Source: Simplicispira psychrophila DSM 11588 (lineage in GTDB: Bacteria; Pseudomonadota; Gammaproteobacteria; Burkholderiales; Burkholderiaceae_C). Taken from it: a stretch of 64,000 nucleotides of DNA. Below the pieces are notes generated by a model, which saw only the letters and a list, made by a program, of their open reading frames with translations, was not told the origin of the DNA and searched no databases. Below, piece by piece: positions 1 through 64,000 of the stretch. Within the stretch, counting starts at the first letter, position 1, and every line of letters starts with the position of its first letter. Location of the stretch: the NCBI RefSeq assembly GCF_000688255.1, contig NZ_JHYS01000003.1, forward strand, positions 248,001 to 312,000, in the 5' to 3' direction. The position numbers and the translations under genes are program-made.

Positions 1-2
1 TC

Positions 3-617
3 ACCCTGCTGAACGAAAACTACGCCATGCCCGGCCTGACGCTGGGCACCGAAGAGCAGATCATCAAGGGCATGTACCTGTGCCAGCCCGGTGCAGCCGA
101 TGCGCCAGCGGACGCCCCACGCGTGCAACTGCTGGGTTCGGGCAGCATCCTGCGCGAATCGTTTGTAGCGCAAGAACTGCTGGCGGCTGACTGGGGCGTG
201 CAGGCGGATGTCTGGAGCTGCCCCAGCTTTAACGAGCTGACGCGCGACGGCCAGGACGTCGAGCGCTGGAATCTGCTGCACCCGCTAGAAACCCCGCGCG
301 TGCCGTTTGTCGCGCAGCAACTGGCCGACCATGCCGGCCCGGTGGTGACTTCCACCGACTACATGAAGGCTTACGGCGAGCAGATTCGATCCTTCCTGCC
401 GGCCGGCCGCACGTACAAGGTGCTGGGCACCGACGGCTTTGGCCGCAGCGACTTCCGCCGCAAACTGCGCGAGCACTTCGAGATCGACCGCCACTACATC
501 GTCGTCGCCGCCCTTAAGGCCTTGTCTGAAGAAGGCAAAGTGCCAGTGCAACTGGTGGCCGATGCGATTGCCAAATACGGCATCCAGACCGACCGCATTA
601 ACCCGCTGCACGCTTGA
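3..617 (+). CDS. aceE: Pyruvate dehydrogenase E1 component, 3' part (homodimeric AceE type)
   Basis: This is the C-terminal ~204 residues of the thiamine-diphosphate E1 subunit, which decarboxylates pyruvate and reductively acetylates the lipoyl groups of E2. The reading frame is already open at the window edge, so the gene begins upstream. The C-terminal region with the YMKAYGEQIRSFLP and VLGTDGFGRSD stretches is typical of the single-chain AceE family rather than the alpha/beta E1. It ends 29 bp before aceF, and the E1-E2-E3 order makes a pdh operon almost certain. Confidence 0.95.
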   Translation, partial: TLLNENYAMPGLTLGTEEQIIKGMYLCQPGAADAPADAPRVQLLGSGSILRESFVAQELLAADWGVQADVWSCPSFNELTRDGQDVERWNLLHPLETPRVPFVAQQLADHAGPVVTSTDYMKAYGEQIRSFLPAGRTYKVLGTDGFGRSDFRRKLREHFEIDRHYIVVAALKALSEEGKVPVQLVADAIAKYGIQTDRINPLHA

Positions 618-646
618 GCGCGCCTACAGAATAGGGAGACAACACC

Positions 647-2356
647 ATGGCACTGATTGAAATAAAGGTTCCCGACATTGGCAGCACCGACGAGGTTTCG
701 GTGATTGAAGTGTTGGTCAAGGTCGGCGACAGCATCAAGGCCGAACAATCGCTGATCACCGTCGAGTCCGACAAGGCCTCGATGGAGATCCCGTCCAGCC
801 ACGCCGGCGTGGTGCAGGAGCTGCGCGTCCAGTTGGGCGACCAGGTCAAGGAGGGCAGCGTGGTGCTGGTGCTGCAAGCCGAAGGCGCTGCAGAATCGGC
901 ACAAAATACAGCTCCAGCCCAATCTGTACCAGCGCCTTCAGCTATTAAAAATGAAGTGCCTGCGGCGCCACCAGCAGCGCCTGAAGCTGCCCCTGCAGCG
1001 GCCCCGGCCGCCGCCAGCGGCCCAATCGAACTGCGCGTGCCCGACATCGGTGACTTTAAGGACGTCTCCGTGATTGAAGTGCTGGTCAAAGCCGGCGATA
1101 CCGTCACGCTGGAGCAGTCACTGTTCACCATCGAGTCCGACAAGGCCTCGATGGAAATTCCTTCGCCCATGGCGGGTGTGATCCAGTCCTTGACGGTCAA
1201 GGTCGGTGACACCGTGAACATTGGTGATCTGGTCGGGCTGATTGAAGGCGTGGCTGCAGCTGCAGCACCGGTAGCAGCACCCGCTGCGGCGGCGATTCCA
1301 GCTCCTGCAGCTGCTCCTGCTGCAGCTGCGACGCCCACGGCAGCAGCAGCCAGCGCTGCACCGGCCACCACTGCTGTGCCGGCGCACAACCCGACAGCCG
1401 CCCCCACCGGCCAGTTGGCGCACGCTTCGCCCTCGGTGCGCAAATTTGCCCGTGAATTGGGCGTGCCGCTGACCGAAGTGCAGGGCAGTGGCCGCAAGGG
1501 CCGTATCACGCAGGAAGACGTGCAGTCGTTTACCCAATCGGTGATGCGCGGCACGTTGCAGACGGCAGCGCAACAGGCGGTGCAACCGAAAAGCGCAACA
1601 CCCGGTACGGGGACGGGCGCTGGCCTGGACTTGTTGCCCTGGCCCAAGGTCGATTTCGCCAAATTCGGTGCTATCGAACGCAAGGACCTGTCGCGCATCA
1701 AGAAAATCAGCGGCGCCAACCTGCACCGCAACTGGGTGATGATTCCGCACGTCACCAACAACGACGAAGCTGACATCACCGAGCTGGAGGCCTTCCGCGT
1801 CTCGACCAACAAGGACAACGAAAAGAGCGGCGCCAAGGTGACCATGCTGGCGTTTGTCATCAAAGCGGTGGTCGCAGCGCTGAAGAAATTCCCCGACTTC
1901 AACGCCAGCCTGGACGGCGATACGCTGGTCTATAAGCAGTATTTCAACATCGGTTTTGCTGCAGACACGCCCAACGGGCTGGTGGTGCCGGTGCTGAAAG
2001 ACGCTGACAAAAAAGGCATCTTGCAAATCAGCGCCGAGATGGGCGAACTGGCGAAAAAAGCACGCGATGGCAAGCTGGGCGCAACGGATATGCAGGGCGG
2101 TTGCATGTCGATTTCGTCGCTTGGCGGTATTGGGGGCACGCACTTCACACCGATCATCAACGCGCCTGAAGTAGCGATTCTGGGACTGTCCAAGGGCCAG
2201 CTGAAGCCCGTGTGGGACGGCAAACAGTTTGTGCCGCGCCTGGTGCTGCCGCTGTCGCTGTCCTACGACCATCGCGTGATCGACGGCGCGTCGGCGGCGC
2301 GTTTCAACGCCTATCTGGGCCTGGTGCTGGCGGACTACCGCCGCATCCTTCTCTAA
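647..2356 (+). CDS. aceF: Pyruvate dehydrogenase E2, dihydrolipoamide acetyltransferase (two lipoyl domains)
   Basis: The 569-residue core subunit transfers acetyl from lipoyl-lysine to CoA. Two lipoyl domains carry the ESDKASME motif, with lipoyl-lysines at about K43 and K166. Ala/Pro-rich linkers follow, then a peripheral subunit-binding domain (about 259-297, SPSVRKFARELGV) and the catalytic domain with the active-site histidine in YDHRVIDG (about H542). An SD-like GGGAG lies before the ATG. The first linker (residues 88-101) is encoded by a copy of the 42-bp dispersed repeat described below, which explains the SAIKNE stretch in an otherwise Ala/Pro-rich linker. Confidence 0.97.
   Translation: MALIEIKVPDIGSTDEVSVIEVLVKVGDSIKAEQSLITVESDKASMEIPSSHAGVVQELRVQLGDQVKEGSVVLVLQAEGAAESAQNTAPAQSVPAPSAIKNEVPAAPPAAPEAAPAAAPAAASGPIELRVPDIGDFKDVSVIEVLVKAGDTVTLEQSLFTIESDKASMEIPSPMAGVIQSLTVKVGDTVNIGDLVGLIEGVAAAAAPVAAPAAAAIPAPAAAPAAAATPTAAAASAAPATTAVPAHNPTAAPTGQLAHASPSVRKFARELGVPLTEVQGSGRKGRITQEDVQSFTQSVMRGTLQTAAQQAVQPKSATPGTGTGAGLDLLPWPKVDFAKFGAIERKDLSRIKKISGANLHRNWVMIPHVTNNDEADITELEAFRVSTNKDNEKSGAKVTMLAFVIKAVVAALKKFPDFNASLDGDTLVYKQYFNIGFAADTPNGLVVPVLKDADKKGILQISAEMGELAKKARDGKLGATDMQGGCMSISSLGGIGGTHFTPIINAPEVAILGLSKGQLKPVWDGKQFVPRLVLPLSLSYDHRVIDGASAARFNAYLGLVLADYRRILL
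909..950 (+). repeat. 42-bp dispersed element inside the aceF linker
   Basis: The spacing is 12-9-6-4-11: CAGCTCCAGCCC, 9 nt, CAGCGC, 4 nt, AGCTATTAAAA. It is preceded by CAAAAT, as in several other copies. The right half fits the consensus closely and the left 12-mer is degenerate. It is in frame and encodes part of the first inter-lipoyl linker. Confidence 0.6.
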
Positions 2357-2414
2357 ACCTTGCGGGACAGACCAAAGCAGCGCTTTGCTCTGTCCCCAAC
2401 TGATTGGAAAAAAG

Positions 2415-4283
2415 ATGGCAACGATAGACATCCAAGTGCCGAACATCGGCGACTTTGCTGAAGTTACCGTGATCGAATTGCTGGTGAAACCCGGCGACAC
2501 CGTGGCAGCCGACCAGAGTCTGGTCACTGTTGAATCCGACAAAGCCTCGATGGAAATCCCGTCCAGCCACGCCGGCGTGGTGCAGGCGCTGCACGTCAAG
2601 CTGGGCGACAAAATCGCTGAAGGCAGCCTGCTGGTGACATTGCAGGCAGAGGCTGGGGCGGCTCCTGCTCCAGCAGCTACTCCTGAAAAAGTAGCTGCAA
2701 GCGCTGGTATCCAAACGGTTACAGCATCAAAACAACCTGAAAACCTTGCAGCGCGTGCGGTAGCAGCTCCTATAAACGCAGTACCTGCTTACGCTGGCAC
2801 GGTGGATATGGAGTGCGATGTGCTGGTGCTGGGCGGCGGCCCCGGTGGTTATTCCGCCGCTTTCCGTGCCGCCGACCTGGGGCTGAAGGTGGTGCTGGTC
2901 GAGCGCTACGCCACATTGGGCGGCGTGTGTTTGAACGTCGGCTGCATCCCGTCCAAAGCGCTGCTGCACGTCGCGGCGGTGATGGACGAGGTCCGCCACT
3001 TGGCTGATCTGGGTGTTGATTTTGGCCGTCCGGTGGTCAACATCGACCAACTGCGCGGCCACAAGGAAAAAGTCATCGCCAAGCTCACCGGCGGTCTGGC
3101 GGCGATGGCCAAAATGCGCAAGGTGACCACCGTGCGCGGCTACGGCAGCTTTGTCGGCGCGCACCATTTGACGGTGGAAGCAACCACCGGCAGCGCGCAA
3201 GAAAAGACCGGCGCCAAGCAGGTGATTGGCTTCAAAACCGCCATCATTGCCGCCGGCAGCCAAGCGGTGCGCCTGCCGTTCATGCCCGACGATCCGCGCG
3301 TGGTCGATTCGACCGGTGCGCTGGAGCTGAAAGACGTGCCCAAGCGCATGTTGATCCTGGGCGGCGGCATCATCGGCCTGGAAATGGGCACGGTGTACTC
3401 CACCTTGGGCGCGCGCCTGGATGTGGTGGAAATGCTGGATGGTTTGATGCAAGGCGCTGACCGTGATCTGGTCAAAATCTGGCAGAAGATGAACGCCAAG
3501 CGCTTCGACAACATCATGTTGAAGACGAAAACCGTGGGTGCCGAAGCCACGCCCGAGGGCATCAAGGTGACGTTCGCTGCCGCCGAAGAGGGCGGAACAG
3601 CACCCGAACCACAAACCTACGACTTGGTGCTGCAAGCCGTGGGCCGCACGCCTAACGGTAAAAAAATAGCCGCCGACCAAGCCGGCGTGGCCGTAACCGA
3701 GCGTGGCTTCATCAACGTGGACATCCAGATGCGCACCAACGTGCCGCACATCTTCGCCATCGGTGACATCGTCGGCCAGCCGATGCTGGCGCACAAAGCC
3801 GTGCATGAGGCGCATGTGGCGGCGGAAGTGATTGCCGGGGAACTGCAAAACAATAAGGAGCTGGCCAGCAGCGCCTTCAATGCCCGTGTGATCCCGTCGG
3901 TGGCCTATACCGACCCCGAGGTGGCCTGGGTCGGCCTGACCGAAGACCAGGCCAAGGCGCAGGGCATCCAGATCAAAAAGGGTCTGTTCCCGTGGACAGC
4001 GTCCGGCCGTGCCATTGCCAACGGCCGCGACGAGGGCGTCACCAAGCTGCTGTTTGACGACAGCCCGGAGGCGCATGGCCACGGCAAGATCCTGGGTGGC
4101 GGCATGGTCGGCACGCACGCTGGCGACATGATTGGCGAGATCGCTCTGGCGATTGAAATGGGTGCCGACGCGGTCGATATCGGCAAGACCATCCACCCGC
4201 ACCCGACGCTGGGCGAGAGCATCGGCATGGCCGCCGAAGTGGCGCATGGCAGCTGTACCGACCTGCCGCCGGTGCGCAAATAG
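2415..4283 (+). CDS. lpdA: Dihydrolipoamide dehydrogenase (E3) with N-terminal lipoyl domain
   Basis: The 622-residue FAD enzyme reoxidises dihydrolipoamide with NAD+. Residues 1-80 form a lipoyl domain (lipoyl-lysine about K43). After a linker comes the pyridine nucleotide-disulphide oxidoreductase: FAD motif LGGGPGGY (from about residue 139), redox pair C172/C177 in GGVCLNVGCIPSK, NAD motif GGGIIGLE and the C-terminal HPHPTLGES dimer/active-site motif. A fused lipoyl domain is known for beta-proteobacterial pdh operons. I chose the ATG at 2415 (preceded by GGAAAAAAG) over an in-frame TTG at 2385 because the lipoyl fold starts there. Linker residues 91-104 come from a 42-bp repeat copy. Confidence 0.96.
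   Translation: MATIDIQVPNIGDFAEVTVIELLVKPGDTVAADQSLVTVESDKASMEIPSSHAGVVQALHVKLGDKIAEGSLLVTLQAEAGAAPAPAATPEKVAASAGIQTVTASKQPENLAARAVAAPINAVPAYAGTVDMECDVLVLGGGPGGYSAAFRAADLGLKVVLVERYATLGGVCLNVGCIPSKALLHVAAVMDEVRHLADLGVDFGRPVVNIDQLRGHKEKVIAKLTGGLAAMAKMRKVTTVRGYGSFVGAHHLTVEATTGSAQEKTGAKQVIGFKTAIIAAGSQAVRLPFMPDDPRVVDSTGALELKDVPKRMLILGGGIIGLEMGTVYSTLGARLDVVEMLDGLMQGADRDLVKIWQKMNAKRFDNIMLKTKTVGAEATPEGIKVTFAAAEEGGTAPEPQTYDLVLQAVGRTPNGKKIAADQAGVAVTERGFINVDIQMRTNVPHIFAIGDIVGQPMLAHKAVHEAHVAAEVIAGELQNNKELASSAFNARVIPSVAYTDPEVAWVGLTEDQAKAQGIQIKKGLFPWTASGRAIANGRDEGVTKLLFDDSPEAHGHGKILGGGMVGTHAGDMIGEIALAIEMGADAVDIGKTIHPHPTLGESIGMAAEVAHGSCTDLPPVRK
2686..2727 (-). repeat. 42-bp dispersed element inside the lpdA linker
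   Basis: Read on the plus strand it runs AAAAAGTAGCT, 4 nt, GCGCTG, 9 nt, CGGTTACAGCAT. This is the inverted consensus with the same 11-4-6-9-12 spacing, and GTTACAG is identical to the dapE copy. It lies in frame between the lipoyl and FAD domains. Confidence 0.65.
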
Positions 4284-4311
4284 GCTGCATCCCCAGCTGA
4301 CGAGGCGGACC

Positions 4312-4530
4312 ATGGCAGCAAAGAAATTCCCCAACGCACCGCAGCACCCCGAGCGGGTGTGTTGGGGCTGCGATTTGTATTGCCCCGTCAAAGACATGCG
4401 CTGCGGCAATGGCTCAGACCGCACGCCGCACCCGTCAGAGCTGTTTGGCCCGGACTGGGCACAGTGGGGACAAGGGGAGGGCGATCAGGAGGCACAGGAC
4501 ACCAAGGACGCCGTGCCGCCGGCTGCTTGA
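4312..4530 (+). CDS. DUF3079 small cysteine-rich protein
   Basis: A 72-residue protein with the family hallmark HPERVCWGCDLYC...CGNGSDRTPHP. The clustered cysteines (CWGC, C, C) suggest metal binding, but no function is established that I know of. It lies 28 bp after lpdA on the same strand and may be cotranscribed with pdh. The ATG at 4312 is chosen because the conserved region starts immediately after it; an in-frame extension to 4132 would lie inside lpdA. Confidence 0.8.
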   Translation: MAAKKFPNAPQHPERVCWGCDLYCPVKDMRCGNGSDRTPHPSELFGPDWAQWGQGEGDQEAQDTKDAVPPAA

Positions 4531-4565
4531 CCCGACCGCAGCCCCACAGAGAGGTTTCTGATCGC

Positions 4566-4676
4566 TCTTTGGTTAAAACCAAGCAGTTGTTCCTGCGTCT
4601 GCACGAAGAAAAAATCAACGTGTTTTATATCAAGATGCCGATGGAGTTTGGTATGGCCGATGAACCATGGGCCTGA
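4566..4676 (+). pseudogene. Possible C-terminal gene remnant (unidentified)
   Basis: Between the DUF3079 gene and the transporter, one frame reads as a plausible mixed amphipathic peptide (LFLRLHEEKINVFYIKMP...) ending at TGA 4676. It has no start codon or RBS of its own, and the base composition is lower in GC than neighbouring genes. It looks like the tail of a decayed gene, but I do not recognise the family. Confidence 0.25.
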
Positions 4677-4704
4677 AGCTTGAAAATTAATCAAATTCAA
4701 ATAC

Positions 4705-5139
4705 ATGTTGACATCAACCGACTGGTTCTATTGGGCCATTCTGTCTGCAGTTTTCGCTGCACTGACCGCCATCTTTGCCAAGATAGGTATTCAGGGCGTT
4801 GATTCAGATCTCGCCACCTTAATCCGAACGGCCATCATCATCGTAGTGCTGTCGGTATTCGTCGTTTACACAGGCAAATGGGCCAACCCTTTTGAGCTTT
4901 CGGCGAAGACTTGGCTGTTTCTTGGGTTGTCCGGCCTAGCGACCGGTGCATCGTGGGTATGTTACTTTCGGGCGCTCAAGATAGGAGATGCATCCAAGGT
5001 CGCGCCGGTGGACAAGCTCAGTCTGGTTCTGGTGGCAGTATTTGCATTCACTTTTCTGGGAGAGCGTCCGTCGCTTCGCGAGTGGTCAGGTATCGCGATG
5101 GTCGCTGGCGGCGTTCTCTTGCTCGCGTTCAAGCGTTGA
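4705..5139 (+). CDS. EamA-type (DMT superfamily) small membrane transporter
   Basis: A 144-residue integral membrane protein with four to five hydrophobic segments. It carries features of the EamA domain: an N-terminal WAILSAVFAALTAIFAKIG helix, a central LSGLATGASWVCYFRALKIG and a C-terminal FLGERPSLREWSGIAMVAGG. Its length matches single-domain EamA proteins of about 140 residues, which act as dimers. The substrate cannot be predicted. No clear operon partner is present; the chemoreceptor converges from the right. Confidence 0.85.
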   Translation: MLTSTDWFYWAILSAVFAALTAIFAKIGIQGVDSDLATLIRTAIIIVVLSVFVVYTGKWANPFELSAKTWLFLGLSGLATGASWVCYFRALKIGDASKVAPVDKLSLVLVAVFAFTFLGERPSLREWSGIAMVAGGVLLLAFKR

Positions 5140-5148
5140 TGGGTTCGA

Positions 5149-6732
5149 TCAGTAGCGTGTTGGCTGATCGCTGAGTTTGAAGCTGCTGACCGCTTCGGTC
5201 AGCAACCGGGTTTGCTGCTTGAGACTGTCCGCTGCGGCGGCACTTTGCTCTACCAGCGCAGCGTTTTGTTGGGTGCTCTGGTCGAGCTGGGTAACCGCTT
5301 GGCTCACGTCGCCAATGCCCCGTGTCTGCTGCAGCGTGGCGGCGCTGATCTCGCTGATCAGATCTGAGACGCGCTGCGCCTGTGTGACGATGTCTTGCAT
5401 GGTCGCACCGGCGTCGCCCACCAAGCGCGAGCCGGCTTCCACCTTCTCCACGCTTTTACTGATCAGATCTTTGATCTCTTTCGCCGCCTGTGCCGAGCGC
5501 CCGGCCAAGCTGCGTACCTCAGATGCCACCACGGCAAAACCCCGGCCTTGCTCGCCTGCGCGTGCGGCTTCCACGGCCGCGTTCAGCGCCAGGATGTTGG
5601 TCTGAAAGGCAATACTGTCGATCACGCTAATGATGGCGGCAATTTTGTGCGAGCTGGCCGTGATCTCTTCCATGGTGGTGACCACTTCGCCGACCACTTG
5701 GCCACCTTTTTGCGCGGTGGCGCTGGCAGAGCTGGCCAAGTCGTTCGCTTGGCGTGCGGTTTCCGCGTTGTGCTGCACAGTGCTGTTCATCTGCGCCATC
5801 GAGGCGCTGGTTTGCTGGAGGCTGGAGGCTTGTTGCTCGGTGCGGTGCGACAGATCGGCATTGCCAGTGGCAATTTCTTCTGACCCGGTGGCGATGGAGT
5901 TGGATGCTTCACGCACCCGGCTGACCAGCTGGCTCAGACTGCGCTGCATCGTCACCAGCGATGCCAGCACGCTACCCGCAGGCGCCTGCGCCGCATTCGG
6001 CACGGGGCTCAAGTCGCCCTGGGCCACCCGCTCGGCCACGGCGCCCAGCTCTGCGGGTTCGGCACCAAGTTGCATCACCACGCTGCGGGCAATCCACCAG
6101 GCCAGGACCAGCGCCATCACCAACGCTACACACATGGCGGCCAGCATCACCGACAGAAAGCCTTGGGCGCCTTCCAGCGCGGTCTTGTTTTGTGCCTGGA
6201 TGCGGACTTCTTCGTGGTCGATCAGGCGGTTGATGGCCGCCAGCCACTGCACGTACTGCGGCTTGGCTTGTGTCCAGAGCTGCTGTTTGGCGCCTTCGGT
6301 GTCGCCGGCTTCAAGTTGTTTGATGATGGACGCAGTCGTCTGCACTGTTTGCGCCTCAATCGCCTGTATGCCGGCATTGAGCTCCCTGAGCGTGGCAACT
6401 TCTTGGGAGCGCTCGACCAGCTGCTGGAGCGGTGCGGCGGATTGGGCATAGAACGCCGCCAGATCAGCGATGGCAGTCGCTTCCTTCTGGCGATCGGCAG
6501 CAGACGTGGCCAGTACCATATCGCGGATGGCGATCGAGCGATCATGGGCCGAGCCACGGAAATTGATCGCATGCCGTTGAATCAACGCATGCTGCTGGCT
6601 GTTCATTTTCAGCGCCGATTCGATGGTCTGTACCTTGACGATGGCGGCCAAAGTGACCCCCAGCATCACCACGATCATTGCGCCAAAGCCTATATACAGG
6701 CTCTGTCTGACCGTTATTTGCCTCATACCCAT
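5149..6732 (-). CDS. Methyl-accepting chemotaxis protein (4HB-HAMP-MA)
   Basis: A 527-residue class chemoreceptor of the inner membrane. TM1 is at about residues 12-33, followed by a periplasmic four-helix-bundle-like sensor region, TM2 at about 190-213 and a HAMP linker. The long cytoplasmic signalling coiled coil has the invariant hairpin [23 protein letters not shown]. The C-terminus (SDQPTRY) lacks an NWETF-type CheR/CheB tether. The start could be M1 or M3 (6726). The ligand is unknown. It is divergent from the methyltransferase gene. Confidence 0.92.
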
Positions 6733-6812
6733 GGTATTTATCCTAATTTACATTACTGATCTGCAAAGATCGTAACAGCGTATGAAATTCTCTGCGCCGG
6801 TCGTCGATATCA

Positions 6813-6854
6813 AAACAATAGCTGTCAGCGTAGGTAGATAGAGCGTTTGTGGCC
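6813..6854 (-). repeat. 42-bp dispersed element, intergenic
   Basis: Plus-strand reading is AAACAATAGCT, 4 nt, GCGTAG, 9 nt, GCGTTTGTGGCC, the inverted consensus with exact 11-4-6-9-12 spacing. It lies between the divergent chemoreceptor and methyltransferase genes. Confidence 0.6.
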
Positions 6855-6916
6855 CAAAATACCCTGAAAATAGCCAGCGCCTCCGCTTTTTTCTTACATC
6901 TCCTGTGCATTCCTGA

Positions 6917-7879
6917 ATGCCTATTCCCACCATGCACGCCTTGCTCGACGCGATTAGTACCTTGTCCCTGCCAATGGATGCGCAGCGCATTTTTCATGGG
7001 CGCGGCGGCCTGCACCCTGGCTGCGAGCAGTGGGCGCTGGATGCCTATCCCCCGGTGCTGGTACTGACCAGTTTTGCGCCGGTGACCGATGAAGAACTCG
7101 CCACCCTGGGCGCGGCGCTGCAGCAGCGCTGGCTGCAAATCGCACCGCAGGGCGCGCCGCTGAACTGGGTCTTCCAGTACCGACATGGGGGTGGTGCGGA
7201 CACGCGCCTGATGGCCGGCAGCGTGCCCGAGCCGCACACCGTGACAGAGCAGGGTGCGCAGTTTCGGGTGCATGTGGACAAGGGCCAGAACCACGGCCTG
7301 TTTCTGGATATGGCCGAGGGCCGGCGCTGGGTGCGCGAGCATGTCGCCGCCCACGCCACGGCGGGCGCTGGCGGCCGTGGCCTCAAGGTGTTGAATCTGT
7401 TTGCCTACACCTGCGCGTTTTCGGTGGTGGCGCTGCAGGCCGGCGCCCGGCAGGTGGTGAATGTCGATATGTCTCGTAGCGCTATCGCCATGGGCCAATA
7501 CAACCACCAGCTGAATGGCGTCACCGCCGGGACCAGCTTTCTGGCACACGACATCTTCAGCACTTGGGGAAAAATCACGCGCAGCGGGCCGTATGGTTTG
7601 GTGATCGTTGATCCGCCGAGCTACCAGAAGGGGAGCTTCATTGCCACCAAGGATTACGCCCGCCTGATGCGCCGCCTGCCTGGTTTGCTGGCGCCGGGCG
7701 GACACGCGCTGCTGTGCCTGAATGCGCCCGAATTAGGGCTGGATTTTTTGCAAGACCAGATGCGTGAGCTGGCGCCAGAGCTGATTTTTGTCGAGCGGGT
7801 GGCCAATCCGCTGGCCTTTGCCGATGTGTCACCCGAGCGGGCGCTCAAAGTGCTGGTGTATCAGGCACCGCCGCTGTGA
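6917..7879 (+). CDS. Class I SAM-dependent methyltransferase (RlmI/Methyltrans_SAM-like)
   Basis: A 320-residue protein with an N-terminal region resembling the RlmI-type domain (FRVHVDKGQNHGLFLDM) and a Rossmann methyltransferase fold: motif I region VLNLFAYTCAFSV, acidic residue after beta2 in VNVDMS, and the catalytic-loop motif VIVDPPSYQKGSF. The DPPSY motif is typical of 23S rRNA m5C/m2G methyltransferases, so rRNA is the likely substrate. An in-frame ATG at 6932 is an alternative start. Substrate specificity is inferred, not seen. Confidence 0.85.
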   Translation: MPIPTMHALLDAISTLSLPMDAQRIFHGRGGLHPGCEQWALDAYPPVLVLTSFAPVTDEELATLGAALQQRWLQIAPQGAPLNWVFQYRHGGGADTRLMAGSVPEPHTVTEQGAQFRVHVDKGQNHGLFLDMAEGRRWVREHVAAHATAGAGGRGLKVLNLFAYTCAFSVVALQAGARQVVNVDMSRSAIAMGQYNHQLNGVTAGTSFLAHDIFSTWGKITRSGPYGLVIVDPPSYQKGSFIATKDYARLMRRLPGLLAPGGHALLCLNAPELGLDFLQDQMRELAPELIFVERVANPLAFADVSPERALKVLVYQAPPL

Positions 7880-7886
7880 TGCCCTG

Positions 7887-8390
7887 CTAATGCTCTGGGC
7901 CGGGCGCGGGCAAGGCCAGCCCGGCGGCCTGCACCACCCGCACACAGTCTTGGATGTGCTGCTGCCCGATGTAGCGCAAGGTGGCATATCCCAGTGCCGC
8001 CGCCACGGCCTGTCCCGCCAGGGGCACATACTTGGCCAGTTGGCGCGTGGTCATGCGCATCCCGAGGGTTTTCACGGCTTTGAGCACCAAGTCTTTGGTG
8101 ATGAATTTTCCAATCAGAACCGAGCCCACCATGGCCACGGCCTTTTGTACCTGCTCGTGTTTTTGTGGATCGAGTTGGTTCAGTTGCTGTGGCGTCAGGC
8201 CAAACTCGGCGCTGATTTTGGGCAGAAGCCGGGCCAGCAACGCGGCGTCCACCGCCCAGTCCAGGCCGGGCACCGGCACCGTGCTGGCAACGGCGGCCAC
8301 CATGGCGCGGCGGTGCAACAGGTGCTGGGCGCGTAATACCGCTGCGTCGATGGGGCTATCGGTAGGGGGGCGTCGTCTAGGAAGGAACAT
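7887..8390 (-). CDS. Hypothetical protein, DUF697/EcsC-like helical
   Basis: A 167-residue alpha-helical protein with alternating hydrophobic segments (MVAAVASTVPVPGLDWAVDAALL, YVPLAGQAVAAALGYATLRYIG). The VPVPG...DAALL pattern with a distal PLAGQAVAA helix recalls DUF697/EcsC proteins, but I cannot confirm a family. The ATG at 8390 is preferred over a TTG six codons upstream. It is probably in one leftward unit with the two genes on its right. Confidence 0.6.
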   Translation of the reverse strand: MFLPRRRPPTDSPIDAAVLRAQHLLHRRAMVAAVASTVPVPGLDWAVDAALLARLLPKISAEFGLTPQQLNQLDPQKHEQVQKAVAMVGSVLIGKFITKDLVLKAVKTLGMRMTTRQLAKYVPLAGQAVAAALGYATLRYIGQQHIQDCVRVVQAAGLALPAPGPEH

Positions 8391-8391
8391 G

Positions 8392-8424
8392 AAAAGAGCG
8401 CTGTGCAAGCCACAAAGCGCTTTT
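8392..8424 (-). terminator. Possible intrinsic terminator after the YeaQ-like gene
   Basis: Arms AAAAGCGCTT (minus strand, overlapping the stop codon) and AGCGCTCTTTT pair with one bulge and end in a T-rich tail on the minus strand. Confidence 0.4.
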
Positions 8425-8674
8425 ATACTTTTCTTTTGATGAGTCCGTAAAGGACCAGCAAAATGACCGCGCCAATGATGGAGGCCAACCAGCCCGCTGG
8501 TGCACCCGGTGCATACCAGCCCATGGCTGCACCCACGTAGCTGGCGACAAAGGAGCCGGCAATCCCCAGCAGGGCGGTCATGGTCCAGCCCAGTTTGTCA
8601 TCGCCGGGTTTGATGGCGCGGGCAATCAGGCCCACGATCAGGCCGACAAAAATGGTTCCGATGAGGGAGATCAT
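8423..8674 (-). CDS. GlsB/YeaQ/YmgE family stress-response membrane protein
   Basis: An 83-residue protein with three hydrophobic helices separated by glycine-rich turns (GTIFVGLIVGLIARAIKPG, LGIAGSFVASYVGAAMGW, IIGAVILLVLYGLIKRK). This is the standard transglycosylase-associated/YeaQ fold. The family is induced by general stress in other bacteria; the function here is inferred. It lies 3 bp after the NlpC/P60 gene, indicating cotranscription. Confidence 0.9.
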   Translation of the reverse strand: MISLIGTIFVGLIVGLIARAIKPGDDKLGWTMTALLGIAGSFVASYVGAAMGWYAPGAPAGWLASIIGAVILLVLYGLIKRKV

Positions 8675-8677
8675 GGC

Positions 8678-9274
8678 TTATTGGGCTTGCGTAGTGAGCG
8701 AGTAATCGACGACACGGCGGGCGCCATTGAAGCGCTTTTTCCAGTACGCAGCCTGCATATCTTCCACGCGTACGGTCTCACCGGTGCGCGGCGAATGCAC
8801 GAATTTGCCATCGCCGATGTAGATACCGACATGGCTGAAGGTGCGCCGCATGGTATTGAAAAACACCAAATCACCGGGTTGAAGCTCTTTTTTGTCAATG
8901 GTCTGCGTCGCGGCAGCCTGCTCGTTGGCGCGGCGCGGCAGCACCAGGCCAATGGTCTGGCTGTAGATGGCGCGCACAAAACCACTGCAATCAAAGCCTG
9001 TTTCTGCACTGGTGCCGCCGCGCCGGTACGGCACGCCCAGCAAACCCATGGCGGTGACGACCAAGCCCGAAGTTTTGTCGGCGACGTCGTGGCGCACGGC
9101 ATCGATCTGGGTCATGACGCTAGAGGTCATCACATTTTTGTCCTCCATCCAGCGATCGATCACCTCATGGGTGTTCATCATCCAACGGTCGGTTACCTCG
9201 TTGGTGTCATTAGGGGGGGCCGCATGGGCTGCGCTGGCAAAAACCAGCAAAAGAGTACAAAACCATTGAGACAT
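8678..9274 (-). CDS. NlpC/P60 family (C40) cell-wall endopeptidase, secreted
   Basis: The 198-residue protein begins with a Sec signal peptide (MSQWFCTLLLVFASAAHA, cleavage after AHA). The C-terminal NlpC/P60 domain has the catalytic cysteine in FDCSGFVRAIY, histidine in FSHVGIYIGDGKFVHS and third polar residue near VHSPRTG. It probably cleaves gamma-D-Glu-diaminopimelate bonds in peptidoglycan. The ATG at 9274 is chosen because it begins the signal peptide; a GTG at 9292 would add six charged residues in front. Confidence 0.92.
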   Translation of the reverse strand: MSQWFCTLLLVFASAAHAAPPNDTNEVTDRWMMNTHEVIDRWMEDKNVMTSSVMTQIDAVRHDVADKTSGLVVTAMGLLGVPYRRGGTSAETGFDCSGFVRAIYSQTIGLVLPRRANEQAAATQTIDKKELQPGDLVFFNTMRRTFSHVGIYIGDGKFVHSPRTGETVRVEDMQAAYWKKRFNGARRVVDYSLTTQAQ

Positions 9275-9427
9275 GGAGCGCGAGGGTACCACGGTATGTA
9301 GGACAAAAGAGCCATTGGCTGCCCAGCACTATCCCGGAGCGCTGATCTGGCGCAGAGAGGCGGGCAGTTTTCTGACTTTGCGACAATCAGCCCACTTTTT
9401 TTTTCACCTTTCAACCTGGGCCACGCC

Positions 9428-10039
9428 ATGCTGCTTGACGCTTCCGAATCACAACTCGTGCTGGTGGATTACCAGACGCGCCTGATGCCTGTTATTTTTG
9501 AAGGCGTAGCCGCCTTGGCCAATGCCATGCGGCTGGCCCAATTGGCCAAGCTGATGCAGGTGCCGGTGTGGGGCACCGAGCAAAATCCCTCGCGCCTGGG
9601 CCCTAATGACGAGGCGCTGCGTGCCTTGTGCGATCGCACGCTGTCCAAAATGCATTTCAGCGCCACCGAAGAAGGTTTGGGCGAATGGTTGCGCCCCCCG
9701 GCCAAGCCGCAAGGCGCACAAGGTGGTAATGCACGCAGCCTGCCCAAGCACCTGCAAAAACCGGCAGCCCTGGAGAATGAGCGCAGCTTGATCGTCATGG
9801 CTGGCTGTGAAGCGCATGTCTGCCTGCTGCAGACCGCGTTGGATCTGATCGAAGACGAGTTCGATGTGTGGGTCGTCACCGATGCCTGCAGTTCACGCAC
9901 CGAGCGCAACCGTGATGCTGCCTTTGACCGCCTGGCCGGCGCTGGCGCCGAACTGGTGACTACAGAAATGGTGGCCTTTGAATGGCTGCGTAGTTGCGAG
10001 CACCCAGCTTTCAAGGAGATGCTGGCCTTGGTGAAATAA
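9428..10039 (+). CDS. Isochorismatase-fold cysteine hydrolase
   Basis: A 203-residue cysteine hydrolase with the expected triad: Asp in LVDYQTRL near residue 14, a Lys in the central region, and Cys in VMAGCEAHVCLLQTALDL. YcaC/nicotinamidase-like amidases share this arrangement. The substrate cannot be inferred. It stands alone, with a possible terminator downstream. Confidence 0.88.
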   Translation: MLLDASESQLVLVDYQTRLMPVIFEGVAALANAMRLAQLAKLMQVPVWGTEQNPSRLGPNDEALRALCDRTLSKMHFSATEEGLGEWLRPPAKPQGAQGGNARSLPKHLQKPAALENERSLIVMAGCEAHVCLLQTALDLIEDEFDVWVVTDACSSRTERNRDAAFDRLAGAGAELVTTEMVAFEWLRSCEHPAFKEMLALVK

Positions 10040-10075
10040 GCGCGTTCACGCCCGGCCATCCCGGGCTGGGCCGGT

Positions 10076-10101
10076 CTGTCGGGGCAGGGGATCCCCGACA
10101 G
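10076..10101 (+). terminator. Hairpin after the isochorismatase-fold gene
   Basis: Perfect 9-bp arms CTGTCGGGG and CCCCGACAG flank an 8-nt loop. There is no strong T tract, so intrinsic termination is uncertain. Confidence 0.4.
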
Positions 10102-10179
10102 GGCTTAAAAATAAGTGGCTAGCACGCTGCTCTTAGTCCGATAAAAATCTCTCCAATGGCACACAATCAAAGGTCAGAT

Positions 10180-10200
10180 AAGCGCTTGTAGCTATATATA
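10180..10200 (+). repeat. Half copy of the 42-bp dispersed element
   Basis: AAGCGC, 4 nt, AGCTATATATA, followed by AAGGAGCAAT, matches the right half and the downstream tail of the 45746-45787 copy. The left 12-mer is not recognisable. Confidence 0.5.
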
Positions 10201-10348
10201 AAGGAGCAATCCAGGCGGTCTTGTGAGTCAGCTTCCTGCAAGCGGGGGTCTCAATAATTATGAATTCAGAATTTGTCTTTCGCCGTAAGTGTTCCACGGT
10301 AGGCCTCTAGGCTTGGCGTGGTGCAGCCACTATTCAAGGAGCCCCCGC

Positions 10349-12244
10349 ATGACAAGCTACGCAGATTTTTATCGCCAGTCCATCGACCAGCGCGATACCT
10401 TTTGGGCTGAGCAGGCCAAGTTGATCGATTGGCACACGCCGCCCGAGCAAATTTGCGACTACAACAACCCGCCATTTGCGCGTTGGTTTGTCGGTGGCAC
10501 CACCAATCTGTGCCATAACGCCATCGACCGCCACCTGAAAGACCGCGCCGACCAAGCTGCCTTGGTGGCCATTTCGACCGAAACCGGCACCGAGCACTCC
10601 TACAGCTTCACTGAGTTACATGCCGAGGTGCAGCGCATGGCCGCTTCGCTGCTGGCGCTGGGTGTCAAAAAAGGCGACCGTGTACTGGTCTACATGCCGA
10701 TGGTGGCTGAGGCCGCCTTTGCCATGCTGGCCTGCGCGCGCATTGGTGCCCTGCATTCGGTAGTGTTTGGTGGGTTTGCTTCGGGTTCGCTGGCCTCGCG
10801 TATTGAAGATGCCGAGCCTGTCGTTGTCGTCAGCGCCGACGCTGGCTCGCGTGGCGGCAAGCCCGTGCCCTACAAGCCGCTGCTCGACGAGGCGATTCGT
10901 CTGTCCAAGCACAAGCCTGCTGCCGTGCTGCTGGTGGACCGCGGTTTGGCACCGCTGAACTTGGTCGAAGGGCGTGACCATGTCTGGGGCACGCTGCGCG
11001 AGCAGCACCTGCATACCGTGGTGCCCTGCGAGTGGCTTGAATCCACCCACCCGAGCTACACCCTGTACACCAGCGGTACCACCGGCAAGCCCAAGGGCGT
11101 GCAGCGCGATACCGGCGGTTATACCGTGGCGCTGGCGGCCAGCCTGAAGCACATTTTTGACGCCAAGGCTGGCGACACTTTCTTCGCCACCAGCGACATC
11201 GGTTGGGTGGTGGGGCACAGCTACATCATTTATGGCCCACTGATTGGTGGCATGACCACCATCATGTATGAGGGCCTGCCCATCCGGCCCGATCCAGGCA
11301 TTTGGTGGAGCATTGTTGAAAAGTACAAGGTCACGCACATGTTCTCGGCGCCCACCGCTGTGCGCGTGCTGAAAAAGCACGATCCAGAGTGGCTGAAGAA
11401 GTACGATCTTTCGACCCTCAAGGCGCTGTGGCTGGCCGGCGAGCCGCTGGACGAGCCCACCGCACGCTGGATCAGCGAAGCGCTGGGCGTGCCGATCATC
11501 GACAACTATTGGCAGACTGAAACCGGCTGGCCGATTCTGACGCTAGCCAACGGTGTCGAGCAGCAAACCACACTTTTTGGCAGCCCTGGCAAAGCCATGT
11601 ATGGCTACAACGTCAAGCTGATCGATGAAGTGACGGGCGAAGAGCTGACTACGCCCAACCAAAAGGGCATCGTCGCCATCGAAGGGCCACTGCCGCCCGG
11701 TTGCCTGCAAACTGTGTGGCGCGATGACGAGCGTTTTGTCAGCACCTACTGGAGCAGCGTCCCAGGGCGCCAGATTTACAGCACCTTTGACTGGGGCATT
11801 CGCAATGCGGACGGCTATTACTTCATCCTCGGTCGCACCGACGATGTGATCAACGTCGCTGGTCACCGCCTGGGCACGCGTGAGATCGAGGAAAGCATCT
11901 CCTCGCACCCGAACATCGCCGAAGTAGCGGTGGTCGGTGTGGCCGACGCACTGAAAGGTCAGGTGGCCATGGCCTTTGCCGTGGCACGTGATGCCACTTT
12001 GCTGAACGACCCCGCTGAGCGTGACCGCTTGGAAGCCGAAGTCATGAAGCAGGTCGATAACCAACTGGGCGCCGTGGCGCGTCCTTCGCGCGTGTATTTT
12101 GTCAATGCACTGCCCAAGACGCGCAGCGGCAAACTGCTGCGCCGTGCCTTGCAAGCCGTGGCTGAACGCCGTGACGCCGGTGATCTGACTACCATGGAAG
12201 ATCCGGCAGCATTGCAACAAGTGCGGGAAATGGTCGGCGACTGA
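10349..12244 (+). CDS. prpE: Propionate-CoA ligase (propionyl-CoA synthetase)
   Basis: A 631-residue AMP-forming acyl-CoA synthetase that activates propionate. The N-terminal WFVGGTTNLCHNAIDRH is typical of PrpE/Acs, with the P-loop YTSGTTGKPKG, A5-like NYWQTETGWPI (PrpE has tryptophan-rich signature here), the hinge Gly-Arg-Thr-Asp-Asp and the catalytic lysine in PKTRSGKLLRR. The start at 10349 has AAGGA upstream. Its product feeds the pccAB-mcm pathway encoded at 38-46 kb. It is monocistronic, ending at a strong hairpin. Confidence 0.93.
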   Translation: MTSYADFYRQSIDQRDTFWAEQAKLIDWHTPPEQICDYNNPPFARWFVGGTTNLCHNAIDRHLKDRADQAALVAISTETGTEHSYSFTELHAEVQRMAASLLALGVKKGDRVLVYMPMVAEAAFAMLACARIGALHSVVFGGFASGSLASRIEDAEPVVVVSADAGSRGGKPVPYKPLLDEAIRLSKHKPAAVLLVDRGLAPLNLVEGRDHVWGTLREQHLHTVVPCEWLESTHPSYTLYTSGTTGKPKGVQRDTGGYTVALAASLKHIFDAKAGDTFFATSDIGWVVGHSYIIYGPLIGGMTTIMYEGLPIRPDPGIWWSIVEKYKVTHMFSAPTAVRVLKKHDPEWLKKYDLSTLKALWLAGEPLDEPTARWISEALGVPIIDNYWQTETGWPILTLANGVEQQTTLFGSPGKAMYGYNVKLIDEVTGEELTTPNQKGIVAIEGPLPPGCLQTVWRDDERFVSTYWSSVPGRQIYSTFDWGIRNADGYYFILGRTDDVINVAGHRLGTREIEESISSHPNIAEVAVVGVADALKGQVAMAFAVARDATLLNDPAERDRLEAEVMKQVDNQLGAVARPSRVYFVNALPKTRSGKLLRRALQAVAERRDAGDLTTMEDPAALQQVREMVGD

Positions 12245-12286
12245 AAATCGGTCGTTAACTGCATGCGCCGGCTTGGAGTTGGCGCA

Positions 12287-12331
12287 AAAGAGAGCTGGAA
12301 CACTGAATAATTCAGTGTTCCAGCTCTCTTT
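12287..12331 (+). terminator. Strong bidirectional terminator between prpE and the Nudix gene
   Basis: A perfect 21-bp stem (12287-12307 with 12311-12331) closes a TAA loop. A-rich and T-rich flanks let it serve both converging genes. Confidence 0.85.
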
Positions 12332-12393
12332 GTTGCTGCACGCGCAGTGTTATTCGGCCTCGTCGAATCAGTATAGTTATATCTTATAATTGA

Positions 12394-12406
12394 ATGTAAC
12401 TTACAT
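12394..12406. promoter_or_regulatory. Palindrome ATGTAACTTACAT
   Basis: A perfect 6+1+6 dyad, with its flank (TTTTTAATAAAAA) matching in inverted orientation the sequence at 61615-61647. It resembles an operator, but no adjacent promoter target is clear here. Confidence 0.4.
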
Positions 12407-12435
12407 GTTTTTAATAAAAACCATAACTAAAATAA

Positions 12436-12477
12436 AATTCATAGCTTAACGAGAATAAGGGGGTCGAGTAAAAGGTC
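12436..12477 (-). repeat. Degenerate 42-bp dispersed element
   Basis: Plus strand: AATTCATAGCT, 4 nt, GAGAAT, 9 nt, GAGTAAAAGGTC, then ATTTC. The spacing is conserved but about a third of the consensus positions differ. Confidence 0.35.
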
Positions 12478-12543
12478 ATTTCTAGCTCTATACCCCACAC
12501 CATTGGTACCTTCTGCCTCGAAAATACTCGGGAAGAGCAAGCG

Positions 12544-13095
12544 CTACGCCAGATCGATCAGATGCAGCTCAAAATGTCCCCGCTGGCGGTCAGCAAAGTA
12601 ATGCTGCAAAGTCTCTTTCACAGTACGAAAAGCTAACTCATCCCACGGAATTTCATCTTCTGTAAATAAACGTGCTTCCATGGTCTCGAAACCCGGCTTG
12701 AATTGGTCGCTGAGCAGTGCAGCACGGTAATACATATGTACCTGCCCAATCAGTGGAACATTCAACAAACTGAACAGGGGGCCTATTTCAAACTGCGCAC
12801 CAGCTTCTTCGTCGGTTTCACGGGCAGCACCCTGGGATGTGGTTTCGTTCAATTCCATGAACCCGGCAGGTAACGTCCATTTGCCCAGCCGCGGCTGAAT
12901 ATTGCGTTTGCACAGAAGCACACGGCCATCGGGCAGCACCGGAATGGTGCCAACGACATTAAGCGGGTTTTCATAGTGGATGGTGTGGCAGGCAGGACAT
13001 ACAGCGCGCACGCGCGTATCACCATCGTCGGGCAGGCGGTACTCCACGGCGCTGCCGCAGTGGCGGCAATACTGAACAGGACTGCGTAAGATCAT
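12544..13095 (-). CDS. Nudix hydrolase with N-terminal zinc ribbon
   Basis: A 183-residue protein. The N-terminus has a CxxC...CxxC zinc ribbon (CRHCG, CPAC), followed by a Nudix fold whose box, beginning GFMELNE and ending RETDEEAGA, fits GX5EX7REUXEEXGU completely. Zinc-ribbon Nudix proteins hydrolyse NAD(H)-like or other dinucleotide substrates; the exact substrate is open. It is transcribed leftward, convergent with prpE. Confidence 0.92.
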   Translation of the reverse strand: MILRSPVQYCRHCGSAVEYRLPDDGDTRVRAVCPACHTIHYENPLNVVGTIPVLPDGRVLLCKRNIQPRLGKWTLPAGFMELNETTSQGAARETDEEAGAQFEIGPLFSLLNVPLIGQVHMYYRAALLSDQFKPGFETMEARLFTEDEIPWDELAFRTVKETLQHYFADRQRGHFELHLIDLA

Positions 13096-13117
13096 GGCAC
13101 GAGTTTTGTATGAAATA

Positions 13118-13159
13118 GGCCTGTAACGCTTATGTGGTAAGCGCTGACAGCTATCAAAA
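13118..13159 (+). repeat. 42-bp dispersed element, type copy
   Basis: GGCCTGTAACGC, 9 nt, AAGCGC, 4 nt, AGCTATCAAAA. This intergenic copy agrees with the dapE copy at all 29 defined positions and is used here as the reference. It lies upstream of the Nudix start and downstream of the FAH-family gene. Confidence 0.8.
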
Positions 13160-13207
13160 TAAAGTTATACTGCGGTACTGTCGTTGCCGCCCAGACGCTT
13201 GAGTGCC

Positions 13208-13903
13208 TCACACCACCTGCAGTCGCAACAGACTGAGCCCCTCGATCCCTGCCTCCAGCAGATCGCCCGGCACTACCGCGCCTACACCTTCGGGCGTGCC
13301 GGTATAGATCAAATCGCCAGGCTGCAGCGCCCAGGCAGCAGACAAATGTTCAATGGTTTCGGCAATGCTCCAGATCAATTGGGCAACGCTGCTGCGCTGG
13401 CGCTCCTGACCATTCACCTGTAGCCAGATGGCCGCTTGCGTTAAGTCGCCTGCCTGCTCAACAGGTGTGATCGGACCGATGGGCGCGCTATGGTCAAAGC
13501 CCTTGCCAATGCACCAAGGCCGGCCTTGTTTTTTCATATCATTTTGCAAATCACGCCGCGTCATGTCCAAGCCGACGGCATAGCCATAGACATGCTGTAG
13601 GGCGGTGGCAGCAGGAATATTTTTGCCCTCTTTGCCGATCGCCACGACCAGTTCAACTTCATGGTGCAGATTGGCTGTCAGACTGGGGTAGTGAAGGGTG
13701 CCGATCTCTTCTGCGTTGACGGGTACCACCGCATCAGCTGGTTTCATGAAGAAAAATGGCGGTTCGCGGCCGCTGAAACCCATCTCTTTGGCATGCTCGG
13801 CATAGTTGCGTCCGACACAGTAAATGCGGTGTACGGCAAAACGCGCGGCAGATCCCAGTACCGGTACGCTGGCGACAACAGGCGGAGAAAATACGTAGTT
13901 CAT
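13208..13903 (-). CDS. Fumarylacetoacetate hydrolase (FAH) family protein
   Basis: A 231-residue protein with the FAH catalytic domain: YCVGRNYAEHAKEMG, the metal ligands in HHEVELVVAIGK (Glu pair), YAVGLDMTRRDLQ, and GDLIYTGTPEGVG near the C-terminus. The size and motifs resemble FAHD1/fumarylpyruvate hydrolase or oxaloacetate-decarboxylase-like enzymes. The substrate is not determined. Confidence 0.9.
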   Translation of the reverse strand: MNYVFSPPVVASVPVLGSAARFAVHRIYCVGRNYAEHAKEMGFSGREPPFFFMKPADAVVPVNAEEIGTLHYPSLTANLHHEVELVVAIGKEGKNIPAATALQHVYGYAVGLDMTRRDLQNDMKKQGRPWCIGKGFDHSAPIGPITPVEQAGDLTQAAIWLQVNGQERQRSSVAQLIWSIAETIEHLSAAWALQPGDLIYTGTPEGVGAVVPGDLLEAGIEGLSLLRLQVV

Positions 13904-14041
13904 GCAGGCCTTTCTAGTTTGCTTTTAGCGAGCGGGCAGTGTGCCACGCGGACCATGCGCACCGTACACTGGCGCCATGAAGGCCCTCGGTACTGTTGAG
14001 ATTTTTATGTGCTCCATGCTGGCATTACGGCAGTGTCACCC

Positions 14042-14917
14042 ATGATGACTGCCCAGGCAGGCGGCCCAGATCCCGATTGGCTACGCCCTGACTGGCCAGC
14101 ACCAGGGCACATCCATGCGCTGTGCACGACCCGCGCCGGTGGCGTGAGCGCAGCGCCATTTGATAGCCTGAATTTGGGCGATCACGTTGGTGATATGCCC
14201 GCAGCCGTACATACCAATCGCCAGGTATTACAGGCTGCGCTGAATGCCATCACGCCAGGTACACAGCCTGTATTTTTGCAACAGGTGCATGGCACAAAAG
14301 TGCTGGATCTGCTGGAGAGGGAGGGCGCATTGCCAGCAGATTCCTGTGCTGATGCTTATGCCACCACGGCTGAGGGCCTGGCCTGCACCATTATGGTGGC
14401 CGACTGCCTGCCCGTGCTGCTGACCAACCGCCAAGGCAGCGCCGTAGCTGCGGCCCACGCCGGCTGGCGTGGGTTGGCGGGCACCGATGGCCTAGGCATT
14501 CTGGAGACGTTTTATAAGCATTTTGTGACGCTAATCCAGGCGCAACAAGCGCCCGTAGCTATCAAAAACGAAGCAATTGAAAATTCAGACATGGCAGCTG
14601 ACCTTTTGGTTTGGCTCGGCCCGTGCATTGGTCCCCAGTCGTTTGAGGTCGGCGCAGAAGTGCGTGCCATCTTTTGTGCCCACGACAGTGCCGCTGCCGT
14701 ACATTTTGTGCCCTATGGCCCAAGCAAATACCGGGCTGATCTGGCGGCCCTGGCGCGCCAGCGTCTGCGCGCACTGGGTATCACGCAGATCTATGGCAAC
14801 GACGGCAGTGCCGAATGGTGCACGGTGGCCAACCCTTCACGTTTCTTCTCGCACCGGCGCGACAGTGCCACTTTGGGTGCTAGCGGACGCTTTGCCGTCT
14901 GCATCTGGCGCGGTTGA
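14042..14917 (+). CDS. pgeF: PgeF/YfiH (LACC1) family multicopper-fold nucleoside phosphorylase
   Basis: A 291-residue protein with family motifs TTRAGGVSAAPFDSLNLGDHVGD, QVHGTKV, MVADCLPVLL, AAHAGWRGLAGT and WLGPCIGPQSFEVG. The zinc site is formed by the conserved His/Cys residues in these motifs. The family acts as purine nucleoside phosphorylase and adenosine deaminase in other species. An unusual extra segment of about 25 residues sits between HAGWRGLAGT... and WLGPCIGP, and part of it (QAPVAIKNEA) is encoded by the 42-bp repeat. The start could be 14042 or 14045; a GTG at 14009 is less likely. Confidence 0.85.
   Translation: MMTAQAGGPDPDWLRPDWPAPGHIHALCTTRAGGVSAAPFDSLNLGDHVGDMPAAVHTNRQVLQAALNAITPGTQPVFLQQVHGTKVLDLLEREGALPADSCADAYATTAEGLACTIMVADCLPVLLTNRQGSAVAAAHAGWRGLAGTDGLGILETFYKHFVTLIQAQQAPVAIKNEAIENSDMAADLLVWLGPCIGPQSFEVGAEVRAIFCAHDSAAAVHFVPYGPSKYRADLAALARQRLRALGITQIYGNDGSAEWCTVANPSRFFSHRRDSATLGASGRFAVCIWRG
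14526..14567 (+). repeat. 42-bp dispersed element inside pgeF
   Basis: The right half is exact: AAGCGC (14547-14552), 4 nt, AGCTATCAAAA (14557-14567). The left 12-mer is not convincing. It is in frame and encodes QAPVAIK, the same peptide register as in dapE (QAPLAIK) and aceF (PAPSAIK). Confidence 0.6.
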
Positions 14918-15142
14918 ATGGGCCGCAGCGCCGGCTGCGGCAACACGCTCGGCCATGGCCTGCGCATGAAGGGCGCGCTTGCGTCCTGGTGTGCCCAAGA
15001 TATACATCACGATGGACAGGGGCAGCAGCCCATACAGAACAAACGTGATGACCGCGCCGAGCACGGTGCCCACACTGCTGGTCGCTTCGACCAAGGCAGC
15101 CATGAGAACCACGTAAAGCCATGCAATAACGATCAAATACAT
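14837..15142 (-). CDS. Small hypothetical membrane protein
   Basis: A 101-residue protein with two predicted transmembrane helices (YLIVIAWLYVVLMAAL and VGTVLGAVITFVLYGLLPL) and a hydrophilic Ala-rich tail. Its 3' end overlaps the pgeF 3' end by about 80 bp on the opposite strand. The ATG at 15142 gives a membrane-first protein; the much longer upstream extension would overlap phaC and is rejected. No family is recognised. Confidence 0.55.
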   Translation of the reverse strand: MYLIVIAWLYVVLMAALVEATSSVGTVLGAVITFVLYGLLPLSIVMYILGTPGRKRALHAQAMAERVAAAGAAAHSTAPDADGKASASTQSGTVAPVREET

Positions 15143-15260
15143 CACAAAGTGTCCCAGTAAGGTAATTAGAAGGGTGGAAGCGTTACGATGTCTTGTAACT
15201 AGCAATGCCCGGAGCAAAAAACCAGCGCCGGGCTGATTTTCCGTTATCTCAGGAGGCCGC

Positions 15261-16961
15261 ATGAGTTCTGATTCTGGTTGGGCTGAAAGTGCCCAGCAAT
15301 TCCAGCAAGTTTTTGGTGATAGCTGGTCACGAGCGCTGGAGTCATTCCAGGGCATAGGCGCTTCGGCTGACACTGCCAAGCCCCAAGTGAAATTTTCACC
15401 AGAAAAAATCCAGGCCCTGCAGCAGCAATATATGGACCAGGCGCGCGAGCTGTGGACCCAAGGTATGCAAGGAGCCCCCAAGGTCGAGGGCGACAAGCGC
15501 TTTAGCGGCGAGAGTTGGGCCCAAAATCCTGTCGCAGCTTTCTCGGCCGCCTCCTATCTGCTCAACGCCCGCACCCTCATGGGCTTGGCAGATGCAGTCG
15601 ATGCGGATGCCAAAACCCGGGCTCGCATCAGTTTTGGTGTCGAGCAATGGGTTGCTGCCATGGCCCCCAGCAATTTTCTGGCCTTCAACGCGGAAGCCCA
15701 GAAAAAAGCCATTGAAACCAAAGGCGAGAGCATTGCCAAAGGACTGCAAAACCTGCTGCACGATATCGGTCAGGGCCATGTATCGATGACCGATGAGAGC
15801 CTGTTCGAAGTAGGCCACAACGTCGCCACCACTGAAGGGGCGGTGGTGTTCGAAAACGAGCTGTTCCAACTCATCGAATACAAGCCTCTGACCGCCAAAG
15901 TGCACGAGCGTCCGTTCCTGTTCATTCCGCCGTGCATCAATAAGTTCTACATCCTCGATCTGCAGCCTGAAAACTCGTTCGTGCGCTATGCCGTCAGCCA
16001 AGGGCAGCGCACTTTTGTCGTCAGTTGGCGCAATGCGGACATGTCGATGGCGCAAACCACTTGGGACGATTACGTGGAAGACGGCGCAATTGAAGCCATC
16101 AGCGTAGTGCAGCAAATATCTGGGGCTGAGCAGATCAACGCTCTGGGATTTTGCGTTGGCGGAACCATCCTGAGCAACGCCTTGGCCGTACTGGCAGCAC
16201 GGGGCCGCGAGCCTGTCGCCAGCGCCACCTTCCTGACCGCTCTGATCGACTTTACCGATACTGGCATTCTTGACCTGTTCATCGATGAAACCTCGGTCAA
16301 GTATCGTGAAATGGAAATGGGCCAGGGCGGCCTGATGAAGGGCAAGGATCTGGCATCGACGTTCAGCTTTTTGCGTCCCAACGATCTGGTCTGGAACTAC
16401 GTGGTGGGCAACTACCTCAAGGGCGAAACCCCGCCGGCGTTTGATCTGCTCTACTGGAACAGCGACAGTACCAACCTGCCGGGACCGTTCTATGCTTGGT
16501 ACCTGCGTAACATGTACCTTGAAAACAACCTCATCAAGCCCGGCAAGCTGACGGTATGCGGTGAAGTCATTGATCTGAACCAGGTCACGCTGCCGGTTTA
16601 TATCTACGGCTCGCGCGAAGACCACATCGTGCCGATCAATTCCGCCTACGCCTCCACACAGGTGTTGCCTGGCGAAAAACGCTTTGTCATGGGCGCTTCG
16701 GGCCATATTGCTGGCGTGATCAACCCCCCCGCAAAAAACAAGCGCAGTCACTGGACACGCGATGACGGCCAACTGCCCGCATCGCTGGATGCCTGGCTTG
16801 CCGGTGCCCAGGAGCATGCGGGCAGCTGGTGGACGGATTGGGCGTCCTGGTTGCAAAAGCACAGCGGTAAATTGATTGCCGCCCCCAAGACCTATGGCAA
16901 GGGCGCAAAGTTCAAGGCCATCGAGCCGGCTCCCGGCCGCTACGTCAAGCAAAAAGCCTGA
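15261..16961 (+). CDS. phaC: Class I poly(3-hydroxyalkanoate) synthase
   Basis: A 566-residue enzyme that polymerises 3-hydroxyacyl-CoA at the PHA granule surface. The alpha/beta hydrolase core carries the lipase-like box GFCVGG with nucleophile about C298, Asp about D454 in SREDHIVP and His about H482 in GASGHIAGV. The length and the adjacent phaA-phaB fit class I (Cupriavidus type). A perfect AGGAGG lies 4 bp before the ATG, predicting strong translation. It heads the phaCAB cluster. Confidence 0.97.
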
Positions 16962-16995
16962 CGCGTTTTTCCTCTCTCATCACAGGATTTTTACA

Positions 16996-18174
16996 ATGGA
17001 AGATATCGTTATCGTTTCCGCCGCCCGTACGGCAGTAGGAAAATTTGGCGGCGCGCTGGCCAAGATCCCCGCCACAGAGTTGGGCAGCATTGCTGTACGC
17101 GAGGCGCTGGCCCGCGCCGGCGTACCTGCCGATCAGATCAGTGAAGTTATCCTGGGCCAAGTGCTAACAGCTGGTCTGGGCCAAAACCCAGCGCGTCAAA
17201 CCCTGATCAAGGCGGGTATTGCCAAAGAAACGCCAGCGCTCACCATCAATGCCGTGTGTGGCTCGGGCCTCAAGTCGGTCATGTTGGCTGCGCAATCGAT
17301 CATGACTGGCGACAACGAAATCGTCGTCGCTGGCGGCCAGGAGAACATGAGCGCCAGCCCACATGTGCTCAACGGCTCGCGTGATGGCCAGCGCATGGGC
17401 GACTGGAAAATGACCGACACCATGATCGTCGATGGTCTGTGGGACGTCTACAACCAGTACCACATGGGTATTACCGCTGAAAATGTCGCCAAGCAATACG
17501 CCATCACGCGCGAGATGCAAGACGCACTGGCACTGGCCAGTCAGCAAAAAGCGGCTGCTGCGCAAGACGCTGGCCGCTTTGCCGATGAAATCGTCGGTGT
17601 CAATATTCCGCAGCGCAAAGGCGACCCCGTCGTCTTCAATGTCGATGAATACCTCAATCGCAAGAGCACGGCCGACGTGTTGGCCGGTCTGCGCCCGGCC
17701 TTTGACAAAGCTGGTAGCGTCACCGCTGGCAATGCCTCGGGCCTGAATGATGGCGCCGCCGCCGTGGTCGTGATGAGCGCCAAAAAGGCCGCCGCCCTGG
17801 GCTTGACGCCGCTGGCACGGATTGCCTCGTTTGCCACCACCGGCCTGGATCCGGCCACCATGGGCATGGGTCCGGTATCTGCCACGCGCAAAGCCTTGCA
17901 ACGCGCCGGTTGGAGCACCAACGACATCGACCTGTTTGAGCTGAACGAGGCATTTGCTGCACAGGCCTGTGCTGTCAATCAAGAACTGGCCATTGACCCC
18001 TCCAAGGTCAACGTCAACGGTGGCGCCATCGCCATCGGCCACCCGATTGGTGCATCTGGCGCCCGCATTTTGGTGACGTTGCTGCACCAGATGCAGCGCC
18101 AAGGCGCCAAAAAAGGCTTGGCCGCGCTGTGCATTGGCGGCGGCATGGGTGTCGCCATGGCGCTGGAGCGTTAA
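16996..18174 (+). CDS. phaA: Acetyl-CoA acetyltransferase (beta-ketothiolase)
   Basis: A 392-residue thiolase that condenses two acetyl-CoA to acetoacetyl-CoA, the first PHB step. The acyl-enzyme cysteine is about C88 ([10 protein letters not shown]), with His about H349 ([10 protein letters not shown]) and the deprotonating Cys about C379 (LCIGGGMG). The N-terminus [14 protein letters not shown] is typical of the family. It starts 34 bp after phaC; the longer in-frame extension into phaC is rejected. Confidence 0.97.
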
Positions 18175-18305
18175 GCAGTATCTTTTGGCAGAACGACTTC
18201 AATCAGAAACACTGTCTTTATCACCTTAGTGTTTTCCTTCTCGTTAGCAGGGGATTTTCTGGTTAGAGTGGAGTCTGTCACCGAGAACTAACAAGGAGCA
18301 ATTGA

Positions 18306-19043
18306 ATGAGTAAAAAAGTAGCATACGTCACTGGTGGCATGGGCGGCATTGGAACCGCCATTTGTCAGCGCCTGCACAAAGAAGGCTTCACTGTCGTAGC
18401 AGGCTGCGGCCCCACACGCGACCATGCCAAATGGATCGCTGAACAGGCCGAGCTGGGCTATACCTTCTACGCCTCTGCGGGCAATGTGGGTGACTGGGAC
18501 TCCACCGTCGCCGCCTTTGCCAAGGCCAAGGCGGATCACGGCAGCATCGATGTGCTGGTGAACAATGCCGGCATCACGCGCGACCGTATGTTCTTGAAAA
18601 TGACCCGCGAAGACTGGGATGCCGTCATTGAAACCAACCTCAACAGCATGTTCAACGTCACCAAGCAAGTGGTGGCAGATATGGTGGAAAAGGGCTGGGG
18701 CCGTATTGTCAACATCTCTTCCGTCAACGGTGCCAAGGGCCAAGCTGGTCAGACCAACTATTCCGCTGCCAAAGCCGGTATGCATGGTTTCTCCATGGCA
18801 TTGGCCCAAGAAATGGCAACCAAGGGCGTGACTGTGAACACCGTCAGCCCCGGTTATGTCGGCACCGAGATGGTCAAAGCCATTCGCCCCGACGTACTGG
18901 AAAAAATTGTTGCCACCGTGCCCGTCAAGCGCCTGGGTGAGCCGAGCGAGATCGCCTCGATCATTGCCTGGCTGGCTTCGGAAGAGGGCGGCTACGCGAC
19001 CGGTGCTGAGTTTGCCGTGAATGGTGGTTTGCACATGAGCTAA
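18306..19043 (+). CDS. phaB: Acetoacetyl-CoA reductase (SDR, NADPH)
   Basis: A 245-residue short-chain dehydrogenase that makes (R)-3-hydroxybutyryl-CoA. It has the Rossmann motif TGGMGGIG, NNAG, catalytic Ser in NISSVNG and YxxxK in YSAAKAG. AAGGAG precedes the ATG. A 131-bp gap separates it from phaA, long enough for a promoter of its own. A strong terminator follows. Confidence 0.96.
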   Translation: MSKKVAYVTGGMGGIGTAICQRLHKEGFTVVAGCGPTRDHAKWIAEQAELGYTFYASAGNVGDWDSTVAAFAKAKADHGSIDVLVNNAGITRDRMFLKMTREDWDAVIETNLNSMFNVTKQVVADMVEKGWGRIVNISSVNGAKGQAGQTNYSAAKAGMHGFSMALAQEMATKGVTVNTVSPGYVGTEMVKAIRPDVLEKIVATVPVKRLGEPSEIASIIAWLASEEGGYATGAEFAVNGGLHMS

Positions 19044-19085
19044 AGCTTTATAGTGCCCGCCTCGGTGGTTGGCACTCAAGCCTTC

Positions 19086-19115
19086 AAAAAACCGTCCATT
19101 TTTGGGCGGTTTTTT
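19086..19115 (+). terminator. Rho-independent terminator after phaB
   Basis: AAAAAACCGTCC pairs with GGGCGGTTTTTT (12 bp with one G-U) around a 6-nt loop, followed by more Ts. Confidence 0.9.
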
Positions 19116-19186
19116 TACGCCTGTCTTTGTCGTGTTCTGACTTTTATAGCGCAGTTGTTACTCCATGACTGTGCAGCGCCCAGCAA

Positions 19187-19208
19187 AAAACCCGCAACAG
19201 CGGGTTTT
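19187..19208 (-). terminator. Terminator for the leftward ABC-F gene region
   Basis: AAAACCCGC and GCGGGTTTT form a 9-bp stem with an AACA loop. On the minus strand the stem is followed by a T6 run. Confidence 0.65.
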
Positions 19209-19276
19209 GGGTTAGCCAGAAGCTGATATTCTGGCATGGACAGTGTTTTATAGCGCTTGTGGGCGCCCAGTTGGAA

Positions 19277-19360
19277 TCAGCAGCGAGCAGGAGCGCGCTT
19301 GCGATCGCGTTCGTCTTCAGGCCAAGCGGTGAGGATGGAGGTGGTAATCATGGTAGTCAT
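19277..19360 (-). CDS. Candidate very small ORF (27 residues)
   Basis: ATG-to-TGA frame encoding a 27-residue peptide, starting MTTMITTSILTAWPEDERD and ending in an Arg/Lys-rich tail with a terminal Cys. It sits just upstream of a terminator and downstream of the ABC-F stop. Codon choice is similar to neighbouring genes, but no clear RBS is seen, so this is only a candidate. Confidence 0.25.
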   Translation of the reverse strand: MTTMITTSILTAWPEDERDRKRAPARC

Positions 19361-19474
19361 TTGGATAAGTTCCGGTGATGAAACTACAACGTGACCCGCG
19401 ACGTCTGCGTTGACAACGGCAGCACAAAAAAATGCAATCGCACCGGCACCCTCACACCAGTGCCCGTTTTTTGC

Positions 19475-21538
19475 TCAAGCGGTAACGGCCGATGCCGCCT
19501 CTATTTGCCCGGTCAACTCCAGCCAGCGCTCTTCCAGCGTGGCCGTTTCATCGCTGATGGCTTTCAGGCGCCGACCGCCGTCTGCGATGTCGGCCGGCGC
19601 CAGCGCTTGCGCCAGACGCTCTTGCAGGGCAGCGCCTTCGGTACTCAGTGCGGCCAAGCGCTGATCGATTTGCTCCAGTTCGCGTTTGAGTGGGCGCAGG
19701 CGTTCCAGCTGCTGCTGGCGCAGGGCAGCCTCCTGTTTGCGCTGTTCGCGGCCATCCCCTGATTTTTTTAGGTCATTTTGGCCTGTAGCGCTTATAGGCT
19801 CTCCGGTATTAGCTACTAAAACAGGAGCTATTTTTGCGGTGGTAGCTGGTACGGCGGGCACACTCGCCGCCGCTTTGGCGGCCAGGTTGTCGGCGGCGGC
19901 TTCGGTTTTGGCCAGTTCGCGCTGGCGCTTGGCTTCGTCCAGCAGATAGCGTTGGTAGTCGTCCAGGTCGCCATCGAAGGGGCCCACGGCGCCGCGCCCG
20001 ACCATCCAGAATTCGTCACAGACGGCGCGCAGCAACGCACGGTCGTGGCTGACCAACATCACGGTACCTTCAAAATCGTTCAACGCCATCGACAGCGCCT
20101 CGCGCGTGGCCAAATCCAGGTGGTTGGTAGGCTCGTCCAGCAGCAGCAGATTCGGGCGTTGCCAAACGATCATCGCCAGCACCAAGCGGGCTTTTTCGCC
20201 GCCGCTCATACTGCCGACGCTTTGCTTGACCATGTCACCACTGAAATTAAAGGTGCCCAAATAACTGCGCAAGTCTTGTTCGCGACTGGGTTCACGGCTG
20301 TTGGGGCCCAGTTCACGTGCCAAACGCGCCATGTGCTCCAGCGGGTTTTCGTGCGGGCGCAGCACGTCCAGCTCTTGCTGGGCAAAGTAGCCAATCGACA
20401 AACCCCTTCCCTCGGTCACGGTACCAGCCAGCGCATTCATGGTGCGGGCAATAGTCTTGACCAAGGTCGATTTACCCTGACCGTTGGCACCTAAAATACC
20501 GATGCGCTGGCCGGCCAGCACGCTGCGGCTGACGTTTTGCAGAATGGTTTTGCTGCTGCCGTCTTCGGCCGTATAGCCAAAAGAAGCATCGCTGATGGCC
20601 AGCATCGGATTGGGCAAGTTGGCTGGCTCTTTGAATTCAAAGGTGAAGTCGGCATCGGCCAGCACCGGCGCGATTTTTTCCATGCGCTCGATGGCCTTGA
20701 CGCGGCTTTGTGCCTGCTTGGCCTTGCTGGCCTTGGCCTTGAAGCGGTCAATGAACTTTTGCAGGTGAGCAATCTTGTCCTGCTGCTTGGCAAAGCTGGC
20801 ACCTTGCAGCTCCAGCTGCTGCGCGCGCAGTTCTTCAAATTTGCTGTAGTTGCCGCCGTAGCGCGTCAACTGTGCGTTGTCGATGTGCAGGGTGACGTTG
20901 GTGATGGCATCCAAAAATTCGCGGTCGTGGCTGATGACGATCATCGTGCCGGTGTAGCGCTTGAGCCACGCCTCCAGCCACACGAGCGCATCCAAGTCCA
21001 AGTGGTTAGTCGGCTCGTCCAGCAGCAGCAAGTCAGATGGCGCCATCAGCGCGCGCGCCAATTGCAGGCGCATGCGCCAGCCGCCCGAGAAGCTATTGAC
21101 CGGCTTGTCGAGCTCCGACACCTTGAAGCCCAGGCCCAGAATCAGTGCCTGGGCGCGCGGCACGGCGTCGTGGGAGCCCGCGTCGGCCAGATCGGTGTAG
21201 GCGTGGGCAATGGCCATGCCGTCATCGTCGGCTTCAGCCTGCACCAGTGCGGCCTCCAGTTCGACCAAGCGTGTGTCACCAGCCACCACAAAGTCGGTGG
21301 CGGGCTCGTCGGTTTCGGGCATGTTCTGCGCCACTTGGGCCATGCGCCACTGCGCCGGAATGTTGAAGCTGCCGCCGTCTTCGTGCAGGCTGCCGTTGAA
21401 CAGCGCAAACAGGCTGGACTTGCCGGCGCCATTGCGTCCGACCAGACCGACGTTTTCTCCGGGATTGATGGTGGCGTTAACGCTGTTGAGCAACACCTTG
21501 GCGCTGCGGCGCAAGACGACGTTTTTAAGAGTGATCAT
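19475..21538 (-). CDS. ABC-F family ATPase (YheS-like)
   Basis: A 687-residue soluble protein with two ABC domains and no membrane segments. The Walker A motifs are GRNGAGKSS and GANGQGKST, the signatures SGGWRMR and SGGEKAR, and the Walker B LLLLDEPTNHLDL occurs twice. The inter-domain P-site linker region (KAKASKAKQAQSRVKAIERME) matches YheS. A C-terminal coiled coil follows an Ala-rich linker. ABC-F proteins bind the ribosomal E site and relieve stalls; the specific role here is inferred. Linker residues about 573-587 derive from a 42-bp repeat copy. Confidence 0.92.
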   Translation of the reverse strand: MITLKNVVLRRSAKVLLNSVNATINPGENVGLVGRNGAGKSSLFALFNGSLHEDGGSFNIPAQWRMAQVAQNMPETDEPATDFVVAGDTRLVELEAALVQAEADDDGMAIAHAYTDLADAGSHDAVPRAQALILGLGFKVSELDKPVNSFSGGWRMRLQLARALMAPSDLLLLDEPTNHLDLDALVWLEAWLKRYTGTMIVISHDREFLDAITNVTLHIDNAQLTRYGGNYSKFEELRAQQLELQGASFAKQQDKIAHLQKFIDRFKAKASKAKQAQSRVKAIERMEKIAPVLADADFTFEFKEPANLPNPMLAISDASFGYTAEDGSSKTILQNVSRSVLAGQRIGILGANGQGKSTLVKTIARTMNALAGTVTEGRGLSIGYFAQQELDVLRPHENPLEHMARLARELGPNSREPSREQDLRSYLGTFNFSGDMVKQSVGSMSGGEKARLVLAMIVWQRPNLLLLDEPTNHLDLATREALSMALNDFEGTVMLVSHDRALLRAVCDEFWMVGRGAVGPFDGDLDDYQRYLLDEAKRQRELAKTEAAADNLAAKAAASVPAVPATTAKIAPVLVANTGEPISATGQNDLKKSGDGREQRKQEAALRQQQLERLRPLKRELEQIDQRLAALSTEGAALQERLAQALAPADIADGGRRLKAISDETATLEERWLELTGQIEAASAVTA
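19780..19821 (+). repeat. 42-bp dispersed element inside the ABC-F gene
   Basis: On the plus strand: GGCCTGTAGCGC, 9 nt, CTCCGG, 4 nt, AGCTACTAAAA, then CAGGAGC. Outer blocks match well and the spacing is exact; the central 6-mer differs. It is antisense to the gene and in frame within the C-terminal linker. Confidence 0.65.
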
Positions 21539-21636
21539 GAGAAATTAAAGGGCATGCGTGGGTGCACGCCATGCCAGGAAACAGAAAACAGGAATCAGGA
21601 AGACCCCAAGACGTGAGGCGCTTCAGGAAGAAAGCA

Positions 21637-23768
<2,132 letters not shown>

Positions 23769-24938
23769 TCAGGCGCCCGACTTGACGTCGAGCACAATTT
23801 CAGTGAACGAAGGCTCTTCGTCCTCGTTTTTTTCGTTTTGCGCGGCCTGCTGGGCCCTGGCGGTGTTGCTGGCCAGAGAGAAGTCGTTTTGCAGGCGCCA
23901 CATCAAATTGGTCGGCGAGTCGGCATAGGCCAGACCTTCCTTGCGGTCGATGCGATTTTCCATGATCAGACGCGCTAGATCTTCTTCAAAAGTTTGCGAG
24001 CCTTCAGCCATGGATTTTTCCATGGCTTCACGCACGCTGGAAAAATCGCTTTTTTCGATCAACTCGGAAATCAGCTTGGTGTTGAGTAGCACTTCTACAG
24101 CGGGCACGCGACCACCCGAAGCCGTACGCACCAAGCGCTGTGAAATGATGGCCTTGAGGGCGGAGGACAGGTCGCCCAGCATGGTGGCGCGCACCTCGAC
24201 TGGGTAAAAACTCAGGATGCGGTTGAGCGCCTGGTAGCTGTTGTTGGCGTGCAGCGTGGCCAGACACAGGTGACCCGACTGCGCATAGGCAATCGCCGCC
24301 GACATGGTTTCGCGGTCACGGATTTCGCCGATCAGGATCACATCGGGCGCCTGGCGCAGGGCGTTTTTCAGTGCCATTTGCAGCGATTGCGTGTCGCTGC
24401 CGACTTCGCGCTGGTTGACGATGGATTTCTTGTTCTTGAACTGGAATTCCACCGGGTCTTCGATGGTCAGGATATGCCCCGTCTGCAGACTGTTGCGCCG
24501 GTCGATCATGGCTGCCAGCGTGGTGCTTTTGCCTGAGCCGGTGGCACCGACCACCAGCACCAGACCGCGTTTTTCCATGATCAGGTCGCCCAGTATCGGC
24601 GGCAGGTTCAGGGCATTCAAATCGGGAATATCTTGCGAAATGAAGCGGACCACTACCGCATAGGTGCCGCGCTGGCGCATGGCGCTGACGCGAAAACGCC
24701 CGACCCCCTTGATGGGTACGCCCATGTTCAGCTCGCCGGATTCTTCCAGTTCCTCAATGCGGTTGGGGGGCACCACTTCAGCCAACAGATTGCGCGGCGC
24801 ATCGGGTGGCAAAATTTGGTTGTTGATCGGCACGCACTCGCCATTGATCTTGATGAGGGCGGGCGCATTCGCCGATAAGTAAACGTCCGAGGCCTTTTTT
24901 TCGGCCATCAGGCGCAGGATGCGCTCCATTGTGCTCAT
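23769..24938 (-). CDS. pilU: PilT/PilU family type IV pilus retraction ATPase (PilU-like)
   Basis: A 389-residue hexameric ATPase. Walker A is GATGSGKST; the Asp box is ILTIEDPVEF, Walker B VILIGEIRDRETM, and the His box HLCLATLHANNSYQALNRI. The N-terminal LRLMAEKKASDVYLSANAPALIKING and the long acidic C-terminus fit PilU better than PilT. It is embedded between dapD and dapE in one leftward unit (18 bp from dapE). Confidence 0.92.
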   Translation of the reverse strand: MSTMERILRLMAEKKASDVYLSANAPALIKINGECVPINNQILPPDAPRNLLAEVVPPNRIEELEESGELNMGVPIKGVGRFRVSAMRQRGTYAVVVRFISQDIPDLNALNLPPILGDLIMEKRGLVLVVGATGSGKSTTLAAMIDRRNSLQTGHILTIEDPVEFQFKNKKSIVNQREVGSDTQSLQMALKNALRQAPDVILIGEIRDRETMSAAIAYAQSGHLCLATLHANNSYQALNRILSFYPVEVRATMLGDLSSALKAIISQRLVRTASGGRVPAVEVLLNTKLISELIEKSDFSSVREAMEKSMAEGSQTFEEDLARLIMENRIDRKEGLAYADSPTNLMWRLQNDFSLASNTARAQQAAQNEKNEDEEPSFTEIVLDVKSGA

Positions 24939-24987
24939 GGTGTCTCTTTTGTCGTAATGGAGTACGGATGCCTGCGCCGTGCCTGCC

Positions 24988-25812
24988 TCAGTCGCGCAGC
25001 AGGTCGTTCAGGCTGGTCGTCGAACGGGTCTTGGCATCCACTTTTTTGACGATGATGGCGGCGTACATGCTGTATTTGCCGCCTTCCTTGGGCAGGCTGC
25101 CACTGATGACCACCGAGCCAGCCGGAATGCGGCCATAGCTGATTTCGCCCGTCGCACGGTCGTAAATCGGTGTGCTTTGGCCTAGATACACGCCCATGCT
25201 GATGACCGAGTTTTCTTCGACGATCACGCCCTCGACCACTTCGGAGCGCGCGCCAATGAAGCAGTTGTCTTCAATGATGGTCGGGTTGCCCTGCAGGGGT
25301 TCGAGCACGCCGCCCAGGCCGACACCGCCAGACAGGTGGACGTTTTTGCCGACTTGGGCGCAAGAGCCGACCGTGGCCCACGTGTCAACCATGGTGCCTT
25401 CATCGACATAGGCGCCAATGTTGACGTAAGAGGGCATTAGGATGGCGCCTTTGGCAATAAAGCTGCCGCGCCGTGCCACGGCGGGCGGCACCACGCGCAC
25501 GCCGGTGGCGGCCATTTCTTCGGCACTGAGGTGGCCAAAACGGGTCGGCACCTTGTCGTAAAAACCCAGATCGCCGGCACGCATCAGGACGTTGTCGGAC
25601 AGGCGAAATGACAGCAGCACGGCTTTCTTGATCCACTGGTGCACCGTCCATTGGCCCACGCTCTCACGTGTGGCGACACGCAGTTCGCCGTTATTGAGCT
25701 GGGTGATGACCTGTTCAACGGCGTCACGCACGTCCTGCGGGGCATTGGAGGGGGACAAATGGGCACGATCGTCCCAGGCGGCGTCGATGGTGCTTTGCAG
25801 AGAGTGGCTCAT
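24988..25812 (-). CDS. dapD: Tetrahydrodipicolinate N-succinyltransferase
   Basis: A 274-residue left-handed beta-helix acyltransferase (hexapeptide repeats in the second half, e.g. [34 protein letters not shown]). It succinylates tetrahydrodipicolinate in the lysine/peptidoglycan pathway. The ATG at 25812 overlaps the dapC stop (ATGA); the 20-residue in-frame upstream extension is rejected because it lies in dapC. Confidence 0.95.
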
Positions 25813-27023
25813 GGGGAGGGAATGGAGTGAGATTGGATGAATTGAACGATGCGTTGTGCCGCTTGCACGCATTCTTGGGTTTCGGCCACCAGGGCCATGC
25901 GCACGCGCTGTGCGCCAGGATTGACCCCTGCCACGTTACGGGCCAGATAGCTGCCAGGCAAAACCGTCACATTGTATTGACTCAGCAATTGTTGGGCGAA
26001 TGCGGTGTCACTCAGCCCCAGTTGCTCGGGCACGCGCGCCCACAGGTAAAAGCCGGCGTCAGGCAGCTGCACCTCCATCACGGCAGACAACAGGGGCGTG
26101 AGTTGGGCGAATTTTTCGCGGTACTGGGCACGGTTGTCGATGACATGCTGCTCATCGCTCCAGGCGGCGATGCTGGCCGCTTGCACCGCCAGACCCATGG
26201 CGCTGCCGTGGTAGGTGCGATAGAGCAAAAACGCCCGCATCAGCGCGGCGTCGCCCGCAACAAAACCGCTGCGCAGCCCCGGCACATTGCTGCGTTTGGA
26301 CAGGCTGGTAAAGGACACCAGATTCTTGAAGTCGCTGCGACCCAGTTGGGCGGCGGCTTCCAAACCGCCCAGCGGTGGCTCGTCACGGAAATAGATTTCG
26401 CTATAGCACTCGTCTGACGCAATCACAAAGCCATGGCGGTCCGACAGGGCAAACAGCTTTTCCCACTCGGACAACGGCATCACGGCGCCGGTGGGGTTGC
26501 CGGGTGAGCAGACAAACAGCAGTTGTGTGCGCTGCCAGACAGACTCGGGCACGCTGTCCCAGTCGACGGCAAAGTTGCGCCCTGGGTCGCTGGGGGCAAA
26601 GTAGGGCGTGGCCCCGGCCAGCAAGGCGGCGCCTTCGTAGATTTGATAGAACGGATTGGGGCAGACCACGACAGGGTCTTTTTGCGTTGGATCGACGATG
26701 GTCTGGGTGAAGGCAAACAGTGCTTCCCGCGAGCCATTGATCGGCAGCACCTGCGTCGCTGGGTCCAGCGCCAGCCCATAACGCCGACCGATCCAGCCGG
26801 TAAACGCTTCGCGCAGACGCAACTCGCCGGCGGTGACCGGATAGCTGGCCAGTCCGCCCAAACCTGCCGTGAGCGCTTCTTTGATGAATGCCGGGGTAGC
26901 ATGGCGCGGCTCACCCATCCCCAGGCTGATCGGCGTCAGATGGGGCGGCGGGGTGATGCCATCAAAAAGCTGTCGCAGCCGCTCAAAAGGATAGGGCTGC
27001 AATAAAGGGAGCAGAGGATTCAT
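25809..27023 (-). CDS. dapC: N-succinyldiaminopimelate aminotransferase
   Basis: A 404-residue class I PLP aminotransferase. The Schiff-base lysine is in [18 protein letters not shown]. Other conserved segments are [31 protein letters not shown] and the terminal arginine region QRVRMAL. Linkage to dapD and dapE supports DapC rather than another aminotransferase. The ATG at 27023 is preferred to a TTG three codons upstream. It is the first gene of dapC-dapD-pilU-dapE-prmB. Confidence 0.94.
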
Positions 27024-27202
27024 GGGGCGCAATTATCGCGGATGCCTGTCTTGTCTGAAGGGTACATGGCTGTGTGAGCAGAATGCTGGGCAAGCACACC
27101 GCAAAAGATGCCAAGTGGCGCCGAAAGGTCGTCAGTCTTGCGCAAGAAAATGTAACCAGTATGGGCTGCTACAAGAGCTGTTTCCTGTAGGGTCAGGTGC
27201 CC

Positions 27203-28774
27203 ATGTTCAAGAAGGCTGCAGGCAGCGCACCCTTCTCTACCGTTTGGAGACGCGAACCGATGTCTGGATCCCTTTTTTTACGCCCCGGTGTATGGTTTCT
27301 GCGGCGTTTTCGACTGTTCACCAAACTGGCATTGCTGGGATGTAGCTGGTTGGCGGCTTTGGCGCTTCTGCCCGCACTGGCGCTGCGGGGTGCTGCACCG
27401 CAGGTGGTGTGGGGCGTCTCGGGCTTCTGCGCGGTTTTTGCTGTCTATACGTTGCTGACGCTTTACGCCAGCCTGTCCAGCGACCTGACGGCGCTAGCCC
27501 ATGCCATGGAGCAAACCACCCAAGGCAATTTGTGTGTCCAAGTACCGGTACATGGGAACGATGAATTTGCCGACTTGGCGCTGTTGCTGGATCGGATGGT
27601 GATTGCCCTCTCGGGCATGGTGGCCAATATCCGCAGCAACGCGGCCCTGGTAGCCCATGCCGGGCAAGGCTTGGCCGAGGACAACCGGGCGCTGGCCGAT
27701 CGCACGGAGCAGCAGGCGGCGAACCTTGAACAGACGGCAGCCAGCGTGGAGCAGTTGTCTGGTGCCGTACAAAACAACGCGGAAACGGCGCGCGCAGCAG
27801 ATCAACGTGCCAGCCAAGTCAGCCGTGCGGCCGATGAAGGCGTACAGGCGATGGCCCGGGCGGTGCAGTCGGTGGAGGCCATCCAGCAGGGCGCCCGGCG
27901 CATGAACGAGATCATTGGCGTGATTGACGGCATCGCCTTTCAGACCAATATCCTGGCCCTGAATGCTGCCGTCGAGGCGGCCCGCGCTGGCGAGCAGGGA
28001 CGCGGTTTTGCCGTGGTGGCCTCCGAGGTACGCATGTTGGCCGGACGCTCGGGTGAGGCCGCGCGTGAGATCCGCGCGCTCATCAGCGCTTCAGTGCAAC
28101 AGGTGGAATCGAGTGCGAGCCTGATTCGATCCGCCGGCGATGGTATTTCCACCATGGCCAGCGGTATCCGCAGCGTGGCTACCAGCGTGTCGGAGATTTC
28201 CACCTCGGGTGCCGAGCAAAGCACCGGCCTACAAGAAATCACCGCTGCCGTTCGCCAGCTCGACCAGATCACCCAACACAATGCACAGATGGTCGAGCAC
28301 GCCGTCGAACAGGCCGTGGCACTGAGAGGGCGTGCCAGCACCTTGTCCAGTGCGGTGGCTGCTTTTCGGTTGCAACAAGGCACGGCGGATGAAGCCACTG
28401 CGCTGGTCGGACGCGCTGCTGCTCTGCGCCGCAGCACCTCGGCGCACCAGTTTTTACATACCCTGACAGACAGCAGCCAGCCCTACCATGACCGCGACAT
28501 GTATGTGTTTGTGCTCGATAGTGCTGGCACCTACCGGGCGTTTGGTGGCAATGCCGCCAAGATCGGCACCCGTGTGCAGGACATTCCCGGCATCGCTGGC
28601 GATCAGTTGGTGCACGACATCATCGTGCAGGCCGAGCGCGGGCCGGGCTGGGTTGAGTACGACATCACCAACCCTGCCACGGGGGCGGTGCAAACCAAAA
28701 TGTCGTTTGTGCAGCGGGTCGATGAAATGTACCTGGGCTGCGGGGTGTACAAGACACTGGCCGTGCGCGGCTGA
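27203..28774 (+). CDS. Chemoreceptor with C-terminal cytoplasmic Cache-like domain
   Basis: A 523-residue protein with two adjacent N-terminal transmembrane helices ([24 protein letters not shown] and [24 protein letters not shown]) and almost no periplasmic loop. A HAMP-like segment and the MA signalling domain with [23 protein letters not shown] follow. After the signalling domain comes a ~100-residue single-Cache-like module ([30 protein letters not shown] ... VEYDITNP ... KMSFVQRV). Topology places this sensor in the cytoplasm. Start alternatives are a GTG at 27197 and an ATG at 27260. Confidence 0.88.
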
Positions 28775-28783
28775 TCAAGCAGA

Positions 28784-29407
28784 TCAAAGTTTGCGTTGTG
28801 CGCGGGCACGGGCCAACGCCGCAGCAATGGCCGCTTTTTTAGTATCCACCGCAGGCGCAGCCTCCTGCTCTGGCGTTTCTAGCGCCAGGCGCTGCTGGCG
28901 CCCGATATGGCGCTGGCGTGCGTGCTCTGCCTGTAGTGGGGACCATGCCGCCCAACCAGAATTTGATCCGCTGGCGTTGATCAGCGCAATGCAATCGACA
29001 GGGCACACTGGAATGCACAACTCACAGCCCGTGCAATGGGCCGCAATAACGGTGTGCATGAGTTTGTTGGCACCCAAGATGGCGTCGGTAGGGCAGGCCT
29101 TGATGCACAACGTGCAGCCAATGCACCAATCTTCATCGATCAGGGCCAGCGTGCGCGGGCCTTCTGCGCCGTGCTCGGGATTGAGCGGGCGCGGCGCCTG
29201 CCCGGTCAGCGCCACCAGCCGGGAAATACCTTCTTCTCCGCCCGGTGGACATTGGTCAATGCCCGCCTCGCCAGCAGCCACTGCCTGCGCATAGTGCGCG
29301 CAGTCAAGGTAGCCGCAGCGCGTGCATTGCGTTTGCGGCAGGACAGCATCAATACGTGCTGCCAGACCTGTCAAGTGCAGTGCCAAAGGCACCGAGAACG
29401 TGTTCAC
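28784..29407 (-). CDS. RnfB/RsxB-like ferredoxin protein
   Basis: A 207-residue iron-sulphur protein. The N-terminal Fe-S motif CTRCGYLDC...C is of the RnfB four-cysteine type, followed by two 4Fe-4S clusters ([12 protein letters not shown] and [12 protein letters not shown]) and an Ala/Arg-rich tail. The N-terminal membrane anchor of true RnfB is missing and no other rnf genes are present, so it is a stand-alone electron carrier. The start codon is GTG. It lies 17 bp after phaZ on the same strand. Confidence 0.88.
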
Positions 29408-29424
29408 GCTCCCCGCGCTCGGGT

Positions 29425-30900
29425 TCAGGACTTGCGGTTGTTGCGCCTGCGTCCCTTGGTCAGGGGCGATGCTGCCGTCACTGCTGCGATCTGCTGGCCT
29501 TCCTTGATTTCTGGAGCCGGGGCGGTGGCTGCGGCTCCCGTGATCGGGCTGACGGGTGCAGCAGCTTTTGCGGGTGCTGGGGGTACCGCATTGGCTACGC
29601 TGGCTACAAGTGCGACAGCAGGTGCCGCCTTTGGAGACGTATCGTTATCAAGAATGAACTGGCGCACATACGGGTACACGTTTTCGCGCCAGCGTCGGCC
29701 GCTGAAAATGCCATAGTGGCCTGCGCCCTTGGCATCCAGGTGGTTATGGTCTTTTTTCACCAGGCTGGTGCACAAATCGTGCGCGGCCTGGGTCTGTCCA
29801 GAGCCGGAGATATCATCTAGCTCGCCTTCGACTGTGAGCAGTGCCGTGGTGGTGATGTCTTGTGGGCGCACGCGCTCGAGCTCTCCGGCAGGCGAGCGCA
29901 CGTCCCAGGTGCCGTTCATCAGCGAGTATTCTTGGAACACCGTCTTGATGGTTTCGAGGTAGTAGGCGGCATCCATGTCCAGCACGGCGTTGTACTCGTC
30001 GTAGAACTTGCGGTGTGCTTCGGTGCTGGCGTCGTCGCCCTTGATCAGATCTTTGAAGTAATCGTAGTGGTTGGTGGCGTGGCGGTCGGGGTTCATGGCC
30101 ACAAAGCCGGTGTATTGCAAAAACCCAGGATAGACGCGACGGCCGGCACCCGGAAAGCTGTCGGGCACAGGGTAAATCACATTTTTCTCAAACCACTCAT
30201 AACTGCGGGTGGCAGCCATGTTATTCACTTCGGTGGGCGACCGGCGTGCATCAATCGGGCCGCCCATCATGGTCATGGACAGGGGGGTGGTCTCGCCCCG
30301 GCTGGCCATAAGCGACACAGCAGCCAGCACCGGCACGGTGGGCTGACACACGCTGATGATGTGGCAGTTACCGTATTTGCCCTGCAGGTGGCGGATGAAT
30401 TCCTGCACATAGTTGACGTAGTCATCCAGGTGGAATTCGCCCTCGGACAAAGGTACCAGGCGGGCATTTTTCCAATCGGTGATATAGACCTTTTGGTCTT
30501 TCAGCATGGTGCGCACCGTATCGCGCAGCAAGGTGGCGTAGTGGCCCGACAGCGGTGCCACGACCAGCACCACCGGCTGGTTTTTCAGCTTGCTCAGGGT
30601 AACGGTGTCGTCCGAGAAACGCTTGAAGCGGCGCAGTTCGCAAAAAGGCTTGTCCAGCTCGATACGCTCATGGATGGCGACGCCGACACCATCGACATCG
30701 ACAGTGGTAATACCGAAAACAGGTTTTTCATAGCCTTTGCCAAGCCGGTACGCCAGATCGTAGCCAGCTGAAATGCGCTGCGATAGGTGCGTCTTGCTCA
30801 GTGGAAACGCTGATCCACCATACAACTTGGCAGCTGCTTGAGCAAAGTCGGCAAATGGCCCCATCAAAGAGCGTTGAGTTTCATAGATCTGATAAAGCAT
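29425..30900 (-). CDS. phaZ: Intracellular polyhydroxyalkanoate depolymerase
   Basis: A 491-residue enzyme that mobilises stored PHB. The N-terminal [20 protein letters not shown] and the alpha/beta hydrolase core with a cysteine nucleophile in [13 protein letters not shown] are characteristic of intracellular PhaZ (PHB_depo_C family). The Asp lies in EGELDDISG and His in [10 protein letters not shown]. The C-terminal ~80 residues are an Ala/Pro-rich extension ending in RRRNNRKS. A 21-bp palindrome lies directly upstream and may be its operator. Confidence 0.94.
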
Positions 30901-31437
30901 GGCATGGCCTAGGTTATGTTGCAGTGCAATATAACAGTACTTTGTTACTTCGAGAGCAGCGGCTCATGCGAGATACTGACGCACCACAGGTTGCGAGAGA
31001 TCAATGACAAGCATGTGCATCGCTCGCACTGCAAAATATACTGTTCTTTTTATTGCGTCACATCAAATTTTTTTAGCAACCAACGGCGCAAGTAAGCTTA
31101 TTTACAGCTATTCAATAGCGTATTAGAAATTTCAGAGGGCATGGCGTTCAGAATTAGTGCATTCGATGTGTTGCAGTATCGATACAGACCCTGGTGTAGC
31201 GGAGTTGAAACGCCCCTGTCGATTTTGTTGATCGATGTATCGATTCGCATTGCCTCGGGCTTCTTTGCTGCCACAAGCAAAGGTAATCGGGTGGACACAA
31301 TGTACCGACTGATCAAGCGTTGAGATCCGTTCAAACCAGCTATTGATGTCCGTCTAAAAACGTATTGTTAGCGCCAGAAACTGGTTTCGTTCGGGTTTTT
31401 GACCTGTGGCAAAGTAGTCTGCTACTCCTTTCTCTTC
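30901..31437. other. Intergenic region upstream of phaZ and the GGDEF-EAL gene
   Basis: About 540 bp between divergent genes. It contains the phaZ palindrome and AT-rich stretches suited to two promoters. Reading frames of 60-78 codons exist on both strands at 31098-31334 but show no family features or RBS. Confidence 0.6.
30914..30934. promoter_or_regulatory. 21-bp palindrome upstream of phaZ
   Basis: The core TTGCA-G-TGCAA is extended by TTAT and ATAA arms with a single mismatch. It ends 14 bp from the phaZ ATG. PhaR-type regulators of PHA genes bind TGC/GCA dyads in other producers; PhaR binding here is inference. Confidence 0.5.
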
Positions 31438-34203
31438 ATGCAAGCACCGCAACAATTTTCACGTCGCCCCGCGACCGGCTTTGCCATGCTTTGGGGCTGG
31501 CCCATGCTGGTGGCCTGCGCGCTGACGTTGTCGATGCTCGGTATTACTTTTTTGTATTGGCAAGCCCAGGAGCGCCAGAGCGCGGACAAGGTATCGCGGG
31601 ATTTTCAGCATGCGGTTGACAACATCGTCTACAACATCCAGGGCCGCATCGATGCTTACGAGCTGGTGTTGCGCGGAGTCAAAGGTTTCTTTGACAGTTC
31701 GGAAGACATCAGCCAGAAAGAATTTCAAACTTACATCGATACGCTGCACCTGGAAGACAAAAAACCCGGCCTGCAGGGCGTCTCCATGATCCGCTCGCTC
31801 GATTCTGCCGAAAAGGATGCGCTGCTTCTGCCCATCTGGCCGACCGGTACGCGCACGCACTATGCGCCTATCGTTTACATCGAGCCACTTACCGCAGAAA
31901 ACCAAAAGATAGTTGGCTTTGATATTGCTACACGCCCTAAAGCTTGGGAGGCACTGGAGCGGGCACGCGACGGTGGAGAACCTGCTATCACCCGTAAGTT
32001 GGTACTGGCCCAGGATGTGGGTGATGACAATAACCCCGCTCGAACGACCCCGGGCCTGGTCATGTACCTGCCGCTTTACGCTCCCCAGACGCGTCTGGAT
32101 ACGCTGGTGCAGCGGCGCGCGGCTTTGCGCGGCTGGGTCAGCGTGCAATTTCGTATGCAAGCCATGATGCATGGGTTGATCGAAAAGCTTGATTCCGACA
32201 TTGATCTGCACATTTACGACGGTGAGGTGCTCAATGCAAAAGAGCTTCTTTACAGCTCTCTGAACACCGCACCCATCGGTGCCGATCCAGCCCGCCCATC
32301 CACACTCCACACCACGCGTCAACTGCTGCTGGGCGGGCACCTCTGGACGCTGCTGCTACAGCCGCGCCCGGCCTTCATCGCACACCATGCCAGCACGCAG
32401 CATGCATGGGTCGCGGCCATGGCGGTGGCTGGCAGTCTGATGCTGGGCTGGCTGGCTTGGCTGTTGATGACCGGGCGTGAGCGGGCCCTTATCTTGGCAC
32501 GCGACATGACGCACGAGTTGCGCCATACCCGGGATGACTTGGTGAGTACCCTGAATGCGGTGCCCGATTTGCTGTTTGAGCTGGACCTGCAAGGCCGCAT
32601 CCACCGCTTTCGCTTCGCTCGCGTTGATCTGCTGCAAGGACAACCCGAACAATTTGCAGGCAAATGCCTGGCCGACATCATGTCGCCCGATGCCGCTGCC
32701 GGCAGCATGGCGGCTTTGAAAGAAGCCTGGGTCACCGGCTACTCGGGAGGGCAGGAATATGGCCTGGAGTTGGCGGGTGAGCACAAATGGTTTGAGCTGT
32801 CGGTGGCGCGCAAAGAGGGCGGTAGCAGTTCTGCCGGACCGCGCTTTATCGCTCTGTCACGCGACATCACCGAACGCAAAAAGGCCCAGGCCCATACCCT
32901 CCAATTAGCCTATTACGACACCCTGACCGGTTTGCCCAACCGCGCCTTGCTGCAGGAGCGGCTGCACAACGCACTCACGGCACACCAGCGCCTGGGCGAG
33001 GTCGGTGCGCTGATTTTTCTGGATCTGGACAATTTCAAGCAGATCAACGATGCGCGTGGCCACGCGGTGGGCGATGCGCTGCTGATACAGGTGGCGCAGC
33101 GCTTGATGCAGCAGCTGCGCAGCGGTGATACCGTGGCGCGCCTAGGAGGCGACGAATTCGTGGTGCTGCTGCAGCATCTGGCCAGCGATATGCAAACGGC
33201 AGCGGCGGCAGCGCTGCGCATCGCCGAGCAGATACACAGCGCGCTGGAGGTGCCCCACCAGATTGATACGCACCTCTACAGCAGTAGCGCCAGCATGGGG
33301 ATCACCTTGTTCCCCAAAAACGTTGAAGGAGCCGATGATCTGCTGCGCGAAGCGGACACCGCCATGTGCCAGGCTAAAAAAATGGAGCACAACCGGTTGT
33401 GCTTTTTTGAAGCCGCCATGCTGACCGATGCGCAGGAAAGCCTGGCCTTGGCCCAAGACGTCAAGGCCGCCATGGAACGCGGAGAAATTTCCGTGTACGC
33501 GCAGTCGCAGGTCAACGCCCACAGCACTGCCGTGGTGGGCGGCGAACTGCTACTGCGCTGGAACCATCCCTTGCGCGGCAATGTGTCACCCGACCGTTTT
33601 ATTTCAGTGGCCGAAGATTCGGGTCTGATCCTGCGCCTGGGTGAATGGGTCATTGTGCAAGCCTGTGAGACCCTGGCGCGCCTGCAGGCAACGCACCCTG
33701 CGCTCACGCTGTCGGTCAACGTCAGCCCACGCCAGTTTCACCAAGACGATTTTGTCGATCGCATACGCGCCATCCTCTTGCAAACCGGTGCGCCGGCGAC
33801 GCAGCTCATTCTGGAGATTACCGAAACTTTGCTGGTCAATAACCTGGCCACCATTGGCCGCATGACCGAACTGGTGCAAATCGGCATTCGCTTTTCCATC
33901 GATGACTTTGGCACCGGCTACTCCAGCCTGTCCTATCTGAAAAAACTGCCGTTGTTTGAGCTCAAGATAGACAAAAGCTTTGTGCAGGACATTCCGGACG
34001 ATGTCAACGACACCGCTATCGTGCAGGCCATTTTGGCAGTCGCTCAGCACCTGAAGTTGCGCGTAGTGGCCGAAGGGGTGGAAACCCAGGCCCAGGCCGA
34101 TTTTCTGCGGGCCCACCACTGCAACGACTTGCAGGGTTTTCTGTTTGAACGCCCGATGCTGCTGGAGTCCTGGCTGGCACAGCAACTGCACAGCGGCGCA
34201 TAG
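31438..34203 (+). CDS. CHASE-PAS-GGDEF-EAL cyclic-di-GMP signalling protein
   Basis: A 921-residue inner-membrane protein. TM1 (about 18-40) precedes a periplasmic CHASE domain (about 70-280, GVKGFFDSSEDISQKEFQTYI), then TM2 (about 320-345), a PAS domain, GGDEF (RLGGDEFVVLL intact; diguanylate cyclase active site) and EAL. The EAL signature reads ELLLRW rather than EALLRW but keeps the Glu, and NVSPRQF, EITET, IDDFGTGYSSL, KIDKSF and AEGVET are present, so phosphodiesterase activity is plausible. The ATG at 31438 is preferred to the upstream TTG. Confidence 0.92.
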   Translation: MQAPQQFSRRPATGFAMLWGWPMLVACALTLSMLGITFLYWQAQERQSADKVSRDFQHAVDNIVYNIQGRIDAYELVLRGVKGFFDSSEDISQKEFQTYIDTLHLEDKKPGLQGVSMIRSLDSAEKDALLLPIWPTGTRTHYAPIVYIEPLTAENQKIVGFDIATRPKAWEALERARDGGEPAITRKLVLAQDVGDDNNPARTTPGLVMYLPLYAPQTRLDTLVQRRAALRGWVSVQFRMQAMMHGLIEKLDSDIDLHIYDGEVLNAKELLYSSLNTAPIGADPARPSTLHTTRQLLLGGHLWTLLLQPRPAFIAHHASTQHAWVAAMAVAGSLMLGWLAWLLMTGRERALILARDMTHELRHTRDDLVSTLNAVPDLLFELDLQGRIHRFRFARVDLLQGQPEQFAGKCLADIMSPDAAAGSMAALKEAWVTGYSGGQEYGLELAGEHKWFELSVARKEGGSSSAGPRFIALSRDITERKKAQAHTLQLAYYDTLTGLPNRALLQERLHNALTAHQRLGEVGALIFLDLDNFKQINDARGHAVGDALLIQVAQRLMQQLRSGDTVARLGGDEFVVLLQHLASDMQTAAAAALRIAEQIHSALEVPHQIDTHLYSSSASMGITLFPKNVEGADDLLREADTAMCQAKKMEHNRLCFFEAAMLTDAQESLALAQDVKAAMERGEISVYAQSQVNAHSTAVVGGELLLRWNHPLRGNVSPDRFISVAEDSGLILRLGEWVIVQACETLARLQATHPALTLSVNVSPRQFHQDDFVDRIRAILLQTGAPATQLILEITETLLVNNLATIGRMTELVQIGIRFSIDDFGTGYSSLSYLKKLPLFELKIDKSFVQDIPDDVNDTAIVQAILAVAQHLKLRVVAEGVETQAQADFLRAHHCNDLQGFLFERPMLLESWLAQQLHSGA

Positions 34204-34206
34204 GCT

Positions 34207-35235
34207 TCAATCCCCAGCACACTCGGCTGCATGTGCCAGCGCCATCACCTCGTGCGGCGACAAAGCCTTCAAGTGGTGGTCGCTCCACACTTGACGCCAG
34301 CGGCGCGCACCGCGCAGACCGTGGCGCAAGCCCAGCATATGCCGAGCAATGCTGGCCCACGGCGTGCCGTACAGCGCCTGCTCACGCACCATGTAATCCA
34401 CCATCGCGGCCTCGACCCCCTCGCGCGTCAGGGTATTCGGTGCATCGCCATAAAACACCTCGTCCCAGCGCGCCAGCCACCACGGGTTGTGGTAGGCCTC
34501 GCGCCCAACCATTACGCCATCGACCCGCGCCAGCTGCTCCAGCACTGCTTCATCGGTATTGAGGCCGCCATTGATGGCGATGGTCAGGTGCGGAAAATCC
34601 TGTTTGAGTTGGGTGACCACGCCGTAACGCAGTGGCGGAATCTGGCGGTTCTCCTTGGGGCTGATGCCATTGAGCCAGGCATTGCGCGCGTGGACGATAA
34701 AAGTGTCACACCCCGCCTCGGCCACGGTGCCGATGAAGTCGCGCACAAAATCATAGTTCTCGTCTTTGTCGATACCAATGCGGTGCTTCACGGTCACCGG
34801 CACCTCCACCGCATCGACCATCGCCTTGACGCAATCGGCTACCAACTGGGGCTCTTTCATCAGGCTAGCACCAAACGCGCCGCGCTTCACCCGGTCGCTG
34901 GGGCAGCCGCAGTTCAGGTTGATTTCGTTATAGCCCCACTGCGCGCCCAACTGCGCACTGCGTGCCAGCGTGGCCGGATCGTTGCCACCCAGCTGCAGCG
35001 CCACTGGATGCTCTTCCGCGTTAAAGCGCAAATGCCGCTCGGTGCCGCCGTGGATGACTGCGCCGCCATTGACCATCTCGGTGTACAGCAGCGTGTGGCG
35101 ACTGAGCAGCCGGTGAAAATACCGACAGTGACGATCACTCCACTCCATCATCGGCGCGACGGACATGCGCCAAGGGCTGTGCGAGCTGGGCGCGGTGGAC
35201 GGGAGAGCGGCGGGCGTGGGGGCAACTTCAAACAT
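34207..35235 (-). CDS. dusA: tRNA-dihydrouridine(20/20a) synthase
   Basis: A 342-residue FMN enzyme that reduces uridine in the tRNA D-loop. Motifs: SVAPMMEWSDRHCRYFHR, VALQLGGNDP, the catalytic cysteine in NLNCGCPSDRV, KHRIGID and INGGLNT/GVMVGREAYHNPW. DusA-specific features are HRIGIDKDENYDF and the NPW segment. It converges on the GGDEF-EAL gene with only 3 bp between the stops. Confidence 0.95.
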   Translation of the reverse strand: MFEVAPTPAALPSTAPSSHSPWRMSVAPMMEWSDRHCRYFHRLLSRHTLLYTEMVNGGAVIHGGTERHLRFNAEEHPVALQLGGNDPATLARSAQLGAQWGYNEINLNCGCPSDRVKRGAFGASLMKEPQLVADCVKAMVDAVEVPVTVKHRIGIDKDENYDFVRDFIGTVAEAGCDTFIVHARNAWLNGISPKENRQIPPLRYGVVTQLKQDFPHLTIAINGGLNTDEAVLEQLARVDGVMVGREAYHNPWWLARWDEVFYGDAPNTLTREGVEAAMVDYMVREQALYGTPWASIARHMLGLRHGLRGARRWRQVWSDHHLKALSPHEVMALAHAAECAGD

Positions 35236-35266
35236 GGCGGCGATTATCCCCGCCGACGGGCATTAA

Positions 35267-35308
35267 AAATAATAGCTGCTAGTGCTTTATGAAAATGGCT
35301 TTCAGACT
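35267..35308 (-). repeat. 42-bp dispersed element, left member of an inverted pair
   Basis: Plus strand: AAATAATAGCT, 4 nt, GTGCTT, 9 nt, GGCTTTCAGACT. Exact spacing. Its partner lies at 35336-35356 in the opposite orientation. Confidence 0.55.
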
Positions 35309-35335
35309 GTTTTAATACTGAAAACCAAGCAAATA

Positions 35336-35356
35336 AAGCGCTGCCAGCTATCATTT
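35336..35356 (+). repeat. Half copy of the 42-bp element, right member of the pair
   Basis: AAGCGC, 4 nt, AGCTATCATTT. With the left member it makes an imperfect inverted repeat spanning 35264-35360 between dusA and the acyl-CoA synthetase gene. Confidence 0.5.
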
Positions 35357-35384
35357 TTTATGATGCCACAGTCTCTTCACGCCC

Positions 35385-37232
35385 TTAAGCCTGCGGCTTG
35401 CTGTTCGGCTTGGCATAGATCGCGTCAATCTCCTGGGCAAAATAACCCATCAGGTTGTTGCGCTTGAGCTTGAGCGTCGGCGTCATGAAGGTGTTTTCAA
35501 TCGTCCACGGCGTCAGCGTCAAGTGCACGGCGCGCGGCATGGCGTAGCGCGGAAAGCTGCGGCTGGCGTGGGTGATACGCTCCACAGCGGTGCGCAGCAC
35601 GTGTGGGTCGCTCAGGCTGGCGGGGGCGTTGGCGTCGAGACCCAGCTCTGCGGCCAAGCGCTGCCATTCGCTGGCTTCTAGTACGGCGACACAGGTGATG
35701 AAGGGGCGGTTGTCACCGACGACAAAGACTTGGGAAAACAGCGGATCGGCGCTGATGGCCAGTTCCAGGTCGGCCGGCGGCACTTTTTCGCCGGTCGAGG
35801 TGACGATGATTTCCTTGATGCGGCCGCGAATATAGATGCGCCCGTCGATGAAGTCGGCCTGGTCGCCCGTAGCCAGCCAGCCGTCGTGTGACAGGGTGCG
35901 GGCGGTGTCTTCGGGGCGGTTCCAGTAGCCTTTCATGACGATGTCGCCGCGCACCTGTAGCTCGCGATTTTCGCCAATGCGCACCTCCACCCCCGGCAGT
36001 GCGCGTCCGACGCTGTCGGGGCGGTTGTCTTTTAAGGTGTTGACCGACACTACCGGTGAAGTTTCGGTCATGCCGTAGCCCTGCAACACCGGCAGGCCCA
36101 AGCCTAAAAAGCACTGGGCAATGGTCGGCGACAGCGGCGCGCCGCCGCTGACGGCCACGCGCACGCGACCGCCAAATTGCGCCATCAAGGGTTTAGCCAC
36201 CAGCGCCTCCAGCACAAACCAGGGCAGGGCGCTCCACAGTCCAGTGCTGCGCGGGGCTTCGTCTGCTGGTGCTGGCAGGCCGTGGATGGCGCGAAAACGC
36301 CGCCAGCCGGCTTCTACCGCCACCTCGAATAATCGGCTTTTAAAGCGCGAAGGCGCCAGGCGCTCTTGCACCTTGGCGTAGACGCGTTCGTAAATACGCG
36401 GCACCGACACCAGCACCGTCGGTTGCACGGTTTGAAGGTCTTCAGACAGCAGCGCCACCGAGCGCGCGTAGGCTACGCAACTGCCCGCTGCCATCGGCAG
36501 GTAGTAGCCGCCAGTGCGCTCGAAGGTGTGCGACAGCGGCAAAAATGACAAAAAGACATCGCTCGGCAAGGGTTGGATGCGCGCCAGCACTGCCTTGACA
36601 TCGGCCACCACGTTGCGGTGCGTCAGCACCACGCCCTTGGGCTTGCCGGTAGTACCCGAGGTATAGACGATGGCCGCCATATCGACGGCACACGGTGGTG
36701 TGTGCATCAGCGGGCGCTGGCGTGCCTGGGTAAGCCAGTCAGCCAAGGCCAGTACCGGCACTGGTGCGGCCAGATCGGACACCGCGCCCGGCGCGGTGAC
36801 AAGCACTGCGCGCAACTCGGGCAAGGCAGTCTCCAGCGCCTGGATGCGTTGCCACTGTGCCAGGTCGTCCACCAGCAGCAGCGAGGCTTGGCAGTCGGCC
36901 AGGATGTAGGCAATGCTGGCCGGGTTGTCGATGGCGTGCAGTGGCACCGGCACATGGCCCAGCGCCAGTGTGGCTTGGTCGATGGACATGGCGTTCAAGC
37001 CATTGGGTAGCAGGATGGCCACCCGTGCGCCACGGGGCAGCGCCATCGTGGCCAGCGCCCGACTCCAGTGCACTACCCGCTCTTGCGTCTGTGCCCAGGT
37101 CAGGCTGATCCAGCGCTGACAGCTGGCATCAAAGGCCCGGTAAGCCTCGGCGCCTGGCGTGCGGGCAGCGCGCCAAGCAAGCAATTGGGGCAACGTCTGC
37201 ACGCTGGCGAGGTCAGTGAGAAGGGTGGTCAT
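35385..37232 (-). CDS. Long-chain acyl-CoA synthetase (AMP-forming)
   Basis: A 615-residue ANL-family enzyme. P-loop YTSGTTGKPKGVVLTHRN, A5 GYGMTETSPVVS, TGD in WLATGDQADF, the hinge RGRIKEIIVTSTGEKV and a C-terminal KLKRN segment. The pattern LPLSHTFERTGGYYLP and LFSQVFVVGDNRPF matches the FadD15-like/long-chain AMP ligases with the longer ~600-residue frame. The substrate chain length is inferred. The start at 37232 (MTTLLTDLASVQ) is chosen over an upstream in-frame TTG. Confidence 0.9.
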   Translation of the reverse strand: MTTLLTDLASVQTLPQLLAWRAARTPGAEAYRAFDASCQRWISLTWAQTQERVVHWSRALATMALPRGARVAILLPNGLNAMSIDQATLALGHVPVPLHAIDNPASIAYILADCQASLLLVDDLAQWQRIQALETALPELRAVLVTAPGAVSDLAAPVPVLALADWLTQARQRPLMHTPPCAVDMAAIVYTSGTTGKPKGVVLTHRNVVADVKAVLARIQPLPSDVFLSFLPLSHTFERTGGYYLPMAAGSCVAYARSVALLSEDLQTVQPTVLVSVPRIYERVYAKVQERLAPSRFKSRLFEVAVEAGWRRFRAIHGLPAPADEAPRSTGLWSALPWFVLEALVAKPLMAQFGGRVRVAVSGGAPLSPTIAQCFLGLGLPVLQGYGMTETSPVVSVNTLKDNRPDSVGRALPGVEVRIGENRELQVRGDIVMKGYWNRPEDTARTLSHDGWLATGDQADFIDGRIYIRGRIKEIIVTSTGEKVPPADLELAISADPLFSQVFVVGDNRPFITCVAVLEASEWQRLAAELGLDANAPASLSDPHVLRTAVERITHASRSFPRYAMPRAVHLTLTPWTIENTFMTPTLKLKRNNLMGYFAQEIDAIYAKPNSKPQA

Positions 37233-37374
37233 GGAGCCATTATTGGCCTGAAAATACCGTCCCCAAGGCGGGCCGTGCCGTGTATGCACCAGTAAAAAAT
37301 GCAAGCTTTTTGAGTTATTTGAAACAATCATGGCGATCCGCCTAAAATGACCGTTTTTTCTAAGTGGGCACCAT

Positions 37375-38034
37375 ATGGTAAAGCGCGTTCAAGTGGGATG
37401 GGCAGCAGGACTGCTGGCTCTGTGCATATTCCAGCCCACGCTGGCTGAATCTGCCAAAACACGCGCACCCGTGGACTTGAGCGCACGCCTACTGCAAGCG
37501 CAGGCCGATCCCAAACTGGAACAGGCCTTGTTGACAACGGGACGCAAGGTCGCCGCTGTGTGTGCCAACTGCCACGGCGAAGGCGGCAACAGCGTCAAGC
37601 CCGACATCCCGAATCTGGCGGGGCAAAACCCGGCCTACCTGCTGGAACAGGTGCGCCAATTTGCCGATGGCCGGCGCCGCGATATGTTCATGGAGGGCAT
37701 GATCCGCGCCATGAACAGCGACGAAAAGGTCGGCATGGTGCTGTTTTACACCTCCCAGCAGGTGGTGCACACTCCCCTTGCCAACGCTGCGCTGGCGGCC
37801 AAAGGGCAGGAATATTTCAACAAGGTGTGCTTTCGTTGCCACGGCACCGACGGACGTGGTAGCGCGCAATTTCCGCGTATCGCTGGCCAGCAGATCAACT
37901 ACCTCACCCAAACCCTCAAGCGCTACCGCTCGGGTGGCGGCACCCGCGCCGACTCTGTCATGGTCACCCATGCCAAGAGCATGACCGATGCCGACATCCA
38001 GGCGGTGGTAGCCTTCGTCTCGTCGATGCAGTAA
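37375..38034 (+). CDS. Dihaem cytochrome c (c4-like)
   Basis: A 219-residue secreted protein with a signal peptide (VGWAAGLLALCIFQPTLA) and two CXXCH haem sites: CANCH at about 63-67 and CFRCH at about 152-156. A later Met in each half could be the axial ligand (e.g. SVMVTHAKSMTD). The tandem class I arrangement resembles cytochrome c4, a periplasmic electron carrier to terminal oxidases. It is monocistronic; the GntR gene converges immediately downstream. Confidence 0.9.
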   Translation: MVKRVQVGWAAGLLALCIFQPTLAESAKTRAPVDLSARLLQAQADPKLEQALLTTGRKVAAVCANCHGEGGNSVKPDIPNLAGQNPAYLLEQVRQFADGRRRDMFMEGMIRAMNSDEKVGMVLFYTSQQVVHTPLANAALAAKGQEYFNKVCFRCHGTDGRGSAQFPRIAGQQINYLTQTLKRYRSGGGTRADSVMVTHAKSMTDADIQAVVAFVSSMQ

Positions 38035-38038
38035 TTCA

Positions 38039-38674
38039 TCAGGCCGCAGCCTCCAGCCCCTGCGCAAAATGCGCCTGCATGGCATGGGCGGTAGCCTGCG
38101 CATCGCGCGCCATGATGGCCGCCAAAATAGCGCGGTGCTCCTGCAGTGAATCCTCAATGCGCCCCTGCTTGAGCAGCGAGTTGTGCCGGTTGAGCTTCAT
38201 CACCTTGCGCAAGTCCGCCACCATCTGGCCGCGCCAGCGGTTGTCGGCCAGTTCCAGCAGCAGCAGATGAAAACGCTCGTTGACGGCAAAAAAGCGCTCG
38301 CGTTCTTCACAGGCGCCTTCCAACTCGGCGTGCAAGTCCTGCAGGCTTTGCAATTGCGCCGCACTGGCCTGGGCGGCGACTACCGCAGCAGCATCGCTCT
38401 CCAGCAGACTGAGCAAGTGGTACACATCGCGCAGGTCTTTGTCAGACATCTCGGTGACATATGCGCCCCGGCGCACCTTCATCGTGACCAGCCCTTCGGC
38501 GGCCAGCACTTTCAAGGCCTCGCGCAGCGGCGTGCGGCTGATGCCAAACTCTTCGGCAATTTTGAGTTCATCAATCCAGCAGCCTGGCTCCAGCGCACGG
38601 TTGAAGATGCGCTGGCGCAATTGTTCAGCAACTTCCTGGTACAGGGCACGGGGGGTCAAGGTAACGGCGGACAT
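38039..38674 (-). CDS. GntR family regulator, FCD (FadR-type) domain
   Basis: A 211-residue regulator. The N-terminal winged helix has IAEEFGISRTPLREALKVLAAEGLV, and the C-terminal all-helical FCD domain carries the metal/ligand histidines in NERFHLLLLELADN and EHRAILAAIMARD. It is divergent from the methylmalonyl-CoA mutase operon with about 150 bp between, so it probably controls that operon in response to an acyl-CoA or organic acid. The ATG at 38674 is preferred over a TTG at 38692. Confidence 0.9.
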   Translation of the reverse strand: MSAVTLTPRALYQEVAEQLRQRIFNRALEPGCWIDELKIAEEFGISRTPLREALKVLAAEGLVTMKVRRGAYVTEMSDKDLRDVYHLLSLLESDAAAVVAAQASAAQLQSLQDLHAELEGACEERERFFAVNERFHLLLLELADNRWRGQMVADLRKVMKLNRHNSLLKQGRIEDSLQEHRAILAAIMARDAQATAHAMQAHFAQGLEAAA

Positions 38675-38822
38675 AGCAGTGAAATGTACCAAACGACTGC
38701 GACAAAAACTATAAATTAATAATTACGAATCAGGTAAACTCCGTTCATTGCGCCTGCATGTAACGCTTTGCGACTGCTTTGCGACCTGCATGTCCCTTCA
38801 TTGCGAACCTTGTGACACCGCC

Positions 38823-40981
<2,159 letters not shown>

Positions 40982-40985
<4 letters not shown>

Positions 40986-42046
40986 GCGCGGCTGTGATGT
41001 CCCCCCAGACGTCCACGGTGTCCCCAGTCGATGCGCTGTACCAAGCCCTGCTGCACGGCACCCCGGCGCAACAGCGCCGCGCCGTGGCCAAGTCCATCAC
41101 GCTGCTGGAATCCACCCGCAACGACCACCGCGCCCAAGGCGACGCACTGCTGACGCAACTGCTGCCGCACACCGGCAAAGCGCTGCGTTTGGGCATCAGC
41201 GGCGTGCCGGGGGTTGGCAAATCGACGTTTATTGAAACGCTCGGCCTGCACCTGATTGATAAAGGTCTGCGCGTCGCGGTGTTGGCAATTGACCCGTCCA
41301 GCACGGTGTCGGGCGGCTCCATCTTGGGCGACAAAACGCGCATGGAGCATTTGTCGATGCGCGAAGAGGCCTATATCCGCCCCAGCCCTAGCAGCGGCAC
41401 GCTCGGCGGCGTGGCTGAAAAAACCCGCGAAGCCATGCTGGTCTGCGAAGCGGCGGGCTACGACGTGGTGATTGTCGAAACCGTCGGTGTCGGCCAGTCG
41501 GAGACCACGGTGTGGGGCATGACCGATATGTTCGTGCTCTTGCAACTGCCCAACGCCGGCGACGAATTGCAGGCGATTAAAAAAGGCGTGATGGAGATTG
41601 CCGACTTGGTGGTCATCAACAAGGCCGACATTGATCCGCACGCCGCCACGCGCGCGCAGGCGCAAATCACCTCGTCGCTGCGCTTGCTCGGCCTGCACGG
41701 CACGGCGGGTAACGAGCGCCACGACAGCAGCTTTTGGCAACCCAAAGTGCTGCAAATCAGTGCCTTGGAGCGCACCGGCGTTGATGATTTTTGGGCCGCG
41801 GTGAGCGAATTCAACAGCCTGCAAACCGCCAACGGCAAACGCGATAAACGCCGCCAGCAGCAAAACATGGCGTGGATGTGGCAGCGCATCGAGGCCGGTT
41901 TGAAGCAAGCCTTCCACCAAGACGCACGCGTGCAAGCGCTGTTGCCCAGCGTGCTGGCCGATGTATCCGCCGGACGCATTGCCGCATCGACTGCAGCACG
42001 AAATATGCTTGCAACCCATATGGGACAAGCGCAAGTAGCTATTTAA
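40982..42046 (+). CDS. meaB: Methylmalonyl-CoA mutase-associated GTPase (MeaB/ArgK)
   Basis: A 354-residue P-loop GTPase that protects and reloads the B12 mutase. Walker [10 protein letters not shown] (about 73-81), switch regions [18 protein letters not shown] and [10 protein letters not shown], and base-recognition NKAD. A GTG start overlaps the mutase stop (GTGA); ATG 40997 is an alternative. The last dozen residues and the stop codon come from a 42-bp repeat copy, so the normal C-terminus may have been replaced. Confidence 0.95.
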
Positions 42047-42047
42047 T
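42006..42047 (+). repeat. 42-bp dispersed element forming the meaB 3' end
   Basis: TGCTTGCAACCC, 9 nt, AAGCGC, 4 nt, AGCTATTTAAT. The TAA inside the last block is the meaB stop codon (42044-42046). Left-block agreement is 8 of 12. Confidence 0.6.
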
Positions 42048-42082
42048 CAATAGCAAAATAACCAATTCAACGAGGACGAACT

Positions 42083-43615
<1,533 letters not shown>

Positions 43616-43636
43616 TCGTCCAAGGAGCACAAGAAC

Positions 43637-45691
43637 ATGTTTACCAAAATCCTGATTGCCAACCGTGGCGAGATCGCCTGCCGCGTCATTGCCACCGCCA
43701 AAAAAATGGGCATCGCCACCGTGGCGGTGTATTCCGACGCCGACAAAGAAGCGCGCCATGTGCTGCTGGCCGACGAGGCGGTGCGCATTGGCACCGCGCC
43801 CAGCCGCGACAGCTACTTGCTGGCCGACAAAATCATTGCCGCCGCCAAACAAACCGGCGCGCAAGCGATTCACCCCGGCTACGGCTTCTTGTCGGAAAAC
43901 GAGGCTTTTGCCCGCCGCTGCGAAGAGGAGGGCATTGCCTTCATCGGCCCTAAGGCGCATTCGATTGCTGCCATGGGCGACAAAATCGCTTCAAAAAAGC
44001 TGGCGCTGGCGGCCCAAGTCAACACCATCCCCGGCTACAACGATGCGATTGCCGGCCCCGAGCAGGCGGTTGAAATCGCCAAAGGTATTGGCTACCCGGT
44101 GATGATCAAGGCCAGCGCTGGCGGTGGCGGCAAGGGTTTGCGTGTCGCGTTCAACGACAAAGAGGCATTTGAAGGCTTTACCGCCTGCCAAAACGAAGCC
44201 CGCAACAGCTTTGGCGACGACCGCATCTTTATTGAGAAGTTTGTCCAAGAGCCGCGCCACATCGAAATCCAAGTGCTGGGCGATAGCCACGGCAATGTGA
44301 TTTATTTGAACGAGCGCGAGTGCTCGATCCAGCGCCGCCACCAAAAGGTGATTGAAGAGGCACCAAGCCCGTTCATCAGCGACGCCACGCGCAAAGCCAT
44401 GGGCGAGCAAGCAGTGCAACTGGCCAAAGCGGTGAAATACCAAAGCGCCGGCACGGTCGAGTTTGTCGTCGGCAAAGACCAAGACTTCTACTTCTTGGAG
44501 ATGAACACTCGCCTGCAAGTCGAGCACCCGGTCACCGAGTGCATCACCGGCCTCGATTTGGTCGAGCTGATGATCCGCGTCGCTGCCGGCGAAGAACTGC
44601 CGCTGGCGCAAGAGGATGTGAAGCGCGAAGGCTGGGCGATGGAGTGCCGCATCAACGCCGAAGACCCGTTTCGCAGCTTCTTGCCATCGACGGGCCGTCT
44701 GGTGCGCTTTCAGCCGCCAGAGGAGTCGATGTTCCAAGCCGATCCGAGCAAAAAGTATGGCGTGCGCGTCGATACCGGCGTGTACGAGGGCGGTGAAATT
44801 CCGATGCACTACGACTCGATGATCGCCAAGCTCATCGTCCACGGCACCGACCGCAACGACGCCATCACCAAGATGCGCGCGGCGCTGAATGGCTTTGTGA
44901 TTCGCGGTATCAGCACCAATATCCCGTTCCAAGCGGCGCTGCTGGCACATCCGAAATTTGTCTCGGGCGACTTCAACACCGGCTTTATCGCCGAGAACTA
45001 CGCCCACGGTTTTGCTGCGGAAGACGTACCGCACGAAGACCCGTTGTTCATGGTGGCGTTGGCCGCCTACATGAACCGCCGCTACCGCGCCCGCGCTTCA
45101 GGCATCAGCGGACAGTTGTCGGGCCACGAAGTGCGTGTCGGCGAACAATATGTCGTTGTCACGCTGGGCCACGAAGGCCAGAACACGCAGCAAGAAGTCT
45201 CGGTGACGGACTTTGCGGTGGAGGGCGCATTGCTGTCTAGCTCCGTGCTGGTCGGCGGTAAGTGCTACCAAATCAGCAGCACCGCCACCTTGGGCCAGAT
45301 TCGCGTACAGGGCCAGTGCAACGGCATGGGCTTTACCGCGCAAATTGAGCGCGGCGCCAACAAGAACCCGCTGGCGCTGCGCGTGGCGCACAACGGCACG
45401 CAAATCGAAGCCATGGTGCTGTCGCCCCTGGGCGCGCGCTTGTACCAGCTGATGCCGTACAAGGCACCGCCGGACATGTCCAAATTCTTGCTCTCGCCCA
45501 TGCCCGGCCTGCTGGTCGATGTGGCAGTGCAAGAAGGCCAGACGGTGCAAGCCGGTGAAAAACTGGCCGTCATCGAAGCCATGAAAATGGAAAACGTGCT
45601 GCTGGCGTCGCAAAACGGCGTGGTCGGCAAAATCGTCGCTGGCAAGGGTGAGTCGCTGGCAGTAGACCAGGTAATCATGGAATTTGTGTAA
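43637..45691 (+). CDS. pccA: Propionyl-CoA carboxylase, biotin carboxylase (alpha) subunit
   Basis: A 684-residue biotin-dependent subunit. Biotin carboxylase domain (residues 1-450) with the ATP-grasp GGGGKGLR loop, HIEIQVLGD and EMNTRLQVEHPVTE; then the PCC-type BT linker domain; then the BCCP domain with biotinyl-lysine about K650 in EAMKMEN. AAGGAG precedes the ATG by 9 bp. A strong terminator follows. Confidence 0.97.
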   Translation: MFTKILIANRGEIACRVIATAKKMGIATVAVYSDADKEARHVLLADEAVRIGTAPSRDSYLLADKIIAAAKQTGAQAIHPGYGFLSENEAFARRCEEEGIAFIGPKAHSIAAMGDKIASKKLALAAQVNTIPGYNDAIAGPEQAVEIAKGIGYPVMIKASAGGGGKGLRVAFNDKEAFEGFTACQNEARNSFGDDRIFIEKFVQEPRHIEIQVLGDSHGNVIYLNERECSIQRRHQKVIEEAPSPFISDATRKAMGEQAVQLAKAVKYQSAGTVEFVVGKDQDFYFLEMNTRLQVEHPVTECITGLDLVELMIRVAAGEELPLAQEDVKREGWAMECRINAEDPFRSFLPSTGRLVRFQPPEESMFQADPSKKYGVRVDTGVYEGGEIPMHYDSMIAKLIVHGTDRNDAITKMRAALNGFVIRGISTNIPFQAALLAHPKFVSGDFNTGFIAENYAHGFAAEDVPHEDPLFMVALAAYMNRRYRARASGISGQLSGHEVRVGEQYVVVTLGHEGQNTQQEVSVTDFAVEGALLSSSVLVGGKCYQISSTATLGQIRVQGQCNGMGFTAQIERGANKNPLALRVAHNGTQIEAMVLSPLGARLYQLMPYKAPPDMSKFLLSPMPGLLVDVAVQEGQTVQAGEKLAVIEAMKMENVLLASQNGVVGKIVAGKGESLAVDQVIMEFV

Positions 45692-45709
45692 TTCCGGCCT
45701 AGGATCAGC

Positions 45710-45735
45710 AAAAAGGGGCTTCGTGCCCCTTTTTT
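45710..45735 (+). terminator. Rho-independent terminator after pccA
   Basis: AAAAAGGGGC pairs with GCCCCTTTTT around a TTCGT loop, followed by T. It separates the mcm-pcc operon from the VOC gene. Confidence 0.9.
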
Positions 45736-45745
45736 AAGTCTTTTC

Positions 45746-45787
45746 AGCCTCTAGCCCTTTAGATACATGCGCTAATAGCTATTAAAA
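45746..45787 (+). repeat. 42-bp dispersed element, intergenic
   Basis: AGCCTCTAGCCC, 9 nt, ATGCGC, 4 nt, AGCTATTAAAA, then TAGGAGCAAT. Exact spacing; it immediately precedes the VOC gene and its GGAGC may act as that gene's ribosome-binding site. Confidence 0.7.
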
Positions 45788-45804
45788 TAGGAGCAATATT
45801 CCAT

Positions 45805-46275
45805 ATGACCAACAGCACCCGTCCTTTCAAAGTCCTCGGCATCCAGCAAATTGCCATTGGCGGCACCGATAAAAACCGCATGAAAGCCCTGTGGGTGGAC
45901 ATGCTGGGCCTGACGCAAACCGGCACCTTCCAGAGCGAACGCGAGAACGTCGATGAAGACATCCTGGCGATGGGGCAGGGTGCCTACAAGGTCGAAGTGG
46001 ACCTGATGCAGCCGATGGACATCGATAAAAAGCCCGCCGTCCACACCACGCCGTTGAACCACATCGGCCTGTGGATTGACGACCTGCCCGTCGCCGTCGA
46101 ATGGCTGACCGCGCAAGGCGTGCGCTTTGCTCCCGGTGGCATCCGCAAGGGCGCAGCCGGTTACGACATCACTTTTCTGCACCCCAAAAGCAACGAGCAA
46201 TTCCCGATTGCCGGCGAAGGTGTGCTGATTGAGCTGGTGCAAGCCCCGGCGGACGTGATCGCTGCGCTGGGGTGA
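45805..46275 (+). CDS. VOC family protein, methylmalonyl-CoA epimerase-like
   Basis: A 156-residue vicinal-oxygen-chelate protein with two beta-alpha-beta-beta-beta modules. Context (pccA upstream) argues for the epimerase that converts (S)- to (R)-methylmalonyl-CoA. However the first metal-ligand position, His in the typical DHIGIAV, is Gln here (IQQIAIGG); the later NHIGLW histidine and the terminal IELVQ glutamate are present. Activity is therefore uncertain. GGAGC precedes the start. It overlaps the next gene by GTGA. Confidence 0.8.
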
Positions 46276-46916
46276 ACGCTGGTTTAGATGCTGTCCTCGA
46301 CCGCCGCCATCTGTTGATTTACCTGGCGGCTGGCTGGAGCGGCTTTTTCGTCATGGGCATCGAGCTGCTGGGCGGACGGTTGCTAGCGCCGTTTTTTGGC
46401 AACAGCATTTTTGTCTGGGGCGGGGTAATTGCGGTGTTCATGGCCTGCCTGTCGGTGGGCTATTTGCTCGGCGGGCGCTTTTCGCTGCACCAGCCGTCGT
46501 TAGCGCGCTTGGGCCTGTTGCTGCTGGGCGAGGCGCTGCTGGCGCTGCCGATCATTGGCATCGGCGATGTGGTGCTGGAAGCCTTGTCGGACGCCGTGCC
46601 CGATCCGCGTTACGGCTCGCTGTTGGGTTCACTGCTGCTGTTTGGCGCGCCCACCGTGCTGTCGGGGATGATTTCGCCGTATGCCGTGCGCTTACTGGTG
46701 TCGGCGCTGAGCAGCTCGGGCATGTCAGCGGGTCGGTTGTATTTCGTCTCAACGCTGGGCTCGGCCACCGGCACCTTGCTGACCTCGTTTTATCTGGTGC
46801 TATACCTCGAAATCCACACCATTTTGCTGTGCCTGATGGCGATGTCAGCGCTGGTCGGGCTGAGCTTGATCGTGCTGGATCGCCTCCATCCCGCACACAG
46901 CAAGGTGCCCGCGTGA
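46272..46916 (+). CDS. Spermidine-synthase-like membrane protein (N-terminal module)
   Basis: A 214-residue protein with about seven transmembrane helices ([58 protein letters not shown]). This corresponds to the membrane half of fused MFS/spermidine-synthase proteins, here encoded separately. A GTG start overlaps the VOC stop and the next gene starts at GTGA, so the three genes are translationally coupled. Confidence 0.8.
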
Positions 46917-47803
46917 AGCGTTGGGGCACAGGCTGGCTGGCGCTGCTGGCCTGCACCGCCGCGCTGGCGCAGAGCGAAAAATTTGCCCTGCCCGACACCA
47001 TCTACCAAGAAAAATCGCTCTATCGCAACATTTTGGTGGTCGATGGCGAGGGCTACCGCTGCATGAAATTTGGCCGCTTCCATGCCCGCCAAACCTGCAT
47101 CCGCATCGGCCAGCCGCACCAGCTGGTGCTGAATTACACCAAAGGGCTTTTCAGCGCGCTGTATCTGGCCGCACCGCCCAAGCGGGTGCTGATTTTGGGC
47201 TTAGGCGGCGGCGTGATGCCGATGGCTCTGCGGGCGATTGATGCACAGATGCACATCGACACAGTGGAGCTAGATCCCGCCGTGCTCAAGGTGGCGCGTT
47301 CCCACTTTGGTTACCGCGAAGACGTACGCCTGCACAGCCATGTCGCTGATGCGCGCGTATTTGTGCGCCAGCAGCGCCGCGCCAAAGCGACGTATGACTT
47401 GGTGCTGATCGACGCCTTTGACAAGGACTACATCCCCGAGCACCTGCTGACGCGCGAATTTTTGCAACAGGTGCAGTCGCTGCTGACGCCGCAGGGCGTG
47501 CTGACGGCCAACACCTTTGCGACGGGAAAATTGGCGCAGCACGAGGCTGCTACTTATCAGGCGGTGTTTGGGCGGCTGTACCAAGTCGATATGGACGGCG
47601 GCAACCGCATTCTGCTGGCCGGGCGCAACGCGCTTCCGCCGCTGGCCGAGGTGCAGCGCAATGCAGTGCAGTGGGATGCCAAGCTGGCGCTGCTGGGGCT
47701 GTCATCGACGCAGTTGCTGCCACGTTTTCAGGAACAGCCGAAGGCGATTGGGGTGCGGGTGTTGACCGATCAGTACTCGCCGTCCAACCTGTTACTGCGT
47801 TGA
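46913..47803 (+). CDS. Spermidine-synthase-like methyltransferase-fold protein
   Basis: A 296-residue protein with an N-terminal hydrophobic segment (WGTGWLALLACTAALA; signal peptide or anchor) and a spermidine synthase/SAM-methyltransferase Rossmann domain: VLILGLGGGVMPMAL, VELDPAVLKVA, VHVADARVF-like (HVADARVFV) and LVLIDAFDKDYIP. It pairs with the membrane protein upstream. Real polyamine synthesis is not shown; many such fused proteins have unknown substrates. Confidence 0.82.
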   Translation: MKRWGTGWLALLACTAALAQSEKFALPDTIYQEKSLYRNILVVDGEGYRCMKFGRFHARQTCIRIGQPHQLVLNYTKGLFSALYLAAPPKRVLILGLGGGVMPMALRAIDAQMHIDTVELDPAVLKVARSHFGYREDVRLHSHVADARVFVRQQRRAKATYDLVLIDAFDKDYIPEHLLTREFLQQVQSLLTPQGVLTANTFATGKLAQHEAATYQAVFGRLYQVDMDGGNRILLAGRNALPPLAEVQRNAVQWDAKLALLGLSSTQLLPRFQEQPKAIGVRVLTDQYSPSNLLLR

Positions 47804-47892
47804 TAAAAAAGCTTATAAGCTGGCGTGATTTGCTACCTGTTAAATCGAAAAAAGCTTATTTTATAAAACAAAATAACCTATCTACACCACAC

Positions 47893-47909
47893 ATGCATCA
47901 CTGATGCAT
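47893..47909. promoter_or_regulatory. Inverted repeat upstream of bioB
   Basis: ATGCATC and GATGCAT arms with a 3-nt spacer lie about 50 bp before the bioB start. It may be an operator or a short hairpin in the leader. Confidence 0.35.
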
Positions 47910-47957
47910 GGCGCTATTTGCTCCTTTTGAGACGCAGCTTTGAACGAAAGAATTTGT

Positions 47958-49001
47958 ATGCATACCGCCACCAATCAAGCCGTCCAATGGCACCACCCCA
48001 CCGCACCGATTGCGCCCGCCGCTGGCACGTGGAGCATCGAGGCAATTCAAGCGCTGCTGGACAAACCGCTGCTGGATTTGCTGTTCCAAGCGCAAACCGT
48101 CCACCGCGCCCATTGGCCAGAAGGCGACATCGAGCTGGCGACGCTGCTGTCGGTCAAAACCGGCGGCTGCCCAGAAAACTGCGGCTATTGCCCGCAGTCC
48201 GCCGAGTTTGAAACAGGGGTGAAGGCGGAAAAAATGCTCGCCGTGGATGAAGTGGTGCGCGCCGCGCAAGCCGCCAAAGACGCCGGCGCGACGCGCTTTT
48301 GCATGGGCGCGGCATGGCGCGCACCGAAAGACCGTGATATTGAAAAAATGTCTGAGATGGTGTCCGCTGTCAAAGGCCTGGGGATGCAAACCTGCGCCAC
48401 GCTGGGCATGTTGGCCTCGCACCAGGCGCTGGCACTCAAAGACGCCGGGCTGGATTACTACAACCACAACCTCGACACCGCGCCCGAGTACTACACCGAC
48501 GTGGTCAGCACCCGCGCCTACCAAGACCGACTCGACACGCTGCAACACGTGCGCGCGGCGGGGATTAGCGTGTGCTGCGGCGGCATTATTGGCATGGGCG
48601 AAGCGCCCGTGCACCGCGCGGGGCTGATTGCGCAGTTGGCCAACCTCAATCCGTATCCGGAATCGGTGCCGATCAACAGCCTGGTGCGCGTGCCCGGCAC
48701 GCCGCTGGCTGACAGTGAGCCGGTCGATCCGTTTGACTTTATCCGCGTGATTGCTGTCGCCCGCATCGCCATGCCCACGGCGCGCGTGCGTTTGTCGGCG
48801 GGCCGCCAGCAAATGGGCGAAGCGGTGCAGGCGCTGTGCTTCATGGCCGGTGCCAATTCGATTTTTTATGGTGACAAATTGCTGGTGACGGGTAACCCAG
48901 ACGTGCAAGCCGACGTGCAGTTGCTGCGCAAACTGGGTCTGCCGGGACACCAAGTGGCGCAAACCAGTAACGCGCCAGCGCTGAAGCAGGGCGCTAGGTA
49001 G
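47958..49001 (+). CDS. bioB: Biotin synthase
   Basis: A 347-residue radical-SAM enzyme that inserts sulphur into dethiobiotin. The radical cluster cysteines are C71, C75 and C78 (CPENCGYC), with [23 protein letters not shown] and [12 protein letters not shown]-like ([11 protein letters not shown]) motifs also present. Biotin is the cofactor of pccA upstream. The ATG at 47958 (GAAAG 8 nt upstream) is preferred over the in-frame TTG at 47940. Confidence 0.96.
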
Positions 49002-49053
49002 TGTGGTTACGGCGCCTTAGAGGGCAGTTGCACGTAAATAAACTCCCCATACA

Positions 49054-49085
49054 TCAAAAACACCTGCCGCAGCAGGTGTTTTTGA
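49054..49085 (+). terminator. Rho-independent terminator after bioB
   Basis: A 14-bp perfect stem (TCAAAAACACCTGC with its complement) closes a CGCA loop with a U-rich right arm. The right arm runs directly into the repeat at 49080. Confidence 0.85.
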
Positions 49086-49112
49086 TAGCTTAAAGCGCAA
49101 GCGCTACAAGGG
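49080..49112 (-). repeat. Shortened dispersed element (9-nt spacer missing)
   Basis: Plus strand: TTTTGATAGCT, 4 nt, GCGCAA, GCGCTACAAGGG. All four blocks are present but the 9-nt spacer is absent. Confidence 0.6.
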
Positions 49113-49128
49113 TTGCATAGCGTTTTGA

Positions 49129-49320
49129 CTACTTTTTCATAGGGCAAGTGTTCATGCCCAGCAGCGTGTAAGCCGGGCAGAAACTAAACACGCTGGTGGC
49201 CAAAGGAATCACGCCCAGCCAACCCCACCAACCGACCGTACCGGTAGCGGCCAAGCCAATCAGCACCAAACCTACGACGGCGCGCAAGCTGCGGTCCACC
49301 GTTCCAACATTGACTTTCAT
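49129..49320 (-). CDS. DUF2892 (YgaP-type) small membrane protein
   Basis: A 63-residue protein beginning MKVNVGTVDRSLRAVVGLVLIGLAA, with two helices separated by GWWGWLGVIPLATSVFSFCPAYTLLG. This is the typical DUF2892 domain, fused to rhodanese in E. coli YgaP but stand-alone here. The FCPAY cysteine and the terminal NTCPMKK are conserved in the family. It is in a leftward pair with the next gene, next to an ArsR regulator. A longer in-frame extension lacks features and is rejected. Confidence 0.88.
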   Translation of the reverse strand: MKVNVGTVDRSLRAVVGLVLIGLAATGTVGWWGWLGVIPLATSVFSFCPAYTLLGMNTCPMKK

Positions 49321-49367
49321 TTCAGGACCTTTTTTTGATAAGCAGATTCCCCGTGGGGAAGGAATGT

Positions 49368-49577
49368 TCAGCAACCGGGCTGGATACCGATTTTGCGCAA
49401 CATGGTTTCCAACAAACACCATTGGGTCAAGCCGCTTTGCAGCAGATTGACGCCAACAAAGGCGGTGAACGCCAAAAACCATGCGCTGACGAACACCGGA
49501 CTGCCTGGAATGCCCAGGGCCAGCGACAGAAGAATGAAAATGCCAGCCAATAGCCGTACCAATTGCCAAGAGCTCAT
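49368..49577 (-). CDS. Second DUF2892 small membrane protein
   Basis: A 69-residue protein with two hydrophobic segments (LLAGIFILLSLALGIPGSPVFVSAWFLAFTAFVGVNLLQSG) and the DUF2892-like tail LTQWCLLETMLRKIGIQPGC. It lies 47 bp upstream of the first DUF2892 gene, and both probably share a promoter in the gap before the ArsR gene. Confidence 0.8.
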   Translation of the reverse strand: MSSWQLVRLLAGIFILLSLALGIPGSPVFVSAWFLAFTAFVGVNLLQSGLTQWCLLETMLRKIGIQPGC

Positions 49578-49624
49578 GGGCCAATCCTTTGCAAACAGGG
49601 GTGATCGAAAAACAAATGCATTAT

Positions 49625-49640
49625 TTAGCCAATCAGCTAA
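49625..49640. promoter_or_regulatory. Possible operator between DUF2892 and arsR genes
   Basis: TTAGC and GCTAA arms with a 6-nt spacer lie in an AT-rich stretch between the divergent genes; a weak but suitably placed dyad for the ArsR regulator. Confidence 0.3.
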
Positions 49641-49729
49641 TTAGTCAATGAAGGTATCATTGCGTACCGTGCCCAGTCGCTATATCCATGCGAAACGCCG
49701 GAACAATTGCTCACAAGGACAATGAAGGC

Positions 49730-50071
49730 ATGAAAAATTTACCCCCTGAGGCGCTGCAACAGGTCGCCGCGTATTTCCAGACATTGGCCGAGCCAACGCG
49801 GCTGCGCATTCTGAATTTTCTGCGCCAGGGCGAGCACAACGTCGGCGAACTGGCGCAGCTGTGCGGCTTTACGGCGGCCAATATCTCGCGCCACCTGTCG
49901 TTGATGACGCAGCACGGCTTTGTCGCCCGCGAGAGCCGGGGCACCAGCGTGTATTACCGCATCGCCGATCCGACGGTATATGCCTTGTGTGACTTGGTGT
50001 GCGACAACATCGCCAAACAGTTTGAGCGCACCGCAGAAAGCCGCCAGGCGCTTTTCAGCAGCGTGCAATAA
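49730..50071 (+). CDS. ArsR family regulator (YgaV/BigR-like)
   Basis: A 113-residue winged-helix repressor: LAEPTRLRILNFLRQG, recognition helix FTAANISRHLSLMTQHGFV, wing ESRGTSVYYRI. Cysteines C45, C87 and C91 could form a thiol or persulphide switch, as in sulphide-sensing BigR/SqrR/YgaV relatives; arsenic-type CxC sites are absent. Divergence from YgaP-type genes supports a sulphur role. The ATG at 49730, preceded by AAGGA, is preferred over ATG 49688, which has no RBS. Confidence 0.85.
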   Translation: MKNLPPEALQQVAAYFQTLAEPTRLRILNFLRQGEHNVGELAQLCGFTAANISRHLSLMTQHGFVARESRGTSVYYRIADPTVYALCDLVCDNIAKQFERTAESRQALFSSVQ

Positions 50072-50139
50072 ATAGAGGGCAGGGCAGCTCTGTAGGTTGG
50101 GTTAGCCCAGATGGCGTAACCCGACAACGGCAACAACAC

Positions 50140-51219
50140 TCAAGCGTCGTCGTCCAGCAGGCGTGCGCCCTTGTTCAAAATGGCCGCTTCGGCCCGAAAG
50201 TAGCCCATCACTGCCGGGATGCTTTGGTGGCCCGTCAGGGCCATGGTGTCGGCTAGTGAGACGTTTTGCCGCCCGGCCTCGGTGACAAACCCTGAGCGCA
50301 GCGAATGCGCTGAAAAATCCCCATCGACACCCGCCAGTGCAGAGCGCGTCTGCACGATGGTGCGCACGGCCGCGGGCGACATGGCCCCGCCCAGGTGCCC
50401 GCCCTTCAAAATGCGCCGAAAAATCAACCCATCGATGATGCCGCTGGCATCAAGCCAGTTCTTCAACGCCTGTCCGGCAGCGCCCAGCACTGGTTTGTGG
50501 TTTTCTGGCCGGTCCGTGCCGGACTGGTTGGCCTTGGAATGCACCAGGGTGTAGAGGTATTCGGCCTCGCCAATGCGCCGTAAGGCCTGCATATCGGCCG
50601 CTGCCACTTCTGAGCGCCGCCGGCCGCCGCTGGCCCAGGCAAATAACAGTAAAGCCCGATCGCGCTTGCCGCGCAGCGTGTCATCACACGTCTCCAGCAG
50701 CGCCTGGAACGGGTCTTTGGTCAGCGCCGCTTTTTTGCGCGGCAAGGCGCCGCGCTTGGCATAGGCCTTGCGCGTGCGCGACAACAGTTCGCGCACTTGT
50801 GCATCTTGGCAAGGGTTGGCCAGCTGGCGCAGTTGGTGCGCTTTGGACATCACCGAAATCCGGTGCACCAGCGTGTTGTGCGCCATCGGCCCAAGCTTGC
50901 CTTTGTAGCCGCCGGCCACCAAGGCCTGATCCACCTCTTTAGGCAACTCGAACGCCAGCCCCTGCGGCGTCATGCGCTGCGCGTGATCCACCACGAACTG
51001 CAGCACACAGGTGACCGGCAAAGGCAGCTGGATGCCGCCGCCATAACGCAGGCCATACCAGGCAGCCCAGTAACGCAACGCCGTGCGGTAGCTGACCAAG
51101 GTGTTTTGTGATTCACCATCGCGCATCAACTCGCTCACAGCATCGCGCGTGATGTCGCTCAGCGTGGCGGGCTGCAATACCGGGACGGCAGAGAGGGGAA
51201 GAAGCATAGGCGTAGTCAT
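50140..51219 (-). CDS. Tyrosine-type site-specific recombinase/integrase
   Basis: A 359-residue recombinase. The N-terminal SAM-like DNA-binding domain has NTLVSYRTALRYWAAWYG. The catalytic domain keeps all expected residues: Arg in GGRRRSEVAA, Lys in VHSKANQS, HxxR in AHSLRSGFVTEAG, GH in LTGHQSIPAVM and the nucleophile Tyr in VMGYFR. It should be active. It is divergent from kfrA. I could not identify attachment sites or an associated element boundary. Confidence 0.9.
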   Translation of the reverse strand: MTTPMLLPLSAVPVLQPATLSDITRDAVSELMRDGESQNTLVSYRTALRYWAAWYGLRYGGGIQLPLPVTCVLQFVVDHAQRMTPQGLAFELPKEVDQALVAGGYKGKLGPMAHNTLVHRISVMSKAHQLRQLANPCQDAQVRELLSRTRKAYAKRGALPRKKAALTKDPFQALLETCDDTLRGKRDRALLLFAWASGGRRRSEVAAADMQALRRIGEAEYLYTLVHSKANQSGTDRPENHKPVLGAAGQALKNWLDASGIIDGLIFRRILKGGHLGGAMSPAAVRTIVQTRSALAGVDGDFSAHSLRSGFVTEAGRQNVSLADTMALTGHQSIPAVMGYFRAEAAILNKGARLLDDDA

Positions 51220-51258
51220 TTCAGCATTCTAGAGATAGATTTATAATTTTTCATACAT

Positions 51259-51275
51259 AATACATATTTTGTATT
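51259..51275. promoter_or_regulatory. AT-rich dyad between the integrase and kfrA
   Basis: AATACA and TGTATT arms with a 5-nt spacer, within a 120-bp AT-rich intergenic stretch that also has further TACAT/ATGTA half sites. KfrA proteins autoregulate from such promoters in plasmids. Confidence 0.45.
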
Positions 51276-51339
51276 ACAAATGTAGAAAATACATCGCGAT
51301 AACCTTCCCTTATCGATACTAAATAAACGGGTCTGAATC

Positions 51340-52329
51340 ATGCAGCACACTTACCGCAGTCCCCGAGGAATCCAGTACATAGATGTTGCCCAGGCCGCTG
51401 ATGCCTTGCTGCAAGAAGGCGCGCGGCCCACCATCGAGCGCATTCGGCTGCGTTTGGGCCGTGGCTCGCCCAATACCGTCAGTCCCATGCTGGAACAATG
51501 GTTTGGTGGCTTAGGCCAGCGTTTGGGCGGCGCAGGCACAACGTCTTCAGACAGCGCCGTGCCCGAGGCCGTCATGCAAGCGGCGCAGGCGCTGTGGGTC
51601 GCCGCCAGCAGCGCCGCTGAGGCCGACGCAGCGCAGGCTTGGGCCGCACGGAAAACCCAGCAAGACGCCACCGCGCAAGAACTGGAAAACGCCCGCGTGC
51701 AGCTGCACGCGCGTGAACTGGCTTTGCATGAGCGTGCACAGGCCATGGAAACCGCGCTGGCGCTGTCCACCCAGCAGCTGCGCGAAAGCAACGAGCGCAC
51801 CAAAGCGCAGCAAGACACCTTGGTGCAGCGCGAGCAGGAATTGCGCGATCTGCGCAGCGCCGCCCAGCGCAGCAGCGAGCGCTTGGCCGCGCTGCAACAG
51901 CAACTGGAACAGGTGCAAGCACAAGCGCGCGACGAGCGCAGCACCATCGAAACGCGGCATGTGGCGAACGAACGGCGCTGGCTGGAAGAAGTCGATCGCG
52001 CCCGCCAGGAGGCACGTAAATCAGCGCTGCTAGCGCAAGAAGAAGCGAAAAAAAACGCGCTTTTGCAGATCCAGGCTGACATGGCTGGCGCCGCCGCTGC
52101 CACCGCTTTGCAAACCACCCGCAGCGCCCACGCCGAGCAATTGCAAGCCGTACGTCAAGAACTGGCCAGCGCCCAAGGTCAAGCCGCTCAGGCCCAAGTG
52201 TTGTTGTCAGACTTGCAAGCCCAAACCGCTCTGGCGCGGCCTGCGCCTCCCCCAGCACGGCCGGTCAGGGCCATGGGTGGCGTGGGACGGGCACCACTGC
52301 GCCGCAAATTGGCCAGACCGCGGCCGTAG
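51340..52329 (+). CDS. KfrA-like DNA-binding coiled-coil protein
   Basis: A 329-residue protein. The N-terminal KfrA domain has IDVAQAADALLQEGARPTIERIRLRLGRGSPNTVSPML (DNA-binding helix-turn-helix), followed by a ~200-residue Ala/Glu/Gln-rich coiled coil and a basic Pro/Arg tail ending RKLARPRP. KfrA proteins bind DNA and organise plasmid partitioning or replication regions; chromosomal copies are poorly understood. Pairing with an integrase suggests an acquired or ex-plasmid module. Confidence 0.88.
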   Translation: MQHTYRSPRGIQYIDVAQAADALLQEGARPTIERIRLRLGRGSPNTVSPMLEQWFGGLGQRLGGAGTTSSDSAVPEAVMQAAQALWVAASSAAEADAAQAWAARKTQQDATAQELENARVQLHARELALHERAQAMETALALSTQQLRESNERTKAQQDTLVQREQELRDLRSAAQRSSERLAALQQQLEQVQAQARDERSTIETRHVANERRWLEEVDRARQEARKSALLAQEEAKKNALLQIQADMAGAAAATALQTTRSAHAEQLQAVRQELASAQGQAAQAQVLLSDLQAQTALARPAPPPARPVRAMGGVGRAPLRRKLARPRP

Positions 52330-52533
52330 TCGCCGATGCAGCTGAATATGTTACAGAACGTGCTATAGAATCCGCAGCGTCAGATAGTTTTGCTTGTGCC
52401 GCGTGACGGCTGAGAGGGACACCCAGATCGCACCAAGGCCCAAGCCGTATTTGTCACCCCGATTGACCGGATCGGATGCGGAGAGTGCGCCAGCCATCGG
52501 CTTACAGGCTCTTTGCGTCTACAGGATGCTTTG

Positions 52534-52902
52534 ATGCCACTGTCTTTTATTTTTTTCAAACACCCGTCGGCCTTATGGTTGGCTTGGCTGCTGGCGGCTT
52601 TCAGCGCGGCTGCTGCCGCAGAATCTCCTCCCGCTGCCGCGTTGAGCGCGGCGCAAATACAAGACGTCTCCTTGCTGGCGGGCACTTGCGCCAACTGCCA
52701 TGGGCCGGATGGCCAAGCACCCGGTGGCAGCGCCATTCGCAGCCTGCGTGGTCAAAGCGCCAATCACCTACAGCAGCGCCTGCTGGCTTTCAAGGCCGGC
52801 ACTGTGGCGGACGCCACCGTGATGACCCGGCTGATGAAGGGCTACGACGCAGCCCACATCGAGGCCTTGGCCCAGTGGTTTGGCAGCAAGGAGGCCAAAT
52901 GA
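52534..52902 (+). CDS. Monohaem cytochrome c, FCSD cytochrome-subunit type
   Basis: A 122-residue periplasmic c-type cytochrome: signal peptide LWLAWLLAAFSAAAAA and CANCH at about C52-H56, with GPDGQAPGGSAI and later MTRLMKGYDAAHI (possible axial Met). Only one haem, smaller than the dihaem FccA of purple sulphur bacteria. The stop overlaps the FCSD flavoprotein start (ATGA), so the two are coupled, as fccA-fccB are. Confidence 0.88.
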   Translation: MPLSFIFFKHPSALWLAWLLAAFSAAAAAESPPAAALSAAQIQDVSLLAGTCANCHGPDGQAPGGSAIRSLRGQSANHLQQRLLAFKAGTVADATVMTRLMKGYDAAHIEALAQWFGSKEAK

Positions 52903-54188
52903 CACACTCCACACTGTTTTCCCGGCGCACCCTGCTCGGCAGCGCCATCACCGGTGCCGCCACACTGGCGCTGCCTTCGTTTGTTCACGCCCAAGCCGGC
53001 CGCGCCCATGTGGTGGTGGTCGGCGGCGGCTTTGGTGGTGCCACTGCTGCGCGCTACCTGCGCCAGCGCGCCCCTCAGGTGCGTGTAACGCTCATCGAAC
53101 CGGCGGAGCGCTTTATCACCTGCCCCTTTTCCAACCTGTACTTGGCTGGCCTGCGCAGCTGGGACAGCCTCGGCCACGGTTATGACGGCCTGCGCCAAGC
53201 GGGGGTGGACGTGGTACACGCCCGTGCTGACGACGTAGACACCGCCGCGCGCACGCTGCGCCTGTCGAGCGGCCAGACTTTGCACTACGATCGCTTGGTG
53301 CTTTCGCCCGGCGTGGACATGCGCTGGAACGCTATCGAGGGCTACGGCGAAGCGGCAGCGCAAACAGCCCCGCACGCTTGGAAGGCGGGTGCCCAAACCC
53401 AACTGCTGCGCCAGCAGATGCACGCGATGGCCGACGGTGGCTGCTTCGTGATGGTGATTCCCGACAACCCCTTTCGTTGCCCGCCCGGGCCCTATGAGCG
53501 CGCCGCCATGGTCGCCCACTACTTTCAGCGGCACAAACCGCGCAGCAAAATTCTGTTGCTCGACGCCAAAGACAACTTCTCCAAGCAAGGCCTGTTCCTG
53601 CAAGCCTTCAAGATGCTGTATGGCGACATGATCGAATGGGTCAAACAGTCCGATGACGGGCAGGTGCTGCGCGTGGATGCCAAGGCACTGGAAGTCGAAA
53701 CCGTCTTTGGCACGCGCCACAAAGCGGCGGTGCTCAATGTCATTCCGCCGCAAAAGGCGGGCTTCATTGCCGAGCGCGCGGGTGTCACGGACGCCAGCGG
53801 CTGGGTGCCGGTGAAGGCCGAGAGCTTTGAATCGCGCCAGATAGCGGGCGTCTATGTGCTGGGCGACGCCACCATCGCCGCTCCCATGCCCAAGTCTGGC
53901 TTTGCGGCCAACACCCAAGGCAAGGTGGCCGCTGCCGCGATTGCGGCCGAGCTGACCGGCCAGCCTGCGCCTGTGGCCGCTTATGCCAACACCTGCTACA
54001 GCCTGATCGGCCCCGACCACGGCATCTCGGTGGCCGGCGTCTATCGCGCGCAGGCCGGAAAATTGACCGAAGTGCCAGACTCCGGCGGCGTCAGCCCGCT
54101 GGAGGGCAACGCGGCTTTTCGCGCGGCCGAGGCCCGCTACGGCGCAGCTTGGTATGCGGCCATCAGCGCCGACATCTGGGATCGTTGA
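52899..54188 (+). CDS. Sulfide dehydrogenase (flavocytochrome c) flavoprotein subunit, SoxF/FccB-like
   Basis: A 429-residue FAD protein with a Tat signal (SRRTLLGSAITGAATLALPSFVHA). FAD motif VVVGGGFGGATAARYLR, PFRCPPGPYERAAM (first disulphide Cys about C194), FAD motif GVYVLGDATIAAPMPKSGFAANTQG and the C-terminal FCSD-flavin domain NTCYSLIGPDHGISVAGVYR. The position of the second redox cysteine of the Allochromatium enzyme (GWCPV) is Val here (GWVPV, about V303). Catalysis of sulphide oxidation may therefore differ. Confidence 0.9.
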   Translation: MTHSTLFSRRTLLGSAITGAATLALPSFVHAQAGRAHVVVVGGGFGGATAARYLRQRAPQVRVTLIEPAERFITCPFSNLYLAGLRSWDSLGHGYDGLRQAGVDVVHARADDVDTAARTLRLSSGQTLHYDRLVLSPGVDMRWNAIEGYGEAAAQTAPHAWKAGAQTQLLRQQMHAMADGGCFVMVIPDNPFRCPPGPYERAAMVAHYFQRHKPRSKILLLDAKDNFSKQGLFLQAFKMLYGDMIEWVKQSDDGQVLRVDAKALEVETVFGTRHKAAVLNVIPPQKAGFIAERAGVTDASGWVPVKAESFESRQIAGVYVLGDATIAAPMPKSGFAANTQGKVAAAAIAAELTGQPAPVAAYANTCYSLIGPDHGISVAGVYRAQAGKLTEVPDSGGVSPLEGNAAFRAAEARYGAAWYAAISADIWDR

Positions 54189-54230
54189 TCCACACCGCAG
54201 CTTCAAACATTAACCAAGAGAGCCTTATCC

Positions 54231-55574
54231 ATGCAACGTCGCAATTTTCTGCTCAGTCCATCGGCGCTGGCGCTGGGCACAGTCGCCAGCAGCCTCGCAC
54301 CCTCGCTGGCGCTGGCCGCCCCGGCCATCATCACGCCGCAATCGCGCATCCTGCCGCGCCAAGGCAAGGGCCCGCGCATCGTGATCTGCGGCGGTGGCTG
54401 GGGTGGCATGACCGCCGCGCGCTACCTGCGCGATCTGATTCCCCACTCCGATGTAGTGCTGCTGGAGCGCAACCCGACCTTCTGGTCTGGCCCCATGAGC
54501 AACAAGTGGCTGTTCGACATCGTTGGCACCGACTTCGTCAACCGTGACATGCTGCGCCCGGCCAATACCTATGGCTACCAACTGCTGCAAACCGAAGTCA
54601 CGGGGTTTGAGCGCGATAAAAAGCTGGTGCACACCGCTCACGGGCTGATCGAGTACGACTTTTTGATTCTGTCAGGCGGTATTCGCAACGACTACGAAGC
54701 TTGGTTTGGCAATGACCAGCGTGCCATCGACTACACCCGCAAGCACTTCCCTAATGCCTACATCCCCAACCAAGAGATGTTTGCGCTTAAGCAAAAAGTC
54801 AAAGACTTCAAGGGCGGCACGCTGGTGATGACGCTGCCCCCGCCGCCCCACCGTTGCCCGCCCTCACCGTACGAGCGCGCCTGCCTGATTGCCGGGCATA
54901 TCAAGAAGAACAAAATCCCCGGAAAAATCCTGATTCTTGACCCCAAACCAAAAATTGGCCCTATCGGTGTCGGCTACAAGCAGGCGTTTGAAGAGCTGTA
55001 CCCAGACATCATCACCCACGTGCCGAATGCGCGCGTGCAAGAGGTCGATCCCTTCAACAAGCGCATCAAGACGACGGCGGGCGAGTTTAAATTTGACGAT
55101 GCCATCCTGATGCCGCCCCACCAAGCGGCCGAAATGGTCTGGCACGCCGACCTGATCGGCAAGGATGCCACCGGCAAACCCACCGGCTGGGCCGACATGC
55201 ACCCGCGCCTGTTCCATGCCCACAGCGACGACCGCGTGTACTTTGTCGGCGACTTGATGGGCGCCATCTCCGACCAGTTTGGCCACTACCCCAAGAGCGC
55301 CCACGTGGCCAACTACATCGGCAAGATCGTGGCCAAGAACATCGCCCAGCGCGTCTCCGGCAAGGAAGTGACGCCCCTCTTGCCCGACAACCTTTGCTTC
55401 ATGATGGTCAACGCCGAGCCACAGGAAGAAATCTCGGTCAAATTCGAGTACGAGGTCGATCCCACCGACAAGGTCATCCAAACCCAGATCGACATGGACG
55501 TGCGCACGCACGATATGGTCAAAGAAGACTTTGGCTGGATCCACAGCAAATTCAGCGACTTTCTGGCCATCTGA
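54231..55574 (+). CDS. Second FCSD-type FAD oxidoreductase
   Basis: A 447-residue secreted FAD protein with an N-terminal Tat-like signal (QRRNFLLSPSALALGTVASSLAPSLALAA). It is clearly homologous to FccB (IVICGGGWGGMTAARYLRDL, HRCPPSPYERACL, YFVGDLMGAISDQFGHYPKSAHVANYIG) but diverged: the usual TC-x-SN motif is WSGPMSN, and no cysteine corresponds to the second disulphide residue. It lies between the first FCSD gene and soxYZ. The substrate may be a sulphur compound other than sulphide. Confidence 0.88.
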   Translation: MQRRNFLLSPSALALGTVASSLAPSLALAAPAIITPQSRILPRQGKGPRIVICGGGWGGMTAARYLRDLIPHSDVVLLERNPTFWSGPMSNKWLFDIVGTDFVNRDMLRPANTYGYQLLQTEVTGFERDKKLVHTAHGLIEYDFLILSGGIRNDYEAWFGNDQRAIDYTRKHFPNAYIPNQEMFALKQKVKDFKGGTLVMTLPPPPHRCPPSPYERACLIAGHIKKNKIPGKILILDPKPKIGPIGVGYKQAFEELYPDIITHVPNARVQEVDPFNKRIKTTAGEFKFDDAILMPPHQAAEMVWHADLIGKDATGKPTGWADMHPRLFHAHSDDRVYFVGDLMGAISDQFGHYPKSAHVANYIGKIVAKNIAQRVSGKEVTPLLPDNLCFMMVNAEPQEEISVKFEYEVDPTDKVIQTQIDMDVRTHDMVKEDFGWIHSKFSDFLAI

Positions 55575-55577
55575 CCC

Positions 55578-56114
55578 ATGCACAGACCTATTCAGCCTCC
55601 CTCCTCCCCGCTGACACGGCGCGCGTTGGTTGCGGGCGCAGCGGTGGCCGGTGCCGCACTGGCCCTGCCCAGCGCGGCATGGGCGCAGGCCAGCCCCGCA
55701 GCCGCAGCCGAGCCCATTTCAGCCCATCTGTCCAATCCGCTGGCGCCCAACCCAGTGGAGTTTCAACAGCAAATCGCCCAGTTCACCGGCCAAGCCACAC
55801 CGCAGGCGCAAGGACTGCTGCTAGAGGTTGCGGTGCTGGCCGACAACCCCAGCGCGGTGCCCATCAAAGTCAAGGTCACCTTGCCGATCACGGACGACGA
55901 CTGGTGCGAAGAAATCATCGTGCTGGCCGATCTGAACCCCTCGCCCTTAGCCTGCCGCCTGCAGTTCACTGCAGCGGCTGGCACCGCTGAAGCGGCGGTG
56001 CGCGTGCGCCTGTCCCAGACGCAAACCATCCACGCCCTGGCGCGCATGAAAAGCGGCAAGGTGCTGGCGGCCCAACAGAGCGTGACCGTGGCCGCCAGCG
56101 GCTGCGGCATGTGA
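55578..56114 (+). CDS. soxY: SoxY, sulfur-carrying protein of the Sox system
   Basis: A 178-residue periplasmic protein. Tat signal (LTRRALVAGAAVAGAALALPSAAWA) and an IgG-like domain (NPVEFQQQIAQFTGQA, ITDDDWCEEIIVLADLNPSPLAC). The substrate-carrying cysteine is in the terminal GCGM; most SoxY end in GGCGG, so the swinging arm is altered at its last residues. It starts 3 bp after the FCSD gene and 15 bp before soxZ. Confidence 0.9.
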   Translation: MHRPIQPPSSPLTRRALVAGAAVAGAALALPSAAWAQASPAAAAEPISAHLSNPLAPNPVEFQQQIAQFTGQATPQAQGLLLEVAVLADNPSAVPIKVKVTLPITDDDWCEEIIVLADLNPSPLACRLQFTAAAGTAEAAVRVRLSQTQTIHALARMKSGKVLAAQQSVTVAASGCGM

Positions 56115-56129
56115 GCTTAGGAATACGCG

Positions 56130-56456
56130 ATGCAAAAACCACCCCGTATCTGGGTCAGTAACGCCACACCCGCCAAACATGAGGTGCTGCGCGTGCGCGC
56201 GCAGATGGAGCACACCATGGAAAGCGGCCTGCGCCAGGATGCAGAGGGCAAGCTGCGCCCACGCAACATCGTCACCCGCTTCGAAGCGCGGTTGGGCAAC
56301 ACTTTGCTGTTCAGCTGGGAGCCGGGCATCTCCGTCTCGCAAAATCCCTATATCGAATTCACCTTCTTGGCGCGCGAAAGTGGCGTGCTACACCTGCACT
56401 GGAAGGACGATACGGGCCAGATGCTGAGCACACAAAAGACCATCACCGTGGGTTGA
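56130..56456 (+). CDS. soxZ: SoxZ, partner of SoxY
   Basis: A 108-residue SoxZ with no signal peptide (exported with SoxY): MQKPPRIWVSNATPAKHEVLRVRAQMEHTMESG, FEARLGNTLLF and QNPYIEFTFLARESGVLHLHWKDDTG. SoxYZ binds sulphur intermediates by the SoxY cysteine. The remaining sox genes (soxAX, soxB, soxCD) are not in this window. Confidence 0.93.
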   Translation: MQKPPRIWVSNATPAKHEVLRVRAQMEHTMESGLRQDAEGKLRPRNIVTRFEARLGNTLLFSWEPGISVSQNPYIEFTFLARESGVLHLHWKDDTGQMLSTQKTITVG

Positions 56457-56531
56457 AACCTAGCTTCCTTCAGCAAACTTGCGCGGCACCACGACCTGCC
56501 TGGTGTTTGATCTGCCGGCACAATCGCGGCC

Positions 56532-56945
56532 ATGAGACTCCTACACACCATGCTGCGCGTTGGCAACCTTCAACGCTCGATTGATTTCTATACCCAGGTG
56601 CTGGGCATGACGCTGCTGCGCCAATCCGAAAACCCCGAGTACCAATACTCGCTGGCGTTTTTGGGCTTTGGCAGCGGTAACCCCGGCCAAGCAGAAATTG
56701 AGCTGACCTATAACTGGGGCACCGAGAGCTATGACCACGGCAACGCCTACGGCCATATCGCTCTGGGTGTGCCGGATGCTTACGCTGCCTGCGAAAAAAT
56801 CAAAGCCGCTGGTGGCAACGTCACACGCGAGGCTGGGCCGGTCATGGGCGGCAGCACGGTGATTGCGTTTGTGACCGATCCGGATGGCTACAAGATCGAA
56901 CTGATCCAGCGGGCCGAAAGCGATGCTGGTAGCGGCCTGCGCTGA
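56532..56945 (+). CDS. gloA: Lactoylglutathione lyase (glyoxalase I)
   Basis: A 137-residue VOC enzyme converting the methylglyoxal-glutathione hemithioacetal to lactoylglutathione. Metal ligands sit at the standard positions: His5 in LLHTML, Glu in EIELTYNWG, His in YGHIALGV, Glu in KIELIQ. The length equals the E. coli type (nickel/cobalt form). It is followed by a 42-bp repeat copy. Confidence 0.95.
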
Positions 56946-56964
56946 GCCACAACTAAAGCTATAT

Positions 56965-57006
56965 TTTTGATAGCTGCTAGCGCTTATCCAGTAAGCATTA
57001 AAGGCC
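56965..57006 (-). repeat. 42-bp dispersed element, intergenic
   Basis: Plus strand: TTTTGATAGCT, 4 nt, GCGCTT, 9 nt, GCATTAAAGGCC. Exact spacing and near-consensus; it lies between gloA and eda. Confidence 0.75.
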
Positions 57007-57019
57007 TTTTTACTGATAT

Positions 57020-57658
57020 TTATTGCAGACCCACAGCGGCACGTGCCAGTGCCGTGATACGCGCCCAGTCACCCTGATCTAGCGCGTCCTGCGACACCAG
57101 CCACGAACCGCCGACGCAGGCGACGTTGCGCAGCGCTAAAAAATCGGGCGCATTGCCGGCATGAATGCCGCCAGTGGGGCAAAACAGCACGTCACCAAAC
57201 GGGCCTTGCCAGGCTTGCAGCATAGCCAAACCGCCGGCTTGCAAGGCGGGGAAAAATTTTAGTACCTGCAGTCCCTCTGCTTGCGCTTGCATGATTTCGC
57301 TGGCTGTCGCTACGCCGGGCAGCAGCGGCAGTTGTACATCACGGCTGGCCTGGGCGACGGCGGCGGTCAGTCCGGGGCTGACCAGAAAGCGCGCCCCCGC
57401 CGCACTGGCGCTGCGCGCGTCGCTGGCGCTGCGCACGGTGCCGGCGCCGACCACGGCACCGGGGACGTCGCGGGCTATCGCTTCTATGCAGGCCAGGGCG
57501 GCTGGGGAGCGCAGTGTCACTTCCAACATACGAATGCCACCCGCCAGAAGCGCGCGTGCCATCGGCGCTGCGTGCTCCACTTTGTGCAGCACGATGACCG
57601 GAATGACGGGTGCGTCGCGCACCACATCGAGGGCGCTCAAGGGTGTGTTCAGAGCCAT
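57020..57658 (-). CDS. eda: KDPG aldolase (2-dehydro-3-deoxy-phosphogluconate aldolase)
   Basis: A 212-residue class I aldolase of the Entner-Doudoroff pathway. The Schiff-base lysine is about K134 in VLKFFPA, the general base about E46 in EVTLRS, and [16 protein letters not shown] binds phosphate. The ATG at 57658 overlaps the end of edd by 10 bp; the longer in-frame extension lies inside edd and is rejected. It closes the edd-eda operon. Confidence 0.95.
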
Positions 57659-59502
57659 GTGCAGGCGCCCTCCTCGGCGCTCAGTGCGTTGCGGCGCATT
57701 CCGGTAAAAAGTTCGCGGCCCAGCCCTACGCTGTTGGACAGAGCCAAGTCGGCGGGAAAGGGGTCGGTCGGGCGTGCTGCCCAAGTGGCAGTCTCTACCA
57801 GCGCTTCTAGCTGGCCGGTGTTGGCATCTATGCGCACCAAGTCGCCGTCGCGCAGTTTGGCCAGCGGGCCGCCCATGGCAGCTTCGGGCGAGACATGGAT
57901 GGCGGCAGGCACTTTGCCCGAGGCGCCGCTCATGCGCCCATCGGTCACCAACGCCACGCGGTAGCCCTTCCCTTGCAACACGGCCAGCGGCGGCGTGAGT
58001 TTGTGCAGTTCGGGCATTCCGTTGGCATGTGGGCCTTGCCAGCGCACCACGCAGATCAGGCCGTGGCTGGGATGGTCAGCACACAGGCGCTCCAGTTCGC
58101 CAGAGTCAAAGGCAGCCAATAAGGCGTCTTGCGTGTCGAAAATCCGCGCCGGCGCTGCGATGGTGTGGCGGTCGTCAGGCACGGCGGATACTTTGATCAC
58201 CGCCCTCCCCAAATTGCCTTGCAGCAGTTGCAGGCCGCCGGTGGGGCTGAACGGCGCGGTGACAGGCCGCAAGATGCTGTCGTCACCGCTGGCGCCGCTG
58301 TCCTGCCACACCAAACTGCCATGGGGGCTGGCCTGCGGGATACGGGTGAATTCGCGCAGGCCGCCCGGGCGCACCGTTAGCACGTCGGCGTGCATCAGGC
58401 CAGCGTCCAGCAGCTCGCGGATCACGTAGCCCGGTCCGCCTGCGGCTTGGAACTGGTTGACGTCAGCGCTGCCGTTGGGGTAGACGCGGGCCAGCAGTGG
58501 CACCACGGCCGACAGATCGGCAAAGTCGCTCCAGTCAATGCGGATACCGGCCGAGCGTGCCACCGCCACCCAGTGGATCAGGTGGTTGGTCGAGCCGCCG
58601 GTGGCCAACAGGGCCACCATGGCGTTGACGATGGCGCGCTCGTCTACCAGCTGACCGATAGGCGTGAAGTGCTGCGCACGGGTGATGCCCAACGCCGTGC
58701 GCGCCGCTTCGCGCGTGAGTTCGGCACGCAGGTTTTCGCCTGGGTTGATGAAAGCCGTGCCCGGCACTTGCAAGCCCATGGCTTCGAGCAGCATCTGGTT
58801 GCTATTGGCCGTGCCGTAGAAGGTGCAGGTGCCGGGTGCATGGTAGGCAGCCGATTCAGCCGCCAGCAGCTCGGCGCGGCCAACCAGGCCTTGCGCGGCT
58901 TGCTCGCGCACCTGGGCTTTGGCGGGGTTAGAGAGTCCGCTGGTCATCGGCCCAGCCGGCACAAACACCGTGGGCAAATGACCAAAGTGCAGCGCGCCGA
59001 TCAGCAGCCCGGGCACGATTTTGTCGCACACGCCCAGCAGCAAGGCAGCGTCGAACACATCGTGGCTGAGGGCCACGGCGGTGGCCATGGCGATCACGTC
59101 GCGGCTGAACAGGCTCAATTCCATGCCCGGTGTGCCCTGCGTGACGCCGTCGCACATGGCGGGAACGCCACCGGCTACTTGCGCGGTGGCGCCGTGTTTT
59201 CGGGCTTCGTCTTTGATCAGGTCAGGGTAATGCTGCAGCGGTGCGTGGGCTGAGAGCACATCGTTGTAGGCCGTGACGATGCCGATATTGGGTGCACGCT
59301 CGGCGACGATGCGCAGTTTGTCATTGACCGGCAGACCGGCAAAGGCGTGGGCGACGTTGGCGCAGCCCAGGCGCTGCGCACCGGGTGGGCGTTGCGCCAT
59401 GGCGTGCAGGCGCTCCAAGTAGGTACTCCGCCTGGGCGCGCTGCGTTCGCGGATGCGCTGCGTCACTGCAGTGATGGCAGCGACGGTGCTGTGAAATGTC
59501 AT
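57649..59502 (-). CDS. edd: Phosphogluconate dehydratase
   Basis: A 617-residue IlvD/Edd-family iron-sulphur dehydratase: [19 protein letters not shown] (signature 1) and [22 protein letters not shown] (signature 2). The N-terminal [14 protein letters not shown]-like region ([14 protein letters not shown]) is specific for Edd rather than IlvD. It converts 6-phosphogluconate to KDPG, which eda then cleaves. Confidence 0.96.
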
Positions 59503-59554
59503 TGGACGCGCCTTTCAAAGCTTGCAATCGAGACGATCATCGTAGCGACCAGTC

Positions 59555-59596
59555 GGCACCAGTCGTAAAAAACCCGGCACCAGTCGTAAAAAACCC
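59555..59596 (+). repeat. Two tandem 21-bp direct repeats
   Basis: The unit GGCACCAGTCG + TAAAAAACCC occurs twice back to back (59555-59575, 59576-59596). The second copy contributes the left arm of the terminator at 59592. Confidence 0.85.
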
Positions 59597-59610
59597 GGCG
59601 GCGCCGGGTT
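59592..59610 (-). terminator. Terminator for the OmpA-like gene
   Basis: AACCCGGC and GCCGGGTT form an 8-bp stem with a 3-nt GGC loop; on the minus strand the stem is followed by T6. Confidence 0.8.
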
Positions 59611-59638
59611 GTGTCTGGTGTGTCGTGAATGCTCGGGA

Positions 59639-60169
59639 TCAGTCAGCTGATAGCATCACTTCGACGCGGCGGGCTTCTGGATTGCTGCCGCTGGCTTGCA
59701 TTTGTTCAGGCTTGTTCAATTCAATTTGTGCTTCGGTCACGCCGAGCGCCATCAAAGCATCGCGCACGGCAAAAGCGCGCTGCTTGGCCAGTTCGGCGTT
59801 CATGGCGGCGCCGCCGGTATCGTCATGAAAGCCGGAGATCACGGCTTTTTTGCCTGCCGTCACGCCGGCGACCACATCGGCCAGGGCGTCGTTGGCGCCG
59901 GCCGCAATATCGGCTTGGCCCGAGGCAAAGTAGAACTTCACGATACCGTCTTCCACACGTACGCTGGGGCCGTCTTCCACATTGGTCACAATTTCAACCG
60001 CCGCAGGCATGTTGGCGGGTGCTGCAATGCTGCTGGCAACTGGCGCAGGGGTGATGCCGCGCTTGTAAACCACCACGCCCACGACGGTGGACAGGATCAG
60101 AATAATCAAGGCAAACAAGAAACCCAAGGCAAAACGCTCTTGGCTGTCGTCAGAACTGCTGGAAGACAT
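59639..60169 (-). CDS. OmpA-domain protein with N-terminal membrane anchor
   Basis: A 176-residue protein: cytoplasmic Ser-rich N-terminus, one transmembrane helix (ALGFLFALIILILSTVVGVVVY) and a C-terminal OmpA-like peptidoglycan-binding domain (VKFYFASGQADIAAGANDAL, ISGFHDDTGGAAMNAELAKQRAFAVRDALMALGV, ARRVEVMLS). It probably ties the inner membrane to peptidoglycan. It has its own terminator. Confidence 0.9.
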   Translation of the reverse strand: MSSSSSDDSQERFALGFLFALIILILSTVVGVVVYKRGITPAPVASSIAAPANMPAAVEIVTNVEDGPSVRVEDGIVKFYFASGQADIAAGANDALADVVAGVTAGKKAVISGFHDDTGGAAMNAELAKQRAFAVRDALMALGVTEAQIELNKPEQMQASGSNPEARRVEVMLSAD

Positions 60170-60239
60170 CTGGAAAACTCCCTCGTAAATAATGGTGGAC
60201 TAGGAAAAACCCTTAATTGTAGAGTCGTATTGATTTGCC

Positions 60240-60857
60240 ATGAACCCTTTTGCTGCTGCTCCCCGCTGTGACCGTGATCCAGCACCCATGCTCGAACGTG
60301 CCCTCGACGAATGGGGTGGTCAGCGTGATTTGTGGATTTTTGGCTATGCCTCACTGATCTGGCGCCCGGATTTTGAATTTACCGAGCGGCGTGACGCACG
60401 CGTGCATGGTTGGCACCGGGCGCTGAAGATGTGGAGCCACATCAACCGGGGTACACCGCAATGCCCAGGCCTGGTGTTTGGCATGTTGTCGGGCGGTAGT
60501 TGCCGGGGAGTGGTGTTTCGGGTGGTGCAATCCCAGGCACGTACCGTCATGCAGACTCTGTGGCAGCGCGAAATGCCCGTCGGGGTGTACGACCCGCGCT
60601 GGCTGCCTTGCCAGACATCGCAAGGCACGGTCAGTGCGCTGGCCTTTACGCTGTCGCGCCACAGCCCGAGCCATACTGGCACGCTGGATGCTGCTACCTA
60701 TCGGCATATTTTTTGCCACGCCAGCGGACGCTATGGCAGTACGCGCGACTATGCCCACGCGACTTATGAAGGACTGCACGCTGTGGGTATCCATGATCGT
60801 GCGCTGGCACGGCTGCTGGCGCTGGCACAAACAGCGCACGGCACAATCGACGCATGA
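60240..60857 (+). CDS. ChaC-type gamma-glutamylcyclotransferase
   Basis: A 205-residue GGCT-fold enzyme, probably degrading glutathione. Motif [14 protein letters not shown] (ligand-binding YxSL) and [18 protein letters not shown] ([21 protein letters not shown]) with a catalytic Glu expected in the middle region. A second possible start is ATG 60288. Its end overlaps pdxH by ATGA. Confidence 0.88.
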
Positions 60858-61516
60858 CTACCCCCGCCATCCCTGTTATCCCCTCCGCCCTGGCCGACCT
60901 GCGCAAGAGCTACGAGCGCGCCGAGCTCAACGAAAGCGCGTCGCACGCCCTGCCCTTGCAGCAATTTGAGCAATGGCTGCAAGAAGCCATCAGCGCGCAA
61001 GTGCCCGAGCCCAATGCCATGACCCTGGCCACGGTGGGCAGCGATTTGCGTCCGAGCACACGTGTCGTGCTGATCAAGGACTGCGATGCGCGCGGCATTG
61101 TCTGGTACACCAATTACGACAGCCGCAAGGGCCGCGAGCTGGCCGGCAATCCGTTTGCAGCACTGCAATTTCACTGGGTCGAGCTGGAGCGCGTGGTACG
61201 TATTGAGGGCGTGGTCGAAAGAGTCAGCGACAGCGAAAGCGACGCTTATTTCAAGAGTCGCCCACTCGATTCACGCATTGGTGCCTGGGCCAGCCCGCAA
61301 AGCCAGGTGATTTCCGGGCGCGGTGTGTTGGTGGCAAATGCTGCCAAATATGGCGCACAATTTTTGCTGAACCCGCCCCGCCCGCCGCACTGGGGAGGTT
61401 TTCTGCTGCGACCACAGGCTTGGGAGTTTTGGCAAGGACGCAAAAGCCGGCTGCACGATCGGCTGCACTATTGCCAGGACGGCGATGCCTGGGTGCGTGA
61501 GCGACTGGCGCCTTGA
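60854..61516 (+). CDS. pdxH: Pyridoxine/pyridoxamine 5'-phosphate oxidase
   Basis: A 220-residue FMN enzyme completing PLP synthesis. Conserved segments: [55 protein letters not shown] and the C-terminal [27 protein letters not shown]. The start ATG overlaps the chaC stop, so the two are translationally coupled. PLP is needed by dapC upstream in the window. Confidence 0.95.
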
Positions 61517-61630
61517 TGCAATTTTCATAGGGTGCAATCGAACGGGATGGGACGAATAGCACGTCCCCCTGTACATTGTTTAACAATGTTGATTGAGCAT
61601 ATTTTAAAAAATTTTATTTATTAAAAACGC

Positions 61631-61643
61631 ATGTAAGTTACAT
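61631..61643. promoter_or_regulatory. Palindrome ATGTAAGTTACAT before the recombinase-fold gene
   Basis: A perfect 6+1+6 dyad 7 nt upstream of the ATG, with AT-rich flank TTATTAAAAAC. The same dyad and flank occur inverted at 12394-12406, apart from a 2-nt indel. It probably binds a regulator and would block translation or transcription start when occupied. Confidence 0.5.
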
Positions 61644-61650
61644 TCAAAGC

Positions 61651-62742
61651 ATGAAGCAAACTCTACCCTCTCCACTGCCGACCGGTCCTCTGTTGTTTCA
61701 GCTGTGGCTGACCGAAGAAAGCCGCAAACCGTTCCAGTCCCTCAGTCCCGAGCCCCAGGGCGTCTATGAAAACATCTGGCATGCGTGGCTGGAATGCCTG
61801 TCGCCCACCACGCCGGACGATGGCGACTGGCACAACAGTAACGCCAGCGCCCTGCCCGCGCCGCGCCTGTGGCATGAGGCCCAGGGCGAAGATGTAGCGC
61901 GGTTTTTGCGCATCCGTCCAGGCCAGCGGGCGGGTCACCAGCCAGATCGCAGCTTGAGCGAAGTGACGCGGCGGCGCTATTGGCGCGTGCTGGACCGCGT
62001 CTACACCTTTGCTGTGCAGCAAGGCTGGCTGCAGAGCAACCCGGTGATGCAACTGCGCCTGGCCGAGCGTCCGCGCGCAGTCGATCAGCTAGGCCACTGC
62101 CTGCCCCCTGCCCTGTGGACCTTGCTGCCCGCGCATTTTCCGTCGGCAGACAGCTTGCAGGGCGCACGCGACCGGGCGATTTTGTTGCTGTTGTACGAGC
62201 TGGCGCTTGCACCAGAGGAGGTACGCGCCTTACAGGACGACAGTCTGTTGGATGCCCAGGGGCAACCTCTCGACGTGCAGTCGGCAGCGGTACCAGTCGC
62301 TTTGCAGATTGACGGCGCGCGCAAGGCCCAGCAGCGCCAACTGGCGCTGACGCCTGCTGTGGGCGCTGCATTGGTGCAGTGGCACCAATACCGCCAGGCG
62401 CACGACGCCACGCTGTCAGGCCCTCTATTCCACTCACGAAAAGGCGGACCGCTGTCGATTCGGGCGCTGTTCCATGTGGCATCGAAAGTGATCCAGGAAG
62501 CCTACGCCGCCCTGCCCGCTACAGCACAGCAATGGCCGCTGCAACGCGTCGGCCCGCAGGTGCTGCGCAATACCGCCATCGTCACTTGGTTGCAGGCCGG
62601 TATCCCCGAGGCAGAAGTAGTGCGCCGCATTGGCGTGGAAAGCAGCCGTGCGCTGGGGCACTTGCAGCACAAGTGGGGATCGCACCAAAGCTCGGCTACG
62701 ACAGCCCGCGCGACACCCACCACAACACCACCGGCACCGTAA
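61651..62742 (+). CDS. Tyrosine-recombinase-fold protein with degraded active site
   Basis: A 363-residue protein with the recombinase N-terminal core-binding pattern (SLSEVTRRRYWRVLDRVYTFAVQQGWLQSNPV) and catalytic-domain framework (RDRAILLLLYELALAPEEVRALQDDSLL; QVLRNTAIVTWLQAGIPEAEVVRRIG). Key residues are missing: the first Arg (GLR-x-SE) reads LAPEEV, HxLRHT reads PQVLRNT, the LGH histidine reads IGVES and no nucleophile Tyr follows. It is unlikely to recombine DNA and may be a DNA-binding regulator. The 3' end overlaps the AEC gene by 47 bp. Confidence 0.75.
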   Translation: MKQTLPSPLPTGPLLFQLWLTEESRKPFQSLSPEPQGVYENIWHAWLECLSPTTPDDGDWHNSNASALPAPRLWHEAQGEDVARFLRIRPGQRAGHQPDRSLSEVTRRRYWRVLDRVYTFAVQQGWLQSNPVMQLRLAERPRAVDQLGHCLPPALWTLLPAHFPSADSLQGARDRAILLLLYELALAPEEVRALQDDSLLDAQGQPLDVQSAAVPVALQIDGARKAQQRQLALTPAVGAALVQWHQYRQAHDATLSGPLFHSRKGGPLSIRALFHVASKVIQEAYAALPATAQQWPLQRVGPQVLRNTAIVTWLQAGIPEAEVVRRIGVESSRALGHLQHKWGSHQSSATTARATPTTTPPAP

Positions 62743-63649
62743 GCAGCGCCAGCGCAGTCGATACGGCAATACTGGCGGTGACTTCGTCCTGCGCTACGTC
62801 ATAGCGCTGGGTGAACAAAAACACGTTCGCTCCCACTGGTAGCGACGCCGCCACGACCATCACCGCCAGCGACAAACCAGACAGTCCCAGCGCCCAGCCG
62901 CAAGCGGCCAGTACCAGCGGATGCACGGTATTTTTGAGCAGTGCAATGCGTAATGCGGGCCAAAAGAACGCCCCGACCCGGCCAAAGGCCAGTGTCACAC
63001 CGACCAGCAGCAGTGCCAGCGGCCCCAGCGCCTGACCCAGCAGTTGCAGCGGCCTGTCCACCACCTCGGGCAGCACCAGCCCAGTCTGCGCAAACGCCAG
63101 TCCGACCAGGATGGGCAGCGGCACCGGGTGCAGGATGCCGCTGCGCACGGCCTGCGCCACGGTGCGCAGCAGATGGGGCGGCGCGTGACCACCAGCGCGT
63201 GCGCTCTGGTGTGCAGCGGCCAGCTCAAACACCACCGTGGCCGAGGTGAGCAAAATCAGTGAGTGCACGGAAATCAGCGTGAACAGCGTCACCAACCCCT
63301 GCTCACCAAACGCCAGTCCGACCAGTGGCACGCCAATCATGATGGTGTTGCTGAAGGTATAGGCCAGCCCGCGCACCGCGCCCAATGTGCTGAAGCCATG
63401 GCGCAGCAGCGCAGTGACAAAAATCAGCCCCGCCGCCAAAAAATAGACGGCTACGGGTTCAAAGTGCAATTGCTGGACCTGCACCGTGCTCATGGTGCGA
63501 AACAGCAGCGCCGGCGTCAGCACCATGAACACCAAATTGGACAAATCCTTGACCGCTGTTGCTCGGATCCAGCCCCAGCGGGCGCAGAAAAACCCCAGGC
63601 AGATGAACAGGATGACAGGGACTAACGCGGAAAAAACAGGGGAATTCAC
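62696..63649 (-). CDS. AEC (auxin efflux carrier) family transporter
   Basis: A 317-residue membrane protein with about ten helices (FSALVPVILFICLGFF, FVMVLTPALLFRTM, NTIMIGVPLVGLAFGEQG, LLKNTVHPLVLAACGWALGL, LPVGANVFLFTQRYDV, ASIAVSTALALLTVPVVLWW). The NTIMIG and LPVGANVF segments are the conserved crossover loops. The usual substrates are malonate/malate or other acids, but the cargo is unknown. The start is GTG 63649 or TTG 63658. Confidence 0.88.
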   Translation of the reverse strand: MNSPVFSALVPVILFICLGFFCARWGWIRATAVKDLSNLVFMVLTPALLFRTMSTVQVQQLHFEPVAVYFLAAGLIFVTALLRHGFSTLGAVRGLAYTFSNTIMIGVPLVGLAFGEQGLVTLFTLISVHSLILLTSATVVFELAAAHQSARAGGHAPPHLLRTVAQAVRSGILHPVPLPILVGLAFAQTGLVLPEVVDRPLQLLGQALGPLALLLVGVTLAFGRVGAFFWPALRIALLKNTVHPLVLAACGWALGLSGLSLAVMVVAASLPVGANVFLFTQRYDVAQDEVTASIAVSTALALLTVPVVLWWVSRGLS

Positions 63650-63710
63650 AAGTGGCAACCAGCCAGCAATCGAAGCAGCATTAGTATGATTTTAGTTTTG
63701 GGCGCATCAA

Positions 63711-63752
63711 TGTCGATAGCTAGTACCGCAAGCAAAAATGGCGTTTCAGGTA
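63711..63752 (-). repeat. 42-bp dispersed element, first of a head-to-head pair
   Basis: Plus strand: TGTCGATAGCT, 4 nt, CCGCAA, 9 nt, GCGTTTCAGGTA. It faces the copy at 63759. Confidence 0.7.
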
Positions 63753-63771
63753 TTTTTAACCCTGAAACGCC
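63740..63771 (-). terminator. Hairpin formed by the paired repeat ends
   Basis: GGCGTTTCAGG and CCTGAAACGCC form an 11-bp perfect stem with a 10-nt loop; on the minus strand a T5 run follows (CATTTTTGC). It could terminate the TonB-receptor transcript. Confidence 0.65.
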
Positions 63772-63800
63772 CTGTTTACCTGCGGTTTAAGCTATCAAAA
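63759..63800 (+). repeat. 42-bp dispersed element, second of a head-to-head pair
   Basis: ACCCTGAAACGC, 9 nt, CTGCGG, 4 nt, AGCTATCAAAA. Exact spacing. The paired copies make a nested inverted repeat of about 90 bp. Confidence 0.7.
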
Positions 63801-63804
63801 AAGC

Positions 63805-64000
63805 TTAGAAAGCCACCTTCACACCGATTGCCATACTGCGCCCCATCAGCGGCGCGGCACTCTTGATGAACGAGGTGTGCGCATAGGCCAAACGGTTGGT
63901 CAGGTTGTTGGCCTTCGCATACAACTGCCACGGCATTCCGTTGATGTGCGCGCTGTAGGTCACGCCCAGATTCAACATGCCGTAGCCAGGGGTGGCGGTT
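63805..64000 (-). CDS. TonB-dependent outer-membrane receptor, C-terminal fragment
   Basis: The last ~65 residues of a beta-barrel receptor whose gene continues past the window edge. The final strands (LNLGVTYSAHINGMPWQLYAKANNLTNRLAYAHTS) match the TonB-dependent receptor C-terminus, with the NNLTN turn and a terminal Phe that the barrel assembly machinery recognises. The substrate (siderophore, metal or B12) cannot be told from this piece. Confidence 0.85.
   Translation of the reverse strand, partial: TATPGYGMLNLGVTYSAHINGMPWQLYAKANNLTNRLAYAHTSFIKSAAPLMGRSMAIGVKVAF

Follow-up and report, generated by a model that had tools for sequence, protein, structure and literature searches.

The sequence at positions 13,118 to 13,159 raises the question of what kind of unit recurs throughout the 64,000 nucleotides analysed here (the window), and whether it moves as an element, acts through RNA or is recognized as DNA. 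An ungapped 68-bp profile, trained on exact seeds and then iterated, finds 19 sites in the window (Table 1) and 105 in 452 kb of the same genome (contig C3, 1-312000, window included, and C1, 80001-220000), all of which score above the highest of six block-shuffled controls (14.1 bits). All 18 places listed in an earlier, sequence-only reading are among the 19 window sites, the extra one being 2718-2785 (+). The weakest window site (12426-12493, 19.6 bits) falls below the 22-bit cut applied in later analyses.

Table 1. Profile sites in the window, with their gene context and the corresponding sequence in relatives (G numbers denote genomes)
Position	Strand	Score (bits)	Context	Relatives
893..960	+	49.3	Inside pyruvate dehydrogenase E2 gene (ORF 647-2356; lipoyl stretches and acyltransferase identified), linker between lipoyl domains	
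2676..2743	-	46.5	Left of head-to-head pair; dihydrolipoyl dehydrogenase gene (ORF 2385-4283), linker after lipoyl domain	Part of the pair missing from the G120 orthologue (gap)
2718..2785	+	47.4	Right member of 2676 pair; not in earlier list	as above
6803..6870	-	49.7		
10143..10210	+	35.3	Weak left block	Sites in the gap in G010 and G004 (40 and 36 bits); none in G120, G128, G141 (at most 3 bits)
12426..12493	-	19.6	Weak; above the control maximum	
13102..13169	+	66.8	Site of the original finding	Site-like sequence at same place in G004 and G010, weaker in G128; none in the gaps of G141 and G120
14510..14577	+	42.9	Inside pgeF (ORF 14009-14917, TIGR00726)	Similar sequence at same place in 4 further genomes; G128 site 42 bits
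19764..19831	+	57.1		In the gap, G010 site in opposite orientation (52 bits), G141 weak (18), G120 and G004 none
22304..22371	-	45.5	Inside prmB (ORF 21637-22569, TIGR03533)	Site-like in 5/5 aligned genomes, 4 of them other genera
23527..23594	-	61.8	Inside dapE (ORF 22566-23750, TIGR01246)	
35257..35324	-	54.7	Left of head-to-head pair	
35299..35366	+	35.9	Right of 35257 pair	
41990..42057	+	60.0	Spans end of ORF 40982-42046	Similar sequence at same place in G004
45730..45797	+	72.8	Window's best; just upstream of ATG of ORF 45805-46275	
49070..49137	-	34.3		
56955..57022	-	65.8		
63701..63768	-	45.8	Left of head-to-head pair	
63743..63810	+	38.7	Right of 63701 pair	

Extent, copy number and distribution of the motif

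Conservation spans positions -38 to +29 (68 bp), counted from the start of AGCGC, and is flat outside (38 seeds). The 42 bp originally taken as the unit correspond to -22 to +19, and the copies at 49080, 10180 and 35336, once described as shortened or half copies, score as full-length (34.3, 35.3 and 35.9 bits). The constant internal spacing described earlier is borne out: the spacer between left and right blocks is exact in 97 cases of the 452-kb sample, off by ±1 nt in 5 and further off in 2, against 1 block pair in all in one block-shuffled sequence. In 600 kb of Comamonas testosteroni NFYY023 (G128) the corresponding values are 130, 17 and 14, with 4 in all in the control. The motif carries 45.9 bits of information in its own genome and 39.5 bits in G128. 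Both orientations are equally used, as the sequence-only reading had held (51 of 105 sites on the + strand), and its estimate of roughly one copy per 4 kb agrees with a density of 0.23 per kb, which extrapolates to about 840 sites in the 3.6-Mb genome if the rest of the genome is alike. Genome-wide, the pattern AGCGCN4AGCTATNAAAA (at most one mismatch) has 72 + 68 matches as compared with 0 + 0 for the reversed pattern, and every one of the 150 profile matches scored, of 2156 candidates, has E <5e-11. A replication-strand polarity, suggested by the listed G004 and G128 matches being all on the + strand, was rejected, since the first 200 kb of these genomes give 15/28 and 27/51 sites on +.

The sequence-only reading described similar sequences as common in intergenic DNA of Comamonadaceae, with no named family known. 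Searches of the literature did not find it described, and the pattern GCGCTNNNAGCTAT has at least 10 matches in 24 of 150 same-family genomes, 0-9 in the other 126 (the reversed control never exceeds 8) and at most 3 in each of 141 genomes from 141 other families of the class. Counts are 317 in the own genome, 215 in G010, 187 in G085, 185 in G136, 170 in G072 and 155 in G128. In 80 named loci around dapE, most of them about 20 kb long and a few far shorter, one or more sites above 22 bits occur in 51 and none in 29. Site-bearing records are named as Acidovorax, Giesbergeria, Simplicispira, Comamonas, Curvibacter, Rhodoferax, Polaromonas, Ottowia, Ramlibacter and Extensimonas, these being the genus names of the sequence records, some of which are metagenome bins. 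Site-free loci include Delftia, Limnohabitans and Paracidovorax konjaci, anthurii and oryzae; loci of Paracidovorax wautersii and valerianellae carry sites. A merged profile found no sites in 20 loci (386 kb) picked for having none in the dapE-locus scan. Separately, 25 of 80 loci scanned in the IMG/VR viral collection (out of at least 120 stretches) have sites above 22 bits, in some cases two or three of them, in phage or flanking host DNA, and the other 55 have none above that cut.

Single sites, head-to-head pairs and gene position

The own-genome consensus (nATTtanngTnAAATnnGcCTnTAACcCTTatnnnacaAGCGCTAncAGCTATTAATTtaAtAGtant) forms an imperfect palindrome centred on -5 and has further, looser symmetry around -25.5 and +18, and the 68-bp pattern is made of partly symmetric half-sites, which appear to recur every 20-23 bp, together with A/T tracts. 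The +18 symmetry exists at the level of the consensus only, pairing being worse between the halves of one copy than between those of different copies (z -3.5 and -2.1). The 159 sites found in the 600 kb of G128 form 122 loci, 85 of them singles and 37 close pairs; 36 of these pairs are head-to-head (-+) with centres exactly 41 bp apart, and the remaining one has a distance of 40. Among the eight close pairs of the own 452 kb, five are head-to-head at 41 bp, two tail-to-tail at 24 bp and one lies at 46 bp; the three head-to-head pairs of the window (2676/2718, 35257/35299 and 63701/63743) all have centres 41 bp apart. The sequence-only reading, correct as to a dispersed unit of fixed spacing, had missed this paired architecture along with the 68-bp extent and the number of coding copies.

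Head-to-head pairs share the -25.5 symmetry centre, and in G128 their inner half becomes CTGAAATC, the whole forming a palindrome of about 110 bp. The halves of a pair match one another better than swapped halves do (z 4.5, P 0.0002), and pairs fold strongly (MFE of -39.7 kcal/mol versus -34.3 kcal/mol for chimaeras); this covariation could also arise by inverted duplication. In singles, swapping halves between copies makes pairing no worse (z -0.9 in G128, -0.2 in the own genome), RNAalifold finds no structure in 79 aligned copies, and Rfam gives 0 matches in the window at gathering threshold and 0 at E<=1 on 13050-13220. The hairpin signal is confined to the pairs. Lacking arm-to-arm covariation, singles are not kept as hairpins, and, taken together with the empty RNAalifold and Rfam searches, this indicates that the single form behaves as a DNA-protein motif rather than as a hairpin.

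According to the heuristic gene calls of a simple hexamer caller built for this analysis, coding sequence contains 35 of 99 own-genome sites, and of the other 64, 2 lie in divergent gaps. In G128, sites occupy 2/31, 12/18, 14/15 and 5/11 convergent gaps of <80, 80-150, 150-300 and 300-2000 bp, respectively, 14/121, 19/72, 17/80 and 9/31 tandem gaps of the same size classes, and 0/3, 0/12, 2/27 and 5/32 divergent gaps. Sites favour gene 3' ends, above all convergent gaps, and are scarce in divergent (promoter) gaps. Within tandem gaps of G128 the median distance of the site edge is 2 bp to the stop upstream and 30 bp to the start that follows, the site being nearer the stop in 39 of 60 cases; 84 of 500 genes (17%) have a site near their stop. 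Along the G128 chromosome, loci are spaced more evenly than matched random placement would have them (mean 4.9 kb, CV 0.71 versus 0.92 +- 0.08, P 0.001). Of the smaller samples, own C1 (P 0.005) and G128 over its first 200 kb (P 0.0005) show significantly even spacing, unlike own C3 (P 0.23) and G004 (P 0.34).

Change in place, coding constraint and joint loss

Orthologous positions are common to several genera, and all aligned relatives show the dapE, prmB and pgeF sites. Intergenic sites are patchier than these three, several of those in the window being missing in some of five relatives. In alignments that span a site at 80% nucleotide identity or more, the site is present in 228 comparisons, substituted in 77 and missing by indel in 3; below 80% identity the corresponding counts are 3142, 3759 and 162, all of these comparisons being ordered and non-independent. 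Forty of the indel cases below 80% identity have flank identities of only 0.34-0.68.

Two conserved genes allow carriers and non-carriers of the site to be compared. In prmB (tblastn, 77 hits; 65 of 81 genes parsed, 5 of them between the carrier and non-carrier classes), a loop of 37 residues is the commonest length in both classes (20 of 32 carriers, 7 of 28 non-carriers), with ranges of 32-38 in carriers (plus one misparse of 67) and 31-38 in non-carriers. In dapE, 44 of 77 scorable genes (4 of 81 were not parsed) carry a site above 22 bits, 27 score at or below 0 and 6 lie between. The segment concerned is 19 residues long in most carriers; in non-carriers it ranges over 12-23, with 14 the commonest length and 19 in five; as these lengths overlap, length is no mark of carriage. 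The outer parts of the dapE motif are codons that non-carriers also possess, recoded in place: over the nine outer motif codons, third-base A/T reaches 0.70 in carriers versus 0.17 elsewhere in the same genes, and 0.23 versus 0.19 in non-carriers, with TTA in 22 of 44 and ATA in 33 of 44 carriers at outer motif codons. Likewise, third-base A/T in prmB carriers is 0.64 inside the motif versus 0.21 outside, and over the same loop 0.48 in carriers versus 0.19 in non-carriers. Since the carriers in these codon tests were picked by motif score, the codon bias is partly a product of that choice; what matters is that the motif can be fitted into so many conserved genes.

In subject loci that hold at least two other sites, locus richness being judged without the tested site, identity is 77.5% at informative positions, 66.2% at uninformative positions and 73.6% in flanks. 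In loci with no other site, the values are 57.4, 67.0 and 74.5%. The tested site is still scored present in 1988 of 2668 comparisons in the former group versus 114 of 991 in the latter; the queries having been chosen as sites, some drop toward background is expected, and the evidence is the contrast between the two groups. The simplest reading is that selection acts on the DNA letters and is relaxed where the motif family has been lost.

Some own-genome copies, three of them within 1.6 kb, share variable spacer letters despite unrelated flanks, and copy-pair identity reaches 55/68 as compared with shuffled maxima of 45-50. Near-identical spacers within unrelated flanks indicate that limited copying happens. 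One stretch of the own genome (C3:201-217 kb) holds seven sites in 15 kb, several with the common spacer CCTTTAGATACGTGCGC, suggesting local copying or conversion.

A putative docking site and its rivals

The best reading of the sites is that of a protein-docking signal kept by selection, mostly at gene 3' ends, rather than of jumping DNA. Tentatively, and with slightly less than even confidence, we regard the motif as a genome-wide recognition site for a putative sequence-specific DNA-binding complex of some Comamonadaceae lineages. An oligomeric protein would dock on successive half-sites and may thereby organize or insulate the chromosome where genes end, at intervals of some 4-5 kb; pairs, with their co-varying arms, probably double as bidirectional terminator hairpins. 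This reading is supported by the rigid spacing, the lack of covariation in singles and the orthologous sites in several genera, by the DNA-level constraint within coding sequence, the change in place and the joint loss, and by the convergent-gap position and even spacing in G128. Nucleoid- and chromosome-organizing sites such as matS, parS and BIME-gyrase likewise provide many genomic sites for one DNA-binding machinery, as the putative docking site would; the 68-bp motif differs from them in being far longer and more informative. Against docking, 40-46 bits are far above the approximately 13 bits that, by our own arithmetic, are needed to mark 840 places. Such excess information is unusual for a plain binding site and is more in line with drive or copying. 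Roughly one own-genome site in three is coding, where insulation of gene ends does not apply, and the patchiness of intergenic sites, the occurrence of some copying and the lack of significantly even spacing in own C3 and G004 also weigh against it.

The main rival of the docking reading, in our view unlikely but to be weighed seriously, is a DNA-uptake-type self-recognition sequence: competent cells would prefer DNA that carries the motif, and biased uptake followed by recombination would spread it by point change (molecular drive). The USS of Pasteurellaceae and the DUS of Neisseriaceae are uptake sequences spread by biased uptake. The available text of PMC7811141 has USS evolving by point mutation rather than by insertion, with inverted pairs at gene ends acting as terminators, and uptake sequences have cores of 9-12 bp in the available portions of PMC1939737, PMC7811141 and PMC3630211. 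As far as these portions describe them, Haemophilus USS and Neisseria DUS resemble the 68-bp motif in being high-copy, on both strands, coding as well as intergenic, and subject to evolution by point mutation; A/T-tract flanks are shared with USS, and inverted pairs serving as terminators and dialects between lineages with USS and DUS. Indeed, the motif is over-represented on both strands, within genes and between them, and changes by substitution rather than insertion, and its inverted pairs at gene ends, excess information, consensus differences between genera and lineage-specific absence agree with an uptake sequence. All 24 motif-rich genomes of the sample have a ComEC match (in pieces in G003). 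However, at 68 bp and 40-46 bits, with several half-sites, the motif is far longer than the cores described in those texts, and an uptake function does not directly predict the marked excess of sites in convergent gaps. ComEC (144/150) and DprA (148/150) are present in the family sample whatever the motif count and thus do not discriminate. The single HHH_3 match of G128 falls in an 801-aa frame, which we take to be Tex, and a ComEA-like gene was not seen there; a second HHH_3 match, not necessarily ComEA, occurs in 13 of 14 motif-rich genomes and is absent from G128. The TIGR00426 matches listed are mostly in frames of about 800 aa, presumably also Tex, and were not counted as ComEA. The ComEC, DprA and ComEA searches do not separate motif-rich from other genomes. 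Our literature search found no report of uptake sequences in this bacterial family. In the moderately motif-rich G003, the ComEC match (C1:1836740-1837544) is in three pieces in different frames, the gene being broken or the sequence containing errors.

That the motif is instead a non-autonomous mobile element of REP or MITE type, moved by a RAYT or some other transposase and since then domesticated in part, is improbable. REP, BIME and REPIN sequences are palindromic, mostly intergenic, biased to 3' ends, present in hundreds per genome and arranged in inverted pairs. The 68-bp motif resembles these RAYT (TnpA-REP)-associated repeats in its dispersal, hundreds of copies per genome, palindromic form, mostly intergenic location, 3'-end preference and inverted pairs, and the near-identical spacers of copies with unrelated flanks are in keeping with mobility. 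It differs from them in changing by substitution rather than by insertion, in the absence of hairpin selection in singles and in lacking the GTAG/CGTC tag at the foot of the stem: the tag was not found beside the stem in the profile, which shows just a loose RNAG some 11 nt further out, at +22 to +25. Membership of the RAYT-associated REP class was rejected on the last two grounds. Insertion as a unit of MITE or IS type was rejected too, given that substitutions outnumber indels, with 3 clean indels between orthologues at 80% identity or more, and that the prmB loop length is common to carriers and non-carriers; the overlapping dapE lengths and the recruitment of outer dapE codons in place also speak against mobility. 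The dispersed-element interpretation of the sequence-only reading, in the sense of an IS- or REP-like unit, is therefore not upheld, the sites being orthologous, changed mostly by substitution and associated with no fixed-length insertion in conserved genes.

Observations on RAYT-like genes point both ways. The RAYT-like gene of the own genome, which scores 75.7 against an NCBIfam cut-off of 80, is overlapped by a site at its stop codon; a site lies at the stop in 9 of the 20 RAYT-like genes that could be parsed from 21 loci, and Y1_Tnp matches occur in 22 of 24 motif-rich versus 90 of 126 other genomes. Yet the RAYT cases represent one syntenic locus, 84 of 500 G128 genes have a near-stop site anyway, and presence of the motif is just loosely tied to RAYT, the motif-rich G141 having no Y1_Tnp match and the motif-rich G095 not being among the matching genomes. 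A second palindromic repeat, GGGGTCAGANTC.AATTA with its complement, noted at own C1:184400-185340 and own C3 near 206.6-207.3 kb, borders the RAYT-like gene at both ends and recurs near some 68-bp sites. An exact GGGGTCAGA or GGGGTCACA occurs on one strand or the other in 18 of the 20 loci whose RAYT-like gene was parsed, and the second repeat is a likelier candidate than the 68-bp motif for the REP of the RAYT itself. Partial IS200-like Y1 transposase matches at the starts of C5 and C16, at C16:85574 and at C22:37263 (two at contig ends) are separate from the single RAYT-like gene of the own genome.

Among described repeats of related bacteria, the Bordetella BRE repeat is, in the available text of PMC3110155, reported in Polaromonas, Rhodoferax, Delftia and Acidovorax, with some copies in genes; it is about 90 bp long, has 69% GC in Bordetella, is often tandem in variable number and reaches at most 29 copies per genome. 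On that description, BRE shares host genera and some intragenic copies with the 68-bp motif and differs from it in length, GC content, tandem arrays and copy number.

An RNA-level element, acting as a bidirectional intrinsic terminator or an mRNA-stabilizing hairpin, would account for the convergent-gap preference, the stop-codon position and the strong folding and co-varying halves of pairs, and is very improbable given that singles, which make up 85 of 122 G128 loci, show no selection for pairing, that about a third of own sites lie inside coding sequence and that Rfam has no match.

Returning to the docking reading, the sites would belong to a putative family-specific chromosome-organizing system, in which an oligomeric DNA-binding protein occupies about 800 rigid insulator sites of 68 bp (single) or about 110 bp (paired), mostly between convergent genes. 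Such a system would dictate A/T-ending codons in conserved metabolic genes and would have been lost, along with its jointly decaying sites, in whole lineages. Equally, they may constitute an uptake self-recognition sequence outside Pasteurellaceae and Neisseriaceae, far longer than those described. That the motif represents one or the other is, on balance, rather probable. Hundreds of long, exact sites in each genome of common environmental bacteria, selected at the DNA level even within genes and missing from particular lineages, imply a genome-wide machinery, for DNA binding or for self-recognition, of an undescribed kind, and the existence of sister lineages that have retained or lost the sites makes its cognate factor findable by comparison of gene content.
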